Positions 1-50,513 of a stretch of DNA of 50,513 nt are shown one piece after another; position 1 is the first letter of the stretch; every line of letters starts with the position of its first letter. Made by a program: the position numbers and the translations under genes. This DNA comes from a virus, in IMG/VR virus record IMGVR_UViG_3300042312_000581, positions 1 to 50,513 of that record; one strand, 5' to 3'. The notes beneath the pieces are model-generated. The model was given only the letters and a program-made list of their open reading frames with translations, had not been told where the DNA came from and ran no database searches.

Positions 1-768
1 CGCTAAATATTTAACTCTGAGTAATGGCACTACAGCGCACTGGGGGACGATCGCATTGCCTATGGCTGCAAGTCTGTCCAGCCTATCGGCAGACCCATGC
101 GGTATTCCCCACGGCACGGGTTCAAAACTTGACCTTTTGGCAACATTAGCAAATCGTCTATTCTCTCGATGTGTTTTGGGTCTTTGTAGTTTCTGTCTGT
201 TCTGCCTTTGTAATCCGTAGCGCAAGGGGCTGGTTTTAATTTCCGTAATTTGACTTCCAATTTGGTCTGACCAGGGCGGCGCTTGCCCGAATAAGCCATT
301 TGGGTAGGCAATAAGGAAGATCCGCTCCCGTAAATGATCATGTCCGAAAGTGGCTGCGCTGATAACTTGCCATTCCGCATCGTACCCGCTTTCGGAAAGG
401 CTCCTGAGAACTTCTCTAAATCCGTTGCGAAAAGCTCCTGCGACGTTTTCCCAAATAAGGAAAGTTGCTCTACTCTCTTTGTAGATTCGTAATTGTTCAA
501 ACCATAGACTTGACCTTTTGCCCTCGATAATGCCCTTCTGAACTCCTGCGATAGAAAGATCTTGGCAAGGCGATCCCCCGACAACAAGATCGCAGTATGA
601 CGTAGGTTTATAGGTTGTGACATCATCATAAATTGGTGTATTTGGAAAGTTTTTCTTTAATACTTTTTGACAGAACGGATTAATTTCTACTGAGACGATC
701 GTCTCAATTCCTCCAACCCAATCGCTGGCTAGTCTAAAGCCGCCTATTCCTGCGAATAGCTCGATCAT
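1..768 (-). CDS. DNA (cytosine-5) methyltransferase, C-terminal end cut by window edge
   Basis: Transfers methyl from S-adenosylmethionine to C5 of cytosine in duplex DNA, most likely to hide phage DNA from host restriction. The 256 visible codons run open to the window edge. Motif I FAGIGGFR is at residues 5-12, motif IV GGSPCQ carries the catalytic Cys68, motif VI ENV is at 107-109, motif VIII LRERIF at 146-151, and motif X GNAIVPQ at about 237-243. Only a few C-terminal residues can be missing. ATG at 768 is preferred; an in-frame GTG lies four codons upstream. A 189-codon open frame overlapping it in another frame is a shadow without these motifs. No restriction partner is seen nearby. 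Confidence 0.93.
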   Translation of the reverse strand, partial: MIELFAGIGGFRLASDWVGGIETIVSVEINPFCQKVLKKNFPNTPIYDDVTTYKPTSYCDLVVGGSPCQDLSIAGVQKGIIEGKRSSLWFEQLRIYKESRATFLIWENVAGAFRNGFREVLRSLSESGYDAEWQVISAATFGHDHLRERIFLIAYPNGLFGQAPPWSDQIGSQITEIKTSPLRYGLQRQNRQKLQRPKTHRENRRFANVAKRSSFEPVPWGIPHGSADRLDRLAAIGNAIVPQCAVVPLLRVKYLA

Positions 769-776
769 TTTGAGTT

Positions 777-1058
777 TCACTGCACTAGCTCCACCAACTC
801 GCATTCATAAGCAAAAATATTTTCAGCAATCTCACCTTGCGATGATCCGCCTTTAGTAAGGAAATCAAAACAACGCTCTGATGCGATCGCTGATTCTGGT
901 AGTGCATAAACTTTGTTGCCGATATATGCAAAGTGATGGGTAACGTGGGTATCGGTATACCCCATCTCTCGCAGGGCAAGAGCTAATGGTGACTTACTAG
1001 GATACTTTGCGTCGGCGATGTGTGCGGCGGTTACAGATACTTTGATTGTACTTAGCAT
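777..1058 (-). CDS. small conserved-looking phage protein, function unknown
   Basis: 93 residues, beginning with a VTAAHI-type strand and a short Pro/Leu/Ala segment. This resembles in layout a family of small phage proteins with VTxxHI at the N terminus, but I recall that family only loosely and no function is known. It overlaps the upstream gene by 7 bases and ends 8 bases before the methyltransferase start, so it sits inside the leftward early operon. Confidence 0.65.
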   Translation of the reverse strand: MLSTIKVSVTAAHIADAKYPSKSPLALALREMGYTDTHVTHHFAYIGNKVYALPESAIASERCFDFLTKGGSSQGEIAENIFAYECELVELVQ

Positions 1059-1339
1059 CGCTTCAACCTATTAATTACTTCCTTTTTGTACTGCTCTTTC
1101 TTCTCTTCCTTCACCCGATTAGCTTTAGCCACGGGATGAGCTAGCTCTGATTCAAGGAAATCGGCTAGTTCGGCTAAACATCCATCCTGATCGACAATTT
1201 TAAAATCATCGTTTGGATATTTAATTTGTTGCTCTTCCATTTCCTGTCTGAGTTGCAATAGATTGCTCGTTAGTGGCGTTTCTTCCTCTTTAAGCATTAT
1301 TCGTACTAGCTTGAATTTCTTCTCTATTGGTTGCTGCAT
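1052..1339 (-). CDS. charged hypothetical protein
   Basis: 95 residues, rich in Lys and Glu, with likely helices in the middle (LRQEMEEQQ) and a basic C terminus (KEEKKEQYKKEVINRLKRC). No domain recognised. Its 3' end overlaps the next gene of the leftward operon by 7 bases, suggesting translational coupling. Confidence 0.6.
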   Translation of the reverse strand: MQQPIEKKFKLVRIMLKEEETPLTSNLLQLRQEMEEQQIKYPNDDFKIVDQDGCLAELADFLESELAHPVAKANRVKEEKKEQYKKEVINRLKRC

Positions 1340-1348
1340 GATTTTCGC

Positions 1349-1525
1349 TTATTTGTTTAGTGACTCGTTTTTGCTATAGCATGTAGTTTGTTCTATCCAA
1401 GTAACAAAATAGTTGTCTTTGATCTCAGATTCTTTTGCAATTGCAGTACTTAAAAACATATAAGCAGCATGGATATGGGGTGAATCATAGCGATCTTTTT
1501 TAAAACAAAGAATGTAGATGGTCAT
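1349..1525 (-). CDS. small hypothetical protein (58 aa)
   Basis: Reading frame MTIYILCFKKDRYDS... through SKNESLNK, stop at 1349-1351. It fills the gap between its neighbours and has mixed composition like a soluble protein. A GC-rich hairpin (1533-1552) ends 7 bases before the ATG, so translation initiation may depend on that hairpin opening. No function recognised. Confidence 0.6.
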   Translation of the reverse strand: MTIYILCFKKDRYDSPHIHAAYMFLSTAIAKESEIKDNYFVTWIEQTTCYSKNESLNK

Positions 1526-1532
1526 TTGTGAA

Positions 1533-1552
1533 GGGCGGCGCTATACCGCCCT
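1533..1552 (-). other. intergenic GC-rich hairpin
   Basis: GGGCGG / CCGCCC stem with a short loop, between the stop of one small gene and the start of the next. A similar hairpin lies after the recombinase stop. Both are followed on the + strand by TGTGAGTG. There is no U tract, so this is more likely an RNA-stability or translation element than a terminator. Confidence 0.5.
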
Positions 1553-1585
1553 GTGAGTGTGGGTTAGTAGCTAATTTCTTATCGC

Positions 1586-1684
1586 TCATCTGCTTCTTTT
1601 GCCAATAGTGTAGCCAAGGGTAAAAGAAGAAATACATAAAGACACTAGACAACAAATCACAGTAAAAATATATACTCCGATCAT
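1586..1684 (-). CDS. single-span membrane microprotein (32 aa)
   Basis: MIGVYIFTVICC... then a basic tail ending GKRSR. One hydrophobic segment covers residues 2-24 and the positive C terminus predicts an N-out/C-in or lipid-interacting topology. The ribosome-binding site GAGGAG sits 6 bases before the ATG, the best in this operon, and decides the frame over a longer overlapping open frame. Function unknown. Confidence 0.65.
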   Translation of the reverse strand: MIGVYIFTVICCLVSLCISSFTLGYTIGKRSR

Positions 1685-1686
1685 AA

Positions 1687-1749
1687 TCAACTCCTCGCAA
1701 CCGCAATCTTAATAGTGAGGTATAGAACTTGTTGTAGTAGTTCTTGCAT
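1687..1749 (-). CDS. possible leader peptide (20 aa)
   Basis: MQELLQQVLYL... ending on a stop that overlaps the Shine-Dalgarno sequence of the membrane microprotein. If translated it would couple the recombinase gene to the microprotein. It is short and unsupported by composition. Confidence 0.25.
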   Translation of the reverse strand: MQELLQQVLYLTIKIAVARS

Positions 1750-1751
1750 AA

Positions 1752-1776
1752 TGTTTAGGCGGCATTGCGCCGCCTG
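1752..1776 (-). other. intergenic GC-rich hairpin after the recombinase gene
   Basis: GGCGGC / GCCGCC stem directly downstream of the recombinase stop codon, of the same style as the hairpin at 1533-1552. It has no U tract. Confidence 0.5.
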
Positions 1777-1787
1777 TGAGTGAGTGG

Positions 1788-2693
1788 TTAGAAATCGTCA
1801 GAGTCTATGCGGCTTTGTTCTTCTGGAGTAGGATCTGATTCATCCAACTCATGTGCAGATTTCACGGGTTGAGGGGCAACTTCCTGATTAAACTTCTTAG
1901 TGAAATCACCCAAAATATTAGTAATGATTGAGAGCTGATCTTGACTTGGCTCGTACTTGCTAGAGCTTTTCGCAACCCATGCTATAAGCTTTTCCAGATC
2001 CTCAATGGTTGCGCACTTGTTTACACCCTTTTCAAAGATTCCCCATAGCTTTTCATCCCATCCCGTTGCGATTTCTGGCTGTGGGATGCTAATTGGTTGA
2101 GACTGCGGAGTGACATTGCTAGCTTGATCCATCTCTTCAGATGCGTACAAGCCAGCCGTTTGTTCAGGAAATGCTTTGCGAAGTGCTAAAGCCTCGGAAC
2201 ATTTACCGATCATAATATCGGGCATTTTCTCCCATAGCCCTGAAAGCTTGCCTTTGAAATCTTGCTTGTAAGCATCGAAACGGGCAACGGCTGTGAATGG
2301 TTGCCCACAACCTTTACGATAAACCACAGTTTTAGCAGCGCTTGGCGGTGTTGATTTTAACCACACTTCCAACCATTTGCCATCTTCTCCACACCAAAAA
2401 GTTGTAGAGCCGTCATAGTATCCAGAATTAGCAGCGCGTTTGCGAAGTCCATCAATCGATACTTGGATCGACATTTTTGGTTCTTTGCGCTGTGTCTCTG
2501 GGTTCCAAGCCTCTCTAGAGATTGCGTAAATCTCACGGGTGAATGGACTTAAATTAGTAATTTTACAGACTTCGATAAAATACTGTAATTCAGATGGTGA
2601 GCACTTAGGAGCTAGCTGCTCTTGCAGTACCTTCATTTGTTCAGGGTTGAAATGAGTGATGCTTGATTGAGATGTAGTTGTGATAGCAGACAT
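1788..2693 (-). CDS. bet: single-strand annealing recombinase, Bet/RecT (Red-beta) family
   Basis: Binds single-stranded DNA and anneals complementary strands for phage recombination and genome repair. Residues 20-190 carry the Bet core: FIEVCKITNLSPFTREIYAI, then VSIDGLRKRAANSGYYDG, then the conserved C-terminal part of the core with MIGKCSEALALRKAFPEQTAGLY. The C-terminal 100 residues are a variable acidic tail, typical of a partner-protein tether. 301 residues is normal for the family. No partner exonuclease is visible in the window. It starts at ATG 2693 and is followed by a hairpin. It is the main identifiable gene of the leftward early operon. Confidence 0.93.
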   Translation of the reverse strand: MSAITTTSQSSITHFNPEQMKVLQEQLAPKCSPSELQYFIEVCKITNLSPFTREIYAISREAWNPETQRKEPKMSIQVSIDGLRKRAANSGYYDGSTTFWCGEDGKWLEVWLKSTPPSAAKTVVYRKGCGQPFTAVARFDAYKQDFKGKLSGLWEKMPDIMIGKCSEALALRKAFPEQTAGLYASEEMDQASNVTPQSQPISIPQPEIATGWDEKLWGIFEKGVNKCATIEDLEKLIAWVAKSSSKYEPSQDQLSIITNILGDFTKKFNQEVAPQPVKSAHELDESDPTPEEQSRIDSDDF

Positions 2694-2698
2694 TTGTT

Positions 2699-2806
2699 TT
2701 ACCTGTGTGGATTAATATTAATAGCGATCGCCCAAATAATAGGCGATAAGAATGCAACGGACAGCCAGTAAACCATTTGCTGATGGAGATAGTCGTATGG
2801 AGTCAT
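2699..2806 (-). CDS. membrane microprotein (35 aa)
   Basis: MTPYDYLHQQMVYW... followed by a hydrophobic stretch VAFLSPIIWAIAI and a short polar tail. The start overlaps the upstream stop as ATGA, and the stop lies just before the recombinase start. The tight packing supports a real gene. Function unknown. Confidence 0.55.
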   Translation of the reverse strand: MTPYDYLHQQMVYWLSVAFLSPIIWAIAININPHR

Positions 2807-2958
2807 ACTTCTATCTCCGTTAGCTCATCATGTGTGACTGGTCTTTGGACTCCGTTACTGCAATGGATCAAATAATCGTATCCAATTACGCTAGGGAGTG
2901 TATCGATTATTGTGGTCATCGCGCCTTGGTAGCGCACTTGTTGCAATGGTTGGTACAT
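2803..2958 (-). CDS. small hypothetical protein (51 aa)
   Basis: MYQPLQQVRYQGAMTTI... ends in an acidic THDELTEIEV. It is linked to the upstream gene by a TAATG stop/start overlap and to the downstream gene by ATGA. Short beta-rich pattern, no family recognised. Confidence 0.6.
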   Translation of the reverse strand: MYQPLQQVRYQGAMTTIIDTLPSVIGYDYLIHCSNGVQRPVTHDELTEIEV

Positions 2959-3422
2959 TAAATCAAAGCTCCGCAACCGTAACGAGCGCTAAACACAAAA
3001 GCGTCATCACCAAAATCATCGCGCTTTGTGTAGGTAGATGCAAAGTCATCGGCTGTGTATGCGCCTTGTGCGGCGATACGAGCAGCCCGATCTAGCTCCC
3101 ATTGGTCAACTACTGGTAAAAGCTCTTGATAAGCTTGCTTAGCTACGGTTTCGCAGATAGTGACGACAGGGGGAAGTAAATCGCTGATGGCTTGCTCGGA
3201 CTCAGTGGCGATCGCTTCATCGCTTTTAGCGTCAAGTTTGCGCTGTGCGATTAGAGCGTTGATAGCTTGTAATGCGTCCTTAGAATTATTGCTGCAACGG
3301 CTTACCGCTTGGGGTTTATCTCCCAATGTGGTAATTTGCGCTGATTGTCTGTACCCTAAGCCAGAAACATAGAAGTCGAATCCGTGTGTGTTTGCGAATT
3401 GCTTTACTGCCTTGTTGATCAT
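2958..3422 (-). CDS. first gene of leftward early operon, hypothetical (154 aa)
   Basis: Ala/Asp-rich soluble protein with an N-terminal MINKAVKQFANTHGFDFYVSGLGY segment. No family recognised. It is the promoter-proximal gene of the operon leading to the recombinase and methyltransferase; its promoter lies at 3462-3490 and its leader is about 40 bases. Confidence 0.7.
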   Translation of the reverse strand: MINKAVKQFANTHGFDFYVSGLGYRQSAQITTLGDKPQAVSRCSNNSKDALQAINALIAQRKLDAKSDEAIATESEQAISDLLPPVVTICETVAKQAYQELLPVVDQWELDRAARIAAQGAYTADDFASTYTKRDDFGDDAFVFSARYGCGALI

Positions 3423-3458
3423 GATGCGTTGCCTTTGCTTTACTTGCTTAAATCTTTT

Positions 3459-3485
3459 AGTACTATAGATCGAAATAAGTACTAT
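3459..3485. promoter_or_regulatory. candidate repressor operator, direct repeat AGTACTAT
   Basis: AGTACTAT occurs at 3459-3466 and 3478-3485, start points 19 bases apart (about two helical turns). The core AGTACT is itself palindromic. The repeats cover the -10 and spacer of the leftward promoter and lie next to the repressor promoter, where a Cro/CI-type operator is expected. Confidence 0.55.
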
Positions 3486-3490
3486 GTCAA
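3462..3490 (-). promoter_or_regulatory. strong sigma70-type leftward early promoter
   Basis: On the minus strand TTGACA (3490-3485), a 17-base spacer, then TATAGT (3467-3462). This is a near-consensus promoter for the early operon. Confidence 0.8.
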
Positions 3491-3493
3491 TAC

Positions 3494-3522
3494 TTGTGTT
3501 TTAAATTCTTTTGGTATATAAT
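3494..3522 (+). promoter_or_regulatory. rightward promoter of repressor operon
   Basis: TTGTGT (3494-3499), 17 bases, TATAAT (3517-3522), upstream of the repressor gene. It is back-to-back with the leftward promoter. Confidence 0.7.
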
Positions 3523-3547
3523 CTAATGGTTAAGTTTGGAACTGCCT

Positions 3548-3742
3548 ATGAAAAACCGTGTAAAGCAGCTAATTGCTGATCTCGGTATTAGCGCTTATAG
3601 ATTTGCTGAAGATACGGGTATCTCAAAAAATACCGTATATCTATTAAAAAATAACCCTGATCAATTTCCGTCTGGTGACATATGCGATCGGATTATTGAT
3701 ACATATCAAGTAAGTATTGCTGATATTGTGAGGCGCAAATGA
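3548..3742 (+). CDS. Cro/CI-like helix-turn-helix repressor
   Basis: 64 residues, KNRVKQLIADLGISAYRFAEDTGISKNTVYLLKNNP..., a compact XRE-type helix-turn-helix: helix 2 about SAYRFAEDTG, recognition helix SKNTVYLLKN. It has no dimerisation or cleavage domain, so it resembles Cro or a minimal repressor. ATG 3548 is chosen over an in-frame TTG four codons upstream. It lies between divergent promoters and is overlapped by ATGA with the next gene. It probably governs the lysogeny switch by binding the AGTACT repeats. Confidence 0.8.
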   Translation: MKNRVKQLIADLGISAYRFAEDTGISKNTVYLLKNNPDQFPSGDICDRIIDTYQVSIADIVRRK

Positions 3743-4203
3743 TTAACCCAGAAACACTAGATTTGTCTACATTGCCATCCTTGCCTCTCAGCGATCGCAA
3801 GCAACTGCCTACAGTGTCTTGTATCTATTTCGCTATGTCCAATGGAGTTGTTCAATACATTGGGAAAAGCACTAATTTGAAAGATAGATGGCGTAGACAT
3901 CAACGCACTCAAGAATTAAGTATTGATTCTTGTATAGCTTGGATTGAAGTTAGTAATCCTGAGTTACTTACGGAAATCGAAAAAGCATTGATTTCTTGGT
4001 TTAATCCGCCACTTAATGGATCTAAAGTTGATTATTCTTTGGCAGGAAAAAAGAGATCTTTGGTAACACTGTATTTAGAGGAAGAGACTCGGAAAGATCT
4101 TGAGTCTTTTGCAAAATCTCAGAAAAGATCAATGAGTGCATCGATTGAGATTTTGATTATTGAAGCAGTCAAAAAAGCTAAAAAGCAAGGAATAATTGAA
4201 TGA
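3739..4203 (+). CDS. GIY-YIG nuclease domain fused to ribbon-helix-helix domain
   Basis: Residues 27-95 form a GIY-YIG endonuclease domain: CIY at 28-30 (in place of GIY), YIG at 40-42, KDRWRRH at 48-54 with the catalytic Arg, and a Glu near 79-81 before ALISWFNPPLNG. Residues about 103-148 (KRSLVTLYLEEETRKDLESFAK...SASIEILIIEA) look like an Arc/MetJ-type ribbon-helix-helix DNA-binding unit. It could cut DNA at an operator-like site or act as a regulator. ATGA overlaps on both sides tie it to the repressor and the BRO antirepressor. Confidence 0.8.
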   Translation: MINPETLDLSTLPSLPLSDRKQLPTVSCIYFAMSNGVVQYIGKSTNLKDRWRRHQRTQELSIDSCIAWIEVSNPELLTEIEKALISWFNPPLNGSKVDYSLAGKKRSLVTLYLEEETRKDLESFAKSQKRSMSASIEILIIEAVKKAKKQGIIE

Positions 4204-4928
4204 ACTTACAACTATTCTCATTTAACGATCAGTCGGTTCGTGTCATTTCTGTAAATGGCGATCCTTGGTTTGTCGCTCAAGACGTTTGTTCTATTTTGGA
4301 TTTAGGGAATGTAAGCCAAGCTTGCAAACCCTTGAAAGCTAGAGAAAAGGATCTATACAATAATGACACCCTTGGCGGTAAGCAAGATGTAGTAATCATT
4401 TCAGAGTCTGGCTTATACCGTTTGACCATGAAATCTCGTAAACCTCAAGCTGAACCATTCCAAGATTGGGTATGTGAAGAAATCCTTCCATCAATCCGCA
4501 AAACTGGTAAATATGAGGTAGTTCCATCTCAATCAGGAATTAAAACATCTATTCCAGTAATTGCATCTAGAGAGCTAGCACTAGAAACCGCCCGATCGGT
4601 ATCTGAAATCAAAGATTTATTAGCAGATACGGATCCGCGTTTATGCCAATTGCTTGTAGATGTAGCTATTAATGATGCAGTCAACAGCATTAAGGCGATC
4701 ACCCCTGCTAGTGAAACTCAATGGATGGGAGTAGCGGAAATTGCTGAATATTTGAAACTACCAATCACGCTGCAAAACCGTACCTCTCTAGGTAAATTTG
4801 TTAAAGCTGCATGTGGCAATATTGGCAAGCAAGAATCAAGAATTTGCAATGGTCGCATGATGCCTATTTGGTGCTATCCGTTCCCAAATAGTGAAGTCGA
4901 AAAAGCTGTTAAGAACTTTTTTAAATAA
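4200..4928 (+). CDS. BRO family antirepressor
   Basis: The N-terminal Bro-N domain spans about residues 3-110, with the hallmark strings GDPWFVAQDVCSILDL, ISESGLYRLTMKSRKPQAEPFQDWVCEEILPSIRKTGKY. The C-terminal half (MGVAEIAEYLKLP...) has a helix-turn-helix-like segment and a basic tail. Such proteins act as phage antirepressors or DNA-binding regulators. It is third in the repressor operon, with overlapping start codons. Confidence 0.88.
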   Translation: MNLQLFSFNDQSVRVISVNGDPWFVAQDVCSILDLGNVSQACKPLKAREKDLYNNDTLGGKQDVVIISESGLYRLTMKSRKPQAEPFQDWVCEEILPSIRKTGKYEVVPSQSGIKTSIPVIASRELALETARSVSEIKDLLADTDPRLCQLLVDVAINDAVNSIKAITPASETQWMGVAEIAEYLKLPITLQNRTSLGKFVKAACGNIGKQESRICNGRMMPIWCYPFPNSEVEKAVKNFFK

Positions 4929-4941
4929 CAGGAGTAACATC

Positions 4942-5385
4942 ATGCACCCCGTCGAAAACCTTACGATCCTATACCGCGCCCGTGGTTTCTGGCACACACC
5001 CGAACTCAACCAAGCGATCGCGAAAATCATTAACCACTTTGTCGATCGCACATCTATTCCCCCTGAATTTATTGCTGAGCTTATGAGTGGAATTAAGCGT
5101 CATGGCTTGCCAAGTGGTGAAGGCTGGAATGTTTGGTATGAGCCATGCCCAGTTGTTAAAACTACTGCTATGGAAGTTATTGTGGTGTCTCAAGATATGC
5201 CATCCGAAATCATGGAACTGTACCCAGACTTTTACAAGGGCGGTAAATTTCATGTCAACAAAGCCAAGCTACAGCGCGACGGCAGGGCTTATCACTCGCG
5301 GCATGGTGAGTATTTTTATATTGCTGTGCCTGATAGCGCGATCGCATTAGTGGAAAGTAAGGAACTAGTAGAGGTGTATCCATGA
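4942..5385 (+). CDS. hypothetical protein (147 aa)
   Basis: Starts MHPVENLTILYRARGFWHTPELNQAIAK..., with Shine-Dalgarno CAGGAG at suitable spacing, which selects ATG 4942 over the longer frame. Soluble, mixed composition. No family recognised. It is followed by a 4-base overlap with the next gene of the rightward operon. Confidence 0.65.
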   Translation: MHPVENLTILYRARGFWHTPELNQAIAKIINHFVDRTSIPPEFIAELMSGIKRHGLPSGEGWNVWYEPCPVVKTTAMEVIVVSQDMPSEIMELYPDFYKGGKFHVNKAKLQRDGRAYHSRHGEYFYIAVPDSAIALVESKELVEVYP

Positions 5386-5738
5386 TTTACGAACTCAGTC
5401 GCGACTACGCCCGCGCATGGCAATTGATACAGCAAGGCGAAAAGCTTGCGTGTTGGATTGATTACGATTCACTTTTTAGAGATATTGCTCAGGCTTACAA
5501 ATGGTTTGGAGCGACAATGATTGTAGCGAGAGGGACTCAGTATGTTTATTTGCTTGAAGAGCAAAATAATTTTGATGATTTTGCCAAGCGTTGCACAGAG
5601 CTTAATGCTGAATTTTATCTGCCAATTGCTGACAATATGATCGTGATTTCTGAGGAGCGTTTAACAGAAATAACCTCAAAAGTCATTGACAGGAATTTTG
5701 AAAATTTAAAAAAATATCGTAAGGGAGAAGCATCATGA
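5382..5738 (+). CDS. hypothetical protein (118 aa)
   Basis: MIYELSRDYARAWQLIQQGEKLACWIDYDSLF... with a C-terminal basic helix (VIDRNFENLKKYRKGEAS). Possible small DNA- or protein-binding factor. ATGA overlaps couple it to both neighbours. No family recognised. Confidence 0.65.
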   Translation: MIYELSRDYARAWQLIQQGEKLACWIDYDSLFRDIAQAYKWFGATMIVARGTQYVYLLEEQNNFDDFAKRCTELNAEFYLPIADNMIVISEERLTEITSKVIDRNFENLKKYRKGEAS

Positions 5739-5827
5739 AGAAAAGGCTTATCCGATGGAGTCTTCGTGGTATGCGGGGCTTTGGTGTCGTGTACAAGCTT
5801 TTATATTTAGGTGGTAACAATGGCTAG
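5735..5827 (+). CDS. basic micropeptide (30 aa)
   Basis: MKKRLIRWSLRGMRGFGVVYK... strongly positive, overlapping the upstream stop as ATGA and running past the next start. It is either a short coupled peptide or simply the translational bridge to the 50-residue gene. Confidence 0.4.
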   Translation: MKKRLIRWSLRGMRGFGVVYKLLYLGGNNG

Positions 5828-5972
5828 AAAATCAGCACCCAAAAAAGAACTGACGGTTGAGGCAACGCCGATCATTGAGCGCTACCGATCGCGCCACACT
5901 TGGGCGGAGTTCGTTGCGCTTTATGTACCTGCGGATGTATACGAAACCATGAACAAGGAGTATTTGAGATAA
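5820..5972 (+). CDS. small hypothetical protein (50 aa)
   Basis: MARKSAPKKELTVEATPIIE... ending MNKEYLR. AGGTGG precedes the ATG. It is the last gene of the rightward repressor operon; a terminator follows within 50 bases. Confidence 0.6.
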   Translation: MARKSAPKKELTVEATPIIERYRSRHTWAEFVALYVPADVYETMNKEYLR

Positions 5973-6015
5973 GTAGCGGCGCTATGCGCCAACCAACAAA
6001 CCCGCAAAACACAAT

Positions 6016-6060
6016 AAAAATCGCAACGAGAAATCAATGGTTTCAGGCGTTGCGATTTTT
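6016..6060 (+). terminator. rho-independent terminator of the repressor operon
   Basis: Arms AAAAATCGCAACG (6016-6028) and CGTTGCGATTTTT (6048-6060) pair over 13 bases and are followed by a T-rich stretch. Confidence 0.85.
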
Positions 6061-6101
6061 GTTTTTATGTGCGGCGCGAAGCGAGTCGTTAGGATTAGCT
6101 T

Positions 6102-6302
6102 TTAAACACTTTTATTCTGCCAATCATGGCAGTCGTTAGCAGTATAGAAACTAGTGCTATCCCGTGGCGGTACTTTGGTGCAGAGCCGCCAATTATTAAA
6201 TCGGCAGTTGTGGCAACCTTTCAGCGATCGCACGTCATGAGTATTTGATAGCAGGGCGGGGTAAGATTCTTGTACTTGGTATTCGGTAAGTTGTGGCGAC
6301 AT
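6102..6302 (-). CDS. small cysteine-containing protein, possible zinc knuckle
   Basis: 66 residues with GCHNCRFNNWRLC in the middle and DCHDW near the C terminus, so four Cys/His-rich points that could bind a metal. It is transcribed against the neighbouring terminators. No function recognised. Confidence 0.6.
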   Translation of the reverse strand: MSPQLTEYQVQESYPALLSNTHDVRSLKGCHNCRFNNWRLCTKVPPRDSTSFYTANDCHDWQNKSV

Positions 6303-6376
6303 GTTTTATTTTGTGTTTTAACAGTTATAATTTAAAAGCATTGTTACCTTTGTTTAACTTGTTACTTTCTTGATCA

Positions 6377-6414
6377 AAGGCGGATCGCACTCCCTACAGC
6401 GATCCGCCTTTTTT
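6377..6414 (+). terminator. bidirectional-looking terminator hairpin
   Basis: AAGGCGGATCGC (6377-6388) pairs with GCGATCCGCCTT (6399-6410), with a T run at 6409-6414. Confidence 0.8.
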
Positions 6415-6441
6415 ATTGTCTAATCGCAACCTTTAAAACAT

Positions 6442-6488
6442 AAAAGTAAAGCACCTCTACCAAAATCGGTAGAGGTGCTTTACTTTTT
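6442..6488 (-). terminator. terminator hairpin ending structured RNA A
   Basis: About 20 base pairs, the arms being AAAAGTAAAGCACCTCTACC and its complement, with a 6-base loop and T-rich flanks on both strands. Nearly the same hairpin ends copy B. Confidence 0.88.
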
Positions 6489-6988
6489 AAACTTGAGGAG
6501 TTAGTATTGAATTACCACAAACAAAATCTAACGTCCCGTCTTTTTTATGTAAATCAATATTAGCAGCTAGCGTTATAGTTTTGCAAGTATTTGGCATAAG
6601 AATTTTGGGTTTTGTGGTCTACGCAGAGAAAGTGGTTAGCTGTATCTCTGTAAGGTGAAAGCGTTGTGATGACTCAGTGCATAACAATTATTCCCCTTAC
6701 GCGTGTCAGAGCCTGTAACAAAGGACAATGACGTAGACACGCAAGCAATAGGTCGATGGTGTCACCGTTGGATATAAGCCCCAATGCGTCTGACTTAATT
6801 AGGGAGGCATCCCGCAAATAAAAAGGCAAGCCATCCGCCAGATTAGCGTCACCTGTGATACTCAATACAAGAGTAATAAAAATGGGTTTAAATTACTGAC
6901 TTAGGTGATTGAGTGAAAGACTCATAAATTTGTAGAGTGCTAATAAAGACTCTACATAAGGCTCTGCATTGCTCAAATCTAGAGCATC
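6442..6988 (-). ncRNA. large structured RNA, copy A (class unassigned)
   Basis: About 547 nt read leftward. It begins with GATGCTCTAGATTTGAGC (6988-6971) and ends in a long terminator hairpin (6488-6442). The same element occurs inverted at 38164-38677. The copies share both ends, the 15-nt block ATGCACTGAGTCATC (here 6682-6668), TTGCAAAACTAT and CTAGCTGCTAA. Helices are kept by compensatory changes: 6932-6938 with 6949-6955; 6910-6913 with 6921-6924; 6624-6629 with 6645-6650; 6514-6521 with 6611-6618; 6736-6740 with 6759-6763. A 63-codon open frame inside (6674-6865) has no counterpart in copy B. Size and phage context recall ROOL/GOLLD-type ornate RNAs, but I cannot assign a family. Confidence 0.85.
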
Positions 6989-7031
6989 AAACGGAATTAG
7001 CGAATTATCAAATCAAAAAAAAAAAAAGAAA

Positions 7032-7259
7032 TTAATCATTTTCAAGTTTTAATTTAATTTCTTTAACTTCCTGTTCTAAATTGGAAAGGCGATCGCTTAA
7101 ATCTCCCCATGCATCGGCAGGCATGATTAAGCAAAGCTCATTAACCAATTTAGTAAAATCAATTTCTTTGTCACCGTTTGATCTTCTACGCTCTAACTCT
7201 TTTATGAGTGATGCGTAAATATCTGGATAGAAACGAATGCTGCGCGGTATACCTTCCAT
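7032..7259 (-). CDS. ribbon-helix-helix (CopG/Arc-like) regulator
   Basis: 75 residues. The N terminus (GIPRSIRFYPDIYASLIKELERRRS) fits a beta strand followed by the first helix of an RHH dimer, a second helix follows, and the C-terminal SDRLSNLEQEVKEIKLKL is a coiled coil. Its start faces a palindromic site at 7305-7323, so autoregulation and control of the divergent 7.3 kb operon are likely. Structured RNA A begins 44 bases downstream of its stop. Confidence 0.7.
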   Translation of the reverse strand: MEGIPRSIRFYPDIYASLIKELERRRSNGDKEIDFTKLVNELCLIMPADAWGDLSDRLSNLEQEVKEIKLKLEND

Positions 7260-7293
7260 ATTTTGCCAATATAAATTTATTTTACTTTAGCAC

Positions 7294-7323
7294 TTGACAA
7301 GCTAATACTACGAGCTGTAGTAT
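7294..7323 (+). promoter_or_regulatory. rightward promoter with palindromic operator
   Basis: TTGACA at 7294-7299, 18-base spacer, TAGTAT at 7318-7323. The inverted repeat ATACTAC-5-GTAGTAT (7305-7323) covers the spacer and -10, where a dimeric regulator such as the adjacent RHH protein would block RNA polymerase. Confidence 0.7.
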
Positions 7324-7338
7324 CCTATTTCATAAGCC

Positions 7339-7605
7339 ATGACGCACATGATCGCTCACGCTATGACGCACACTGAAAGCCATATAGAGCTTAGCGTTAA
7401 GCAGATTATTGAAGCATACGGATTTGCAAGATCAACTTTTGAGGATTGGCGCGATGCTGTTTATTCAGGAGTTGGCGATCCGCCTTATTCACAAGATGAA
7501 TTAAAAATCATTCTTGAGTATGCTGAAAAGAGGTCTGCTAAAGCGTTTGGAGCTTCTAAAAACAAAAACACTCGTAAAATATCAAGGATCTTAAGATCGT
7601 TATGA
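7339..7605 (+). CDS. probable helix-turn-helix protein, first gene of the ATPase operon
   Basis: 88 residues. The segment LSVKQIIEAYGFARSTFEDWRDAVYSG...YSQDELKIILEYAEK looks like an excisionase/MerR-like helix-turn-helix with a following helix, and the C terminus is basic. Start is uncertain between 7339, 7348 and 7363 since none has a clear ribosome-binding site. Overlaps the next gene by 4 bases. Confidence 0.6.
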   Translation: MTHMIAHAMTHTESHIELSVKQIIEAYGFARSTFEDWRDAVYSGVGDPPYSQDELKIILEYAEKRSAKAFGASKNKNTRKISRILRSL

Positions 7606-8072
7606 CAACCGAATACAAGACTAAAGAACAAGTAAAAGCAGAACAAGCATCTCAAGATAAGCCATCTCAAGATGCAAATAGTACCTCTATTCCCGTTATT
7701 GAGGGGTTAGAAGGTAGTCTTGAGATGATTTACACTCATCAGCGCAACAAAGCCCGTTCAGTTGTGCAAAGAATTAAATTTGAAGCATGGCGAGATGAGT
7801 TTGACAGTGCATTAGAGGAGCCAAAGATCGATCCTGATTTTTTTACCAATTTGTCAAAAAATTACAGTCAGATCGCTCCGAATCATACGCCTATGCTATT
7901 GTCCATTCCGTCTTCCCTTGCTGAGTCTAAACCCGATCAAGAAATCGAAACACTTGCAGCCCGCTTTGATGAGTTGGTGGCATTAGAAAAAAGTTCTGAA
8001 GCAACTAACGAGCAGTTATCAGAATTGGATGAGGTAGAAGCAAAGCTCAAGGCTTTAGGAATTATTAAGTGA
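7602..8072 (+). CDS. acidic coiled-coil hypothetical protein (156 aa)
   Basis: The N-terminal 35 residues are polar and low-complexity, the centre is helical, and the C terminus LVALEKSSEATNEQLSELDEVEAKLKAL is a coiled coil. No family recognised. Second gene of the FtsK-like operon, with start/stop overlaps on both sides. Confidence 0.65.
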   Translation: MTTEYKTKEQVKAEQASQDKPSQDANSTSIPVIEGLEGSLEMIYTHQRNKARSVVQRIKFEAWRDEFDSALEEPKIDPDFFTNLSKNYSQIAPNHTPMLLSIPSSLAESKPDQEIETLAARFDELVALEKSSEATNEQLSELDEVEAKLKALGIIK

Positions 8073-8257
8073 AAACCTCTCGCGACCTATCCACGCTTTC
8101 ATCGGTCGAGCTGATCGAAAGACTACGCGCAAAGGATCAGATAATTACCTTGCTTGTTTTGTCGATAATCTCTACTTTGATTACTGGCGTATCAGTTGGA
8201 TTTGCGATTGGGTTCCCATCAGGCTATGCAGCATCACAAATACAGAGGGCAAAATGA
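8069..8257 (+). CDS. single-span membrane protein (62 aa)
   Basis: GTG start overlapping the upstream TGA. Polar N terminus (STLSSVELIERLRAKDQ), then one transmembrane segment IITLLVLSIISTLITGVSVGFAIGF near residues 25-49. No family recognised. One of several tiny membrane proteins preceding the ATPase. Confidence 0.6.
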   Translation: MKTSRDLSTLSSVELIERLRAKDQIITLLVLSIISTLITGVSVGFAIGFPSGYAASQIQRAK

Positions 8258-8364
8258 CTAACTTCTTTGTAAATTTCTTTAGTTGGATTTTAGGTATTCC
8301 CCCTGATTGGGATGAGAATTGGGAATATAGGCGCGATCGCGATGTTAATGATTGGGATGATTAA
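8254..8364 (+). CDS. amphipathic microprotein (36 aa)
   Basis: MTNFFVNFFSWILGIPP... aromatic, hydrophobic N-terminal half, then an acidic/basic tail ending VNDWDD. ATGA overlap with the previous gene. Its HIP1 palindrome encodes RRDRD. Confidence 0.5.
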   Translation: MTNFFVNFFSWILGIPPDWDENWEYRRDRDVNDWDD

Positions 8365-8533
8365 ACAGATTATTTCAATCGTTTTGACCGTAGCGAGTTT
8401 AGGATATATCGGCTTTGCTGCTTACATCCTGAACTCGCTACCAGAGCAAATAACAGAATCAAAAGCAGCTTTCAAAAAGAATCAATTATTGCGAGAGATC
8501 CGCGATGCCTACAACCAGACAGCACAACCTTAA
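8357..8533 (+). CDS. single-span membrane protein (58 aa)
   Basis: MIKQIISIVLTVASLGYIGFAAYIL is a clear transmembrane segment, followed by a charged helix (ESKAAFKKNQLLREIRDAYNQ). ATG 8357 overlaps the upstream stop; in-frame ATGs at 8342, 8348 and 8312 are alternatives. The 3' end overlaps the next gene by 29 bases. Confidence 0.55.
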   Translation: MIKQIISIVLTVASLGYIGFAAYILNSLPEQITESKAAFKKNQLLREIRDAYNQTAQP

Positions 8534-8810
8534 CCATGTACGAGCGATCAGCACTTCCTTTTTAGTTGCCATGAGTTCTTGTGTTTTGTCTGGTGTTTGG
8601 CTTGCTGGTAGTTGGGTTTACTCTACCTATCTACAGCCTAAAGTTGCAGTAGTAGAAGTCTCGGAATCTCGCAAACAATTAGAAAACAGACATCGCAAAT
8701 TACTTGAGAAATCAGGATTTAAAAGCGATGTCAAACTTGGATCTGTTACTGATGAAAATTTAAAAGCTGCTAACCACAAATTAGAGGAAGCACTAAGAGC
8801 AGGGCGATGA
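8505..8810 (+). CDS. membrane-anchored coiled-coil protein (101 aa)
   Basis: One transmembrane helix around residues 17-40 (TSFLVAMSSCVLSGVWLAGSWVY), then a periplasm- or cytosol-facing charged helical domain with VSESRKQLENRHRKLLEKSGF. ATGA-coupled to the ATPase. No family recognised; a partner of the translocase is an inference from linkage. Confidence 0.6.
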   Translation: MPTTRQHNLNHVRAISTSFLVAMSSCVLSGVWLAGSWVYSTYLQPKVAVVEVSESRKQLENRHRKLLEKSGFKSDVKLGSVTDENLKAANHKLEEALRAGR

Positions 8811-10066
8811 ACTTAACAAAAGACTTCCATGTATCGCAAGTAGCGCTAGTACTTATTACTCAGCGCTATTCTCACTATGGGAGTCTTTCAAGTTCGTTTA
8901 TCGCATTCATGCTATTTCTGTCCGTTCCCTTTCAGTCAAATGATTTTGCAAGGGGCTTTATCTTTGTCTCTCAATTAGCAGCTACAGCAACATGTTTTAA
9001 GCTCTCAAGGCTTAATCAAACCTTGTCTAGTGAAAACCATCTAAGTGTTGTTAATCGTGCTAATCAGGGTTATTCAGAGCATTTAGCGGTATCCTATGCG
9101 CCTCCCAAGCGTGATGTAGTTGTGATGGAATCAGCTAAGCCTTTAGCACCATTAGTTAAGGACGATATTAAAAAAGCTCTTTCCAAACCTCATATTATGC
9201 TTTTAGGGGAAACGGGATCGGGTAAATCCACTTTAGTTAAATATTTAGTATCCCAATCATCCGCCCCTGCGATCGTATTGGATGTTCATGCCGCCCCTGA
9301 TGATTGGCAAGGCATGACAGTAATTGGCGCAGGGCGCAACTATAAAGCTGTTGGTGATGAGGTTACCCGATTAGTCCAGTTGATGAACGATCGGTACGAA
9401 TTACGAGGCAAAGGTAAAACAACTTTTGAGCCATTGCTCGTAATTCTTGATGAATTTCCTGCTTGTGTTGCCAATCTTGGGAAAAAGTTTACTGAATCAA
9501 TAATGCTATTGGTTCGTGAAGCTAGAAAAGTAGGTATTAAATTAATCATTCTTGCCCAAGGGTCTGAAGTAAAAACCTTGGGAATTGAAGGGCAAGGAGC
9601 GATCAGAGAATGCTTTGCTATGGTTACACTTGGTAAATTTGCAATCAATGCAGCTAAATCGCTTAAAGATGAGCAAATTATTGAGTTTATTAATAATGCT
9701 CAGTATCCTGCAATGTTGGACGATCTGCCTTGTGATTTGCCCAATATTGGCAACTTAAAGCTTAATTTGTTGCCAATGCCAAGCGATTATAATCCTACGC
9801 AATTATCATTACAACCTGAATCGATTACTGATAACTCTGACTTTGATTTTCTCCAAGATAGAGAGCCAATATTTTTAAAAATTGTTGACTTTCTGGATGG
9901 TAGGGAATGGGAGCGCGATAATTATATTCGTGAGTCAATTACCGACCTAAAAAGGAATAAAACGCCGATCTCTGAAGTCCAAGGCTATCTGCAATATTTG
10001 GAGGTGCAGGGCTATGTGGAAACTCGTAACGCTGGAAGAAACGGATTAGAAGCAAGGAAAATATGA
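8807..10066 (+). CDS. FtsK/HerA-like membrane-anchored DNA-translocase ATPase
   Basis: 419 residues. Hydrophobic segments near residues 30-62 anchor it to the membrane. Walker A GETGSGKST is at about 134-142 and Walker B LLVILDEFPA at about 210-219. The C-terminal 70 residues (FLDGREWERDNYIRE...YLQYLEVQGYVETRNAGRNG) look like a winged helix, as in the DNA-recognition end of FtsK-type motors. A hexameric motor moving double-stranded DNA is the family role. With the tiny membrane proteins before it, the set recalls FtsK-type transfer or partition loci of mobile elements. Which of these it does here is not shown by the sequence. Confidence 0.82.
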   Translation: MNLTKDFHVSQVALVLITQRYSHYGSLSSSFIAFMLFLSVPFQSNDFARGFIFVSQLAATATCFKLSRLNQTLSSENHLSVVNRANQGYSEHLAVSYAPPKRDVVVMESAKPLAPLVKDDIKKALSKPHIMLLGETGSGKSTLVKYLVSQSSAPAIVLDVHAAPDDWQGMTVIGAGRNYKAVGDEVTRLVQLMNDRYELRGKGKTTFEPLLVILDEFPACVANLGKKFTESIMLLVREARKVGIKLIILAQGSEVKTLGIEGQGAIRECFAMVTLGKFAINAAKSLKDEQIIEFINNAQYPAMLDDLPCDLPNIGNLKLNLLPMPSDYNPTQLSLQPESITDNSDFDFLQDREPIFLKIVDFLDGREWERDNYIRESITDLKRNKTPISEVQGYLQYLEVQGYVETRNAGRNGLEARKI

Positions 10067-10254
10067 CGTTAAATCAAAATATTCCATCAAGACTAAAAGA
10101 AGAACTTACTGAGCTTTTGATGCAAGTTCGCAACCCTCACAAAGTGGTTATTTCACCCAAGTTTGATGACGTTAACTACAGGTATTATTTATTACTTGAT
10201 GGCACGTACAGACAAGATAAACGGACTTTTGGAAACAATGGAAAACTCAACTAA
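10063..10254 (+). CDS. hypothetical protein (63 aa)
   Basis: MTLNQNIPSRLKEELTELLMQVRNPHKVVISPKFDDVNYRYYLLLDG... Start overlaps the ATPase stop. Short alpha/beta pattern, no family recognised. Overlaps the next gene by 17 bases. Confidence 0.55.
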   Translation: MTLNQNIPSRLKEELTELLMQVRNPHKVVISPKFDDVNYRYYLLLDGTYRQDKRTFGNNGKLN

Positions 10255-10459
10255 TTTACTTCTAATTCCAATCGCTCTAATCGTCATCGCTTTTGTTTGC
10301 CGATGGTATACGGCGTTTATGGAATCGCAGATTGAGAGTCGCGATCGTAGATTGAGAGAGGTTGAGATCGTGTGGTTGCGTCGCTGTTATGCGGTGGACA
10401 AAGAAGAGCTAGACCGAATCAGATACAAACAAATTATGGATGATAAATACTATGAGTAA
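10238..10459 (+). CDS. single-span membrane protein (73 aa)
   Basis: MENSTNLLLIPIALIVIAFVCRWYTAFM forms one transmembrane helix. The rest is a charged helix (ESRDRRLREVEIVWLRRCY...). TGGAAAC before ATG 10238 is the best ribosome-binding site; ATGs further upstream in frame are less likely. Confidence 0.6.
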   Translation: MENSTNLLLIPIALIVIAFVCRWYTAFMESQIESRDRRLREVEIVWLRRCYAVDKEELDRIRYKQIMDDKYYE

Positions 10460-11024
10460 CCAATATTATCAACTGAGCGAAGTAGAAAAAGATTATTTTT
10501 ATCCTGTCCCCGATCCCACAATCCAACTACAGCACAGCCTCACTCAAGCCTTGAACGAGTGTGATGAGTTGAGGCAAAAAAATGAAACCCTCAATTATGA
10601 TCTTGAGATTTTCAAGAGTGGAAATAGAACGATTATGGCTAGCAATGAAAGGCTAATGGTTATAATTGAGGAGCTGCAAAGCGATCTTGACACTGCCAAA
10701 AACGATCTGACTGTTGCTGATGCCGCGATTGAAGAATTAAAAGCTGTAACCCTTGATCCTTATATTGCTAACCAAAAATTAGAATCACAGCTCAAAGAAC
10801 AAGATCGCACTATCTCCAATCTCAAAGTCCAGATTGAGGGGAGAGATGCGGCTCTTAGAGGTGGTATCAAAACAGTTCTAGCCGAGCTAACTTCAATCAT
10901 GTGCCTAATCCAAGCCCTAGACAAAACACCGCAAGCTAATCTAGTAGGCGCTTTATACCTAATCAAGCGTGTGATTTATATCGCAATCTGTAAGCTCGAT
11001 CCTAGCCAAGCTATTGACCTTTAA
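10452..11024 (+). CDS. long coiled-coil protein (190 aa)
   Basis: Residues about 25-140 are an almost continuous coiled coil (LNECDELRQKNETLNYDLEIF..., IIEELQSDLDTAKNDL..., LKEQDRTISNLKVQIEGRDAAL). The C terminus is a helical, hydrophobic domain. An in-frame ATG at 10440 is an alternative start. It ends the ATPase operon and converges with the next leftward gene, overlapping it by 14 bases. Confidence 0.65.
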   Translation: MSNQYYQLSEVEKDYFYPVPDPTIQLQHSLTQALNECDELRQKNETLNYDLEIFKSGNRTIMASNERLMVIIEELQSDLDTAKNDLTVADAAIEELKAVTLDPYIANQKLESQLKEQDRTISNLKVQIEGRDAALRGGIKTVLAELTSIMCLIQALDKTPQANLVGALYLIKRVIYIAICKLDPSQAIDL

Positions 11025-11730
11025 TCACTTTCTCTAAATCCTTTATCTCAACCCGCAACTGAGCAATCGTACCTGTGTACTGTTCGATGATGCGGGTTTC
11101 TGCTAGCTGAATAATGCGATTGCTTTCCTCAATCCTGCGATTAATACTATTTAAGGCAATTCTCAATTCTGATGCATAAATTTCTAATATAGAAGCTGTC
11201 TCTGTGGGAATGCTAGCGATCGCTTGTTCCAATGCTTGAATTGCCTCGGTGTTGTGCCTAGTGGCATTAATCAAATCCTCATGCGCTTTATTTACCGACT
11301 CGTTAGCCTTAGCCAATGACTGCAAAGACTGGGAATTAGTCGCCGACGTGTTTATAGCATTTTCAGCTAATCTCAGTAAATAATTAGTTGTGTCAGCAGA
11401 ATGATTTACCCCTGCTTTTGCAATTTCTGCAAGAGTGGTCGCCTGATCTATGCGGCTCTCTTCTATCTGCTTCTCAATATTAATATCAGAAAGCTTTTCG
11501 GCAACCTCAGCATTAGTCTCCGCTTGTTTTTGATTAATCTTTGCAGCAATAGTTCTCGAAACCACATCACTGTTGCCAGCCTTAAGCAAAAACGCCCCTA
11601 ACCCCGCAATACCAGTAGTTAGTAATCCAGCAATATAAATAAATAAAGGATCTATTCCTTGTGATGGTAAGCCATTAGGCTGGGGCTGCGATTGTGGCTG
11701 TGATGTAGCCACTGCGATATAAGATTTCAT
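11011..11730 (-). CDS. membrane-anchored coiled-coil protein (239 aa)
   Basis: MKSYIAVATSQPQSQPQPNG... a low-complexity Gln/Pro N terminus, then a transmembrane helix LFIYIAGLLTTGIAGLGAFLL around residues 30-51, then about 180 residues of helical heptad-like sequence. Single gene on the minus strand, convergent with the ATPase operon. It might be a phage lysis-associated or anchoring protein, but no family is recognised. Confidence 0.65.
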   Translation of the reverse strand: MKSYIAVATSQPQSQPQPNGLPSQGIDPLFIYIAGLLTTGIAGLGAFLLKAGNSDVVSRTIAAKINQKQAETNAEVAEKLSDINIEKQIEESRIDQATTLAEIAKAGVNHSADTTNYLLRLAENAINTSATNSQSLQSLAKANESVNKAHEDLINATRHNTEAIQALEQAIASIPTETASILEIYASELRIALNSINRRIEESNRIIQLAETRIIEQYTGTIAQLRVEIKDLEKVIKGQ

Positions 11731-11788
11731 TATTGAAACAACAGGGAAAGTATTAGAATGATTATGGCACTTTTTCAAGGAATTTCAA

Positions 11789-11944
11789 ATGAATAGCACG
11801 CAATGGCTAACTGTTTTGGGTGTTGTCGCTGGAGCATCCGAGCTAGCGATCTCGAAAAATATCTATCCTGAATATGCGTCATGGGTTTTTGGCTTAAGCA
11901 TTATCGGGATGGGTGCGTTAGGTAAAGGAGTTGAGAAAAAATAG
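11789..11944 (+). CDS. small membrane protein, holin-like in size (51 aa)
   Basis: MNSTQWLTVLGVVAGASELAI... with two short hydrophobic segments (residues 7-20 and 31-45) and a charged C terminus GKGVEKK. Two short spans plus a basic tail suit a class II holin, but no endolysin is nearby, so the role is open. It has its own terminator and no operon partner. Confidence 0.55.
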   Translation: MNSTQWLTVLGVVAGASELAISKNIYPEYASWVFGLSIIGMGALGKGVEKK

Positions 11945-11948
11945 ACAC

Positions 11949-11979
11949 AAAAAAGCGCCCTGAGTTAGAGCGCTTTTTT
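11949..11979 (+). terminator. terminator after the 51-residue membrane protein
   Basis: AAAAAAGCGC pairs with GCGCTTTTTT across an 11-base loop, 5 bases after the stop codon. Confidence 0.85.
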
Positions 11980-12017
11980 GTTGTAAAATCCTAGTATCAA
12001 GAACAAGTAACAAAAAT

Positions 12018-12209
12018 ATGGGTAACAAAGTTTTTCAAGTTACACAATGTCATTTAGATCGATCCCCTTTGCGTTGGTATGATTTGAATAAATGGGTATT
12101 TGCTTACAACGGTGATTTATACGGATTTTGCGAAACAAAACAAGAAGCTGTTAAAAAAGCGCAAAATTTTGATCCTGCTAAAGATGCAATTATAAAAATT
12201 AAATTTTAA
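12018..12209 (+). CDS. hypothetical protein (63 aa)
   Basis: MGNKVFQVTQCHLDRSPLRW... ending IIKIKF, a small alpha/beta pattern with WVFAYNGDLYGFCETKQEAVKKAQ. No family recognised. A hairpin that can terminate it lies 17 bases downstream. Confidence 0.55.
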   Translation: MGNKVFQVTQCHLDRSPLRWYDLNKWVFAYNGDLYGFCETKQEAVKKAQNFDPAKDAIIKIKF

Positions 12210-12225
12210 ATCAATATTTAAATCA

Positions 12226-12268
12226 AGATAAGAAAAGCCGATCAAGTTTGAGCTTCTCTTATCTTGCC
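12226..12268. terminator. convergent terminator hairpin
   Basis: AAGATAAGA and TCTTATCTT arms meet between a rightward and a leftward gene. The leftward tail gene's stop codon lies inside the right arm. Confidence 0.5.
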
Positions 12269-12516
12269 TTAGTATCCACCCATCCAATAAGCCCTTTATC
12301 TGGCAATACGACAGATACTTGAGAGCCTATTGGTAAAGCAGCATTACCAATAAATCGAAAATACCTTAACGAGCCATCAGGGGCTTTACCCTTAAAACTA
12401 GCTGTTGCGATATCGTAGCCTATCACCTCGCAGACTACTACACTATTGTCTTGAGGTTTTTCTAGCGATAATCGACGGGCTGCATTTGTCTTTAATTGTA
12501 ATCGTAAAGCATTCAT
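12259..12516 (-). CDS. small beta-rich protein at end of tail operon (85 aa)
   Basis: NALRLQLKTNAARRLS... then a beta-rich body with FKGKAPDGSLRYFRFIGNAALPIGSQVSVVLPDKGLIGWVD, which could be an OB-like fold. ATG 12516 follows the upstream stop; an ATG four codons earlier overlaps it. Last gene of the leftward distal-tail operon. Role in the virion is inferred from position only. Confidence 0.6.
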   Translation of the reverse strand: MNALRLQLKTNAARRLSLEKPQDNSVVVCEVIGYDIATASFKGKAPDGSLRYFRFIGNAALPIGSQVSVVLPDKGLIGWVDTKAR

Positions 12517-12518
12517 AA

Positions 12519-13472
12519 TTATGGACATCCCAGAGTAATTCGTATGGCTGCGATCGCAACATCGGCGCTACCGCAAATAAATTTTGCTACTTCTGTTGTT
12601 TCAACTCCTTCGCTTACCCGTATCAAATCTTTTCTTCTTGAGGCAGGGAATAAAACCCCGTCACAGGTAGCATCTGCAACAAATCGAAAGAAGAAAGTAT
12701 CTGAAGCTAATCCAGTAGTAGTGTAAAGGCTTGGGAAAAATGATATTGAGCCGTCAAAAGCCGACGTAATATTAAAATCAAAATCAAACGAAGCTATTAA
12801 AGCTGCCTCACAATCCGCCTTACTGCTATAAATGCCAAGCGGGTTAATTTGGCAGACTCCACCAGAGCATGAATATCTTCTCAAAAATTCGCAATTAAGA
12901 TCGCTTGGAACAGACGTTCCAGCTAGGCAATATAAATTTAATGTACCGCTTTCAAGTGTAACGCTTCCGTAACTTTGCCATCCTAAAGGCGGCGAAGGAT
13001 CTGGACTCCAAACGCATTGTGGAGGCGGCTGTTCACAGCCAGAAGGGGCGGGGCTTTTAGTTGGTAATTTTCCACCCCCCCCGACGTTTCCAATCCCACC
13101 TCCACCACCAGTAGGGATTGTAGGAACACCAGAACCGCTAAATTGATTACCGTTAATATCTAGATCTTCTTCTTTTGCGTTGCGGTACGCACTGCCAAGC
13201 AATTCACCGCCGTTAGTATTGTCCACTCGTCGCAAAACATTGCCTTGCGCCAGTGGCAACATCACATCACCAATCTCGACGGCTTGATTGTTAAGTACAA
13301 CACCATTCTCAATAATTTCGTCACCTAATTGTTGGATTTTGCGATCGCCTTGATAAGTGGTATGGCGCAAAATCTTAGGATTATCGCGCCGATTTTCCCG
13401 CGCTTTTTCTTCAGCTAATCTTTTATTTTGATTGACTGAAAGCAACTCTTTTAGGCGATCGTTGATGGACAT
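12519..13472 (-). CDS. probable distal tail/fibre protein with glycine linker
   Basis: 317 residues. N-terminal helix (SINDRLKELLSVNQNKRLAEEKARE), then a beta segment, a glycine-rich linker around residues 115-135 (TGGGGGIGNVGGGG), a Pro/Cys-rich patch and a C-terminal beta-rich Cys-containing domain. The linker is encoded by a run of eight C on the + strand (13075-13082). Modular layout and position after tail genes suggest a receptor-facing tail protein. Confidence 0.55.
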   Translation of the reverse strand: MSINDRLKELLSVNQNKRLAEEKARENRRDNPKILRHTTYQGDRKIQQLGDEIIENGVVLNNQAVEIGDVMLPLAQGNVLRRVDNTNGGELLGSAYRNAKEEDLDINGNQFSGSGVPTIPTGGGGGIGNVGGGGKLPTKSPAPSGCEQPPPQCVWSPDPSPPLGWQSYGSVTLESGTLNLYCLAGTSVPSDLNCEFLRRYSCSGGVCQINPLGIYSSKADCEAALIASFDFDFNITSAFDGSISFFPSLYTTTGLASDTFFFRFVADATCDGVLFPASRRKDLIRVSEGVETTEVAKFICGSADVAIAAIRITLGCP

Positions 13473-13474
13473 AA

Positions 13475-13879
13475 TTAATCAAGGATAAATTCTAAATCAC
13501 CAATAGCGATCGAATAACTTGTACCCGAAATAAAGCTATAAGGCGCAACAGCACGAGCAATAAAATTACCACCGCTTGACGCATCCCATAGACCAATATG
13601 GGTTGAAGAGATTGTACTAGCAGCCGAGCCAATTGTTAAACCGCCACTATTATCGATTTTTCTAGCGCTGCCGTCATCAGCAACAGCAGTCCAACCTGAT
13701 GCCGCGATCGCCAATCTTCCAGCGGCTCTAACTGAGGTAGTGATATCTGTTCCCCCAGTTCCAGCCCGTCCAGGATCTGAAGAATACCAAGCGATATAGA
13801 AATTTGAAGGAGCCGTAGGAAAGGTTGTCCCTTTAATCCAGTTAAGGATCGCATTGCGGAGATAAGTAGATAAGTCCAT
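13475..13879 (-). CDS. tail fibre-like protein, Gp80-type fold
   Basis: 134 residues. ILNWIKGTTFPTAPSNFYIAWYSSDPGRAGTGGTDIT..., a body with SSTHIGLWDASSGGNFIARAVAPYSF, and a C terminus IAIGDLEFIL. This matches the layout of a common small phage tail-fibre family that starts with a short helix and xxYxALYTSDPxxAGTG. Part of the leftward distal-tail module. Confidence 0.72.
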   Translation of the reverse strand: MDLSTYLRNAILNWIKGTTFPTAPSNFYIAWYSSDPGRAGTGGTDITTSVRAAGRLAIAASGWTAVADDGSARKIDNSGGLTIGSAASTISSTHIGLWDASSGGNFIARAVAPYSFISGTSYSIAIGDLEFILD

Positions 13880-13881
13880 AT

Positions 13882-15927
13882 TTAAATTGTATAGGTAACG
13901 TTTACTGTGGCTGTTTGTCGGAATCGCGCTTGTATTCTAATGCCCTCACTAATAAAGACATTTATACGCCCTGACTGCCTGATTTTGCCACCAATAAAGG
14001 GATCTTGAGTAATCCTTACGGCGACCCTACCAACTTGCCTAATAGCCAACTGGATTAGAGCGCTAGCAACTACCACAGGATAAACCGTTTCGGGCGGGTC
14101 GGATTCAAGAGCAGTGCTAATTACGATTAACCTCATACCGATCGCGCATTGAGTTTGGTCGTGTGACCATGACGCGCCATCAGAAAGGCATCGATACCGC
14201 ACCCCTCTCCACAATATATCTATTCTAGATAATGGGGTAAGTGAGGCTATCAGAGTATTACTAATAGCAGTACCAAATACAAAGCCCTGTTTCCTGCCAT
14301 AGAGTAAAGCCAGATAAGTATTACCGTATTCAGTTGCCTGTAATTGGCTCTCTAAATAAGGCACGTCAACAGGTTTAGAGCGTGAGTAAAAGCTCTGACC
14401 TGCAAACGGACGGGCTGTTAAAGTTGCTTTAATTTGTGTCTCTATCGACTCAAATGGTTTACGGTATATTGTCGCAGGTGCTTTAGTCGAGCCATCGGTA
14501 CTGTAAGTACTTTCGCCGCCACTACTAGCCCATTCCCCCTCGGTAAAATCAAATCTAGTTTGGCGAGTAGATAAAGAGCCAAAATTTAAAACGATACTAT
14601 TTTGTTGAAAGAAATTTTCAACGTTATAGAAACCATTATTCCAAGATTCAACTTTTGCTAATTTTGTATATACAAAATTTTGGTTTCCAGAAACAATATA
14701 ATTTCGAGTTTCAGTTCTTTTGCTGACTAAAATATCAGTAAGATCGTCATACGAATAAGTAGTTATAACGTCTTGCGCGTCTTGCCTTGTAGCTGTAAAT
14801 TCAGGATTCGGATTTACACTAAAATTAACGCCAAAAGCGCCGCTGGTAATCGTAAAAAGTTGACTACTTGTTAGAAATGCGTCTGTTTCTTCTTTCTGGT
14901 AAATCAATCGGTTTTTGCTGTCATAGCGCTTAATCGTAGTAGTCTCAATTGATGGCAACAAAAAAGCCGATTGATTATTCTTTAATAAGCTGAGGTGGTT
15001 TTTATATAAAGTCGTTGCTTCAACAAAAGATACAATTCTTTCTTGAGAGCCATCCCATCCGTAATCAGTGATCGTAGTTCTCTTTGAAATAAAGCGATAA
15101 TCTACTAAACCTAATGCACCCTCAAGATTTAAAACATTACCATAGCTAATAGCTACATTGGTTTTAGGGTAAGAGCTTGTATCAATTGTTGTGGAAATTC
15201 CAGCGATTACTAATTGGTCTACAGGTGTTTCTACTCCAGAGCTATCTACTTGATCGAATAGCTGCTCATCTTCGCTGATTCGATAAGTTGCCATCGCACT
15301 TGCGGTCAAGTTAATCGCCTTGTTAACGATTGTTCCACTGGCATTAGTATGCAAAATATGATTAGCCGATCGCGCCATTTGCGCCGCTACACTGACAAGG
15401 CTATTGCCTTCAGTCTTTGGCTGTGGAAACGAGAAAGGATAAGGAATAGAGCTAATACTGTAAGTCGCACCGCTAGCTGCTAAATATCGCTCTATCACAG
15501 TATTTCTCGCTGTGCTTACCCCTGCTACTACAGCACTCGGATCGGTGTCTGCTGTACGGTAATTTAGCAGCGCACCTTGATCGCCTACTTGTATTCTGAT
15601 TCTAAAATTTGAGTCGGGCGGCGCGGGTTCTTTTAGGATATATAGCGCGCCTCCTGATAATGGATGGTTTACCAGTGTTCCCGAATCATTGGCAATCTGG
15701 TAAATTACAGAAGCACCCCTAGCCCAATTAGCTCCAATAGAGGGTGATGCAAGATAAGTAAATTGTGTGACTTCGTTATAATTGGCTTGCAGTTCAATCT
15801 CACCCGTAACAAATACGCCCTCAGTGCCTAATTCGTTTTGTGAGAGGTTGATATTAATTACGTTGGCTGTACGGGCTATCCCGTTAATCGTTAAGCTGAA
15901 TTTGCGAGAACTTAGGTTAAGCGTCAT
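13882..15927 (-). CDS. large distal tail/tail hub candidate (681 aa)
   Basis: Beta-rich throughout. The N terminus (MTLNLSSRKFSLTINGIARTANVININLSQ) and a stretch around residues 45-130 recall tail-hub entry domains, and the C-terminal 60 residues hold repeated IRQxGRxxVxI strands. There is no enzymatic motif. Between the distal-tail gene upstream and the fibre gene downstream; ATG overlaps the methyltransferase stop. The hub assignment rests on size and order, not on a recognised domain. Confidence 0.55.
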   Translation of the reverse strand: MTLNLSSRKFSLTINGIARTANVININLSQNELGTEGVFVTGEIELQANYNEVTQFTYLASPSIGANWARGASVIYQIANDSGTLVNHPLSGGALYILKEPAPPDSNFRIRIQVGDQGALLNYRTADTDPSAVVAGVSTARNTVIERYLAASGATYSISSIPYPFSFPQPKTEGNSLVSVAAQMARSANHILHTNASGTIVNKAINLTASAMATYRISEDEQLFDQVDSSGVETPVDQLVIAGISTTIDTSSYPKTNVAISYGNVLNLEGALGLVDYRFISKRTTITDYGWDGSQERIVSFVEATTLYKNHLSLLKNNQSAFLLPSIETTTIKRYDSKNRLIYQKEETDAFLTSSQLFTITSGAFGVNFSVNPNPEFTATRQDAQDVITTYSYDDLTDILVSKRTETRNYIVSGNQNFVYTKLAKVESWNNGFYNVENFFQQNSIVLNFGSLSTRQTRFDFTEGEWASSGGESTYSTDGSTKAPATIYRKPFESIETQIKATLTARPFAGQSFYSRSKPVDVPYLESQLQATEYGNTYLALLYGRKQGFVFGTAISNTLIASLTPLSRIDILWRGVRYRCLSDGASWSHDQTQCAIGMRLIVISTALESDPPETVYPVVVASALIQLAIRQVGRVAVRITQDPFIGGKIRQSGRINVFISEGIRIQARFRQTATVNVTYTI

Positions 15928-16766
15928 ACAGCTAACCCTCCATCAAATAAAGTTAGTTGCCCTTTTGGTGCTGCTTTTGGTTTTTTAGTTTTAACAGGTG
16001 CGAACGGATCATGGTTAGCAATCCTGTTACGCATTACCTCAAAATAGTGCGGGTCTTTTTCGATGCAGATGTAATTGCGGTTTGTGTTGATTGCGGCGAT
16101 CGCTAATGTGCCACTTCCTGCGGTGTTGTCTAGGATTAGCTCACCTTCTTGAGTGTAGGTTTTGATTAGGTATTCGATTAGGGCTACTGGTTTTTGGGTG
16201 GGGTGATCAAAACTGTGATCTAAGCCAAACCTTTGGTATGAGAAAGGGTTCCTAGTCCCGTCAATAGAATAGGTGTAATCTATTTTAAAAATTCCGTTTA
16301 GTGGAGACGGCTTTATAGCGCTAAGTTTAGGCTTTTTTGTTCTTTGGCTTCCAATAGGATCTCTTTTTAAACTTAGCGGCGATCTATTTTCCCTAATTGG
16401 ATAATAATTAACTCTACCTGAGCCAAAAATCAATACATTTTCATGGGCTTTTATTGGTTGGTATTTAATAGAAGCAAAATTAGAGCCTTTGTTTTTCTCC
16501 CAAATCCACTCATACTTAAACCACTTAGGATTACTCATCACAAGCGCACTCGTGAAGGGTTGCGAACCAAACAAGGCGATCGCGCCATTAGGCTTAATGA
16601 TTCGCTTGTATTGCTCCCATAGAAGATCAAAGGGAATCAACTTATCCCAATGACAGGCGGTGATAGCAAATGGCAAATCGCAAATTATGCAGTCAATAGA
16701 GCGATCGTCTATATCCTTCATTACCTCTAAGCAATCACCGTTAATAATGCTATTAGGTGCGATCAT
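15924..16766 (-). CDS. beta-class N-methyltransferase (N6-adenine or N4-cytosine) with clamp-binding tail
   Basis: 280 residues. Motif IV is DLPF (30-33), an accepted variant of DPPY; the region HPTQKP (188-193) and motif I-like DNTAGSGT (213-220) follow it, giving the beta-class order. The C terminus ends QLTLFDGG (270-277); QLTLF matches the sliding-clamp-binding consensus QLxLF. The gene lies inside the tail operon, ATGA-coupled at both ends, so methylase would be made late with virion proteins. Target base and site cannot be told from sequence. Confidence 0.88.
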   Translation of the reverse strand: MIAPNSIINGDCLEVMKDIDDRSIDCIICDLPFAITACHWDKLIPFDLLWEQYKRIIKPNGAIALFGSQPFTSALVMSNPKWFKYEWIWEKNKGSNFASIKYQPIKAHENVLIFGSGRVNYYPIRENRSPLSLKRDPIGSQRTKKPKLSAIKPSPLNGIFKIDYTYSIDGTRNPFSYQRFGLDHSFDHPTQKPVALIEYLIKTYTQEGELILDNTAGSGTLAIAAINTNRNYICIEKDPHYFEVMRNRIANHDPFAPVKTKKPKAAPKGQLTLFDGGLAV

Positions 16767-17488
16767 ATCTTCACCCCCGTCTCTTGCAACTCAACGATCG
16801 CGGTAACATTACCTACACCCGTATCACGCCCAAAAGTTGGCTCTGATGGCATGTAAACTTGTAGCATAGGGTAATAATAAACGCCGCCGTTGGCTTGTCT
16901 TGGCGTAGTTCCCGCAATATGCGATCGCGTTTTAGTCGCTGATGTTTTCCCTTCTTCAAAATATTCTATTTGCCAATCAGACAGCACTATATAAGGCGAT
17001 CCTAATTCGCGCCTAATTTTATCTGTAGTCCAAAACATAGCTCGATAAATATCTCTCTCAGCTATGGTTGCTTTGTGCCTAAGTTCATATTCTTGAGGCG
17101 GCTCAAAACTTATTCCACTAACTATAAAATTCCCATCTACACTAAAAGAGCCTTTACCCGACAATGGAGCCGATCGCCGTGGCGGTGTGTCGTCCAAAAA
17201 GTATCTAGGGTTTACTGTTAAAACAACGCGGATCGAGTGCGTACCACTGCCACTGCTAAGACTTATAGCCGATCCTCCTTGTGTAGCTGATACGGTAATC
17301 GTTGCGCCTACACTGACCACATAATAGCTAGTATTTAGCGCTAGTCCCGTTGGCAATGTGCCTGTGGTAGTAAAGCGCACGATGTCATCAACCGCAAATA
17401 CTTGCGTCGATGGAGTAATGGCGCTACCACTAAAAGTAAAAGTATAGCTACGCCCAAAATATACGAGTGTGAGATCTCCGATCGCCAT
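16763..17488 (-). CDS. distal tail protein candidate (241 aa)
   Basis: Beta-rich N-terminal 110 residues with an Ig-like pattern (LTLVYFGRSYTFTFSGSAI...VSVGATITVSATQGGSAISL), then a mixed domain with WQIEYFEEGKTSATKTRSHIAG. First gene of the leftward 17.5-12.3 kb operon. No family recognised; virion role inferred from neighbours. Confidence 0.55.
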   Translation of the reverse strand: MAIGDLTLVYFGRSYTFTFSGSAITPSTQVFAVDDIVRFTTTGTLPTGLALNTSYYVVSVGATITVSATQGGSAISLSSGSGTHSIRVVLTVNPRYFLDDTPPRRSAPLSGKGSFSVDGNFIVSGISFEPPQEYELRHKATIAERDIYRAMFWTTDKIRRELGSPYIVLSDWQIEYFEEGKTSATKTRSHIAGTTPRQANGGVYYYPMLQVYMPSEPTFGRDTGVGNVTAIVELQETGVKI

Positions 17489-17696
17489 TGTGAGTCAGGG
17501 GATTATTGTGCTAATTATCGCACATCAATCTATGGTACATTTTGATTGCGTTAAATATTGACTGACTTAGATTTTAAGGAGCGAACCGAAAAGCCGATTA
17601 TTTTTGATTTGTGGATTTGTTAATGATTTTTTGAGAGTTTGAAGGCGATCGAGAGGTCGTCTTTTTTGTTGGGTAAAATTATTTTTGATTTAGGTA

Positions 17697-17725
17697 TTGA
17701 CATTAGTTGATTACTAAAGTAATGT
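17697..17725 (+). promoter_or_regulatory. promoter of rightward accessory island
   Basis: TTGACA (17697-17702), 17 bases, TAATGT (17720-17725), 37 bases before the first gene of the 17.7-23.5 kb island. The rest of 17489-17696 shows no gene. Confidence 0.7.
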
Positions 17726-17762
17726 ATATACAGACAAGCAAATAACACAAAGGCAAACGACA

Positions 17763-18041
17763 ATGACACTTAAGCAAGCACAAAGATTTTACGATTTTGC
17801 GATTGGACAAATCACTTTAGATATTTACGGGAATCTTGCAATTCGCACCCTAAGTGGCAAGCTCTACGGAATGCCATCAACAGAGTCTTGCAGTGATCGC
17901 GCTTATCTTGGTTTTATGTGTGGTTTTTGGATTAATAAGAAGTCAGAAAAAATTAAAAATGTTGGCATATGTGGTGATGAACCTCAGCGCATGTCTGAAT
18001 CAATTGTTAATTTTCTTTGGGAAGTTAACTACGCATACTAA
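17763..18041 (+). CDS. hypothetical protein (92 aa)
   Basis: MTLKQAQRFYDFAIGQIT... with two Cys residues around CSDRAYLGFMCGF. Mixed alpha/beta pattern, no family recognised. First gene of the accessory island. Confidence 0.6.
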   Translation: MTLKQAQRFYDFAIGQITLDIYGNLAIRTLSGKLYGMPSTESCSDRAYLGFMCGFWINKKSEKIKNVGICGDEPQRMSESIVNFLWEVNYAY

Positions 18042-18048
18042 TAACCCT

Positions 18049-18270
18049 ATGACAAAACCTAACCCCACAAATCCATACCATTGCGATCGCCCTATGCGGC
18101 GCAATGGTGTACAAGCCAAATCAGGGGCAATCCAATATCGCTGCAAATGTGGCTTTACCTGTACCGATGGCGATCGCCCCGCACACCGTCCCCTATTAGG
18201 TGATGAACCTTTGACGCAAGTTGAAAGGAATCGTAGGTATAGAGCTAAGAAGAAAGCTAATTTAAATTAG
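18049..18270 (+). CDS. zinc-ribbon protein, paralogue of the gene at 33918-34190
   Basis: 73 residues starting MTKPNPTNPYHCDRPM. Cys pattern YHCDRPMRRNG...QYRCKCGFTC resembles the InsA-type/transposase zinc ribbon, and GDEPLTQVERNRRYRAKKK is a basic tail. The protein at 33918-34190 shows the same order: CHKPMxxNG, QYRC, then GDEPMSQAE. Probably a DNA-binding regulator. ATG 18049 is used; the frame upstream of it is an overlap with the previous gene. Confidence 0.68.
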   Translation: MTKPNPTNPYHCDRPMRRNGVQAKSGAIQYRCKCGFTCTDGDRPAHRPLLGDEPLTQVERNRRYRAKKKANLN

Positions 18271-18283
18271 TTGTAAATAGTAG

Positions 18284-18312
18284 TTGACAAATACAGGATA
18301 TCGATCAATAAT
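18284..18312 (+). promoter_or_regulatory. promoter, twin of the one at 39017
   Basis: TTGACA (18284-18289), 17 bases, AATAAT (18307-18312). From the spacer end onward it matches the 39017 promoter: TCGATCAAyAATAG, then GAGTTAAACAA. Confidence 0.7.
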
Positions 18313-18346
18313 AGATCATTGAGTTAAACAAGCAAGGCAAAAGACA

Positions 18347-18628
18347 ATGACTAACACAACTTCTCAAATTTCTTCCACCACCGAAACCAATCAATTCAAA
18401 ATGTTTGCTGGCGACTTCGCTAGACTTGAATCCACTGAAAAAGAATCAGTAATAAATGAGCTAATTGCTTACTCTCTCAAGTATTCTGCAATGCTTAAAG
18501 GCGGCGCTTTAGCTGGTGACTTTGATGGCACAATCATGAGCGTCAGCTTTGATCGTTATATCTCAGGGCTTTATATTGAAGAGCTTGGAGAAGTTGTCAA
18601 GCAGTTCATTATCAAATGCTCTGAGTAG
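18347..18628 (+). CDS. hypothetical protein (93 aa)
   Basis: Ser/Thr-rich N terminus, then a helical body (KMFAGDFARLESTEKESVINELIAYSLKYSAML...). No family recognised. Preceded by its own promoter. Confidence 0.6.
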   Translation: MTNTTSQISSTTETNQFKMFAGDFARLESTEKESVINELIAYSLKYSAMLKGGALAGDFDGTIMSVSFDRYISGLYIEELGEVVKQFIIKCSE

Positions 18629-18644
18629 TATCAACGCGCTTAAC

Positions 18645-18660
18645 AGGGAGTAGCGCCCCT
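18645..18660 (+). other. intergenic hairpin of the shared spacer family
   Basis: AGGGAGTAGCGCCCCT, followed by ACAACTAACTAAACAAGG before the next ATG. The same arrangement, hairpin plus CAACTAAC plus AAGG, occurs before genes at 33503 and 34419. Confidence 0.55.
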
Positions 18661-18690
18661 CTTACAACTAACTAAACAAGGAAAAACACA

Positions 18691-19077
18691 ATGACTATTA
18701 AATGGATTAGCTCAGTACATGCCAAAATCAATGACTCTATACACGTTTATATAGAGTTTGATGGCAATAACTGGTTTATTTATACCAATAACATCCCATC
18801 TACAGATTTTGAAGATAACTCGTTTAAATCAAAATATGACGCTCAAGATTTTGCGGAAGAACAAGCAGAAAAGATTGTTTCTATTGAGTTAGAAAAAATT
18901 ACAGATCAATCATACGATGATGACGATGACGACGACGATCTAAGTTGGGAAGATATTCATCGCATGAGGAAAGAACTCATCGCAAAGAATCCAAGCGCAA
19001 GTGCTGAATATGCCTATAAAAATATGTTTCCGCATATTCTCAAACGTGAATACGAAAATGTTTTTACTAATAACTAA
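18691..19077 (+). CDS. acidic hypothetical protein with poly-Asp tract (128 aa)
   Basis: The N-terminal half is beta-rich (IHVYIEFDGNNWFIYTNN). A run of eight Asp (around residue 78-85) separates it from a helical C-terminal part SWEDIHRMRKELIAKNP. A DNA-mimic role is possible from charge alone, but there is no family match. Confidence 0.6.
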   Translation: MTIKWISSVHAKINDSIHVYIEFDGNNWFIYTNNIPSTDFEDNSFKSKYDAQDFAEEQAEKIVSIELEKITDQSYDDDDDDDDLSWEDIHRMRKELIAKNPSASAEYAYKNMFPHILKREYENVFTNN

Positions 19078-19289
19078 TGCCTAAATCACGCACCGAAATT
19101 TATCGCGATTGCTATCTAAAGCGTACAGCAGACAAACCACGCTACTACTGTACGCAATGCGATCGCCAACTCAGATCAGATTCACCTCTCACTATTTGCC
19201 GCGCTTGTTGGCTTAAAACGGATGAGGGTAAGGAGTATCTGAGGCTGAAGAAAGCAGAGTCAAGAGCTAAGAATAAAGCTGAAAAGTGA
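19077..19289 (+). CDS. treble-clef/zinc-ribbon-like small protein (70 aa)
   Basis: CTQCDRQLRS...ICRACWL supplies two CxxC pairs that could bind zinc, flanked by basic N- and C-terminal tails (KKAESRAKNKAEK). Stop/start TAATG overlap with the previous gene. Probably binds nucleic acid. Confidence 0.62.
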   Translation: MPKSRTEIYRDCYLKRTADKPRYYCTQCDRQLRSDSPLTICRACWLKTDEGKEYLRLKKAESRAKNKAEK

Positions 19290-19357
19290 TAAAATATTTG
19301 TGGCTTCGCGATGTTGACAGCATCCAAGCCCGTATAACCTACACAACAGGACTACAC

Positions 19358-20212
19358 ATGTCTAATCTTATCAAGAATTGGAATGATCGCGCCATCCGTA
19401 TTCGCAGCGATCGCTATGTTTCATTAACCGACATGGCTCAAGCCACGGGAAAGAGGGTCAATAATTGGCTTAGGCTTGATTCAACAAAATCTTATTTATC
19501 AGCACTTGAAAGCGTTACTCATTTAAGAGCAACGGACTTACTGCAAGTGATTCAAGGCGGTGACTCGCAAAAACAAGGCACATGGGGACATCCTAAAGCC
19601 GCGATCCGTTTTGCTCAATGGTGTAGCGATGAGTTTGCGGTACAGGTAGACATTTGGACTGATGAACTTATGACGACTGGTAAAGTCGAGTTAGTCCCAT
19701 CTCAACCCGCACTACCTCAAAACTATATTGAGGCTCTAGAGGCACATCTACAATCTGAGAAAGATAAAAAAGTACTTGCTGAAGCTAACCAGAAATTGAT
19801 CGCCGCTAATCAGTCGCTTGAAATTGAAGTGCAGACTTTAGAACCAAAAGCCGATCGCTATGATTTGATTTTGGCTACCGATGGATGGATGACGGGTGAA
19901 GAAATCTGCAAGCAATTGGCAATTCCTAAATTCTCTAATCGCAAGCTCTATGATATTTTGCGTCAAGAGAAAGTATTGTTTAAGCGTCCCGATGGAACTA
20001 ACTGCCCATATGCTGAATGGGTAAATGAGGGGCTTGCTAAGCTTCGTGATGGTCAATGCTTTGATGGTCGTATGAGATTTAGCCCTGCTTTCTCTTGGAA
20101 AGGATTGGATCGCATTCTTGACCTATTGCGTAAACATCAAGTTATTCCCAAGGATAAGCAGTATCGATTTAACTTTGATTCTGACAAAATCGTAGCGATG
20201 AAGAGGGCTTAA
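19358..20212 (+). CDS. KilA-N domain antirepressor-like protein
   Basis: 284 residues from ATG 19358, which follows an ACAGGA ribosome-binding site; 24 codons in frame upstream are probably untranslated. KilA-N hallmarks: IRSDRYVSLTDMAQATGKRVNNWLRLDST, HPKAAIRFAQWCSDEFAVQVDIWTDEL. A coiled coil follows (LEAHLQSEKDKKVLAEANQK...) and a C-terminal antirepressor-type domain (GWMTGEEICKQLAIPKFSNRKLYDILRQEKVLF). Second antirepressor-type protein of this phage besides the BRO protein. Confidence 0.85.
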   Translation: MSNLIKNWNDRAIRIRSDRYVSLTDMAQATGKRVNNWLRLDSTKSYLSALESVTHLRATDLLQVIQGGDSQKQGTWGHPKAAIRFAQWCSDEFAVQVDIWTDELMTTGKVELVPSQPALPQNYIEALEAHLQSEKDKKVLAEANQKLIAANQSLEIEVQTLEPKADRYDLILATDGWMTGEEICKQLAIPKFSNRKLYDILRQEKVLFKRPDGTNCPYAEWVNEGLAKLRDGQCFDGRMRFSPAFSWKGLDRILDLLRKHQVIPKDKQYRFNFDSDKIVAMKRA

Positions 20213-20214
20213 TC

Positions 20215-20850
20215 GTGTTTGACAAAGTTTACACAACTGAAGAGCTAACTAAAATTCTAGAAATAGAGCAAATGGCTTGCGTCAATGGTGAGCGAACTTT
20301 CCCTATGCCTGATAATGCCGAAGAAATCGCAAAGCAAACACCACTAGGCTCTATTTTGGGAGCGCAAAGATTATTTGAGGTTGGCTGTTATCATGAGTTT
20401 CGCGATCAAGTTCAAAAGTATCAAATTGAAAATAATATTTCTGGGCTTGAAGTTGATGTTTGTATTATTGGTGACAAGCTCTATAGGTTCCCCCGTCCTA
20501 TTCATCAGCTAGAGTTAACCAAAGATGATTACCAAGTCCTGAAACTGGCTAAAGACGCTGTAGTTGACGCATTCCTTAGTGCTGTTGATGAGCTTACCTA
20601 TTTGAGCTTTAGTCATGAGGACAAGTCCCATGCACAATTTGATATCGAAACAACTATCGGGTATGTCAGGCACTTTGCGGATTTTTGTGATTGGGCTGAA
20701 ATTGTTACAGCAGACGATCTTGAAACCACAATAAATCTTGGCTATGGTGATTATCACGAATCTGCATATATTGCTGAGCATTCAGAAGCTGCAAAATATT
20801 CTGATTCTATGTATTTCTGTGCTGCTAAAGCTTGCGAGATTAACGGGTAA
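20215..20850 (+). CDS. hypothetical protein (211 aa)
   Basis: GTG start two bases after the KilA-N stop. Acidic, mixed alpha/beta; contains GSILGAQRLFEVGCYHEFRDQV and VCIIGDKLYRFPRPIHQLE. No family recognised. Translationally linked to the KilA-N gene. Confidence 0.65.
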   Translation: MFDKVYTTEELTKILEIEQMACVNGERTFPMPDNAEEIAKQTPLGSILGAQRLFEVGCYHEFRDQVQKYQIENNISGLEVDVCIIGDKLYRFPRPIHQLELTKDDYQVLKLAKDAVVDAFLSAVDELTYLSFSHEDKSHAQFDIETTIGYVRHFADFCDWAEIVTADDLETTINLGYGDYHESAYIAEHSEAAKYSDSMYFCAAKACEING

Positions 20851-20855
20851 AAACC

Positions 20856-21182
20856 ATGAAAGAATTTACACCATATCAACTATTTGATACACCAGTCGCA
20901 AGCGCTTTAACCCTATGCCAATACTGCGAGAATGAAGCTACTTTGCTATGTGATGGCAAAATCAATAATAAAACCTGTGATCGCCGTATTTGCAGCGATT
21001 GTGCAAAGCAAACTGCAATCGTATTTTATTGCGGTGAAAATGTTTTTGAGACAGAACATGATCTAGTTATTGACACTACCGATCTTTGTCCAAGGTGTGC
21101 AAAATTTGGCGGTCGGATTGAAACAGATTCCTATAGATCGGAGCGTACTGTATTTGGATTAAAAAATAGGTTAAAAAGATAA
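20856..21182 (+). CDS. cysteine-rich zinc-binding protein (108 aa)
   Basis: CQYCENEATLLCDGK...CDRRICSDCAKQ, then LCPRCAKFGG: three or more CxxC pairs fit one or two zinc ribbons of B-box/ribbon type. Possibly nucleic acid- or protein-binding. No specific family recognised. Confidence 0.65.
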   Translation: MKEFTPYQLFDTPVASALTLCQYCENEATLLCDGKINNKTCDRRICSDCAKQTAIVFYCGENVFETEHDLVIDTTDLCPRCAKFGGRIETDSYRSERTVFGLKNRLKR

Positions 21183-21187
21183 AACCA

Positions 21188-21640
21188 ATGTCAATCAAAA
21201 TCAAATTCTCATTCGATGAATTACGCCGCCGCGCTGCTAAGATGCTTGATGTGCATCCCAACTATATTGATAATGTATGCCCTTCTGAAGGTGGTACAAA
21301 GTTCTATGTGGTTTACCGCAACAGTAAAAGCTCTAACTATTATCGGCAAACCCTAGGCGCAACATTCACCATCTGGCAATTTGTCGAGGCAATGCCAATC
21401 GAAAACCTAACAGGTAGTGTTGAGACTTTTTGGGATAAAGGGATCGATTCCGTTCTTGCTGTTTTGGGCTTGGATAAGTTTCCAAATAGTGAGAGGGAAA
21501 TTAAATCTGCTTACCGCAAACAGGCTAGATTACATCACCCTGATACGGGCGGCGATGCCAACAAATTCCGTGAGGTACAGATGGCTTATGAGACTGCGAT
21601 CAATTTGTTGCCTGAGTTGAGGAAAGCATACAATGCATGA
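21188..21640 (+). CDS. J-domain protein
   Basis: 150 residues. A C-terminal J domain spans about 88-143, with the HPD motif at 117-119 (RLHHPDTGG) and the preceding REIKSAYRKQA helix. Family role: stimulates the host DnaK ATPase and directs it to a client. The N-terminal 85 residues are a different module (FDELRRRAAKMLDVHPNYI..., YYRQTLGATFTIWQFVEA). The next gene begins inside its last codons. Confidence 0.85.
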   Translation: MSIKIKFSFDELRRRAAKMLDVHPNYIDNVCPSEGGTKFYVVYRNSKSSNYYRQTLGATFTIWQFVEAMPIENLTGSVETFWDKGIDSVLAVLGLDKFPNSEREIKSAYRKQARLHHPDTGGDANKFREVQMAYETAINLLPELRKAYNA

Positions 21641-21788
21641 TCAACAATTCGACATCACCAAAGCCGTACCAAGGGCAGATCCAAAGCCCAAAGTACACAA
21701 CCCGTTCCCTATCGATACGAGTGCGTTAACCAAGCGCTTGATTCGTGAGCATTATCCTGATTTGGAGCATCGGTTAATTCGGGATTGA
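21633..21788 (+). CDS. small hypothetical protein (51 aa)
   Basis: MHDQQFDITKAVPRADPKPK... Pro- and His-containing, ending HYPDLEHRLIRD. Overlaps the J-domain gene by 8 bases. Followed by a terminator, so it closes the operon. Confidence 0.55.
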   Translation: MHDQQFDITKAVPRADPKPKVHNPFPIDTSALTKRLIREHYPDLEHRLIRD

Positions 21789-21842
21789 GTTAAAATAACC
21801 ATGCAAGGTTAAACACTATCTTTAGCGTTGAGTCAGCCCCTT

Positions 21843-21885
21843 GCAACAAAAAAGCCGATCGCTTGTTGGTCGGCTTTTTTGTTGC
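21843..21885 (+). terminator. terminator of J-domain operon
   Basis: GCAACAAAAAAGCCGA (21843-21858) pairs perfectly with TCGGCTTTTTTGTTGC (21870-21885). The arms share GCAACAAAAAAGC with the hairpin at 32864-32920. Confidence 0.88.
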
Positions 21886-21950
21886 GTAATTTCCTATACA
21901 AAAACCTGCGAGATACTTGCAATAATTAACCAACCTATCAAAACAAGATT

Positions 21951-22151
21951 ATGCAAGTTTGCGATATTTGCGGCGCTGAAGAGACTAACGGTAATATCTC
22001 CTTATCTGCCGACCGCAATCGGCATATACCTGTATCTAACAAGGATTTGCATTATACAAGGTGTTGCCAGATCGCTATCAGTCGAGGTCGCAAAGGTTGT
22101 TTGAATAGATTAGGAAAAGTTATAGATCTTTCTACTCTGTTTAGCGATTAG
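21951..22151 (+). CDS. small zinc-finger-like protein (66 aa)
   Basis: MQVCDICGAEETNGNISL... and TRCCQIAISRGRKGCLNRLG give CxxC plus two further Cys in a basic context, consistent with a zinc-binding, nucleic acid-associated protein. Single gene between a terminator and the next promoter. Confidence 0.58.
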   Translation: MQVCDICGAEETNGNISLSADRNRHIPVSNKDLHYTRCCQIAISRGRKGCLNRLGKVIDLSTLFSD

Positions 22152-22197
22152 AATCGCTTCACCTTAGCTTTTAGATATTTTATTGCAAAATAGTACT

Positions 22198-22227
22198 TGA
22201 CAAATAATATTAGTGTGTAGTAATATT
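22198..22227 (+). promoter_or_regulatory. promoter of 22.3-23.5 kb genes
   Basis: TTGACA (22198-22203), 18 bases, TAATAT (22222-22227). Confidence 0.7.
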
Positions 22228-22257
22228 TAAAGGTAAAGAAATTTCAAGTTAAAAAAC

Positions 22258-22983
22258 ATGGCAAGCAATTCAGCGTATTTATCTCTACCTATCGAAGAGC
22301 GATTAAAGATCCTTTCTCGTATTTCAGTGCTAGAACTAAAGCATGTAGATGGCGTAATATCAACTCCTGAAGAAATGCTGCAAGCCATGCTGCAAGCCGC
22401 GAATGAGAGCGGACATCGTGATATCTTCCTTGATTGCTATGGCAAACAACTTTTAAAGCAAAACTGGACAAAAGAAGAATCTACGTCTATTGCTGAAGGT
22501 TATATCATCCGTTGGACTTCCAAAGAATACGAGAATGTTGAAACAGACTTGTATCCTTACAAGAAACCAGTATTTAAAGAGTCTGGGAACAGTCTAAAAA
22601 TCCAAAGCATTGATGACGCAAATGCTGATTGTGCAATCTTGAACGAAGTTTATTCCGATCGTACTTATCATCCTTTCTGGGTTACTCAAAACATTCTCGA
22701 CAACGCAGAATCAGAAGGATTGCAGCCTGTGGATACTGTATCTCATTTGATAATGCCAAAGACAACACCGATCTCTCGTATGACTGATGCCACTAGACAG
22801 TCAATCATTGAGAGTTTTTCTACGCTTGAGTCTGACTGGTATTTGCCAGAAACAAGGATCTCAGAATTGGTAAAAGAGATTAAAAATAGCGTGATCGAGA
22901 ATAACTGGCAAGGTCTTCACAATTTCATTCAAGAGACTAGAGCCTCTGTCTTGAAATTGCGAGAGTCGAATGGTCAAGCGTAA
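22258..22983 (+). CDS. hypothetical protein (241 aa)
   Basis: Acidic, mixed helix/strand. Contains SLPIEERLKILSRISVLELKHVDGVISTPEEMLQAML and a C-terminal helical region. No family recognised. Overlaps the next gene by 14 bases. Confidence 0.65.
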   Translation: MASNSAYLSLPIEERLKILSRISVLELKHVDGVISTPEEMLQAMLQAANESGHRDIFLDCYGKQLLKQNWTKEESTSIAEGYIIRWTSKEYENVETDLYPYKKPVFKESGNSLKIQSIDDANADCAILNEVYSDRTYHPFWVTQNILDNAESEGLQPVDTVSHLIMPKTTPISRMTDATRQSIIESFSTLESDWYLPETRISELVKEIKNSVIENNWQGLHNFIQETRASVLKLRESNGQA

Positions 22984-23164
22984 AGTTGGAAGACCAAAAA
23001 CAAGCGATCGCCTAAGACTTCAATTTTTGCTTACCGTTAAGCACAAAGAAGTATTGACTGCGATCGCTATTCAAAAAGAGCTAAAAGTCAATCAAGGCTC
23101 TTACAAAGATCAGCCAAATTTAAATGCGGCGATCATCTGGCTAATTGAAAATTATAAGGAGTAA
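22970..23164 (+). CDS. small DNA-binding candidate with AT-hook-like start (64 aa)
   Basis: KRKVGRPKTSDRLRLQFLLTVKHKEVLTAIAIQKEL...AAIIWLIENYKE. The GRP flanked by Lys/Arg is AT-hook-like, and the following strand-helix-helix pattern fits a ribbon-helix-helix fold. Probably a regulator of its own operon. Confidence 0.6.
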   Translation: MVKRKVGRPKTSDRLRLQFLLTVKHKEVLTAIAIQKELKVNQGSYKDQPNLNAAIIWLIENYKE

Positions 23165-23171
23165 ACATTTA

Positions 23172-23462
23172 ATGAGTAACAAAGTACAGCTACATTTCAC
23201 ATGGGAAAACGGTATTGATGCAGAGCCAACTCTGTATACAATTGATGTTGATTTGCTCAGAGCAGATACGTCTTTATCTGGTAACGATGAAGCTGTTAGA
23301 CTGGAAGTTCTTTCTGTGATTGATGGTGACAAGGATTATCTCGAATCTACATTAATGAATAAAATCTGGAAAGCTGAAGATGAAGGTGATTTTAATTTAG
23401 GCAAGTATTCTGTTAAAGACGATATTAGATGCATCACTCTTGAATCCTGTCAAGAACCTTAA
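23172..23462 (+). CDS. hypothetical protein (96 aa)
   Basis: MSNKVQLHFTWENGIDAEPTL... acidic, beta-rich first half. ATG 23172 is placed after TAAGGAG. No family recognised. Last gene of the island before a strong convergent terminator. Confidence 0.6.
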   Translation: MSNKVQLHFTWENGIDAEPTLYTIDVDLLRADTSLSGNDEAVRLEVLSVIDGDKDYLESTLMNKIWKAEDEGDFNLGKYSVKDDIRCITLESCQEP

Positions 23463-23465
23463 CTT

Positions 23466-23516
23466 GTAAACTAAAAGCCCCGTCTTGATATTGTCAAGAC
23501 GGGGCTTTTAGTTTAC
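23466..23516. terminator. perfect bidirectional terminator
   Basis: A 23-bp perfect stem around a 5-base loop: GTAAACTAAAAGCCCCGTCT and three more bases against their complement. It separates the rightward island from the leftward tape-measure gene, whose stop lies inside it (23513-23515). Confidence 0.92.
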
Positions 23517-26500
23517 ATACTCAACGCCGCCGATCGCGCCATCTCTCTTTGAATTTGCAAAGCGATCTCAGTAGCATTACCGCTACCAGTAGTCACATTT
23601 ACGTTATAGGTTTTATTGCCTCCTGAATTGTTCAATACGTTCTTAGTCTGGTTTGCGGGCAACACATTAGAGCCTCTAGGCAATGTCACAAGCTCAGCAC
23701 CTCGTTCTCCTACCAATGCCATACCGCCGCGGAAGTTTGTAACACCACTAGCAAAAGCAGGAACTTTACCTACCCCTACAGCGCCGCTAAGTGGTGAAGC
23801 CCCTTTGGCGACTGATAGAGCGCTGATAATTTGCTGTGCAGACTTACCTAAAATTTGCTGTATCTCAATCGCAGACGCTTTATCTAGCGCCCTTTGTTGC
23901 TCTTTAAATACTCTCTCACGTTCGATTTTCTGATCTTCAAAGGCGCGATCCTTGGCTAACTCAGCATCTTTTTGCTTGATCTTAAGCGCTTCTAACTCAG
24001 CATCAGCAGCTTTTTTGAGTTCAGCATCTTTGGCGGCTTGCTGTAGTTTAAGAGCATCTTCTTGCGCTTGCTGTTCCCTCTTAAATGTAGCTAACTCGCC
24101 ACGCTCAAAGGCTAATTTACTAGCCTGTAATTCAGCTTCGATTCTTTGCTTTTCAGGTTTGAGTACAGTGTTCTCAAAAGCCAACTTAGCAGCGTTTTGC
24201 TCAGCATCAAAAGCCAACTTAGCAGCGTTTAATTCAGCTTCAAAAGCCTTGTCACTAGCTCTCTTAGCTTCAGTGCGCTTTGCATCTTCAGCTTTATCAA
24301 TCTCAGCTTGTTTGGCTTTGTTGGCTTTCTCCAATTCGTCTAAGGCAAGCTGTACTTTTTTCTGCTCTTCACCCGTAGCGATCGCGGATACTTGAGCTAT
24401 TTGCTTAGCTTTAGCTACTAATTGTTCTTGGGATTCAGTACCACCAGCTACGCCTTGGGTCGCCGCTTGTGCTCTAATGCGTTCTTCTTCTTCGATTTGC
24501 GCTGCAATCCTAGCCCGATCTTCTGGGCTAGCAGTAGCGATCGCACCCTCATTACTGATTAATTGCTTAGCTTTTGACAAAGCCTCAGACGCTTGTTTGT
24601 CACGTTGAGCGCGTTGCGCTGCAAAAGCTTCATCGTCTTTACGTTGCTTTTCTGCTCTCTGTTCCTTAAGCGCATTTTGCTTGTCATCAAAATCCTGCTT
24701 GAGTTTGTTTAGTTTCTCCTCGTTTGCACGTTTCTTAGCATCAAGAGCATCCTCAAGTTGTAGTTTTTTGGCATTCTGAGTGTCGTCAAATGCGCGTTGC
24801 TTATCTTGTAAAGCTAGGGTTTGCTTTTCCTTTAGTGCCTCTGTTTCTAGCGCTTGCCTGCGATCTAGCTCACCTTTTGCGAGTGCATTTTTTTCTTCGA
24901 TTGCCTTGATTGCATTGGCATTCTCACGATCGCGTTTGGCTTTGGTGTCTTCAAAGGATCGCTTGATATTTTTTTCAGCGTCTTGGTTTTGTATCTCCTT
25001 AACCGCGATCGCTTGTTTTTTAAGCTCTTCAGTATTTACTTGAGCCGCCTTACCAAATTCAGCCGATGCATTCGCATTAGTTTCGTTTAATTTAATTTGC
25101 TCCTTAAGAATATCGTTTTGTCCTTTCAGAGCATTCTCTGATTGCTTTAAATCAATTAACTGACCCTCTCTAGTCCCCTTAGTTTCATCAATCGCGCCGC
25201 CTTGCTTGATTTTATTTTCTTGTTCAACGATCGCCTTCAGTCTTTCCTCATTGGCTTTTACCAGATTTTTAGCATCGGTAATTTGTTGCTCGCTTGCTTT
25301 TTTACCTTCAGCCGTAAGTCCTTTAAGTTGATTGCTAAATGTTTGGGCTTTAGTAGCAGATCGGATCGCTTCATCACCTAAAGTTTTTACTCCGATCCCA
25401 GTTGCGTTGAGTGCATCCAAAGATTCAGAAATCTGGTTAGCTTTGATTTGTGCAAATAAAACACCCGCAGCAGCAGCAGCTAATCCTAGAGGGATAATCA
25501 AAGCGCTAGCTGCCCCTGTAGCAGCCGCTAACGATCCTGTGAGTACTTTCGTAGCACCCGAATATAAAGCCGTTGCACCCGTGGCGATCGCAGTCTTAGC
25601 AGCGACTAAACCTAGTTGCACATTTTTGATTGCTAATTGGGCATTAGCAAGGATTAAATCACCTGTGATCTTCGTGGTAGCAAGACTATATAAACCAGTG
25701 GCGATCGTACTAGCTTGAGTTTTGATGGCTGTAGCACTTTGTGCAATGCCTTGAGAAACGGTAGCAGCAATAGATCCTTTGGTAGCTGCAACAGATGCAT
25801 TCTCAGCAATAGTCTTCTCGACAATCGCACCCGTTAAAATTTTAAACGCGCCAATCGTAGGAGTAATTACAGCTAACGTACCTGTAACTACAGCCGAAAT
25901 AGCAAATCCTGCACCAACTAAACCAGCTAGCGTACCAATTACACCCTTGATAGCAGGATCTAATTTTGCAAAGCCATCGGTAACACCTCTTAAAGTATTT
26001 GTAACTACGAGTGTGAATGGCGCAATAACTGCCCCAACTTCCGCGAGTGCATCCTTAAGTTGATTGGCGCTAGCAGCCGCTTTATTAAATCCTGCTGCTT
26101 TCTCAAAGTTCGCATTTACAGCGCCGCTTGCATCCGCAACAGTATTTAAGCCATTTTGCAGAGACGGTAAGACAGCATTAACATTTTTAGCACTGCCAAA
26201 TAGGGTATTAAGTGCGGTTGAGTTTTGGTCGATTCCTTGTGCTTTAAGTTGCTTAAGAGCTTCTTCTAGTCCACCCGATTTGATTTTTTGCTCGTCTAAA
26301 ACAATACCTAACCCCTGAGCTTTCTTGACAAAATCGCCACTTTGCAAACCATCAAGAGCTTGGTTAAGCGCTCCTACTGAGGTTTTGGCTGTGATGCCCT
26401 GCTTTGATGCATTAGCAATAAATGAATTTAATTGCTCAAAGCTAGTACCTGTACCCGCAGCAGTGCTAGCTAATTTATCGTATTGCGCCCCTAGTTCTCC

Positions 26501-27526
26501 TACTGGAACTTTAGCAGCCCTAGCAGTGGCAACCAATTGATCGGTCACTTTTGCTGCGTCGCTAGCTGGTAAGTTGTAGGCTTTTAATACTGTTGATGTG
26601 AGTCCGAGTGCTTGATTAAAGTCAATTTGTTCAGAGATAGCAAGCTTTTGCGATGCCCTTAGTACATCAATATTCTCTTTAGTGCCGCGATAGCCTTGCT
26701 GTGCTACTGTCGCAGCATTGGCAGTTAGATCGGCTGTGGAAACTTGATTCTTGAGTTCTACTGCTAATCCTTTTAATGCTTCACTTAATCCCTTTGCATC
26801 TTGTGCCTGTACGCTTAACGCCCCTTGTGACTTGCGTTGTTCAGCAAAAGCGGCGCTAGCTGATTCTTGGAACTGCTTTACTTTTTGAGCCGCAATTCCC
26901 AATAGTTCAGCACTATCTTTTAGGTTTCCCGTGAAATTACGCTGACCTGTGTTGACTTTTCCAAATTCTTTCTCGATTTTTTGGAGGTTAAGCGAGTTGA
27001 TGCCCGCTGCCAATTCTTTCGCGTTAGCAGCATCGGCAGCGCTAAATCCAGCTTTATCAATAGCTGCTAATTGTTGTTTATACCTGAGAGCCTCTTGCAG
27101 ATTTTGCGCTGTGAATTTAGCTTCTTTATCAGCACCTTCATTGCCGCCTTGAGTTACCCGCACATTTGCCGCCGCAAATTGCTTTTCTAATTGATCGAGA
27201 ACCTTCTGAGCATTAGCTTCTTTTCGTGCGGTTGCATCAGCATCTCTCTGTGATTCACGTTGTGCATTTTGCTCTTGTTTAGCTGCTAATTGTTCGGCTC
27301 TTAGTAAGTCATTTGCAGCGCTTTTAGCTTTCTTCTCTTCCAGCGCATCAATTTCAAGTTGTAACTTTTTGAGCGATGCCTCAGCAATTTTAGTCGCGTC
27401 ATCACCGCCCAAGTTAAAAACAGGTGCTTTGATATTACTGATAGCATTTTGCAGTTTGTCGATATCTCCGATCGCATCGTTGATACCTTCAAAACTTACT
27501 CTAATTGCGTAATTCTCATCAGCCAT
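23513..27526 (-). CDS. tail tape measure protein
   Basis: 1337 residues; sets siphophage tail length. Residues about 215-440 match the TP901-type tape-measure core (ISEQIDFNQALGLTSTVLKAYNLPASDAAKVTDQLV..., GALNQALDGLQSGDF). Hydrophobic stretches lie near 525-565 and 675-690. Residues about 760-1240 are long charged coiled coil with repeated NAAKLAF units and matching DNA repeats. The C terminus holds FASGVTNFRGGMALVGERGAELVTLPRGSNVLP, usual for these proteins. At about 0.15 nm per residue the tail would be around 200 nm. Directly downstream of the tail chaperone region, as in lambda-like phages. Confidence 0.95.
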   Translation of the reverse strand: MADENYAIRVSFEGINDAIGDIDKLQNAISNIKAPVFNLGGDDATKIAEASLKKLQLEIDALEEKKAKSAANDLLRAEQLAAKQEQNAQRESQRDADATARKEANAQKVLDQLEKQFAAANVRVTQGGNEGADKEAKFTAQNLQEALRYKQQLAAIDKAGFSAADAANAKELAAGINSLNLQKIEKEFGKVNTGQRNFTGNLKDSAELLGIAAQKVKQFQESASAAFAEQRKSQGALSVQAQDAKGLSEALKGLAVELKNQVSTADLTANAATVAQQGYRGTKENIDVLRASQKLAISEQIDFNQALGLTSTVLKAYNLPASDAAKVTDQLVATARAAKVPVGELGAQYDKLASTAAGTGTSFEQLNSFIANASKQGITAKTSVGALNQALDGLQSGDFVKKAQGLGIVLDEQKIKSGGLEEALKQLKAQGIDQNSTALNTLFGSAKNVNAVLPSLQNGLNTVADASGAVNANFEKAAGFNKAAASANQLKDALAEVGAVIAPFTLVVTNTLRGVTDGFAKLDPAIKGVIGTLAGLVGAGFAISAVVTGTLAVITPTIGAFKILTGAIVEKTIAENASVAATKGSIAATVSQGIAQSATAIKTQASTIATGLYSLATTKITGDLILANAQLAIKNVQLGLVAAKTAIATGATALYSGATKVLTGSLAAATGAASALIIPLGLAAAAAGVLFAQIKANQISESLDALNATGIGVKTLGDEAIRSATKAQTFSNQLKGLTAEGKKASEQQITDAKNLVKANEERLKAIVEQENKIKQGGAIDETKGTREGQLIDLKQSENALKGQNDILKEQIKLNETNANASAEFGKAAQVNTEELKKQAIAVKEIQNQDAEKNIKRSFEDTKAKRDRENANAIKAIEEKNALAKGELDRRQALETEALKEKQTLALQDKQRAFDDTQNAKKLQLEDALDAKKRANEEKLNKLKQDFDDKQNALKEQRAEKQRKDDEAFAAQRAQRDKQASEALSKAKQLISNEGAIATASPEDRARIAAQIEEEERIRAQAATQGVAGGTESQEQLVAKAKQIAQVSAIATGEEQKKVQLALDELEKANKAKQAEIDKAEDAKRTEAKRASDKAFEAELNAAKLAFDAEQNAAKLAFENTVLKPEKQRIEAELQASKLAFERGELATFKREQQAQEDALKLQQAAKDAELKKAADAELEALKIKQKDAELAKDRAFEDQKIERERVFKEQQRALDKASAIEIQQILGKSAQQIISALSVAKGASPLSGAVGVGKVPAFASGVTNFRGGMALVGERGAELVTLPRGSNVLPANQTKNVLNNSGGNKTYNVNVTTGSGNATEIALQIQREMARSAALSM

Positions 27527-27528
27527 AT

Positions 27529-27903
27529 CTAGTCACCCTCAATCAAACTTTTTAAAAAAGTGTCGAAATAATTAACCATTGCTTGGGTTGAAGCCTTGTT
27601 TGACTCTAATGTTAGAGTCAAATACTTATGCCTTTTTTGCAACCATCTCAAAGCGATCGCTACGTTTAGATCGTCTGTATCGCTAAGCATCAACCAATGC
27701 TTAGCAACTAAGGCAAGGTGATTGGGGATATCTTTACGCTGTAGGTCAAGACCTTCTAAAATTTCTTTTCCATCAAGAGAATTGTGAATAATTACTAGCC
27801 CGTTTTCTTCCTGCTCTATGCGTGGATTACACCAGCAAGAGCCGTCTTCGTTTTCTTCGTGTTCTCGAAGATCATTGACTGGTATAACGTGGACTGTTGG
27901 CAT
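27529..27903 (-). CDS. conserved tail-region phage protein (124 aa)
   Basis: VHVIPVNDLREHEENEDGSCWCNPRIEQEENGLVIIHNSLDGKE is the signature of a small family (HVIPxNDLREH...CWCxP...HNSxDxRE) widespread in phages. Its function is unknown. Positioned between the chaperone frameshift product and the tape measure gene. The C-terminal part is helical. Confidence 0.72.
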   Translation of the reverse strand: MPTVHVIPVNDLREHEENEDGSCWCNPRIEQEENGLVIIHNSLDGKEILEGLDLQRKDIPNHLALVAKHWLMLSDTDDLNVAIALRWLQKRHKYLTLTLESNKASTQAMVNYFDTFLKSLIEGD

Positions 27904-27907
27904 ATTT

Positions 27908-28318
27908 TTACTCAGCTAATAATTCAATCGTCTCGTAATCGCAAATTTCTACAACCCAATTCGGGATCTTGCCTTTCTTAAACAGCAAAGCAAACTTCTT
28001 GGCAAAGCCTACAGACATCCGCTTCTTAGCTTGCATTCTACGCAATGCTTGCAGTGATGGTGTAAGCGATCTAAAGGCTTTCTCACGGTCTTTAAAATCA
28101 CCAGTAGCTAGGGTATTTCGCGCCGCTATCACCTCTAGTTCTGCCGATCGCTGTAACTCTTGCTCGTTAATATAAGCAAGATATTGCCTAATTACGCTGA
28201 TTCGAGTAGACCCGAAATCTCCACTAAATCTGTCTCGGAATCTTGATCCTGTGAGTTTGAGGTAGATTTGATTCCACTCTTCCTCGATGTCTTTAACGGT
28301 ACGGTTGGACTTCCGTCC
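27908..28318 (-). CDS. T-domain of tail assembly chaperone, reached by -1 frameshift
   Basis: This frame is continuous with the chaperone gene only through a -1 slip at 28318-28324 and gives 136 further residues: GRKSNRTVKDIEEEWNQIYLK..., ending DYETIELLAE. It has no start codon of its own near its 5' end; a GTG deeper inside (28132) is less plausible. The joined product is about 112 + 136 = 248 residues, close to lambda gpGT. Such fusions bind the tape measure and tail tube subunits during assembly. Confidence 0.82.
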   Translation of the reverse strand, partial: GRKSNRTVKDIEEEWNQIYLKLTGSRFRDRFSGDFGSTRISVIRQYLAYINEQELQRSAELEVIAARNTLATGDFKDREKAFRSLTPSLQALRRMQAKKRMSVGFAKKFALLFKKGKIPNWVVEICDYETIELLAE

Positions 28319-28653
28319 TTTCCCTCAGTCACGGGTTCATCAAGTTCATAGTTTTCAGTAATTCCCTCGCGTTCAGATACAAAAGTTAGCCACAAAGCCT
28401 CGATCAAAAGTATTGACTTTTTGAGTTGTGCTGTAATTTCTTCACGGCTTACAGATAATCGTACCGCCAACCATGCCGATACCTGTACGATTTTCCACTC
28501 AGTATTGGCACTGGTCGAGCTTAAATCAATAGCGATCGCTTTATCGACTGCAATCGCTTCATCTACGGTTAATTCCCCTAGTAAAGGAATTTCAACACCA
28601 AAAACGGTTTTAGATTTAAAGTGAGGCTTTTGCTCAATCTCAAAAATTAGCAT
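28192..28653 (-). CDS. tail assembly chaperone, gpG-like (frame 0)
   Basis: 153 residues. Helical N-terminal body (ELTVDEAIAVDKAIAIDL..., AWLAVRLSVSREEITAQLKKSILLIEALWLTFV), then a low-complexity acidic tail beyond the slippery site. Gene order major tail protein - this gene - frameshift extension - tape measure is the classic tail chaperone position. Frame-0 reading gives the short form, -1 slippage the long form. Overlaps its upstream neighbour by 7 bases. Confidence 0.82.
   Translation of the reverse strand: MLIFEIEQKPHFKSKTVFGVEIPLLGELTVDEAIAVDKAIAIDLSSTSANTEWKIVQVSAWLAVRLSVSREEITAQLKKSILLIEALWLTFVSEREGITENYELDEPVTEGKDGSPTVPLKTSRKSGIKSTSNSQDQDSETDLVEISGLLESA
28318..28324 (-). promoter_or_regulatory. 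programmed -1 ribosomal frameshift site GGGAAAG
   Basis: In frame 0 the codons read GAG GGA AAG, so the heptamer is G GGA AAG, identical to the lambda G/GT slippery sequence. In the -1 frame a stop (TGA) lies just upstream and the frame is then open for 137 codons, the pattern of a true recoding site. Confidence 0.85.
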
Positions 28654-28859
28654 ATTTGCAAAGTGATATTTTGATGTGTATTAATGTCAGTCTTTGGAAT
28701 TAATACAGTGGCAACCAAAACGCGATCGCCACTGTATAAATCTACTTTTGTTTCTTGCGTAAACTCTTCCCTTAGATAAAGCATTTCGGCAATAAGCTGC
28801 TTGCCGTCTAGCTTGCAGCTTATTGCGTATGCTTTAGGAGAGATTAGATATTCGTGCAT
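28647..28859 (-). CDS. small tail-operon protein (70 aa)
   Basis: MHEYLISPKAYAISCKLDGKQLIAEMLYL... beta-rich. Overlaps both neighbours (ATG start on the major tail protein stop; 7 bases with the chaperone gene). Unknown tail accessory. Confidence 0.6.
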   Translation of the reverse strand: MHEYLISPKAYAISCKLDGKQLIAEMLYLREEFTQETKVDLYSGDRVLVATVLIPKTDINTHQNITLQIC

Positions 28860-29638
28860 TAAGTTACGACTGCGGGATCTGTGAATACACTTCCGTTAGC
28901 TTTGAAAGGTAAGTTTTGCTTGCTAATCGCGCCAGCCTGTACGTCAATAGTCTGGTCTGTGCAATAGCAGATAGCACGGCGAACCGATCCCGATGTATAA
29001 CCAGCCGCTGGAGGCGGAGTAGTGATAACTACCCACATATAATTCCCTGGAGTTGAAATCACGGTAGTACCATCGATCGCAGTTGCGCCGATCGTCAAGT
29101 TGGCTACGGTAGTTAGCCCAGCATCGATAGAACTAAACGCACCATCACAGCTAAATTCACCCGCGCCACTAACGATTTGACCTTGATCAAATAGGGTCGA
29201 GTCAAAGGTTCGCAACTGTTCATCAGCGAGGGTTACTGTACCTGTAGCTGTTGAACGCGCTCCAAGAGGGATAAAGTTAGAGCTAGTGCTGTTATTTGGG
29301 ATCGCTAGATGGTTCGCATCGAGTGCAATTGAGCCAGTCGCAGTGTACGGCCCCGACCCAGTGCTTAACGCCGTGCTGACAGCAGTTGTAACCGTTGCGC
29401 TAACTACGTTCCCAGTTACTGGATCGGTAAATGGCAGACAAGTTCCAGCAGGGATCTTAATGGTTTGCCCAGCCGTTGCAACGCTATAAGATACAGCAAC
29501 AGAAGTCGCGTTCTTAAGAGCAGCCGTGGTAACGGTGATCGCAATGCGCTTGGGGTAATCGGTGTCGCCTTTACCTAAAGGCACGATCTCAACTTTAGCG
29601 CCATTACCCGTCTCAAATGTCGTGAGCTTCTCACCCAT
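28859..29638 (-). CDS. major tail (tube) protein candidate
   Basis: 259 residues, Ala/Thr/Val-rich and beta-rich, no Walker or enzymatic motif, N terminus MGEKLTTFETGNGAKVEIVP. First gene of the leftward tail block, two genes before the frameshifted chaperone, which is where the tube subunit sits in siphophages. Two central segments resemble inserted Ig-like beta repeats. Family not matched by motif. Confidence 0.65.
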   Translation of the reverse strand: MGEKLTTFETGNGAKVEIVPLGKGDTDYPKRIAITVTTAALKNATSVAVSYSVATAGQTIKIPAGTCLPFTDPVTGNVVSATVTTAVSTALSTGSGPYTATGSIALDANHLAIPNNSTSSNFIPLGARSTATGTVTLADEQLRTFDSTLFDQGQIVSGAGEFSCDGAFSSIDAGLTTVANLTIGATAIDGTTVISTPGNYMWVVITTPPPAAGYTSGSVRRAICYCTDQTIDVQAGAISKQNLPFKANGSVFTDPAVVT

Positions 29639-29687
29639 GATTTTAATCCTAGATACTTTACCCTCTAGGATTGCATCAAAAAATAGC

Positions 29688-29693
29688 TATAAT
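29688..29693 (+). promoter_or_regulatory. -10 element upstream of coiled-coil gene
   Basis: TATAAT at 29688-29693. No clear -35 is seen at 17 bases, so an activator may help. The three CGGACT repeats lie just downstream. Confidence 0.45.
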
Positions 29694-29701
29694 ATTGAGT
29701 A

Positions 29702-29729
29702 CGGACTGATCGCGGACTAACTACGGACT
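29702..29729 (+). repeat. three CGGACT repeats with 11-bp period
   Basis: CGGACT at 29702-29707, 29713-29718 and 29724-29729, one per helical turn, between a TATAAT box and the ATG at 29738. It could be an operator array on one DNA face, or an RNA-binding site in the leader. Confidence 0.7.
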
Positions 29730-29737
29730 GAGATTTT

Positions 29738-30799
29738 ATGAGTGAAAATATTGAAGATTTGAAAGAGTTTCGCCGTAGCATTAGCGATATTTTTGGCGGC
29801 GATTTTTTGAGCGATAGAGCTATCATCAACAAGGTTAAAAGGGTTGCAGAAAACAATGATATTTTGTTTGAAATTTCGTGTATGTTTGACAACCCTAAGA
29901 GCTTGAAAGTTAAAATCAAAGAGCTAGCAGAATTTCGCGACCGCGTGAAAAGCCTTTTACATGTATCGCCTGAAGTTAGCGACCCTGATTCTATTGGTTT
30001 TATTGAGTACCTCATGGGCCGATACAAGCGCTGGGAACGCGATCATGAGGTTACTCAATTTGCGCTTGAGGTCAAACAGCTTTTAATTGATCTAGTTGGC
30101 AAAGACATTAGCAATGATGAAGCGATCGCTGAGATTAAGCGCTTGCAAGCCAATCAAAACAGAAGTGACAAAATCATCCTTGATAGGCTTGCAGAACAAG
30201 AGGAGTTTGAAAAGGCTCCACGTTATGATCCGCAAGAAGTCTCAGAAATCTGTGATGATAGCGATCATAAATCTGCCAAGGATCGCGAAATTGAGAGACT
30301 AAATCGCTGTCTATCGGAGATTGTTGACATTTTAAATAGGGCTAATACAGAATGTCTTGACCATTACAGATCCAAGCAAGAAGAAAAAATTGTTCTTACT
30401 GGATTCCGCCGATTATGCGACATTCACGCAGCCCTTTTTAAAAAGCGTAGTGAGTATGAGATTTATGGCAGTCTCATTATTAATGATTTGCTGAACTCAG
30501 TAAATCTACAAGCCCAAAAGCACGCCTATGATCAGAAAGAAATCAAGAGGATAGATAAGAATGAAGCGATCGCCAAGATTGAACAACTTACAGGAGACAA
30601 GGATCGCGAAATTGAGAGACTAAATCGCTCTCTATCTGGTATTGCCTCGTTTTTGGACTTGCCTAGTGATGCTAAGCAGCTTGATATCTGCTTTGCAATC
30701 ATGGAGCTAAGGCAGAAATACAAAAAGATTAGTCGAGAGCCTTCATCATATGAGCAGATCGTCATAGTTGATTGGATCGCCCGTCTCGTTGGTAAGTAA
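29738..30799 (+). CDS. coiled-coil protein with internal repeats (353 aa)
   Basis: Highly charged and helical. Two copies of KDREIERLNRxLSxI (around residues 185 and 290), each following an EAIAxI segment, show an internal duplication. No enzymatic motif or family recognised. First gene of a short rightward island inside the leftward structural region. Confidence 0.7.
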   Translation: MSENIEDLKEFRRSISDIFGGDFLSDRAIINKVKRVAENNDILFEISCMFDNPKSLKVKIKELAEFRDRVKSLLHVSPEVSDPDSIGFIEYLMGRYKRWERDHEVTQFALEVKQLLIDLVGKDISNDEAIAEIKRLQANQNRSDKIILDRLAEQEEFEKAPRYDPQEVSEICDDSDHKSAKDREIERLNRCLSEIVDILNRANTECLDHYRSKQEEKIVLTGFRRLCDIHAALFKKRSEYEIYGSLIINDLLNSVNLQAQKHAYDQKEIKRIDKNEAIAKIEQLTGDKDREIERLNRSLSGIASFLDLPSDAKQLDICFAIMELRQKYKKISREPSSYEQIVIVDWIARLVGK

Positions 30800-30801
30800 G
30801 C

Positions 30802-31020
30802 ATGGAAGAAGGTAAATCAATAGAAATAAAAATCGTCATCACATCTGCTTTTCTTGCAGAGCTTAATAAACTTATGCCAGATTGCGAGAAGGGCAAGGGA
30901 TATCGCACTGAGATAATCTATTTTTTTATCAGAGAAGGTTATCTTGCAACTAAAAATAAATCACAGCAAGAGCCGCGCCCGAATCATGGGAACAATCGAG
31001 ATTATTTAAGGAGAGGTTGA
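30802..31020 (+). CDS. ribbon-helix-helix candidate (72 aa)
   Basis: SIEIKIVITSAFLAELNKLMPDCEKGKGYRTEIIYFFIREGYLATKN shows a strand followed by two helices, as in CopG/Arc proteins. Basic C terminus. Two bases downstream of the coiled-coil gene. Confidence 0.55.
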   Translation: MEEGKSIEIKIVITSAFLAELNKLMPDCEKGKGYRTEIIYFFIREGYLATKNKSQQEPRPNHGNNRDYLRRG

Positions 31021-31022
31021 AG

Positions 31023-31175
31023 ATGAGGATTTATCAGAATTTGGCAGACGCTTCATGGCTTGAAAAGATTATTTATTACTTTGATTTAATATCAAATTTT
31101 TTCGGTTATTTATTGGCTATTATTTGGATTGGTTTGTTTGTTTTGGTAATGCTTAGTGATGCAAGGAGAAACTAA
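31023..31175 (+). CDS. single-span membrane microprotein (50 aa)
   Basis: MRIYQNLADASWLEKIIYYF... then hydrophobic FFGYLLAIIWIGLFVLVML and a basic end SDARRN. Tight spacing with both neighbours; ATG of the next gene follows the stop directly. Confidence 0.6.
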   Translation: MRIYQNLADASWLEKIIYYFDLISNFFGYLLAIIWIGLFVLVMLSDARRN

Positions 31176-31445
31176 ATGGCAAACCTATACCTAGTAAAGC
31201 CAATTGAATCGCATGAGTCAGAGTCCTATTCTTGTTATCTTGGCTTTGTGATTTGCGCTGATAGTGAAGAAGAAGCTAAGGATCTGTCGTTTGAGCCTAG
31301 TGCGATGGATGGCGGCAAGGACAGATTAAATCATTGGAATTGGGTTCCAGAAAACGACAAACACTTGCTAACAGTCAAGCAAATCGGCATTGCTTGTGAT
31401 GGCATCGAAAAAGGCAAGATTTTAGAAAGTTTTATAACTGATTAA
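31176..31445 (+). CDS. small conserved phage protein (89 aa)
   Basis: LYLVKPIESHESESYSCYLGFVICADSEEEAKDL...WNWVPENDKHLLTVKQIGIACDGIEKGKILESF has the pattern of a recurrent small phage family (beta strand, VxAxSEEEA, then IExGxILxSF). Function unknown. Last gene of the island; 31446-31539 holds no gene. Confidence 0.65.
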   Translation: MANLYLVKPIESHESESYSCYLGFVICADSEEEAKDLSFEPSAMDGGKDRLNHWNWVPENDKHLLTVKQIGIACDGIEKGKILESFITD

Positions 31446-31539
31446 TAAAAAATGATCGCCATCCAATTAACTCAGGACAGCGATCGCATTCAAGACATAG
31501 TAAAGGAGTAAACACGCAGTCAAGCGATTTACACTGTGA

Positions 31540-31818
31540 TTATCGCATATTTCGTAAGCGTTCAATCAAAAGCAATTTCCGAGCATTCTCAAAATTAACC
31601 CGCTGCCTATTGTCTCTCACCTCACGCGATTCCGCTGGTTTCTCAACAGGCTTTTGCTGCACTGTGATGATCTGCTGCACACCTTTACCAGCTAAGTGAT
31701 CGAGGTTGTAGACTACGCCGCGCCATTCGATAAAGTTGGCGGGATAGTTGAGAGGTTCAATAGCGATCGCAGGGGATGGTATGACGAAAAGTAGAAGGGG
31801 GAGTAGGTATTTTTTCAT
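31540..31818 (-). CDS. secreted/periplasmic protein with signal peptide (92 aa)
   Basis: MKKYLLPLLLFVIPSPAIAIEP is a classic signal peptide with cleavage near AIA. The mature part is polar, with a C-terminal charged helix. An exported phage protein could act in superinfection exclusion or lysis, but nothing in it says which. ATGA-coupled to the upstream gene. Confidence 0.62.
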   Translation of the reverse strand: MKKYLLPLLLFVIPSPAIAIEPLNYPANFIEWRGVVYNLDHLAGKGVQQIITVQQKPVEKPAESREVRDNRQRVNFENARKLLLIERLRNMR

Positions 31819-32045
31819 GGTTTTGTTTTATTTGGTTTGATTCCAATTGTCCTGATTTCTGCGTTTCCTTTAGCCCAGTACCAAGCATTCACCCAATTTT
31901 TAATATGTATCTGCACGAATCTAACTCCATTTATTGATTGAGTTAGAACTTCATTTATTTGCGCTGTTGGGTAGACTCTTGCAAAATTTAAAGCCGTAAC
32001 CCATTCAGGACGAGTATGCCTTATTCGTCTTAGTTTTCTCTTCAT
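31815..32045 (-). CDS. basic hypothetical protein (76 aa)
   Basis: KRKLRRIRHTRPEWVTALNF...VRFVQIHIKNWVNAWYWAKGN, very basic and aromatic. No family recognised. Overlaps neighbours by 4 bases on each side. Confidence 0.55.
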   Translation of the reverse strand: MKRKLRRIRHTRPEWVTALNFARVYPTAQINEVLTQSINGVRFVQIHIKNWVNAWYWAKGNAEIRTIGIKPNKTKP

Positions 32046-32452
32046 GCATTTACTCCTTTAAAAGCTCCAATCACAAATTGAAAATTACTAGGCACAAACG
32101 GATGTGCCATCGGCACAGGACGAAGCAAACCAACACGCTTACCGCCTAAATCTAACTCACAACGCACGTTATTAAATGACGCAAAATTGGATGGCAAGCA
32201 TTTGGGATCTTGAATCCATATCTTGATCGGTGTTTCCTCCACACTAGCGCCGATCGTCTCAAGTAATTGCGGATTGCTTTCACGCACTGCCCATCCTTGC
32301 ACCGCTCTTGTATCGCTATCAATCACAGGATTACCTAGCGCGTTAACCGTGCCTGTATCTATGCTATTCCGTACCCAAAACGTGCAGTTAAGCTTGTAAC
32401 TGCCATCGGGGTTTTTGGGCGCAAATGGGGGTATGAGGTTAGGGAGTTGCAT
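32042..32452 (-). CDS. possible head-tail or neck protein (136 aa)
   Basis: MQLPNLIPPFAPKNPDGSY..., Pro-rich and beta-rich, with TFWVRNSIDTGTVNALGNPVI. Next to the tail-completion gene in the same operon. Assignment is by position only. Confidence 0.5.
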   Translation of the reverse strand: MQLPNLIPPFAPKNPDGSYKLNCTFWVRNSIDTGTVNALGNPVIDSDTRAVQGWAVRESNPQLLETIGASVEETPIKIWIQDPKCLPSNFASFNNVRCELDLGGKRVGLLRPVPMAHPFVPSNFQFVIGAFKGVNA

Positions 32453-32865
32453 TATTTCTTTAAATGCTTGCTTAATTCAATTTTAGCGCGTTCTTTCGTC
32501 TCTGGCGACATCCCTAAAAACCGCCGCGCCTCATTGGCATATGCAAAGTACCGTTTAGCCTCACCTGTTACCGATATTCGATAGCTCTTGCCATCGCTTG
32601 ATATTACTGTTATCCCTTTACGCATCGCATCAGTACGCCGCAAAATCGTAAGGAACGCGCCAATTAAGCGCTTATGTGCAATGTACTTGGCTGATAGTGT
32701 TTTCCACGCCGCACCCGTATCAGGATCGCCACCCTCACGAATAATATTATCTTGCAGTGCAATCACATGATCCGCGCTGACAGTCTTTATCACAGGCTCT
32801 ATGTTTGTGAGCTTGGATAAGAGCTTAGCGGCGATCGGGGTGTTGGGTAGGGTGAATTTAAGCAT
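32452..32865 (-). CDS. tail completion / virion morphogenesis protein (Mu gpG-like)
   Basis: 137 residues. IIREGGDPDTGAAWKTLSAKYIAHKR, ILRRTDAMRKGITV, and the end FAYANEARRFLGMSPETKERAKIELSKHL follow the usual order of the phage virion-morphogenesis family (substrate GxPWxxLSxxYxxxK, LxxTGxLxxSI, then PARxFLGLS). Needed for tail or neck completion. The ATG lies inside a terminator hairpin. Confidence 0.75.
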   Translation of the reverse strand: MLKFTLPNTPIAAKLLSKLTNIEPVIKTVSADHVIALQDNIIREGGDPDTGAAWKTLSAKYIAHKRLIGAFLTILRRTDAMRKGITVISSDGKSYRISVTGEAKRYFAYANEARRFLGMSPETKERAKIELSKHLKK

Positions 32866-32920
32866 AATGGCAACAAAAAAGCGATTACGGGTATTGTAAT
32901 CGCTTTTTTGTTGCCATTAT
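32864..32920. terminator. perfect 25-bp terminator overlapping a start codon
   Basis: 5' arm 32864-32888 and 3' arm 32896-32920 pair fully (25 bp) around GGGTATT. It covers the first bases of the tail-completion gene (ATG 32865-32863) and the stop region of the next upstream gene. Arms share GCAACAAAAAAGC with the 21843 terminator. Confidence 0.9.
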
Positions 32921-33213
32921 GCGATTGGATATATATCCCAGTAGCTATGCCGAGCGACAAATCCAGAATCTAAAGAAATAAGTACAGAACCTTTCTCTAA
33001 TTCTCGGACTGTTCCAAGTTGATTGCCAAACATATTGACGCAATCAACTCTCATACCTACTTGAATCAAGGATTTGTGAGCGATCGCTGTTTCGTAATGC
33101 CAAGGATCGCTAGTATCAGTTTCTCCTAAACTATTGATAAAATCAGAACTCCCAAAATTGTTGATATCAAGGTTTATAGCTGAGATCATGTCATCGCTAA
33201 GTTTCTTATGCAT
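32917..33213 (-). CDS. hypothetical protein (98 aa)
   Basis: HKKLSDDMISAINLDINNFGSSDFINSLGE... then a beta-rich SH3-like C terminus (GMRVDCVNMFGNQLGTVRELEKGSVLISLDSG). No family recognised. Overlaps its upstream gene by one base. Confidence 0.58.
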   Translation of the reverse strand: MHKKLSDDMISAINLDINNFGSSDFINSLGETDTSDPWHYETAIAHKSLIQVGMRVDCVNMFGNQLGTVRELEKGSVLISLDSGFVARHSYWDIYPIA

Positions 33214-33503
33214 TACTTCACCCTACGAGCCGTTGTCATTTCGCCGCCAGCAATCAATGGCTGTGCGTTCTGAACTTCATCGAAGTCTGCTAGGCAGTCG
33301 CCATCTTCAAAGTCTACCGTCACAGTCACAATCTCTGTAAAGTAAAACTCAAAGCCATCTGCTTGGCTACCGTTATACTCAAAGCTTTTGACATTGGGAG
33401 CTAAGGATTTAGCTAATGCGATCGCCGCTTTCTTGTCAGCTAGATCGGGGTGTGTTTCGCTGTCCCATGCGTGATTAAAGTAGCAGTTAATTTGTGTGAG
33501 CAT
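33213..33503 (-). CDS. hypothetical protein (96 aa)
   Basis: MLTQINCYFNHAWDSETHPDL..., acidic alpha/beta with VTVTVDFEDGDCLADFDEV. Preceded by the hairpin-CAACTAAC spacer (33504-33547). No family recognised. Confidence 0.58.
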   Translation of the reverse strand: MLTQINCYFNHAWDSETHPDLADKKAAIALAKSLAPNVKSFEYNGSQADGFEFYFTEIVTVTVDFEDGDCLADFDEVQNAQPLIAGGEMTTARRVK

Positions 33504-33531
33504 TGTTGTTACCTTGTTGGTTAGTTGAGAG

Positions 33532-33547
33532 AGGGGCGCTACTCCCT
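33532..33547 (-). other. intergenic hairpin of the shared spacer family
   Basis: AGGGGCGCTACTCCCT, nearly the complement of the 18645 hairpin. On the minus strand it is followed by TCAACTAACCAACAAGG and the next start. Confidence 0.5.
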
Positions 33548-33565
33548 CATTTGCGCGGGGTGTAG

Positions 33566-33820
33566 CTAAGCGGCTTTTTCGGTCTTACCAGTAAAGCAGA
33601 CTCTTTTCTTTGAATTGGAAAAGCGAATCCCATTAACCTTGCAATATGAAAAATCTCCGTCTAATTCTTTTTCGGTAAAGAATGAAGTTAAATCGTATTC
33701 TGTCACTACCGAAAAAAGGCGAGATTTGGTTTTCTTTTCGCTGTAACCAAGGATTTTTAGAACCTTTTCTCCATCAACTAAAGCCATTTCGTATCGTGTG
33801 TTAACTGATGTCGTAGTCAT
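33566..33820 (-). CDS. hypothetical protein (84 aa)
   Basis: MTTTSVNTRYEMALVDGEKV..., beta-rich with a basic C terminus. AAAGGAG lies before the ATG and a strong promoter at 33860-33889. No family recognised. Confidence 0.6.
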   Translation of the reverse strand: MTTTSVNTRYEMALVDGEKVLKILGYSEKKTKSRLFSVVTEYDLTSFFTEKELDGDFSYCKVNGIRFSNSKKRVCFTGKTEKAA

Positions 33821-33859
33821 GGTCGTTTACTCCTTTGTTGTTGTTTTCTTGATGTAATC

Positions 33860-33889
33860 AATATATCAGTACTAGATAAAAGGTGTCAA
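33860..33889 (-). promoter_or_regulatory. leftward promoter P1 of a three-member family
   Basis: TTGACA (33889-33884), 18-base spacer, TATATT (33865-33860). The spacer reads CCTTTTATCTAGTACTGA and is nearly the same in P2 and P3. Confidence 0.72.
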
Positions 33890-33917
33890 GATATTTGTAA
33901 TATTTGTTTACAATTAG

Positions 33918-34190
33918 CTATTTATCCTTAGTTTTTGGCTTGTACTTATGCACTTCCTTATACTTCTCAGGATGTGCCAACTTGTATCGTAAATCATACT
34001 CAGCCTGACTCATGGGCTCATCGCCTATCGTTTGACCTCCACGTTTGCGATCGCTAATAGTCAAGGTTACAATTTTCCCTTCAGGTGTGAGACAACCACG
34101 CCTACAGCGATATTGTCGCGCTCCCGACGATTTTGTGCCGTTAAAGCACATTGGTTTGTGACAGTATGGGCAGTCAGGACGGTTACTCAT
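33918..34190 (-). CDS. zinc-ribbon protein, paralogue of the gene at 18049-18270
   Basis: 90 residues. CPYCHKPMCFNGTKSSGARQYRCRRGC is a transposase/InsA-type zinc ribbon, followed by TIGDEPMSQAEYDLRY and a Lys-rich tail. It shares Cys spacing, QYRC and GDEPxxQ with the 18 kb paralogue. Probably binds DNA. Overlaps the upstream gene by 8 bases. Confidence 0.68.
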   Translation of the reverse strand: MSNRPDCPYCHKPMCFNGTKSSGARQYRCRRGCLTPEGKIVTLTISDRKRGGQTIGDEPMSQAEYDLRYKLAHPEKYKEVHKYKPKTKDK

Positions 34191-34419
34191 GGCTCAGCAA
34201 CTCCTTTAACTCGCTTACTGTTTCCAATGCGTGCCAAATACCTTCAGACTGCCATGAGTATTCGTAACCCTCATCAGCCATGCGTACAGATAAAATGTCG
34301 TCTTCCCATGAGTCAAAAATGTACTCTTCGCCGATCTTGCCGTCAACCTTATCAGGATGCAGTTCGGAATAACGTTGTAGGAACGCTTGGATCATGAATA
34401 ATTTTTGCATTGTCATCAC
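34183..34419 (-). CDS. acidic hypothetical protein (78 aa)
   Basis: QKLFMIQAFLQRYSELHPDKVDGKIGEEYIFDSWEDDILSVRMADEGYEYSWQSEG. Acidic, Trp-rich; no family recognised. AAAGG before the first ATG; MQKLF at 34410 is an alternative start. Confidence 0.58.
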   Translation of the reverse strand: MMTMQKLFMIQAFLQRYSELHPDKVDGKIGEEYIFDSWEDDILSVRMADEGYEYSWQSEGIWHALETVSELKELLSHE

Positions 34420-34439
34420 CTTTGTTAGTTAGTTGAATC

Positions 34440-34457
34440 AGGGGCGGTTAAGCCCCT
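34440..34457 (-). other. intergenic hairpin AGGGGC-GCCCCT
   Basis: AGGGGC / GCCCCT with a 6-base loop, between the stop of the 54-residue gene and the 34419 start. Identical in sequence to the hairpin at 34755-34772. Confidence 0.6.
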
Positions 34458-34474
34458 GATGTGTGCTGCGTCAG

Positions 34475-34639
34475 TTACGATTCCCAATATTTTTTGGGAA
34501 TAATACGAGTCCCTTTGTTACCCAAGTCCACAAAAACTGTGCCATTTTCATTCAAGGAAAAATCTTTAATAGCTCGCAATGGGCATTCCATAAGCTTAGC
34601 AATTCTAGATTTAATGATTTTAATTTCTACTTTAGTCAT
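34475..34639 (-). CDS. small hypothetical protein (54 aa)
   Basis: MTKVEIKIIKSRIAKLMECP... ending IIPKKYWES, with NENGTVFVDLGNKG in the middle: helix then beta hairpin. It follows promoter P2 closely and is followed by the AGGGGC hairpin. The frames read on the + strand here are shadows. Confidence 0.6.
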   Translation of the reverse strand: MTKVEIKIIKSRIAKLMECPLRAIKDFSLNENGTVFVDLGNKGTRIIPKKYWES

Positions 34640-34685
34640 CGCCTTGTTACTCCGTTTGTTCCTTTGTTGTTTTCTTTCTGTACTA

Positions 34686-34715
34686 AAGATATCATCACTA
34701 AGTAAAAGATGTCAA
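34686..34715 (-). promoter_or_regulatory. leftward promoter P2 of the family
   Basis: TTGACA (34715-34710), 18-base spacer TCTTTTACTTAGTGATGA, TATCTT (34691-34686). Flanked upstream by ACCCTA as in P3. Confidence 0.68.
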
Positions 34716-34754
34716 TAGGGTAAACAAACTATTTTTTAGAATGTTGATTGAGAG

Positions 34755-34772
34755 AGGGGCGGTTAAGCCCCT
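34755..34772 (-). other. intergenic hairpin AGGGGC-GCCCCT
   Basis: Same 18-base hairpin as at 34440-34457, again just downstream of a stop codon (gene 34790-35041). Confidence 0.6.
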
Positions 34773-34789
34773 GATGTGCGCGGGTGTGG

Positions 34790-35041
34790 TTAGGCTTTGT
34801 CGTATCTATTAACAAACTGAATTGCTTGCGATATATTGTTATGCCATCTTTCAACAAAATAATCTCTCTGCACGTCTGAATGCTGATCAGCGTTTTTGGT
34901 ATAAAAAGAATTAGCCGATCCATCTCTGCTTATTGCACAACCTACAATTTGATTCCCTTTCTTGGCTTGGAGAGTGTGAGCGCTTGTTGTAACTTCAAAC
35001 CCGTTAGTTGTTAGTTTTTTGATCGCGTTAGCTAATTTCAT
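34790..35041 (-). CDS. hypothetical protein, DUF1508/phage-like small protein (83 aa)
   Basis: KLANAIKKLTTNGFEVTTSAHTLQAKKGNQIVGCAISRDGSANSFYTKN... compact alpha/beta/beta with FVERWHNNISQAIQF at the end. The DUF resemblance is weak. Has its own promoter P3 and an AAAGGAG site. Confidence 0.55.
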   Translation of the reverse strand: MKLANAIKKLTTNGFEVTTSAHTLQAKKGNQIVGCAISRDGSANSFYTKNADQHSDVQRDYFVERWHNNISQAIQFVNRYDKA

Positions 35042-35075
35042 GGTCGTTTGCTCCTTTGTTTTGTCTATACGAGTA

Positions 35076-35105
35076 ATAGTATCAGCACTAGACGAAAGGT
35101 GTCAA
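35076..35105 (-). promoter_or_regulatory. leftward promoter P3 of the family
   Basis: TTGACA (35105-35100), 18-base spacer CCTTTCGTCTAGTGCTGA, TACTAT (35081-35076). Confidence 0.7.
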
Positions 35106-35143
35106 TAGGGTAAATAAACTATTTTTTAGATCGTAATATTCCG

Positions 35144-35656
35144 TTACAAATATCCTGCGTAATCAAACTCAAAGATAATGCTATCCAGTAGGGGCGCTTG
35201 ATCTGGCTTTGTCGATGGCGGTGGTAGCTGCTTGTACAAATCTAAGAGCTTGGCAACTTTCGCCGCCGCTAGTGATAAACCCTCGCTTAGGTTTGTTTCA
35301 GTAATTGGATCAAGATTAGCTGCATCTCTATATGCGTTTATTTGAGTAAGGCTAAAATTGTCAAGATTGCCATGATCCTTAAGCAATACCCATGATTTAG
35401 CTCGATAATCTACCTCTGAGTTAAGCATGGGAGTAAAGCTATCTAAGACTCTGTGACGGTATACGACTATTTCAACGCCTTGATATTTAACTACATTCCC
35501 GTTAATAATTGCAGGGAAAGAAAGTCCTCCGTCCTCAAGTGCGGGATCTGGAAGCATCAAGATAGAGGGTTGCACAATGTCGCCAAAATACCTGATGCCA
35601 ATTAGATCGGGAATAGCAGCGAGTATGGCTGTTCTGATTTCAAGCGGTGTTTTCAC
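35144..35656 (-). CDS. possible neck/tail protein (170 aa)
   Basis: MKTPLEIRTAILAAIPDLIGI..., Pro/Leu-rich with YQGVEIVVYRHRVLDSFTPML. No enzymatic motif. It could belong to the virion set, but its distance from the tail block leaves this open. Confidence 0.5.
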   Translation of the reverse strand: MKTPLEIRTAILAAIPDLIGIRYFGDIVQPSILMLPDPALEDGGLSFPAIINGNVVKYQGVEIVVYRHRVLDSFTPMLNSEVDYRAKSWVLLKDHGNLDNFSLTQINAYRDAANLDPITETNLSEGLSLAAAKVAKLLDLYKQLPPPSTKPDQAPLLDSIIFEFDYAGYL

Positions 35657-35738
35657 GATGGCAACCGATAAAGCTTAATGCTAATATTGTAAACGCGATC
35701 GCCACTGCACAGAGATGAGCTACTGGCGATCGCTTTAA

Positions 35739-35837
35739 CCGAGAGTAGCGGGAAGGTACTCGCGCCTAATAGCCATAATTAGGTTTGTCAGATGGTGGCG
35801 ATTGCTGATTTACTAGGTTCGATTCCTAGCTCTTGGA
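35739..35837 (+). tRNA. tRNA-like element 1 (atypical or degenerate)
   Basis: Acceptor CCGAGAG/CTCTTGG (7 bp with one G.T), T8-A9, D-arm GCGG-TCGC with a GG-containing loop, anticodon-like hairpin CCTAAT/ATTAGG with loop AGCCATA, long variable arm, and a perfect T-arm CTAGG-TTCGATT-CCTAG. Position 33 would be G, not T, and the variable arm can instead pair with element 2, so it may not be charged. Confidence 0.42.
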
Positions 35838-35886
35838 TTTTATGATAAACTTTAATTTCTGAGAGTGAGTCAGGTCTACCATCTGA
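35788..35886 (+). other. hairpin linking the two tRNA-like elements
   Basis: TCAGATGGT (35788-35796) pairs perfectly with ACCATCTGA (35878-35886), enclosing the first T-arm. It competes with independent tRNA folding. Confidence 0.45.
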
Positions 35887-35934
35887 AACGTGAAGCCCGT
35901 CAGGTGTTAAGTGGTTCGATTCCACGCTCTCGGC
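35859..35934 (+). tRNA. tRNA-like element 2 (atypical or degenerate)
   Basis: 76 nt. Acceptor CTGAGAG/CTCTCGG pairs over 7 bp, T-arm GTGG-TTCGATT-CCAC pairs over 4, but no normal anticodon stem is found. The end CTCTCGGCTTTTATG parallels CTCTTGGATTTTATG of element 1, so the two look like a tandem duplication. Confidence 0.35.
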
Positions 35935-36039
35935 TTTTATGTTAAATTAAATATGCGATCGCGCATAGAGCAGAAAGTGCGTAGTAAATTTTTATAATTT
36001 CCTTCTGGTCGCCAAATAATTAATGGATGTTGCATAGGG

Positions 36040-36648
36040 TTAATTAAACACAGTTTCAGCTACACAATGCGCGATCGCCTTCTGCGTTTTGACTAACTCT
36101 TTCTTAAGCTTATCCACTTTCTTAGTTCCAGTCTTTGACCACTTAAGCTCAGCAACTATCTCAGCAATCCTAGCGGCGCGTAGTTCGCCAAGTGTGGCGA
36201 TGAGAGAGGCTTCGTCATGCAACATGGGATTATGGCCCCATTTAATCACCACGCTACTATATGGTGATGGACTTGGCATACAGCCAATCGTAATCACAAT
36301 GGTATCCGCAAAAACAGGATCGGGCGCTTTGCATTGCGAGTAAACAAAGTGGAATAAATCCTGATTGCCATCATCAAATTTCTGTCCAAAGTACTGAGAT
36401 AGGCTGTCAATCAAACCATCTCTCACAGGTTTAAAAGCGATCGCCAAGCCGTCATCATCCATCGGTCTATTAGCAGCAGCAAAGCGATGAAAGTGTATGC
36501 GTAATTGTGATTTGGTATCCCAATCAAAAGCAGACTCAATCGCGCCGCCTTGCTTCAGTGATTGCTTTTCTTTGAGGTGTAGTATCCAGTTGCCACGCCC
36601 GTTACTTGTGTTTTTGGGCGGTTCGTCTATGATGTATTGCAGAATCAT
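36040..36648 (-). CDS. rusA: RusA-like Holliday junction resolvase
   Basis: 202 residues from ATG 36648; an in-frame TTG at 36669 is less likely. Catalytic acidic residues sit in the RusA order: MDDDGLAIAFKPVRDGLIDSL (residues 63-83) then DDGNQDLF (92-99). Family role: dimeric nuclease that cuts branched junctions during phage recombination and packaging. The N terminus MILQYIIDEPPKNTSNGRGNW and a basic C-terminal helix extend the normal 120-residue core. Works with the annealing recombinase at the left end. Confidence 0.8.
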   Translation of the reverse strand: MILQYIIDEPPKNTSNGRGNWILHLKEKQSLKQGGAIESAFDWDTKSQLRIHFHRFAAANRPMDDDGLAIAFKPVRDGLIDSLSQYFGQKFDDGNQDLFHFVYSQCKAPDPVFADTIVITIGCMPSPSPYSSVVIKWGHNPMLHDEASLIATLGELRAARIAEIVAELKWSKTGTKKVDKLKKELVKTQKAIAHCVAETVFN

Positions 36649-36669
36649 TATTAACAATCGCTGACTCAA

Positions 36670-36798
36670 TCATGTAATCAATGTAAATTTGCGACACTTG
36701 TAACCCGATTCAATCAGCTTATTTCTGATTACTTGTAGCATGGGCTGTGCTTCTTCTTTTTCGATTTCGTATGTTGGGTTCATGGTGAAAAACTTCAT
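36670..36798 (-). CDS. small hypothetical protein (42 aa)
   Basis: MKFFTMNPTYEIEKEEAQPM... ending KCRKFTLIT. ATGA overlap with the gene above and a stop just before the RusA gene support translation. Confidence 0.5.
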   Translation of the reverse strand: MKFFTMNPTYEIEKEEAQPMLQVIRNKLIESGYKCRKFTLIT

Positions 36799-37169
36799 GA
36801 TACAAACTCTGGATAAATTGGTTGCAAGTTTGGATAGTACTTAGACAGAAAAGCCTGAAGATCGCGCTTATAGCTTTCTGTGTAATTGTTACGCAAATCA
36901 ATGTGTAGCTGTCTTGGTTCTCCGCTAAACTCTCGAATAACAATACACTCACTATCTGAATTGATTGGAGCAATAGACGGATCGAAGTCAATAGCACTTT
37001 TAGAAGAGATCGAATATCCTTCTAACAAGAACTTTGCGACTTGCTCAGATTGCATCGTTAAAGCAATTGCACTTTTCTCGCTGTCAGTAAATTTTACTGA
37101 AGAAAAAATCTCGTTACTTTTTAAGTGTTTGTAAAGAGAAATTACCACGCCATAGCATTTGTTTTTCAT
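36795..37169 (-). CDS. hypothetical protein (124 aa)
   Basis: MKNKCYGVVISLYKHLKSNEIFSS... with FTDSEKSAIALTMQSEQVAKFLLEGY. Mixed alpha/beta, no family recognised. The internal frame in 36719-36997 is a shadow. Confidence 0.6.
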   Translation of the reverse strand: MKNKCYGVVISLYKHLKSNEIFSSVKFTDSEKSAIALTMQSEQVAKFLLEGYSISSKSAIDFDPSIAPINSDSECIVIREFSGEPRQLHIDLRNNYTESYKRDLQAFLSKYYPNLQPIYPEFVS

Positions 37170-37172
37170 AAC

Positions 37173-37487
37173 CTAAAACTCACAATCATCAAAAGGTACA
37201 TAGTCATCAAATGGCGCATCATCATATTTTGGGCGGCGCAAATCTTGAATTTTTGCATTCAAACTTGCAACTACCGAGCAAACCCAAAACCCAAAATGTT
37301 GCCAGAAATTAGGCGCAACTTGTACGCAATCATTGGCATCAACATATTCGCCAAGTTCATCCAAAAATAAAAGTGTTTTGCCATAACCATAGGAGCTGTC
37401 AGCGCCATAGAGTTCAGCTTCTGCTGTCACGTCAGAGCAGTGGTAGATTTTGCCTTGATATAGGTAATAGTCGTTAGTGTTATTCAT
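37173..37487 (-). CDS. acidic hypothetical protein (104 aa)
   Basis: MNNTNDYYLYQGKIYHCSDV... acidic C terminus DDAPFDDYVPFDDCEF, aromatic-rich. Acid clusters at the end recall DNA-mimic or protein-binding tails, no family match. Confidence 0.58.
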   Translation of the reverse strand: MNNTNDYYLYQGKIYHCSDVTAEAELYGADSSYGYGKTLLFLDELGEYVDANDCVQVAPNFWQHFGFWVCSVVASLNAKIQDLRRPKYDDAPFDDYVPFDDCEF

Positions 37488-37498
37488 CTTGTTTACTT

Positions 37499-37711
37499 CT
37501 AATCTTTTATCTCATGCAAAACACAGCCAAAATCTTCGCCAGTTTGTTGGTTTTGTTGGCTTCGATACAAATTAATTGCATCGCGCATAGTTTTAGCCTT
37601 TGTTCCTTCAGGGAGTGATTTATACCACTCCTCTGTTTCTTTTGTTACGCCCAAAACCACTTTGATAAATACAAGTGAATCAGGCTTGGTTGTGCCTTTA
37701 GGTCTAGCCAT
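37499..37711 (-). CDS. ribbon-helix-helix candidate with AT-hook-like start (70 aa)
   Basis: MARPKGTTKPDSLVFIKVVLGVTKETEEWYKSLPEGTKAKTMRDAINLY. RPKG is AT-hook-like and the strand-helix-helix pattern fits RHH regulators. Overlaps the upstream gene by 8 bases and could control the 37.9 kb promoter. Confidence 0.6.
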   Translation of the reverse strand: MARPKGTTKPDSLVFIKVVLGVTKETEEWYKSLPEGTKAKTMRDAINLYRSQQNQQTGEDFGCVLHEIKD

Positions 37712-37886
37712 TGATTTGTTTTTTTCCGTTTGCGTCGTAACCTCTAGCAGCTAGCCATTTTTCAGCACCTTTGCGGGTTTTGAATGACTTGGATTGAGTA
37801 AGTGTCAATGCTTCAAATGTTCCGTCACTATCTTCAAAAATTCCAGTGGTTAATGATTCGTTATTGCCTAAATCTAAAACTTGCAT
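37704..37886 (-). CDS. hypothetical protein (60 aa)
   Basis: MQVLDLGNNESLTTGIFEDS... with LTQSKSFKTRKGAEKWLAARGYDANGKK, a beta hairpin plus basic helix as in small integrase-arm- or ssDNA-binding-type folds. First gene of this leftward operon. Confidence 0.58.
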   Translation of the reverse strand: MQVLDLGNNESLTTGIFEDSDGTFEALTLTQSKSFKTRKGAEKWLAARGYDANGKKQING

Positions 37887-37919
37887 CGCTTTTTCCTTTG
37901 TGTTATTTGCTATAAATTA

Positions 37920-37948
37920 AAATTACCACTAAAAAATAATTATGTCAA
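37920..37948 (-). promoter_or_regulatory. leftward promoter of the 37.9 kb operon
   Basis: TTGACA (37948-37943), 17 bases, TAATTT (37925-37920). AGTGGT occurs twice, about 22 bases apart, around the -35 and spacer. Confidence 0.68.
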
Positions 37949-38163
37949 CCACTAAATAACTATTTCTTTTTTTTATCCTCAAACCCAAACACAGCAAAGC
38001 GATCGCCTATGACAGCGATCTAATTTAGAGGGATGAAAATCTAACAAGCCGATTTGCTTTGTACCTGAGTTTTCCTATTGTTGGTGTGGTTCTCATTTTT
38101 TTTGCTCAACTAATTTTCAGTTTTGATTGTTTCTTTTTTTTTGCATTTAATCTTTAAATCAGC

Positions 38164-38677
38164 GATGCTCTAGATTTGAGCATGAAGAGTCCTTAGCTGA
38201 GTGTTTATATACTCAACATTTACAAGCCTTTCACTTGATTGCCTAAGTCAATATATCAACCCATTGCACTGTAACTTCTGTTACTGGGTGAATCTCGTTT
38301 TGCGGGTGGCTGCTTTCAGGCTCTACTAACTGCGCTTATCTCTCGGATCGCTATTCCGACACCACCGACATGTTGCCACCGTGTCTGATTCAGTAAGAGC
38401 TTTGCTAGGCTCTTTTAACACGGGATAAAGCTTAAAACAAAGCCATGCACTGAGTCATCGCAAGTTTCGCCTTATGGGAATACAGTCAGCCACTATCCCA
38501 CGCTGACCACTAAACCTAAAATCTTTATATCAACCTATTGCAAAACTATTACTCTAGCTGCTAAGATTGTTTACATAGAAATAGGACGCTGAATTTTCTT
38601 AGTGGTATTTGAATTTTAGCTCCTTAAGATTAAAAAGTAAAGACCTCCGCCGTAATTGGTAGAGGTCTTTACTTTTA
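38164..38677 (+). ncRNA. large structured RNA, copy B (class unassigned)
   Basis: About 514 nt read rightward, inverted relative to copy A. Starts GATGCTCTAGATTTGAGC (38164-38181), ends in a terminator hairpin. Shared 15-nt block ATGCACTGAGTCATC at 38445-38459. Helices with compensating changes against copy A: 38198-38202/38211-38215; 38223-38226/38234-38237 (CAAG/CTTG for TGAG/CTCA, same 7-nt loop style); 38475-38479/38496-38500; 38506-38513/38599-38606; GACAC/GTGTC at 38358-38362/38381-38385 with an 18-nt loop in both. A T-rich tract and TTTAAT precede it, as T-rich DNA precedes copy A. No conserved open frame. The remaining DNA in 37949-38163 and 38690-39016 shows no gene. Confidence 0.87.
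38632..38677 (+). terminator. terminator hairpin ending structured RNA B
   Basis: AGTAAAGACCTC pairs with GAGGTCTTTACT and the inner GCC/GGT pairs with one mismatch, then TTTTA. Nearly the same as the end of copy A. Confidence 0.87.
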
Positions 38678-39016
38678 TGTGCTGACTCAAACGCCTTTTT
38701 AGTTGGTCTCTGCTCCCCTTTTGAGTAACTAACGGTTTTGAAGCATTAGTCCTTAAAGATGCTGACTATCCTTTTGGCAGTGCTAAAATAAAGCGGAGAA
38801 GCTTTTCTTTACAACACACTTCGCGATCGCCTGTCTGCTTCTCTCCAACAAAGGTGGGCGACGCTTATTTAGTATTTAATCGTTACGCTTAAATTCTTCG
38901 GCTAGTCTATTATTTTACCATTATCAAAAACCGTCACAGTGGCAACGGCTTTTTTGTGCGCCGATACCCTACTTTGTAAACAAATATTAAGAGTTTAAAT
39001 ATTTTTGGTTTTACTA

Positions 39017-39046
39017 TTGACAAAACCTATGGACTCGATCAACAAT
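39017..39046 (+). promoter_or_regulatory. promoter of the Csf1-like/terminase operon
   Basis: TTGACA (39017-39022), 18 bases, AACAAT (39041-39046), then GAGTTAAACAA as at 18284. The match to that promoter suggests shared control. Confidence 0.7.
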
Positions 39047-39069
39047 AGGTTATCGAGTTAAACAAAGCC

Positions 39070-39453
39070 ATGAACGCCAACCAAATCGCACAAATCGCAA
39101 CCGCTTTAAACGTCTCTCCCAACCAAATCAAGAGAGCAGAGGAATGGAAGAATGTACTTTTTGTTGTAGTTCAAGGTAAGGGCGCTCGTTTTGTATCTAA
39201 GAAGGTAATTAAAATGGATATTTTGGCTCAAGTTGAATCAAATAATTTTGCGAGTTCCTACTCCGAGGTTTATGAGTGGTTAAAATCCAATGCTAATCCT
39301 ATCGGATGGACTTCTTCTTTTGTCGTAGCAATTGACGACAGAAAATTTACTGTTAAAGATGTTGATGGGCGATGGTTTTCAACTGAATCAAAACCTAAAA
39401 CGTCTTCTGACTTTAAGGGAATGATGAAAACAGGCGAAGAATCAGTTTTGTAA
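39070..39453 (+). CDS. hypothetical protein (127 aa)
   Basis: MNANQIAQIATALNVSPNQIKRAEEWKNVLFVVV... helix-turn-helix-like start (NQIAQIATALNVSPNQIKRAEEW), then an alpha/beta body with VVAIDDRKFTVKDVDG. No family recognised. First gene after the 39 kb promoter. Confidence 0.62.
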   Translation: MNANQIAQIATALNVSPNQIKRAEEWKNVLFVVVQGKGARFVSKKVIKMDILAQVESNNFASSYSEVYEWLKSNANPIGWTSSFVVAIDDRKFTVKDVDGRWFSTESKPKTSSDFKGMMKTGEESVL

Positions 39454-39459
39454 AAAGCA

Positions 39460-40137
39460 ATGAATAATAATAATTACTGCTACCTTTGCGCCGCACCTAA
39501 CGCTGATAAACCGTTAGTTCTCAAAGATTCATTTACTGCACATAGTAGCGCTAGATGTCCTGATTCAAAGCATCTATGCGATCGCTGTGCATGGGTGATT
39601 CCGTTAAGGGCTTTTTATTGGAATGAAGCGAAGGGAAAATACAGCACATTATTTGCTAGGGGCTGGTCATGGCTCCTTTCTGCTGATGATGCGTATGGTT
39701 CTTATCCTAAATTTGGTAATCAACATACTGAGGGGGGGAACACGCTAGAAATAGTCGATCGCCTCCCCACACGCGCTCAAATCAGGACTTGGTTGCTTGA
39801 TCCGCCAAAGCCGCCCTTTACTATTTGCATTGCGGAATCAGGGCAAAAACATATTTTGCCTTGGGCGTTAGAGGCAACTAATCGCGATTATTTCCCAGTG
39901 CAATTTGAGCTTGATACGTTGCATATATATCGATCTGCTTTTACGCATTTACTCGTACGGTACGAGGAACTTATGGCTATGGGATTCTCAAAAACCGAGA
40001 TTAATAGTGGCAACTATCGCTCTGACAAATTAGCTAAGTGCATCAGTGAGTACGCAGCATGTGAGGCTGTGATCGCTGCTAAGCGTGGTAATCGCTTGCT
40101 AGATTTGGTTAGCTATGTTGCAAAAGTATCAGAGTAA
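39460..40137 (+). CDS. Csf1-like (type IV CRISPR Cas8-like) protein, solitary
   Basis: 225 residues. N-terminal zinc finger CYLC (C7, C10), C33, CDRC (C40, C43). The later blocks LLDPPKPPFTICIAESGQKHIL (about 112-133), FPVQFELDTLHI, and the final ANRLLDL-type segment (RGNRLLDLVSYVA) follow the order I know from Csf1-like proteins of type IV loci and of phages and plasmids. No csf2, csf3, csf4 or repeat array is nearby, so it is a stand-alone copy. It may be an anti-CRISPR-like decoy, a transcription factor or an RNA-binding protein. A run of seven G (39732-39738) lies inside. Confidence 0.55.
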   Translation: MNNNNYCYLCAAPNADKPLVLKDSFTAHSSARCPDSKHLCDRCAWVIPLRAFYWNEAKGKYSTLFARGWSWLLSADDAYGSYPKFGNQHTEGGNTLEIVDRLPTRAQIRTWLLDPPKPPFTICIAESGQKHILPWALEATNRDYFPVQFELDTLHIYRSAFTHLLVRYEELMAMGFSKTEINSGNYRSDKLAKCISEYAACEAVIAAKRGNRLLDLVSYVAKVSE

Positions 40138-40140
40138 GAT

Positions 40141-40866
40141 ATGGCAGACAATATGAAAAACTGTATATTTTGCAAGAAAGAATTTGACGAGGCTAAAACA
40201 AAACGGCTTTGCTGTACTAGATCGTGTGCAGCAAAGTTTTCCACAGAGAAAAAAGGCGGATCAGCATGGAAACAAGAAGAGATCGAATATCTTGAAGATA
40301 ATCTTGGTGTTTTGCCTTTTCCTGTATTGGTTAAATCCTTTAAGAAATGGTCTAAAAAACAAGGCTACCCAGAACGGACAGATACTGCGATAGAAGTTCA
40401 AATCCATCGCATGACATCTAATTCCCCTTTGAGTCGCAAATGCACTGAAGATAATTTTACTGTGTACGAACTGTCGAGAGGGTTAGGCTTATCAATGGAT
40501 CGAGTTCGCTCATTTGTCCGCAATAGGAAATTGCAACCCCGCAAAATTGCCAGAAATCAGAATGCAGTTAAACGTAAAGACGCGATCGCTTTAGTCCTGA
40601 ATAATCCCTCGCATTTTGCTAACTGCGATCGCGATAACTTATTCTGGCTGCTAGAAGATGCAGAGCTAGTCGAAAAAGTCAAAAACTCAGAGCCGTCAAC
40701 TAGAGGTTTTCGCCGTGCTGTGCGTTGTTATGCTCCTGATGGCATTAGAGAATATTCGGGCGTAAAAGAAGCTGCTAGAGCTAATTTTGTTAAGCATAAC
40801 TGTATATCCCAAGCGATCGCTAGGGGTGGTAAAAGCGCTGGTATGAAATGGGAATGGGTGGAGTAA
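40141..40866 (+). CDS. zinc-finger/SANT-like protein with NUMOD-type end
   Basis: 241 residues. N terminus CIFC...RLCCTRSC is a zinc knuckle-like cluster. Residues about 42-92 (WKQEEIEYLEDNLGVLPF...) resemble a Myb/SANT helix-turn-helix. The end EYSGVKEAARANFVKHNCISQAIARGGKSAGMKWEW matches the NUMOD DNA-binding repeat of homing endonucleases. No nuclease core is visible, so it may bind a target without cutting. Confidence 0.65.
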   Translation: MADNMKNCIFCKKEFDEAKTKRLCCTRSCAAKFSTEKKGGSAWKQEEIEYLEDNLGVLPFPVLVKSFKKWSKKQGYPERTDTAIEVQIHRMTSNSPLSRKCTEDNFTVYELSRGLGLSMDRVRSFVRNRKLQPRKIARNQNAVKRKDAIALVLNNPSHFANCDRDNLFWLLEDAELVEKVKNSEPSTRGFRRAVRCYAPDGIREYSGVKEAARANFVKHNCISQAIARGGKSAGMKWEWVE

Positions 40867-40903
40867 TTTGCTAAACTATTAGCAAAATCATACTTACAAA
40901 ATT

Positions 40904-41239
40904 ATGGCAGCCAAGAAAGATCCGCGCGAGATTGCTAAGCAAGTCAGAACACTTTTGCTTGATGTTGCGATGCCAGTCCCTCAACAAAACGATCGCCTGC
41001 GTGAGTTGGAGTTGATTAACGAAAATATGCGGCTTGAGATTCAACGCATGGATCGTATGAGTTCGATGACTGCATTGCATGGTGTCCCTACGACTTTATG
41101 CTTGATGGGTCGTGATAATGCGATCGTTGAAGTTGAAAAGCCAACTATTGAGGTTACTTACATTCCTGATGAACACACATCTAAAGCTATTGAGTATCTT
41201 CGTGATGTCAAAAATTGGCAGATGTTGATCGGACAGTAA
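40904..41239 (+). CDS. hypothetical protein (111 aa)
   Basis: AKKDPREIAKQVRTLLLDVAMPVPQQNDRLRELELINENMRLEIQRM... N-terminal helix and coiled coil, then a small C-terminal domain. No family recognised. In the rightward operon between NUMOD protein and ParB gene. Confidence 0.6.
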   Translation: MAAKKDPREIAKQVRTLLLDVAMPVPQQNDRLRELELINENMRLEIQRMDRMSSMTALHGVPTTLCLMGRDNAIVEVEKPTIEVTYIPDEHTSKAIEYLRDVKNWQMLIGQ

Positions 41240-41320
41240 GCTAAAAACATCCGCGCCCCTACGATATCGCCATCATGGGCTTGATAATGCTAGAATCGCT
41301 GTAAATTCGTATGTTGATTT

Positions 41321-41989
41321 ATGGCGAAAAGTAAGGCCAAGCTCTCAGACTTTCGTACTCAAGAAAGAAATCTCAATAAACACCGCCCCCGTGGTATGGG
41401 GATGCTAGACAACGTCATTGCAAAGGATGGATGGCAGGGCGCAATAACTACGGCTGCTAACGGCGAAACCTTTGCAGGAAGCGCACGCTTAGAAGTTGCA
41501 CAAGAACGCTTTGGTGATGAATCGGAGCCTATCGTATTTGATATTGACGGTACACGCCCTGTAATCCTTAGACGGGTTGATATCCCCACGGCTGATGATC
41601 CTCGCGCTATCAGGTTAGGCATTGCCGACAATCGCATAAGTGAGCTTAACTACGATCCTGATATTGAGTTGCTAAGTGCGATCGCTGATGAAGTTGATAT
41701 CAGTGATATGTATTTTGAAGATGAGTTGGCGGCTTTGGTTGCGAGGGATCAGAGTGAGCATGAAGATACTAAATATCAAGCACCTGAAGATCAAGGCGAT
41801 CGCGATGAGACAGAGCGCAAAACATTAAACGAAAAGTTTGTAGTCCCTCCCTTCTCAGTATTAGATGCAAGACAAGGTTACTGGCAAACCCGTAAGAGAA
41901 TGTGGCTTGAGTTAGGCATTCAAAGCGAGTTAGGGCGTGGCGATCAACTAATACCTAACGGGGGGATGAGCAGCAAGGCTCGTTATTAG
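41321..41989 (+). CDS. ParB-like domain of a broken ParB-methyltransferase
   Basis: 222 residues. MAKSKAKLSDFRTQERNLNKHRPRGMGMLDNVIAKDGWQG...FAGSARLEVAQ..., ADDPRAIRLGIADNRISELNYD form a ParB/Srx-like domain, then KFVVPPFSVLDARQGYWQTRKRMWLELGIQSELGRG, the usual linker to the methyltransferase half in fused phage proteins. Reading stops at 41987 after a run of six G (41960-41965). The methyltransferase half follows in another frame. Confidence 0.78.
   Translation: MAKSKAKLSDFRTQERNLNKHRPRGMGMLDNVIAKDGWQGAITTAANGETFAGSARLEVAQERFGDESEPIVFDIDGTRPVILRRVDIPTADDPRAIRLGIADNRISELNYDPDIELLSAIADEVDISDMYFEDELAALVARDQSEHEDTKYQAPEDQGDRDETERKTLNEKFVVPPFSVLDARQGYWQTRKRMWLELGIQSELGRGDQLIPNGGMSSKARY
41960..41965 (+). 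repeat. poly-G tract (G6) at the ParB/methyltransferase break
   Basis: A six-G run; reading on from here as if one more G were present joins the ParB frame to an open frame ending at 42075. Confidence 0.6.
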
Positions 41990-42071
41990 CCGTTCCTAGT
42001 GGCTCTTTAATGCCTTCAATGACGTATTCAAAAGATAAAGCAAGAGGCGATTCAAAAGGTCGTGCTATACA

Positions 42072-42185
42072 ATGACAAAAAACAATTACGCTAGAACTTT
42101 CGGTCAAGATTTAATGAGAGGTGAAAATGCCAAATATCAACAGCAACGCAGCGAAATTTGGGGGGGGGGATGTGCAATCGCTTAG
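42072..42185 (+). pseudogene. middle fragment of ParB-methyltransferase
   Basis: 37 codons, MTKNNYARTFGQDLMRGENA... FGQDLMRGEN resembles the linker region of fused ParB-methyltransferase proteins. It ends at the poly-G run 42160-42169; one additional G would join it to the methyltransferase frame. Confidence 0.5.
42160..42169 (+). repeat. poly-G tract (G10) before methyltransferase
   Basis: Ten consecutive G, the longest mononucleotide G run in the window, directly before the ATG at 42170. Such tracts vary in length during replication; sequencing error in a homopolymer is the simpler alternative. Confidence 0.85.
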
Positions 42186-43048
42186 CACCTAGAAAAACCA
42201 TGAAAAACGAAAATGAATCTTTAAAGCCGTCAAGAGGCTTTGGGAACAGCTTCGCTGTTCCCAAAGGTGAGTATGCTTATCCGACTGATGCATTACAGCA
42301 ATCAGGAACATCAATCTTTGACCCCGTACTTTGCGAATTAGTTTATCGCTGGTTTTGCCCTCAAGACGGTACAGTTTTAGACCCGTTTGCTGGCGGTTCG
42401 GTGCGTGGCATTGTCGCCAACTATTTAGGTTTGCACTATACAGGCATTGAGTTAAGGAAAGAGCAGGTAGAGGCTAACATTCCGCAAGGTTTAAAGCTAT
42501 GCCCTGATAATCCGCCGCGATGGATTAATGGCGATTCTCGCAATGTTACGCAGCTTACTAAGGATGAAAAGTTTGATTTAATCTTTAGTTGTCCTCCCTA
42601 TGGCGATCTAGAGGTTTACTCAGATTTAGAGAATGATTTGAGTACATTACCCTATAAGCAATTTATCGAGCCCTATCGCTTAATCATTGCTAACTGTATT
42701 AAACAACTAAAAGACGATCGCTTTGCTTGCTTTGTCGTTGGCGACTTTAGGGATAAAAAAGGATTTTATAATAACTTCGTTGCAGACACCATCACCGCTT
42801 TCCATGATGGCGGTATGTGGTTATATAACGAGGGAATTTTAGTAACATCCGTTGGCTCGTTACCTATCAGGGTTACCAAACAATTTCAGTCAGGGCGCAA
42901 ACTTGGCAAAACGCATCAAAATGTTCTCGTATTTTTCAAAGGTAATCCAAGCAAAATCAGAGAGATTTATGGTGATGTAGAGATTGACGAATCAATTTTT
43001 ACTCAAGATGAAAACCCTATAGCTAGTCAATTTGGCGAGGTTTTATGA
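42170..43048 (+). CDS. DNA methyltransferase half of ParB-methyltransferase
   Basis: 292 residues. GTSIFDPVLCELVYRWFCPQDGTVLDPFAGGSVRGIVANYLG carries motif I, SCPPYGDLEVYSD motif IV, with QNVLVFFKG near the end. In related phages it forms one polypeptide with a ParB domain. An alternative start is ATG 42200. A hairpin (42238-42266) is read as part of the coding sequence (GNSFAVPKG). ATGA-coupled to the PLP-type gene. Confidence 0.82.
   Translation: MCNRLAPRKTMKNENESLKPSRGFGNSFAVPKGEYAYPTDALQQSGTSIFDPVLCELVYRWFCPQDGTVLDPFAGGSVRGIVANYLGLHYTGIELRKEQVEANIPQGLKLCPDNPPRWINGDSRNVTQLTKDEKFDLIFSCPPYGDLEVYSDLENDLSTLPYKQFIEPYRLIIANCIKQLKDDRFACFVVGDFRDKKGFYNNFVADTITAFHDGGMWLYNEGILVTSVGSLPIRVTKQFQSGRKLGKTHQNVLVFFKGNPSKIREIYGDVEIDESIFTQDENPIASQFGEVL
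42238..42266 (+). repeat. 13-bp palindrome inside the methyltransferase gene
   Basis: CTTTGGGAACAGC-TTC-GCTGTTCCCAAAG; perfect arms 42238-42250 and 42254-42266. It resembles small cyanobacterial palindromic repeats that appear in genes as GNSFAVP. Confidence 0.75.
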
Positions 43049-43749
43049 TTTTTGAGCCTGTCATAAAAGAGCATGAAGGGGTATTAGTAGTTAGAGACGA
43101 TTACATTAAAGGCGGCTCTAAGCGGCGCTTTGCAGATCAACTAATTAAGCCCTATCGTGAGGTTGTTTACGCATCCCCTGTTTATGGCGGCGCTCAAATT
43201 GCTCTAGCTTGCGCGGGTACAGAGTTAGGGGTAAAAGTTACAATCTTTTGCGCTAAACGTGGCACTCCACACTCGCGCACCTTAGAGGCTAAAAAGTCAG
43301 GCGCTACTATTGTTCAAGTCCCCTACGGATATTTAAGTAATGTAATCTCAAAGGCTAAAGCGTATTGTCAGGCTACAGGCGCTTATCTATTACCGTTTGG
43401 ACTAGAAACCCCGTTAGCATTTGAGGCGATCGCGGGTACAGCAAAATCAATTTATAATCAATACCCTGATATATCAGAAGTTTGGTGCGTTGGAGGAAGC
43501 GGCGTTTTATCGAGATCCTTGCAAATAGGCTTTGGTGATAGAGTTAAGCTAAACGTGGTACAAGTAGGAAAGGAGCTAGATCGATCTAAACTTGGCAACG
43601 CAAAAATATATACTCATCCGTTCACGTTTGACAAAGATGCAAAGATAAAACCGCCATTCCCTTCATGCTCAAATTATGACGCTAAAGCATGGGAATTTAT
43701 TAAAAAATACTCAAGAGAAAAAGCATTATTCTGGAATGTAATGGCATGA
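43045..43749 (+). CDS. fold-type II PLP-like enzyme, function unknown
   Basis: 234 residues. VVRDDYIKGGSKRRFADQLI places a Lys after GGS like the cofactor lysine of ACC deaminase/cysteine desulfhydrase-type proteins; VYGGAQIALACAGTELGVKVTIFCAK and EVWCVGGSGVLSRSLQIGF are the following phosphate-loop regions. The same type of gene accompanies ParB-methyltransferases in other phages. Substrate unknown; a role in DNA modification is only inferred from neighbours. Confidence 0.68.
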   Translation: MIFEPVIKEHEGVLVVRDDYIKGGSKRRFADQLIKPYREVVYASPVYGGAQIALACAGTELGVKVTIFCAKRGTPHSRTLEAKKSGATIVQVPYGYLSNVISKAKAYCQATGAYLLPFGLETPLAFEAIAGTAKSIYNQYPDISEVWCVGGSGVLSRSLQIGFGDRVKLNVVQVGKELDRSKLGNAKIYTHPFTFDKDAKIKPPFPSCSNYDAKAWEFIKKYSREKALFWNVMA

Positions 43750-44462
43750 CAACCCGCACCAAATCCAAACCGTACGATCGCCAGCCCAACGAAACAGACA
43801 AAAGTTGGGCGGCTTTTTGTGTGTATAGGGATATGGGACGGGAGAGAACAGCAAAGAAAGTACAATTAGAGTGCAATTACAAACAGCCATCAATCATACA
43901 GCAATGGTGCTTAAAACACAACTGGGTAGCACGTTGTAGCGCTTTTGATGATGATGAACTAGAAAAGCAATCTATTGCACTTCAAAAAGAGCGATTAAAT
44001 AGACGTTTACAAATGGAAAGAGATGCTTGGAATAGGCGCGATAAGCTGATTAAGAAAGCTGACACGATCGCTAGAGTGCCATTATTAAAACCAGAAATGA
44101 GCGAAGATGGTACTCAAATATTTATGCCTACGGATAAATGGAGCGTGAAGGATGCAATCGCTTTTTATGAGTACTCTGATAAGCTTGGCATATTTGCGAC
44201 AGGCGGCGAAAAGCCTAAAATGGATATCATTGACGCTATTAACTTTTTAGCTACTAATGAAGTGCTACCGCCCGAATTTGCTGTAGTTGCATCTAGGGGA
44301 ATAGAACAATTTAAAAATCTGCTTAGGGAATTACTTAAAAATGGGACTGGCGACGTTAACGAACAGTTTGAACCGACAGAACCGATCGGCGCTTTCTCAG
44401 ACATACTCGCAACAGCAGAAGAAGCTCCAACTACATCCGCTACAGCAAACGATAGCCAATAG
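43746..44462 (+). CDS. terS: small terminase subunit
   Basis: 238 residues. The N terminus has a helix-turn-helix layout (RTAKKVQLECNYKQPSIIQQWCLKHNWVARCSAFDDDELEK) used by small terminases to recognise packaging DNA, then a central oligomerisation region and a low-complexity acidic tail. Immediately before the large subunit, overlapping it. Confidence 0.75.
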   Translation: MTTRTKSKPYDRQPNETDKSWAAFCVYRDMGRERTAKKVQLECNYKQPSIIQQWCLKHNWVARCSAFDDDELEKQSIALQKERLNRRLQMERDAWNRRDKLIKKADTIARVPLLKPEMSEDGTQIFMPTDKWSVKDAIAFYEYSDKLGIFATGGEKPKMDIIDAINFLATNEVLPPEFAVVASRGIEQFKNLLRELLKNGTGDVNEQFEPTEPIGAFSDILATAEEAPTTSATANDSQ

Positions 44463-45744
44463 CCAAGCCAAATACACGATCGCAGTATCAGGGCGGCGCT
44501 TTGGTAAAACCATCTTGCAGATATACAAAGCCCTTGAGCGCGTTGCGGTTGGTGCGCCATATAACCCAGTAGCGCCGCCTGTAGTGGTGTTAGCTGCTCC
44601 TACCTTGGTTATGGCTCGTAGGCTGCTATGGAAGCAGTTGCTAAACACCTTACGCAATCACAAAGCGGTTGAGAATGTCAGCAAATCAGAATTTACGATT
44701 ACATTTAAGAATCCCGATCCGTATAAGTTTTATATGCCCGATCTAATGATCATGGGTTTGAATGATGGCGATGGCGATCGCGCTCGTGGTTTGCGCCTAT
44801 GGCATTTTGGGGGTGATGAGTGGCAAGACTGGAAAGCAAGTATTTTTCCAGAGATTATTCAACCTGCGCTATCTGATACGCAAGGCAGTACAGCGCTATT
44901 TACTTATACTCCCAAGGGCAAGGTTAATCATACCTATGAGGCTTATCAAAACGCACTTGTTGCCGATCCTAGGGTATGGCAAGCATTCAAATATAAGAGC
45001 GTTGAGAATCCGCACCTTAAGCCAGAAGATATTGAGCTACTTAGGAATAGCTTAACCCCCCGCCTATTTCGCCAAGAAATGGAAGCAAGCTTTGAGACAT
45101 TTGAGGGGCAATTTTTTGAAACGTTAAGCGATCGCCATGTCATCAGTAATAGCGAGTTACCTAATGAGTTTGCGTATCGTATCTTATCAGTCGATTGGGG
45201 CGCGGTAAATCCTAGAGCCTTGGTAGTTTGCGCCTTTATTAAAGATGGCTTTTATCACTGGTTTGTGGTCGATGAATGGCGTGTCCCTAGAACGATGCAG
45301 GGGCAAGCAATATTAGAAGATGATTTTTTATATGAATGCCATAGATTAGCTATGAAGTGGCGCGTCAATAGAGCCTTTGGCGATCCTTCTAGACCTGATG
45401 CGATCAAATCATTACGAGCGTGGAAACCAAAAGAGGGGCAAGTATTCAAAGAACCATTTAAGAATTACTGCTCAGAAGTTAGGGGCGCGGTAAACGACTT
45501 TATTAAGGGCGTTGACTTAATGAGTAGCGACTTCTACCACGAACGGATCAAGATTGTGGATACAGTGCCTCAGTTCTTTGAGGAGTGCCAATCGTATCAC
45601 CGCAAAAAGGATAAATACGGCAATATCACTGAAGAAGAAGCCGATAACCAAGTAACACACGGTATTGACTGTTTGCGGTATGCGATCGCTTCTATGCCTC
45701 CCGTTAATCGTCAATCAAGCTTTGGTAGTAGTCGGGCTATGTAA
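44341..45744 (+). CDS. terL: large terminase subunit
   Basis: 467 residues from the first ATG. Walker A SGRRFGKT at residues 50-57; Walker B and acidic pair RLWHFGGDEWQDW about 152-164; C-terminal nuclease domain with SVDWGAVNPRALVV, AFGDPSRPDAIKS and VTHGIDCLRYAI. Packages DNA and cuts it at ends. The ATG lies 122 bases inside the small subunit gene, so a later non-ATG start near residue 20-30 is possible. Confidence 0.93.
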   Translation: MGLATLTNSLNRQNRSALSQTYSQQQKKLQLHPLQQTIANSQAKYTIAVSGRRFGKTILQIYKALERVAVGAPYNPVAPPVVVLAAPTLVMARRLLWKQLLNTLRNHKAVENVSKSEFTITFKNPDPYKFYMPDLMIMGLNDGDGDRARGLRLWHFGGDEWQDWKASIFPEIIQPALSDTQGSTALFTYTPKGKVNHTYEAYQNALVADPRVWQAFKYKSVENPHLKPEDIELLRNSLTPRLFRQEMEASFETFEGQFFETLSDRHVISNSELPNEFAYRILSVDWGAVNPRALVVCAFIKDGFYHWFVVDEWRVPRTMQGQAILEDDFLYECHRLAMKWRVNRAFGDPSRPDAIKSLRAWKPKEGQVFKEPFKNYCSEVRGAVNDFIKGVDLMSSDFYHERIKIVDTVPQFFEECQSYHRKKDKYGNITEEEADNQVTHGIDCLRYAIASMPPVNRQSSFGSSRAM

Positions 45745-46062
45745 CCCGTATTTTTCGATAGCTCTATCCACAAGATTCTCAGACATAGGGTAATGAGTCC
45801 CTTCCTCGGTACACCAATAAGGGCTGTGACACCTATACCAAATTGCAAACCCTGAATAATCAAAAAGAATATTTTTGTTTGGCTGAAAATCTACATACGC
45901 ATTAAGAATCTTGCATTCTTCTAGCTCGTCATCTTTGCCTCTAAAGTAAAAAATGAATCCGTCAGGGTATTTACGATATTTTTCTAGTAATTCGTCAAGT
46001 TCTAGGATTAATGCTTTTTTATGTTTCTCAGTAAGCCTTTCCGCTTCAATTTGAATACTCAT
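45715..46062 (-). CDS. hypothetical protein (115 aa)
   Basis: MSIQIEAERLTEKHKKALILELDELLEKYRKYPDG... helical start, then acidic segment and CHSPYWCTEEGTHYPM. ATG 46062 overlaps the upstream stop (ATGA). It converges with terL with 30 bases overlap. Confidence 0.6.
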   Translation of the reverse strand: MSIQIEAERLTEKHKKALILELDELLEKYRKYPDGFIFYFRGKDDELEECKILNAYVDFQPNKNILFDYSGFAIWYRCHSPYWCTEEGTHYPMSENLVDRAIEKYGLHSPTTTKA

Positions 46063-46247
46063 GATTTTAGTACCGCTATCCACTCCTGCGCTCTTCTATC
46101 GCGATCGCTATTGTAGTTTTGATCGCGATAAAACTTATATCTATTTTCGCTCTCAATCCGTGACAGACTTGATTTAGTTTTATTAGGATTCAGTAAGGCA
46201 AAACCTATTAACTCTGATGCACTCATTTTTTCAACTTCTTTTTGCAT
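46059..46247 (-). CDS. small hypothetical protein (62 aa)
   Basis: MQKEVEKMSASELIGFALLN... basic C-terminal half (SRIESENRYKFYRDQNYNSDRDRRAQEWIAVLK). AAGGA precedes ATG 46247. The longer upstream frame runs through the terminator and is rejected. Confidence 0.58.
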   Translation of the reverse strand: MQKEVEKMSASELIGFALLNPNKTKSSLSRIESENRYKFYRDQNYNSDRDRRAQEWIAVLKS

Positions 46248-46273
46248 AATTAAATCCTTAAGTTTATTACCAA

Positions 46274-46301
46274 AAAAGCGCCATATCACTACAGCGCTTT
46301 T
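46274..46301 (-). terminator. terminator hairpin upstream of the 62-residue gene
   Basis: AAAAGCGC (46274-46281) pairs with GCGCTTTT (46294-46301) and T/A flanks continue. It lies downstream of the 46316 gene on the minus strand. Confidence 0.75.
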
Positions 46302-46315
46302 GTTGGTTGAGTCAG

Positions 46316-46540
46316 CTAAAAAACACTTAACAAGAATTGTTTGTCTGAATCATCTAAATTAGAAATAGCAAGTCGTTCAACAAAGATTGTTTTCGAGATA
46401 CACTTTTTTGTTTGCTCAATATCGAAACACCATCCGTCAGACATTTTATTTAAGTGATAATCAATGTCATTTTCAGTAAAAAGATTTTGCACCCAAGCCT
46501 TTAAAGCGTCCGAGCATCCACTAATTTGGTAGATTTCCAT
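46316..46540 (-). CDS. hypothetical protein (74 aa)
   Basis: MEIYQISGCSDALKAWVQNL..., acidic alpha/beta. No family recognised. Terminator follows. Confidence 0.57.
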   Translation of the reverse strand: MEIYQISGCSDALKAWVQNLFTENDIDYHLNKMSDGWCFDIEQTKKCISKTIFVERLAISNLDDSDKQFLLSVF

Positions 46541-46557
46541 GATTTTAGTTCAGCTAA

Positions 46558-47313
46558 TTAGCTAAGTCCTAACCCTCTCTTCACCAGGTCCATCGCATCG
46601 GCTGTGCGGTTAAAGTCGCTCGTTTGGCGCTTGCCACTGCCATTAGGGATATTGTCACCACTAGCGCGGTTAAGTGGCTTTGCTGCTGTAGGGATTTCAT
46701 TAGCGATTTGATCAGCTAAATCATCAAGAGTAAAAGGTACTGTCTTTTTACCATCAGATTTAAATCGAGGTGTGCGATCCGTTAATGATTCAACTACTAC
46801 TACAGAGTAACGACCGTTATCACTCCTTGTGACCTCAACCAACTTGTTGTAATCTTCGATCTTTGCAAAACGCTCTGCAAATTCTGGCTTTAAGAATTTA
46901 GAGAAAGCTGAAACAATTTTTTCGTGTTTCCACTCTTGCTTTAATTCTTCAGCGTCTTTGGTAGTAGCTGAAACTTCATCAAGCCTAGCTTTACGTTCAG
47001 CCTCAATTTGCGCGGCTGTTTCTGCTCTTATACGCTCCTTCCAAGTCTCAAAATCGCCAGTTCGTTTCGCCTTTTCTTCTTCATCCAAACGCTCACGCTC
47101 TTTTAGGCGATCCTCAAGTTGTTTAGCTCGTTTATTAGCTGCTTCAGCTTCTTCACGCAGCTTCTTAAGGGTACGCTTTACTGTGTCGTCTTCTTCTGGT
47201 TTTGCGGGTGCTTTAGGTTCATCCGTAGCGCCGCTAGATACACTCTCGTTGGTTGTATCTCCGTCTGTAGCTTCGTTCTGTAGTGGGAACTTTCTAAAGT
47301 ATTGTCTGGGCAT
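46558..47313 (-). CDS. capsid scaffolding protein
   Basis: 251 residues, coiled coil from about 45 to 120 (RTLKKLREEAEAANKRAKQLEDRLKERERLDEEEKAKRTGDFETWKERI...), an acidic low-complexity N terminus, and a C-terminal basic region around NGSGKRQTSDFNRTADAM. This layout and position next to the portal fit a scaffold that guides capsid assembly and is later removed. Confidence 0.8.
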   Translation of the reverse strand: MPRQYFRKFPLQNEATDGDTTNESVSSGATDEPKAPAKPEEDDTVKRTLKKLREEAEAANKRAKQLEDRLKERERLDEEEKAKRTGDFETWKERIRAETAAQIEAERKARLDEVSATTKDAEELKQEWKHEKIVSAFSKFLKPEFAERFAKIEDYNKLVEVTRSDNGRYSVVVVESLTDRTPRFKSDGKKTVPFTLDDLADQIANEIPTAAKPLNRASGDNIPNGSGKRQTSDFNRTADAMDLVKRGLGLS

Positions 47314-47315
47314 AT

Positions 47316-47687
47316 TTAAGCTCTAGTATGTTTTCCTGATAGACTCGCATAATTCTGTAGTTGCAAATTGTCGATAAGCCATTGCCGATCGCCATTGTAT
47401 AAAGCCATTGTAGCTCTAAGATCGGAGCCACTTTGTTTTGTAAAGCTGTAGAACGATGGGACAGATTGACTGGTAACGCCAAGACTGCCATCGGTCATTT
47501 GAGTATCGATAGTAGTTTTGTATGTGTCTAACCCGTCAAGCTTTGATTGTACCTCAGTTATGGCACTCGCTCCGTAGGTGTCTTCGTAGGTTGTGAGAGT
47601 GCTTTCAATTAGAGTGTAATAGTCGCGTGTGAGGTTGAGGTATTTCACGATGCGATCGCGATCGTTGTTTGTCCATGTTTGTGTCAT
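47316..47687 (-). CDS. possible head-related protein (123 aa)
   Basis: MTQTWTNNDRDRIVKYLNLT... helical first half, QSVPSFYSFTKQSGSDLRATMALYNGDRQWLIDNL at the end. AGGAAA ribosome-binding site before ATG 47687. Between scaffold and portal; perhaps a decoration or connector protein. Confidence 0.55.
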   Translation of the reverse strand: MTQTWTNNDRDRIVKYLNLTRDYYTLIESTLTTYEDTYGASAITEVQSKLDGLDTYKTTIDTQMTDGSLGVTSQSVPSFYSFTKQSGSDLRATMALYNGDRQWLIDNLQLQNYASLSGKHTRA

Positions 47688-47848
47688 AAAGGTTTCCTTG
47701 ATGGCAAATAAGTGGATGGGGAATATCGAATCATGTAACCAGTAAAGCAAGGATAACGATCTGACATCTTATAGGGTTCTGAATGCTTCAAAATCTCAAT
47801 ACATTCTTTTGTGATTAATTGATGATTGATTGATTTGTTGATACTCAT
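47684..47848 (-). CDS. small hypothetical protein (54 aa)
   Basis: MSINKSINHQLITKECIEIL... with ATGA overlaps at both ends, between portal and the 123-residue gene. No family recognised. Confidence 0.52.
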   Translation of the reverse strand: MSINKSINHQLITKECIEILKHSEPYKMSDRYPCFTGYMIRYSPSTYLPSRKPL

Positions 47849-49494
47849 GATTCCGACTCCGATTCCTCTTCATTATCATCCTCGCTGTCTTCTTCTTCCT
47901 CGTCGTCATTCTCAGTCTCTACGACTTGACTCTGATTAGTATTAGCAGTAGCCATCTCAACAGGCGGCGCGATCGCCACAATTTTTTGATCCTTTGGTAA
48001 GAAGTTAACCCTATGCAAAATCTCAGTAGCAGCTTCTTCTGTTAATCCTTTATTAATTACCTCGAAGATAGTGCGAATTAGATTCACATCAGCAGGGGCA
48101 AGAATAAAGCTCAAATCTACGTCAATTGTACCATGATCCTCGGTTACGTCTTCACCTTCCCACATTGCCCAATGGCAAAAGATTTGCTGAGAGCATGACT
48201 CTTTGTTAACCTCATACTCTTGTAACCCTGCTTCGTTTTGCCCTGCTTTGATGCTCACCTCAGTAGCAGATTGTTGGACAAATGACTCACCTAAGAAATT
48301 GAAAACAGTCTGCTTAATCAATGCCTCTAATCTATCTAGCGCTTGAATCATAGGCGCAACACTATTTGCGTCAGCTTGCAAATAGTAGACCTTAGCGGCT
48401 CCGATTTGGGTTAACACTGTCTCAATGACAGCAGCGCCGCCTGTAGACAAAGGTCCGAGTTTCTCTGGGATAAAGTCAATATGCTCACGTACAGCAGTAG
48501 GCTGCATCTTGCGAACTGTTGCAAGCCAATCGCTAAATACTTGGTAGTAAGTATGATTCTTCTGCTGTAGGTCAAGTAACGGTGGTATTGTATCCCAAGG
48601 GTTAGCACTGGTTACTGAGTAAAGCACAAAGGGGATTTGACTCAATGGCAAGCCATTGGTATCTAGCAATGGTCTAGGCGCTTCTTCTACTCGATATTCC
48701 TTTTCGCCTTTGTCATTAGTTTCAATGCAAGTTACCGATCGCATCACAGCATAATAAATACGATCTTTTTCTTGCACTTTGATTAGCTCGTATTCCCAGC
48801 AATAATTTTTCATTTTTTGCTTATAACGAGTTTCGCTAATCACCTCACTGCGATCGATGGTGACGTGCTTAAGCAGTACAGAGCCGTCATTGGTGTATTC
48901 GTAATCCTTGATATCAATATCTAATCTAGGAATTAGCACTGAATAGGGACGCAAATCTAATTGTTGTTCAACTGCACGATTAGGGATTTCGCCAAAATTA
49001 GGATAAAGGGTAAGCACCCCTACAAAGCCATCTCTAACAGCCATGCGATCGGCTTCGAGAAAGAATGCTCTAATTGATGTTCCGCGCTTATCAAAATTCT
49101 TAGATGCATTGACAACCGACTCAGGTACATTGCCACTAAGTACCCATTTACTAAGCAGACTAGATACAATCTTGACGGCTGGTTTAAAGAAATTAACAAA
49201 TAGCGATCGCCTTAATCTGAAATACCACTCTTTCGGTGTTTCGCTTGGCATGAGTGGTAAATATTCCTCAGCCAAATTATCAATAATCTGATCGAGGTTT
49301 TCGCCATAAATCCAAGCGCTTTGACCCTCGTAGAAATCTATGCAACGTCTGACATTAGCTTGCTGTCTTTGATAAGCAATGCTCTTTAATGTTGGGTTGT
49401 TATCGTCGCCAAGTATGTTACCGCCCCGATAGCCTTTAGCGATCGCTTCTGGCAATTGATTTGGCTGTAACGTGATTAAAGTTTCTGTTGTCAT
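47845..49494 (-). CDS. portal protein
   Basis: 549 residues. Long N-terminal helical region with YRQQANVRRCIDFYEGQSAW, central NFFKPAVKIVSSLLSKWVLSG, and the C-terminal segment FLGESFVQQSATEVSIKAGQNEAGLQEY typical of the ring-forming portal core, ending in an acidic tail (EEEEDSEDDNEEESESES). Forms the DNA gate of the capsid vertex and docks the terminase. Next to scaffold as in other phages; transcribed opposite to terminase and capsid. Confidence 0.85.
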   Translation of the reverse strand: MTTETLITLQPNQLPEAIAKGYRGGNILGDDNNPTLKSIAYQRQQANVRRCIDFYEGQSAWIYGENLDQIIDNLAEEYLPLMPSETPKEWYFRLRRSLFVNFFKPAVKIVSSLLSKWVLSGNVPESVVNASKNFDKRGTSIRAFFLEADRMAVRDGFVGVLTLYPNFGEIPNRAVEQQLDLRPYSVLIPRLDIDIKDYEYTNDGSVLLKHVTIDRSEVISETRYKQKMKNYCWEYELIKVQEKDRIYYAVMRSVTCIETNDKGEKEYRVEEAPRPLLDTNGLPLSQIPFVLYSVTSANPWDTIPPLLDLQQKNHTYYQVFSDWLATVRKMQPTAVREHIDFIPEKLGPLSTGGAAVIETVLTQIGAAKVYYLQADANSVAPMIQALDRLEALIKQTVFNFLGESFVQQSATEVSIKAGQNEAGLQEYEVNKESCSQQIFCHWAMWEGEDVTEDHGTIDVDLSFILAPADVNLIRTIFEVINKGLTEEAATEILHRVNFLPKDQKIVAIAPPVEMATANTNQSQVVETENDDEEEEDSEDDNEEESESES

Positions 49495-49516
49495 TTATTT
49501 TTTTAATACTGTTGTG

Positions 49517-49645
49517 ATGTCTATAAAGAAAACAATGGAAATTACTCCAAAGAGAAAAGTGAAGCCTAAGAAGCAAATTGTGATGACACCTGAAGGCTAT
49601 GGCTATGCTTATGTTGATAAAAAAGACAAGAAAAGCAAGAAATAG
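49517..49645 (+). CDS. basic micropeptide (42 aa)
   Basis: MSIKKTMEITPKRKVKPKKQ... ending VDKKDKKSKK. Very Lys-rich. It sits opposite the portal start and is followed within a base or two by a terminator hairpin, which favours a real transcript. Low confidence as a protein. Confidence 0.4.
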   Translation: MSIKKTMEITPKRKVKPKKQIVMTPEGYGYAYVDKKDKKSKK

Positions 49646-49694
49646 AACGAATAAAAAAAGACTCATTGCGACTCCTTTTTTATTCGTTCTATTT
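49640..49694. terminator. bidirectional terminator between micropeptide and Tad2 gene
   Basis: AAATAGAACGAATAAAAAA pairs with its complement over about 19 bp. Stops the rightward micropeptide and the leftward Tad2 transcript. Confidence 0.85.
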
Positions 49695-49699
49695 AGAAT

Positions 49700-49936
49700 T
49701 TAGGCAATACTCCAATCATCAGTAAGTAAATCGGTTTGTGACGCTAGCCAAGGAACTACGGTATTTTGCGCTGTTAGCATAGCAATATAAGGATCACATT
49801 TAACACTTATACCGTTTAGCTCTGTAAATCCTTCTGGGACGTAATAGATAAACATATTTTTACCATTCCAACCAGAACGAGCTAATTTGCTGCCATTTTT
49901 TAACGCTTCTAAAGCTTGCCCAAAATTCATTGACAT
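49700..49936 (-). CDS. tad2: anti-Thoeris protein, Tad2 (DUF2829) family
   Basis: 78 residues from ATG 49936. NFGQALEALKNGSKLARSGWNGKNMFIYYVPEG and the end VVPWLASQTDLLTDDWSIA are the hallmark blocks of the DUF2829/Tad2 family. Tad2 proteins are known to sequester the cyclic ADP-ribose signal made by Thoeris defence. A longer in-frame start is rejected as it lacks a better signal. Lies just before the capsid gene, divergent from it. Confidence 0.82.
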   Translation of the reverse strand: MSMNFGQALEALKNGSKLARSGWNGKNMFIYYVPEGFTELNGISVKCDPYIAMLTAQNTVVPWLASQTDLLTDDWSIA

Positions 49937-50106
49937 ACGTTTTCTAATTTTTTTAAATCTTTGTGATATCCTAATATTAATCGTAAACATAGAAAGCGTG
50001 ACGCTTTTTTGATTTATTGATTGCGGAAAAGATTAGAAGTGATTTCTACCTTTGAGCGTGATGCCCCCGCTACACAGCAAAGCACTCAAAGTTAGGAATC
50101 ATAAAT

Positions 50107-50513
50107 ATGGCAGCTTTAACACTATTAGAAATGGCAAAGCAAGCCCGTGAGACGGGAGACGTTCTCAAGGCTGGTATTGTCGAGCAGTATGCGGGTAATT
50201 CTCCGATCCTTGACGTTATTACGTTTGAAGAAAGAGCAGGCGGTGTCGTTGAGTGGCTGCAAGAGAAGCGACTCCCCGTAATGGCTAACCGTGCAATCAA
50301 TGAAGGTTTTACAGCCGATATTGGTGAAGTTGAACGACGGATCGAGAAAGTCGTCATTGCTGGTGGTGAAATCAAGATCGATACGGCTGGATTAAAGCTG
50401 TATGGCGAAAACGTCTTGACTACTCAAATCTCAATGGCGCTTAAGTCTTTACAACTTAAATGGCATGGCGATTTCTTTAATGGTGATCACGCCATTAACC
50501 CTAAAGAATTTTC
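50107..50513 (+). CDS. major capsid protein, cut by window edge
   Basis: 135 residues visible, open to the edge. LTLLEMAKQARETGDVLKAGIVEQYAGNSPILDVITFEERAGGVVEWLQEKRLPVMANRAINEGFTADIGEVERRIEKVVIAGGEIKIDT... matches the common phage capsid family whose members start LTLLEYAK...SPVLEVLPF and contain NEGYTxSTGxxxPxxExLxIAGGDLDVD. Preceded by a weak AGGA and a small AAGCG/CGCTT hairpin with T tract in 49998-50025. It is transcribed away from portal and scaffold. Confidence 0.88.
   Translation, partial: MAALTLLEMAKQARETGDVLKAGIVEQYAGNSPILDVITFEERAGGVVEWLQEKRLPVMANRAINEGFTADIGEVERRIEKVVIAGGEIKIDTAGLKLYGENVLTTQISMALKSLQLKWHGDFFNGDHAINPKEF

Follow-up and report, generated by a model that had tools for sequence, protein, structure and literature searches.

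Two homologous units in a phage genome that probably represent a large structured RNA gene of cyanophages

To our knowledge, only a handful of large structured phage RNAs have been described, and their functions are open. Those of the ROOL kind (Rumen-Originating, Ornate, Large) are often sited by tRNA islands. ROOL and GOLLD RNAs form homo-oligomers, and GOLLD has a conserved 3′ half with a variable remainder (PMC12286853). A second described system that bears on the present locus is intronless homing, in which a free-standing endonuclease replaces a locus; it is established in phages (PMC2988022), and F-CphI of cyanophage S-PM2 is one such case (PMC6083498). Here, we analyse two units in a 50,513-nt stretch of viral DNA (IMG/VR record IMGVR_UViG_3300042312_000581), referred to as the window throughout.

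Copies A and B are homologous non-coding units that share their first bases, GATGCTC, and their terminator:

38164–38677, + strand: RNA copy B, about 514 nt, beginning with GATGCTC and closing with the terminator hairpin (sequence comparison)
6440–6988, − strand: RNA copy A, about 549 nt, from GATGCTC at 6988 to about 6440 (sequence comparison)

BLASTN aligned the two copies with 77% identity over the 3′ 245 nt (E = 2e-43) and, in a second stretch, with 74% identity over 151 nt (E = 1e-13). Over the whole alignment identity is 65.5%, made up of 66% in the 5′ region, 51% in the middle, 70% in the 3′ region and 86% in the terminator. Neither of the two sequences contains a long ORF, and the indels between them are not multiples of three, breaking any common frame; on these two grounds, a protein-coding origin of the copies was ruled out. 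The diverged copies are probably paralogues or separately acquired alleles. An earlier note on this DNA, made from the letters alone, described the copies as transcribed outward, and this agrees with their placement: A runs on the − strand from 6988 and B on the + strand from 38164, each facing away from the interval between them. Since the window is a fragment of the roughly 80-kb genome implied by relative G001 (see below), “outward” and “31 kb apart” hold for the window only.

Both units have matching boundaries:

38134–38142, + strand: T9 tract upstream of copy B, in the context TTTC-T9-GCATTTAAT, kept in relatives as T9–T13
7015–7027, − strand: T13 tract upstream of copy A, T9–T11 in relatives (sequence comparison)
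38633–38676, + strand: terminator hairpin of copy B, 15 bp plus inner pairs (folding, BLASTN)
6442–6487, − strand: terminator hairpin of copy A (folding)

The T tract lies 21 nt before the common first base in copy B and 26 nt before it in copy A, the note having given 20–45 bases. Nowhere else in the 50.5-kb window, on either strand, is there a run of nine or more T. In nine of the nine relatives with a readable 5′ end (eight with the RNA, plus G010, which has only the RNA ends), TTTC followed by T9–T13 occupies the same place, and such a tract is found almost nowhere else in the genomes of these relatives. Because it is kept in every one of them, the tract belongs to the RNA gene, most likely to its promoter. 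Its length varies among near-identical phages (9, 10, 11 and 13 at the A site; 9 and 13 at the B site), with the proviso that homopolymer lengths from metagenome assemblies may carry errors. No sigma-70 consensus promoter was found at the start of either copy, so that the promoter itself and the exact start position are inferred. At the other end, as the note had also said, each copy has a long terminator of its own, AAAAGTAAAG..CTTTACTTTT, which forms a perfect hairpin (15 bp and 21 bp).

Folding of single sequences gave z-scores relative to shuffles of −3.9 for copy B and −4.9 for copy A. For an alignment of copy A, copy B and the B copies of G005 and G008, RNAalifold gave z = −7.8 and a covariance term of 92, compared with 76 ± 4 in column shuffles that keep conservation and gap classes. 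We then counted as covarying only those stems that are present in A, B and G005 and have at least one change on both sides. There are nine such helices, compared with 3.5 ± 1.9 in class-preserving column shuffles (maximum 8 of 60). The independent sequence lineages are only three (A, B and G005), and column shuffles do not preserve dinucleotides; given the three lineages, the covariation support is good or suggestive rather than saturating. The helices discussed here are the following:

38165–38183, + strand: 5′ hairpin of copy B, ATGCTC-TAGATTT-GAGCAT (folding)
38379–38423, + strand: helix CCGUGU/ACACGG of copy B, with GCGUGUC/GACACGC in copy A (covariation)
38475–38500, + strand: helix UGGGA/UCCCA of copy B, with CAGAGA/UCUCUG in copy A (covariation)
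38506–38606, + strand: long-range helix of copy B, ACCACUAA (38506–38513) with UUAGUGGU (38599–38606) (compensatory pairs)

The long-range helix is the clearest of all, being formed by ACCACAAA/UUUGUGGU in copy A and by ACCACUC/GAGUGGU in G005. It encloses the near-invariant block TTGCAAAACTAT..CTAGCTGCTAA, which is among the most conserved stretches of the family. The loop of the UGGGA/UCCCA helix, UCAGC (38486–38490), can pair with GCUGA (38588–38592), the corresponding pair in copy A being CUAAC/GUUAG, and this loop-distal pairing is a candidate pseudoknot. The two properties by which we judged an independent structured ncRNA gene, absence of a reading frame and a covarying fold, were both found, the latter in three lineages.

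No Rfam family matched at gathering or relaxed thresholds, either in positions 38100–38720, searched with cmscan permissively to E = 5, or in the whole window. The ROOL and GOLLD covariance models, including that of the conserved 3′ region of GOLLD, had no match in the RNA region or the window (cmscan), and neither Rfam nor ARAGORN matched a group I or II intron, RNase P RNA, tmRNA, 6S RNA, OLE or HEARO. ARAGORN found no tRNA or tmRNA anywhere in the window. The weak Rfam hits, for example ohsC on the terminator hairpin, were all below the gathering score. Weak matches to the ohsC and Plastid-psbA-3 models were also seen, on both strands, at a strong two-way, terminator-like hairpin that ends the tape-measure gene (23439–23534).

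Among isolated phages and plasmids there was no DNA match to the RNA, and a single exact-pattern scan of bacterial genomes returned four chance matches, none of them cyanobacterial. IMG/VR, which was searched by exact short patterns, yielded the RNA in nine further contigs, six with an A-type and three with a B-type copy, of which one B-type copy runs off the end of its contig; given the exact patterns, more diverged members may exist. L048 was rejected as a carrier, since it has the same 17-mer in a tRNA region, a chance match. The phage itself has 58 GCGATCGC sites against 0.3 expected, an excess that we take as a signature of cyanobacteria, and the closest match of its terminase is the one from Leptolyngbya phage Lbo402-yong5 (35% identity). 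The window also encodes a HerA/FtsK-type ATPase ORF (8807–10066) besides the separate large terminase (44341–45744), and a PLP-dependent enzyme ORF similar to a threonine dehydratase-like PHROG (43045–43749), possibly an auxiliary metabolic gene. It contains two further repeats. One is a 54-nt inverted repeat (18635–18688 and 33504–33557, 78% complementary, 14.8 kb apart), which lies upstream of opposite-strand ORFs and may be a shared regulatory site; the other is a 51-nt direct repeat with GTGTCAATAGGGTAAA (34690–34740 and 35080–35130, 86% identical), which has similar copies in relatives and may represent repeated operator sites.

Since the carrier contigs are syntenic, two fixed slots can be compared among them. 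Slot A is bounded by a small DNA-binding-type ORF and a GGCGGATCGC terminator, and slot B by the DUF1391 ORF and the ORF starting at 39070. The ORFs by which the two sites were characterised are:

7032–7259, − strand: 75-aa ORF directly upstream of copy A, ribbon-helix-helix-like by eye, no Pfam family reached
7339–7605, + strand: 88-aa ORF in the copy A block, with a weak helix-turn-helix match, divergent from the 75-aa ORF
37704–37886, − strand: DUF1391 ORF on the left of slot B (PF07151, 8.7e-25)
39070–39453, + strand: ORF on the right of slot B, used for the slot survey (synteny)

In the window and in six relatives, slot A is occupied by the RNA. It is empty in G005 and at least two further relatives, and three have a small unrelated ORF there. 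Slot B contains the RNA in the window, G008, G006 and G005; elsewhere it holds a 322-aa ORF (G001), a similar stretch (G012) or a DUF559-type endonuclease ORF (G010, G015 and L240). Among all records seen, only the window has both copies, and the other contigs have one at most. G001 (80,032 bp) has copy A only. Its ends adjoin on the map of the window, so that it is apparently a complete circular map, and the window would accordingly be a fragment without roughly 29 kb. G005 has copy B only, its slot A being an empty site, and the RNA is absent from the near-complete G012 and G014 (73–76 kb), which span the greater part of the G001 map. Because absence from fragmentary relatives proves nothing, we base the argument on G001, G005, G012 and G014, in which the slots in question or most of the map are covered. 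The RNA copy of G005 is a mosaic: its 5′ part and 3′ core are 85–94% like B, while in the middle its identity is 65% with A and 48% with B.

The same RNA unit with the same ends thus stands at two non-homologous sites, and some syntenic relatives have it while others lack it in one and the same slot, which is how we recognise a moron or accessory gene. The earlier note regarded each copy as an independent gene, and the conserved start and T tract, the separate terminator, the covarying fold and the solitary position at two unrelated sites bear this out. The note went on to argue for a function from the retention of two divergent copies, and named a single copy at a variable place in related phages as evidence to the contrary. 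The comparison did not support this argument, as none of the related phages seen has two copies (only A in G001, only B in G005, none in G012 and G014), largely the situation named. The orientation of a copy is set by its slot and the inverted pair is not conserved. An inverted-pair architecture with a packaging role, which we considered, was made unlikely by this survey.

About 43 nt separate the 75-aa ORF from copy A, which follows it on the same strand. One block, shared by five relatives, comprises the RNA and both ORFs, with 99.3–99.6% identity for RNA A, 100% for the 75-aa ORF and about 99% for the 88-aa ORF, the outer neighbours being mostly 90–96% identical. Because RNA A and its neighbours move together as one cassette, its high identity is not creditable to selection on the RNA alone; recent cassette transfer would explain it as well as purifying selection. 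Relatives without the RNA have a different protein at the position of the 75-aa ORF. As a separate observation, other relatives have a different small ORF pair at the place of the 75-aa and 88-aa ORFs, resembling exchangeable regulator alleles. Elsewhere in the window, an Arc-like repressor match and two antirepressor-type ORFs (3739–4928 and 19286–20212) suggest temperate ancestry.

In slot B of some relatives, a DUF559-type endonuclease ORF (PF04480, E = 8.9e-14, over the cut-off) lies antisense at the place of the RNA B body: at 3939–4511 of L047 (G010), at about 17350–17920 of L221 (G015) and at 10458–11024 of L240. In G010, the RNA promoter region, a T13 tract, the 5′ hairpin and the terminator survive around the endonuclease; in G015 and L240, only the RNA 3′ end and terminator survive, beside a close relative of the G010 ORF. 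We therefore set aside L047/G010, G015 and L240 as further copies, as they are relics with RNA ends beside an endonuclease ORF. Given these surviving ends, the RNA body has most likely been replaced, and the entry of the endonuclease into the RNA gene is a probable case of intronless homing.

Taken together, these results lead us to the account that we consider the probable one, namely that A and B represent a large structured ncRNA gene of cyanophages, a self-contained, dispensable, moron-type cassette that sits in accessory slots and acts in trans. It builds on the homology, the coding-free structure, the unit boundaries at two unrelated sites, the covariation and the slot occupancy described above; from there we infer that the RNA is transcribed, acts in trans on a partner and confers a benefit. 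Each copy would be a cassette made of a T-tract promoter region, a folded RNA of about 515–550 nt and an intrinsic terminator, and would occupy one of the two accessory slots of the genome. In the infected cell, the RNA would act in trans in a dispensable function. Its 3′ half would form the conserved functional core, with covarying helices and the candidate pseudoknot presenting the TTGCAAAACTAT..CTAGCTGCTAA block as the most likely binding surface for a host or phage partner, and its middle domain would be fast-evolving. Because relatives have one copy or none and an endonuclease replaces the RNA in some, it looks like an optional accessory gene and not an essential virion part.

A different possibility is that the RNA is a base-pairing regulator of the phage decision or immunity region and that it, or a processed part of it, anneals to phage or host mRNAs. 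Copy A indeed shares a block with the ribbon-helix-helix-like 75-aa ORF and a divergent helix-turn-helix-like ORF, a block replaced whole in relatives without the RNA, and the Arc-like and Ant genes at 3739–4928 are only about 2–3 kb away. However, copy B is not in such a regulator block, BLASTN matches elsewhere in the window, outside the copies, do not exceed 17 nt, so that no long complementary stretch is seen, and an antisense RNA would not usually be this large or have so ornate and conserved a fold; we regard this possibility as unlikely. Quite unlikely, in our view, is that the RNA gene is a selfish cassette, or mainly a landing site for free-standing homing endonucleases, where a DUF559-type enzyme cuts the locus of a rival and repair swaps in its own gene. 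The RNA ends kept around the antisense DUF559 ORF in G010, the 3′ end and terminator kept beside a related ORF in G015 and L240, and the intronless homing described for phages in PMC2988022 and PMC6083498 are all in keeping with it. Yet it accounts for loss or replacement of the RNA and not for its spread or the conservation of its fold; moreover, most RNA copies have no adjoining endonuclease, and cleavage of the RNA locus is hypothetical.

The position of copy A some 43 nt after the 75-aa ORF, on the same strand, could also point to a cis-acting element, acting either on adjacent genes, as their leader, 3′ UTR or attenuator, or at the DNA level, for instance as a replication origin. Such a role is very unlikely considering that copy B is isolated between divergent operons, its strand having no gene upstream of it, that both copies have strong terminators of their own, that the neighbours differ between the two sites and that near-complete relatives lack the RNA altogether. 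As to the proposal of the earlier note that two inverted copies are kept together for capsid or packaging functions or as a dimer of two RNAs, the window does hold two copies and homo-oligomers are known for ROOL and GOLLD (PMC12286853). No other record has both, however, relatives with the same structural genes have at most one copy, and no observation connects the RNA with capsid, packaging or an A/B dimer; we consider this proposal extremely improbable. Absence of the RNA from near-complete relatives argues against an essential virion role, and the RNA may instead serve in host takeover, which the note also mentioned, or in another accessory role.

If the accessory RNA gene is the correct reading, it can be extended, more doubtfully, to an undescribed family of large ornate phage RNAs behaving as an RNA moron and possibly self-assembling like ROOL and GOLLD. 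In this tentative extension, the middle domain would be a modular, fast-evolving part, the promoter-proximal T9–T13 tract could tune expression, and the RNA would be displaced by endonuclease genes in rival phages. RNA A/B would add a cyanophage family outside Rfam to the large structured phage RNAs. With a host at hand, the natural plus/minus variation and the two-copy state would make deletion straightforward to test, and the endonuclease replacements are a rarely seen instance in which a probable homing endonuclease has displaced an RNA gene.

Compared with the known systems, RNA A/B resembles ROOL in being a structured, non-coding RNA of over 500 nt that is encoded by phages or prophages, dispensable and without an assigned function; unlike ROOL, it does not match the covariance model even at a relaxed E-value, and the window has no tRNA genes. 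With GOLLD it shares phage encoding, large size and a conserved 3′ half with a variable rest, but it does not match the covariance model, does not reach the 800+ nt that many GOLLDs have and has no tRNAs nearby. Because of the missing model matches and the lack of nearby tRNAs, we file it under neither, and by analogy suggest that it works like ROOL or GOLLD without being a member of either. The situation in G010, G015 and L240 parallels that of homing endonucleases (Seg/Mob of T4 and F-CphI of S-PM2), where an endonuclease ORF replaces a locus between preserved flanks; it differs in that, unusually, it is an RNA gene that is displaced, and in that the enzyme is of the DUF559 kind, with a putative cutting site. 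Finally, like phage morons, RNA A/B is self-contained, brings its own start and terminator and occupies fixed slots between genes in some related phages but not in others, except that its product is apparently an RNA and not a protein.
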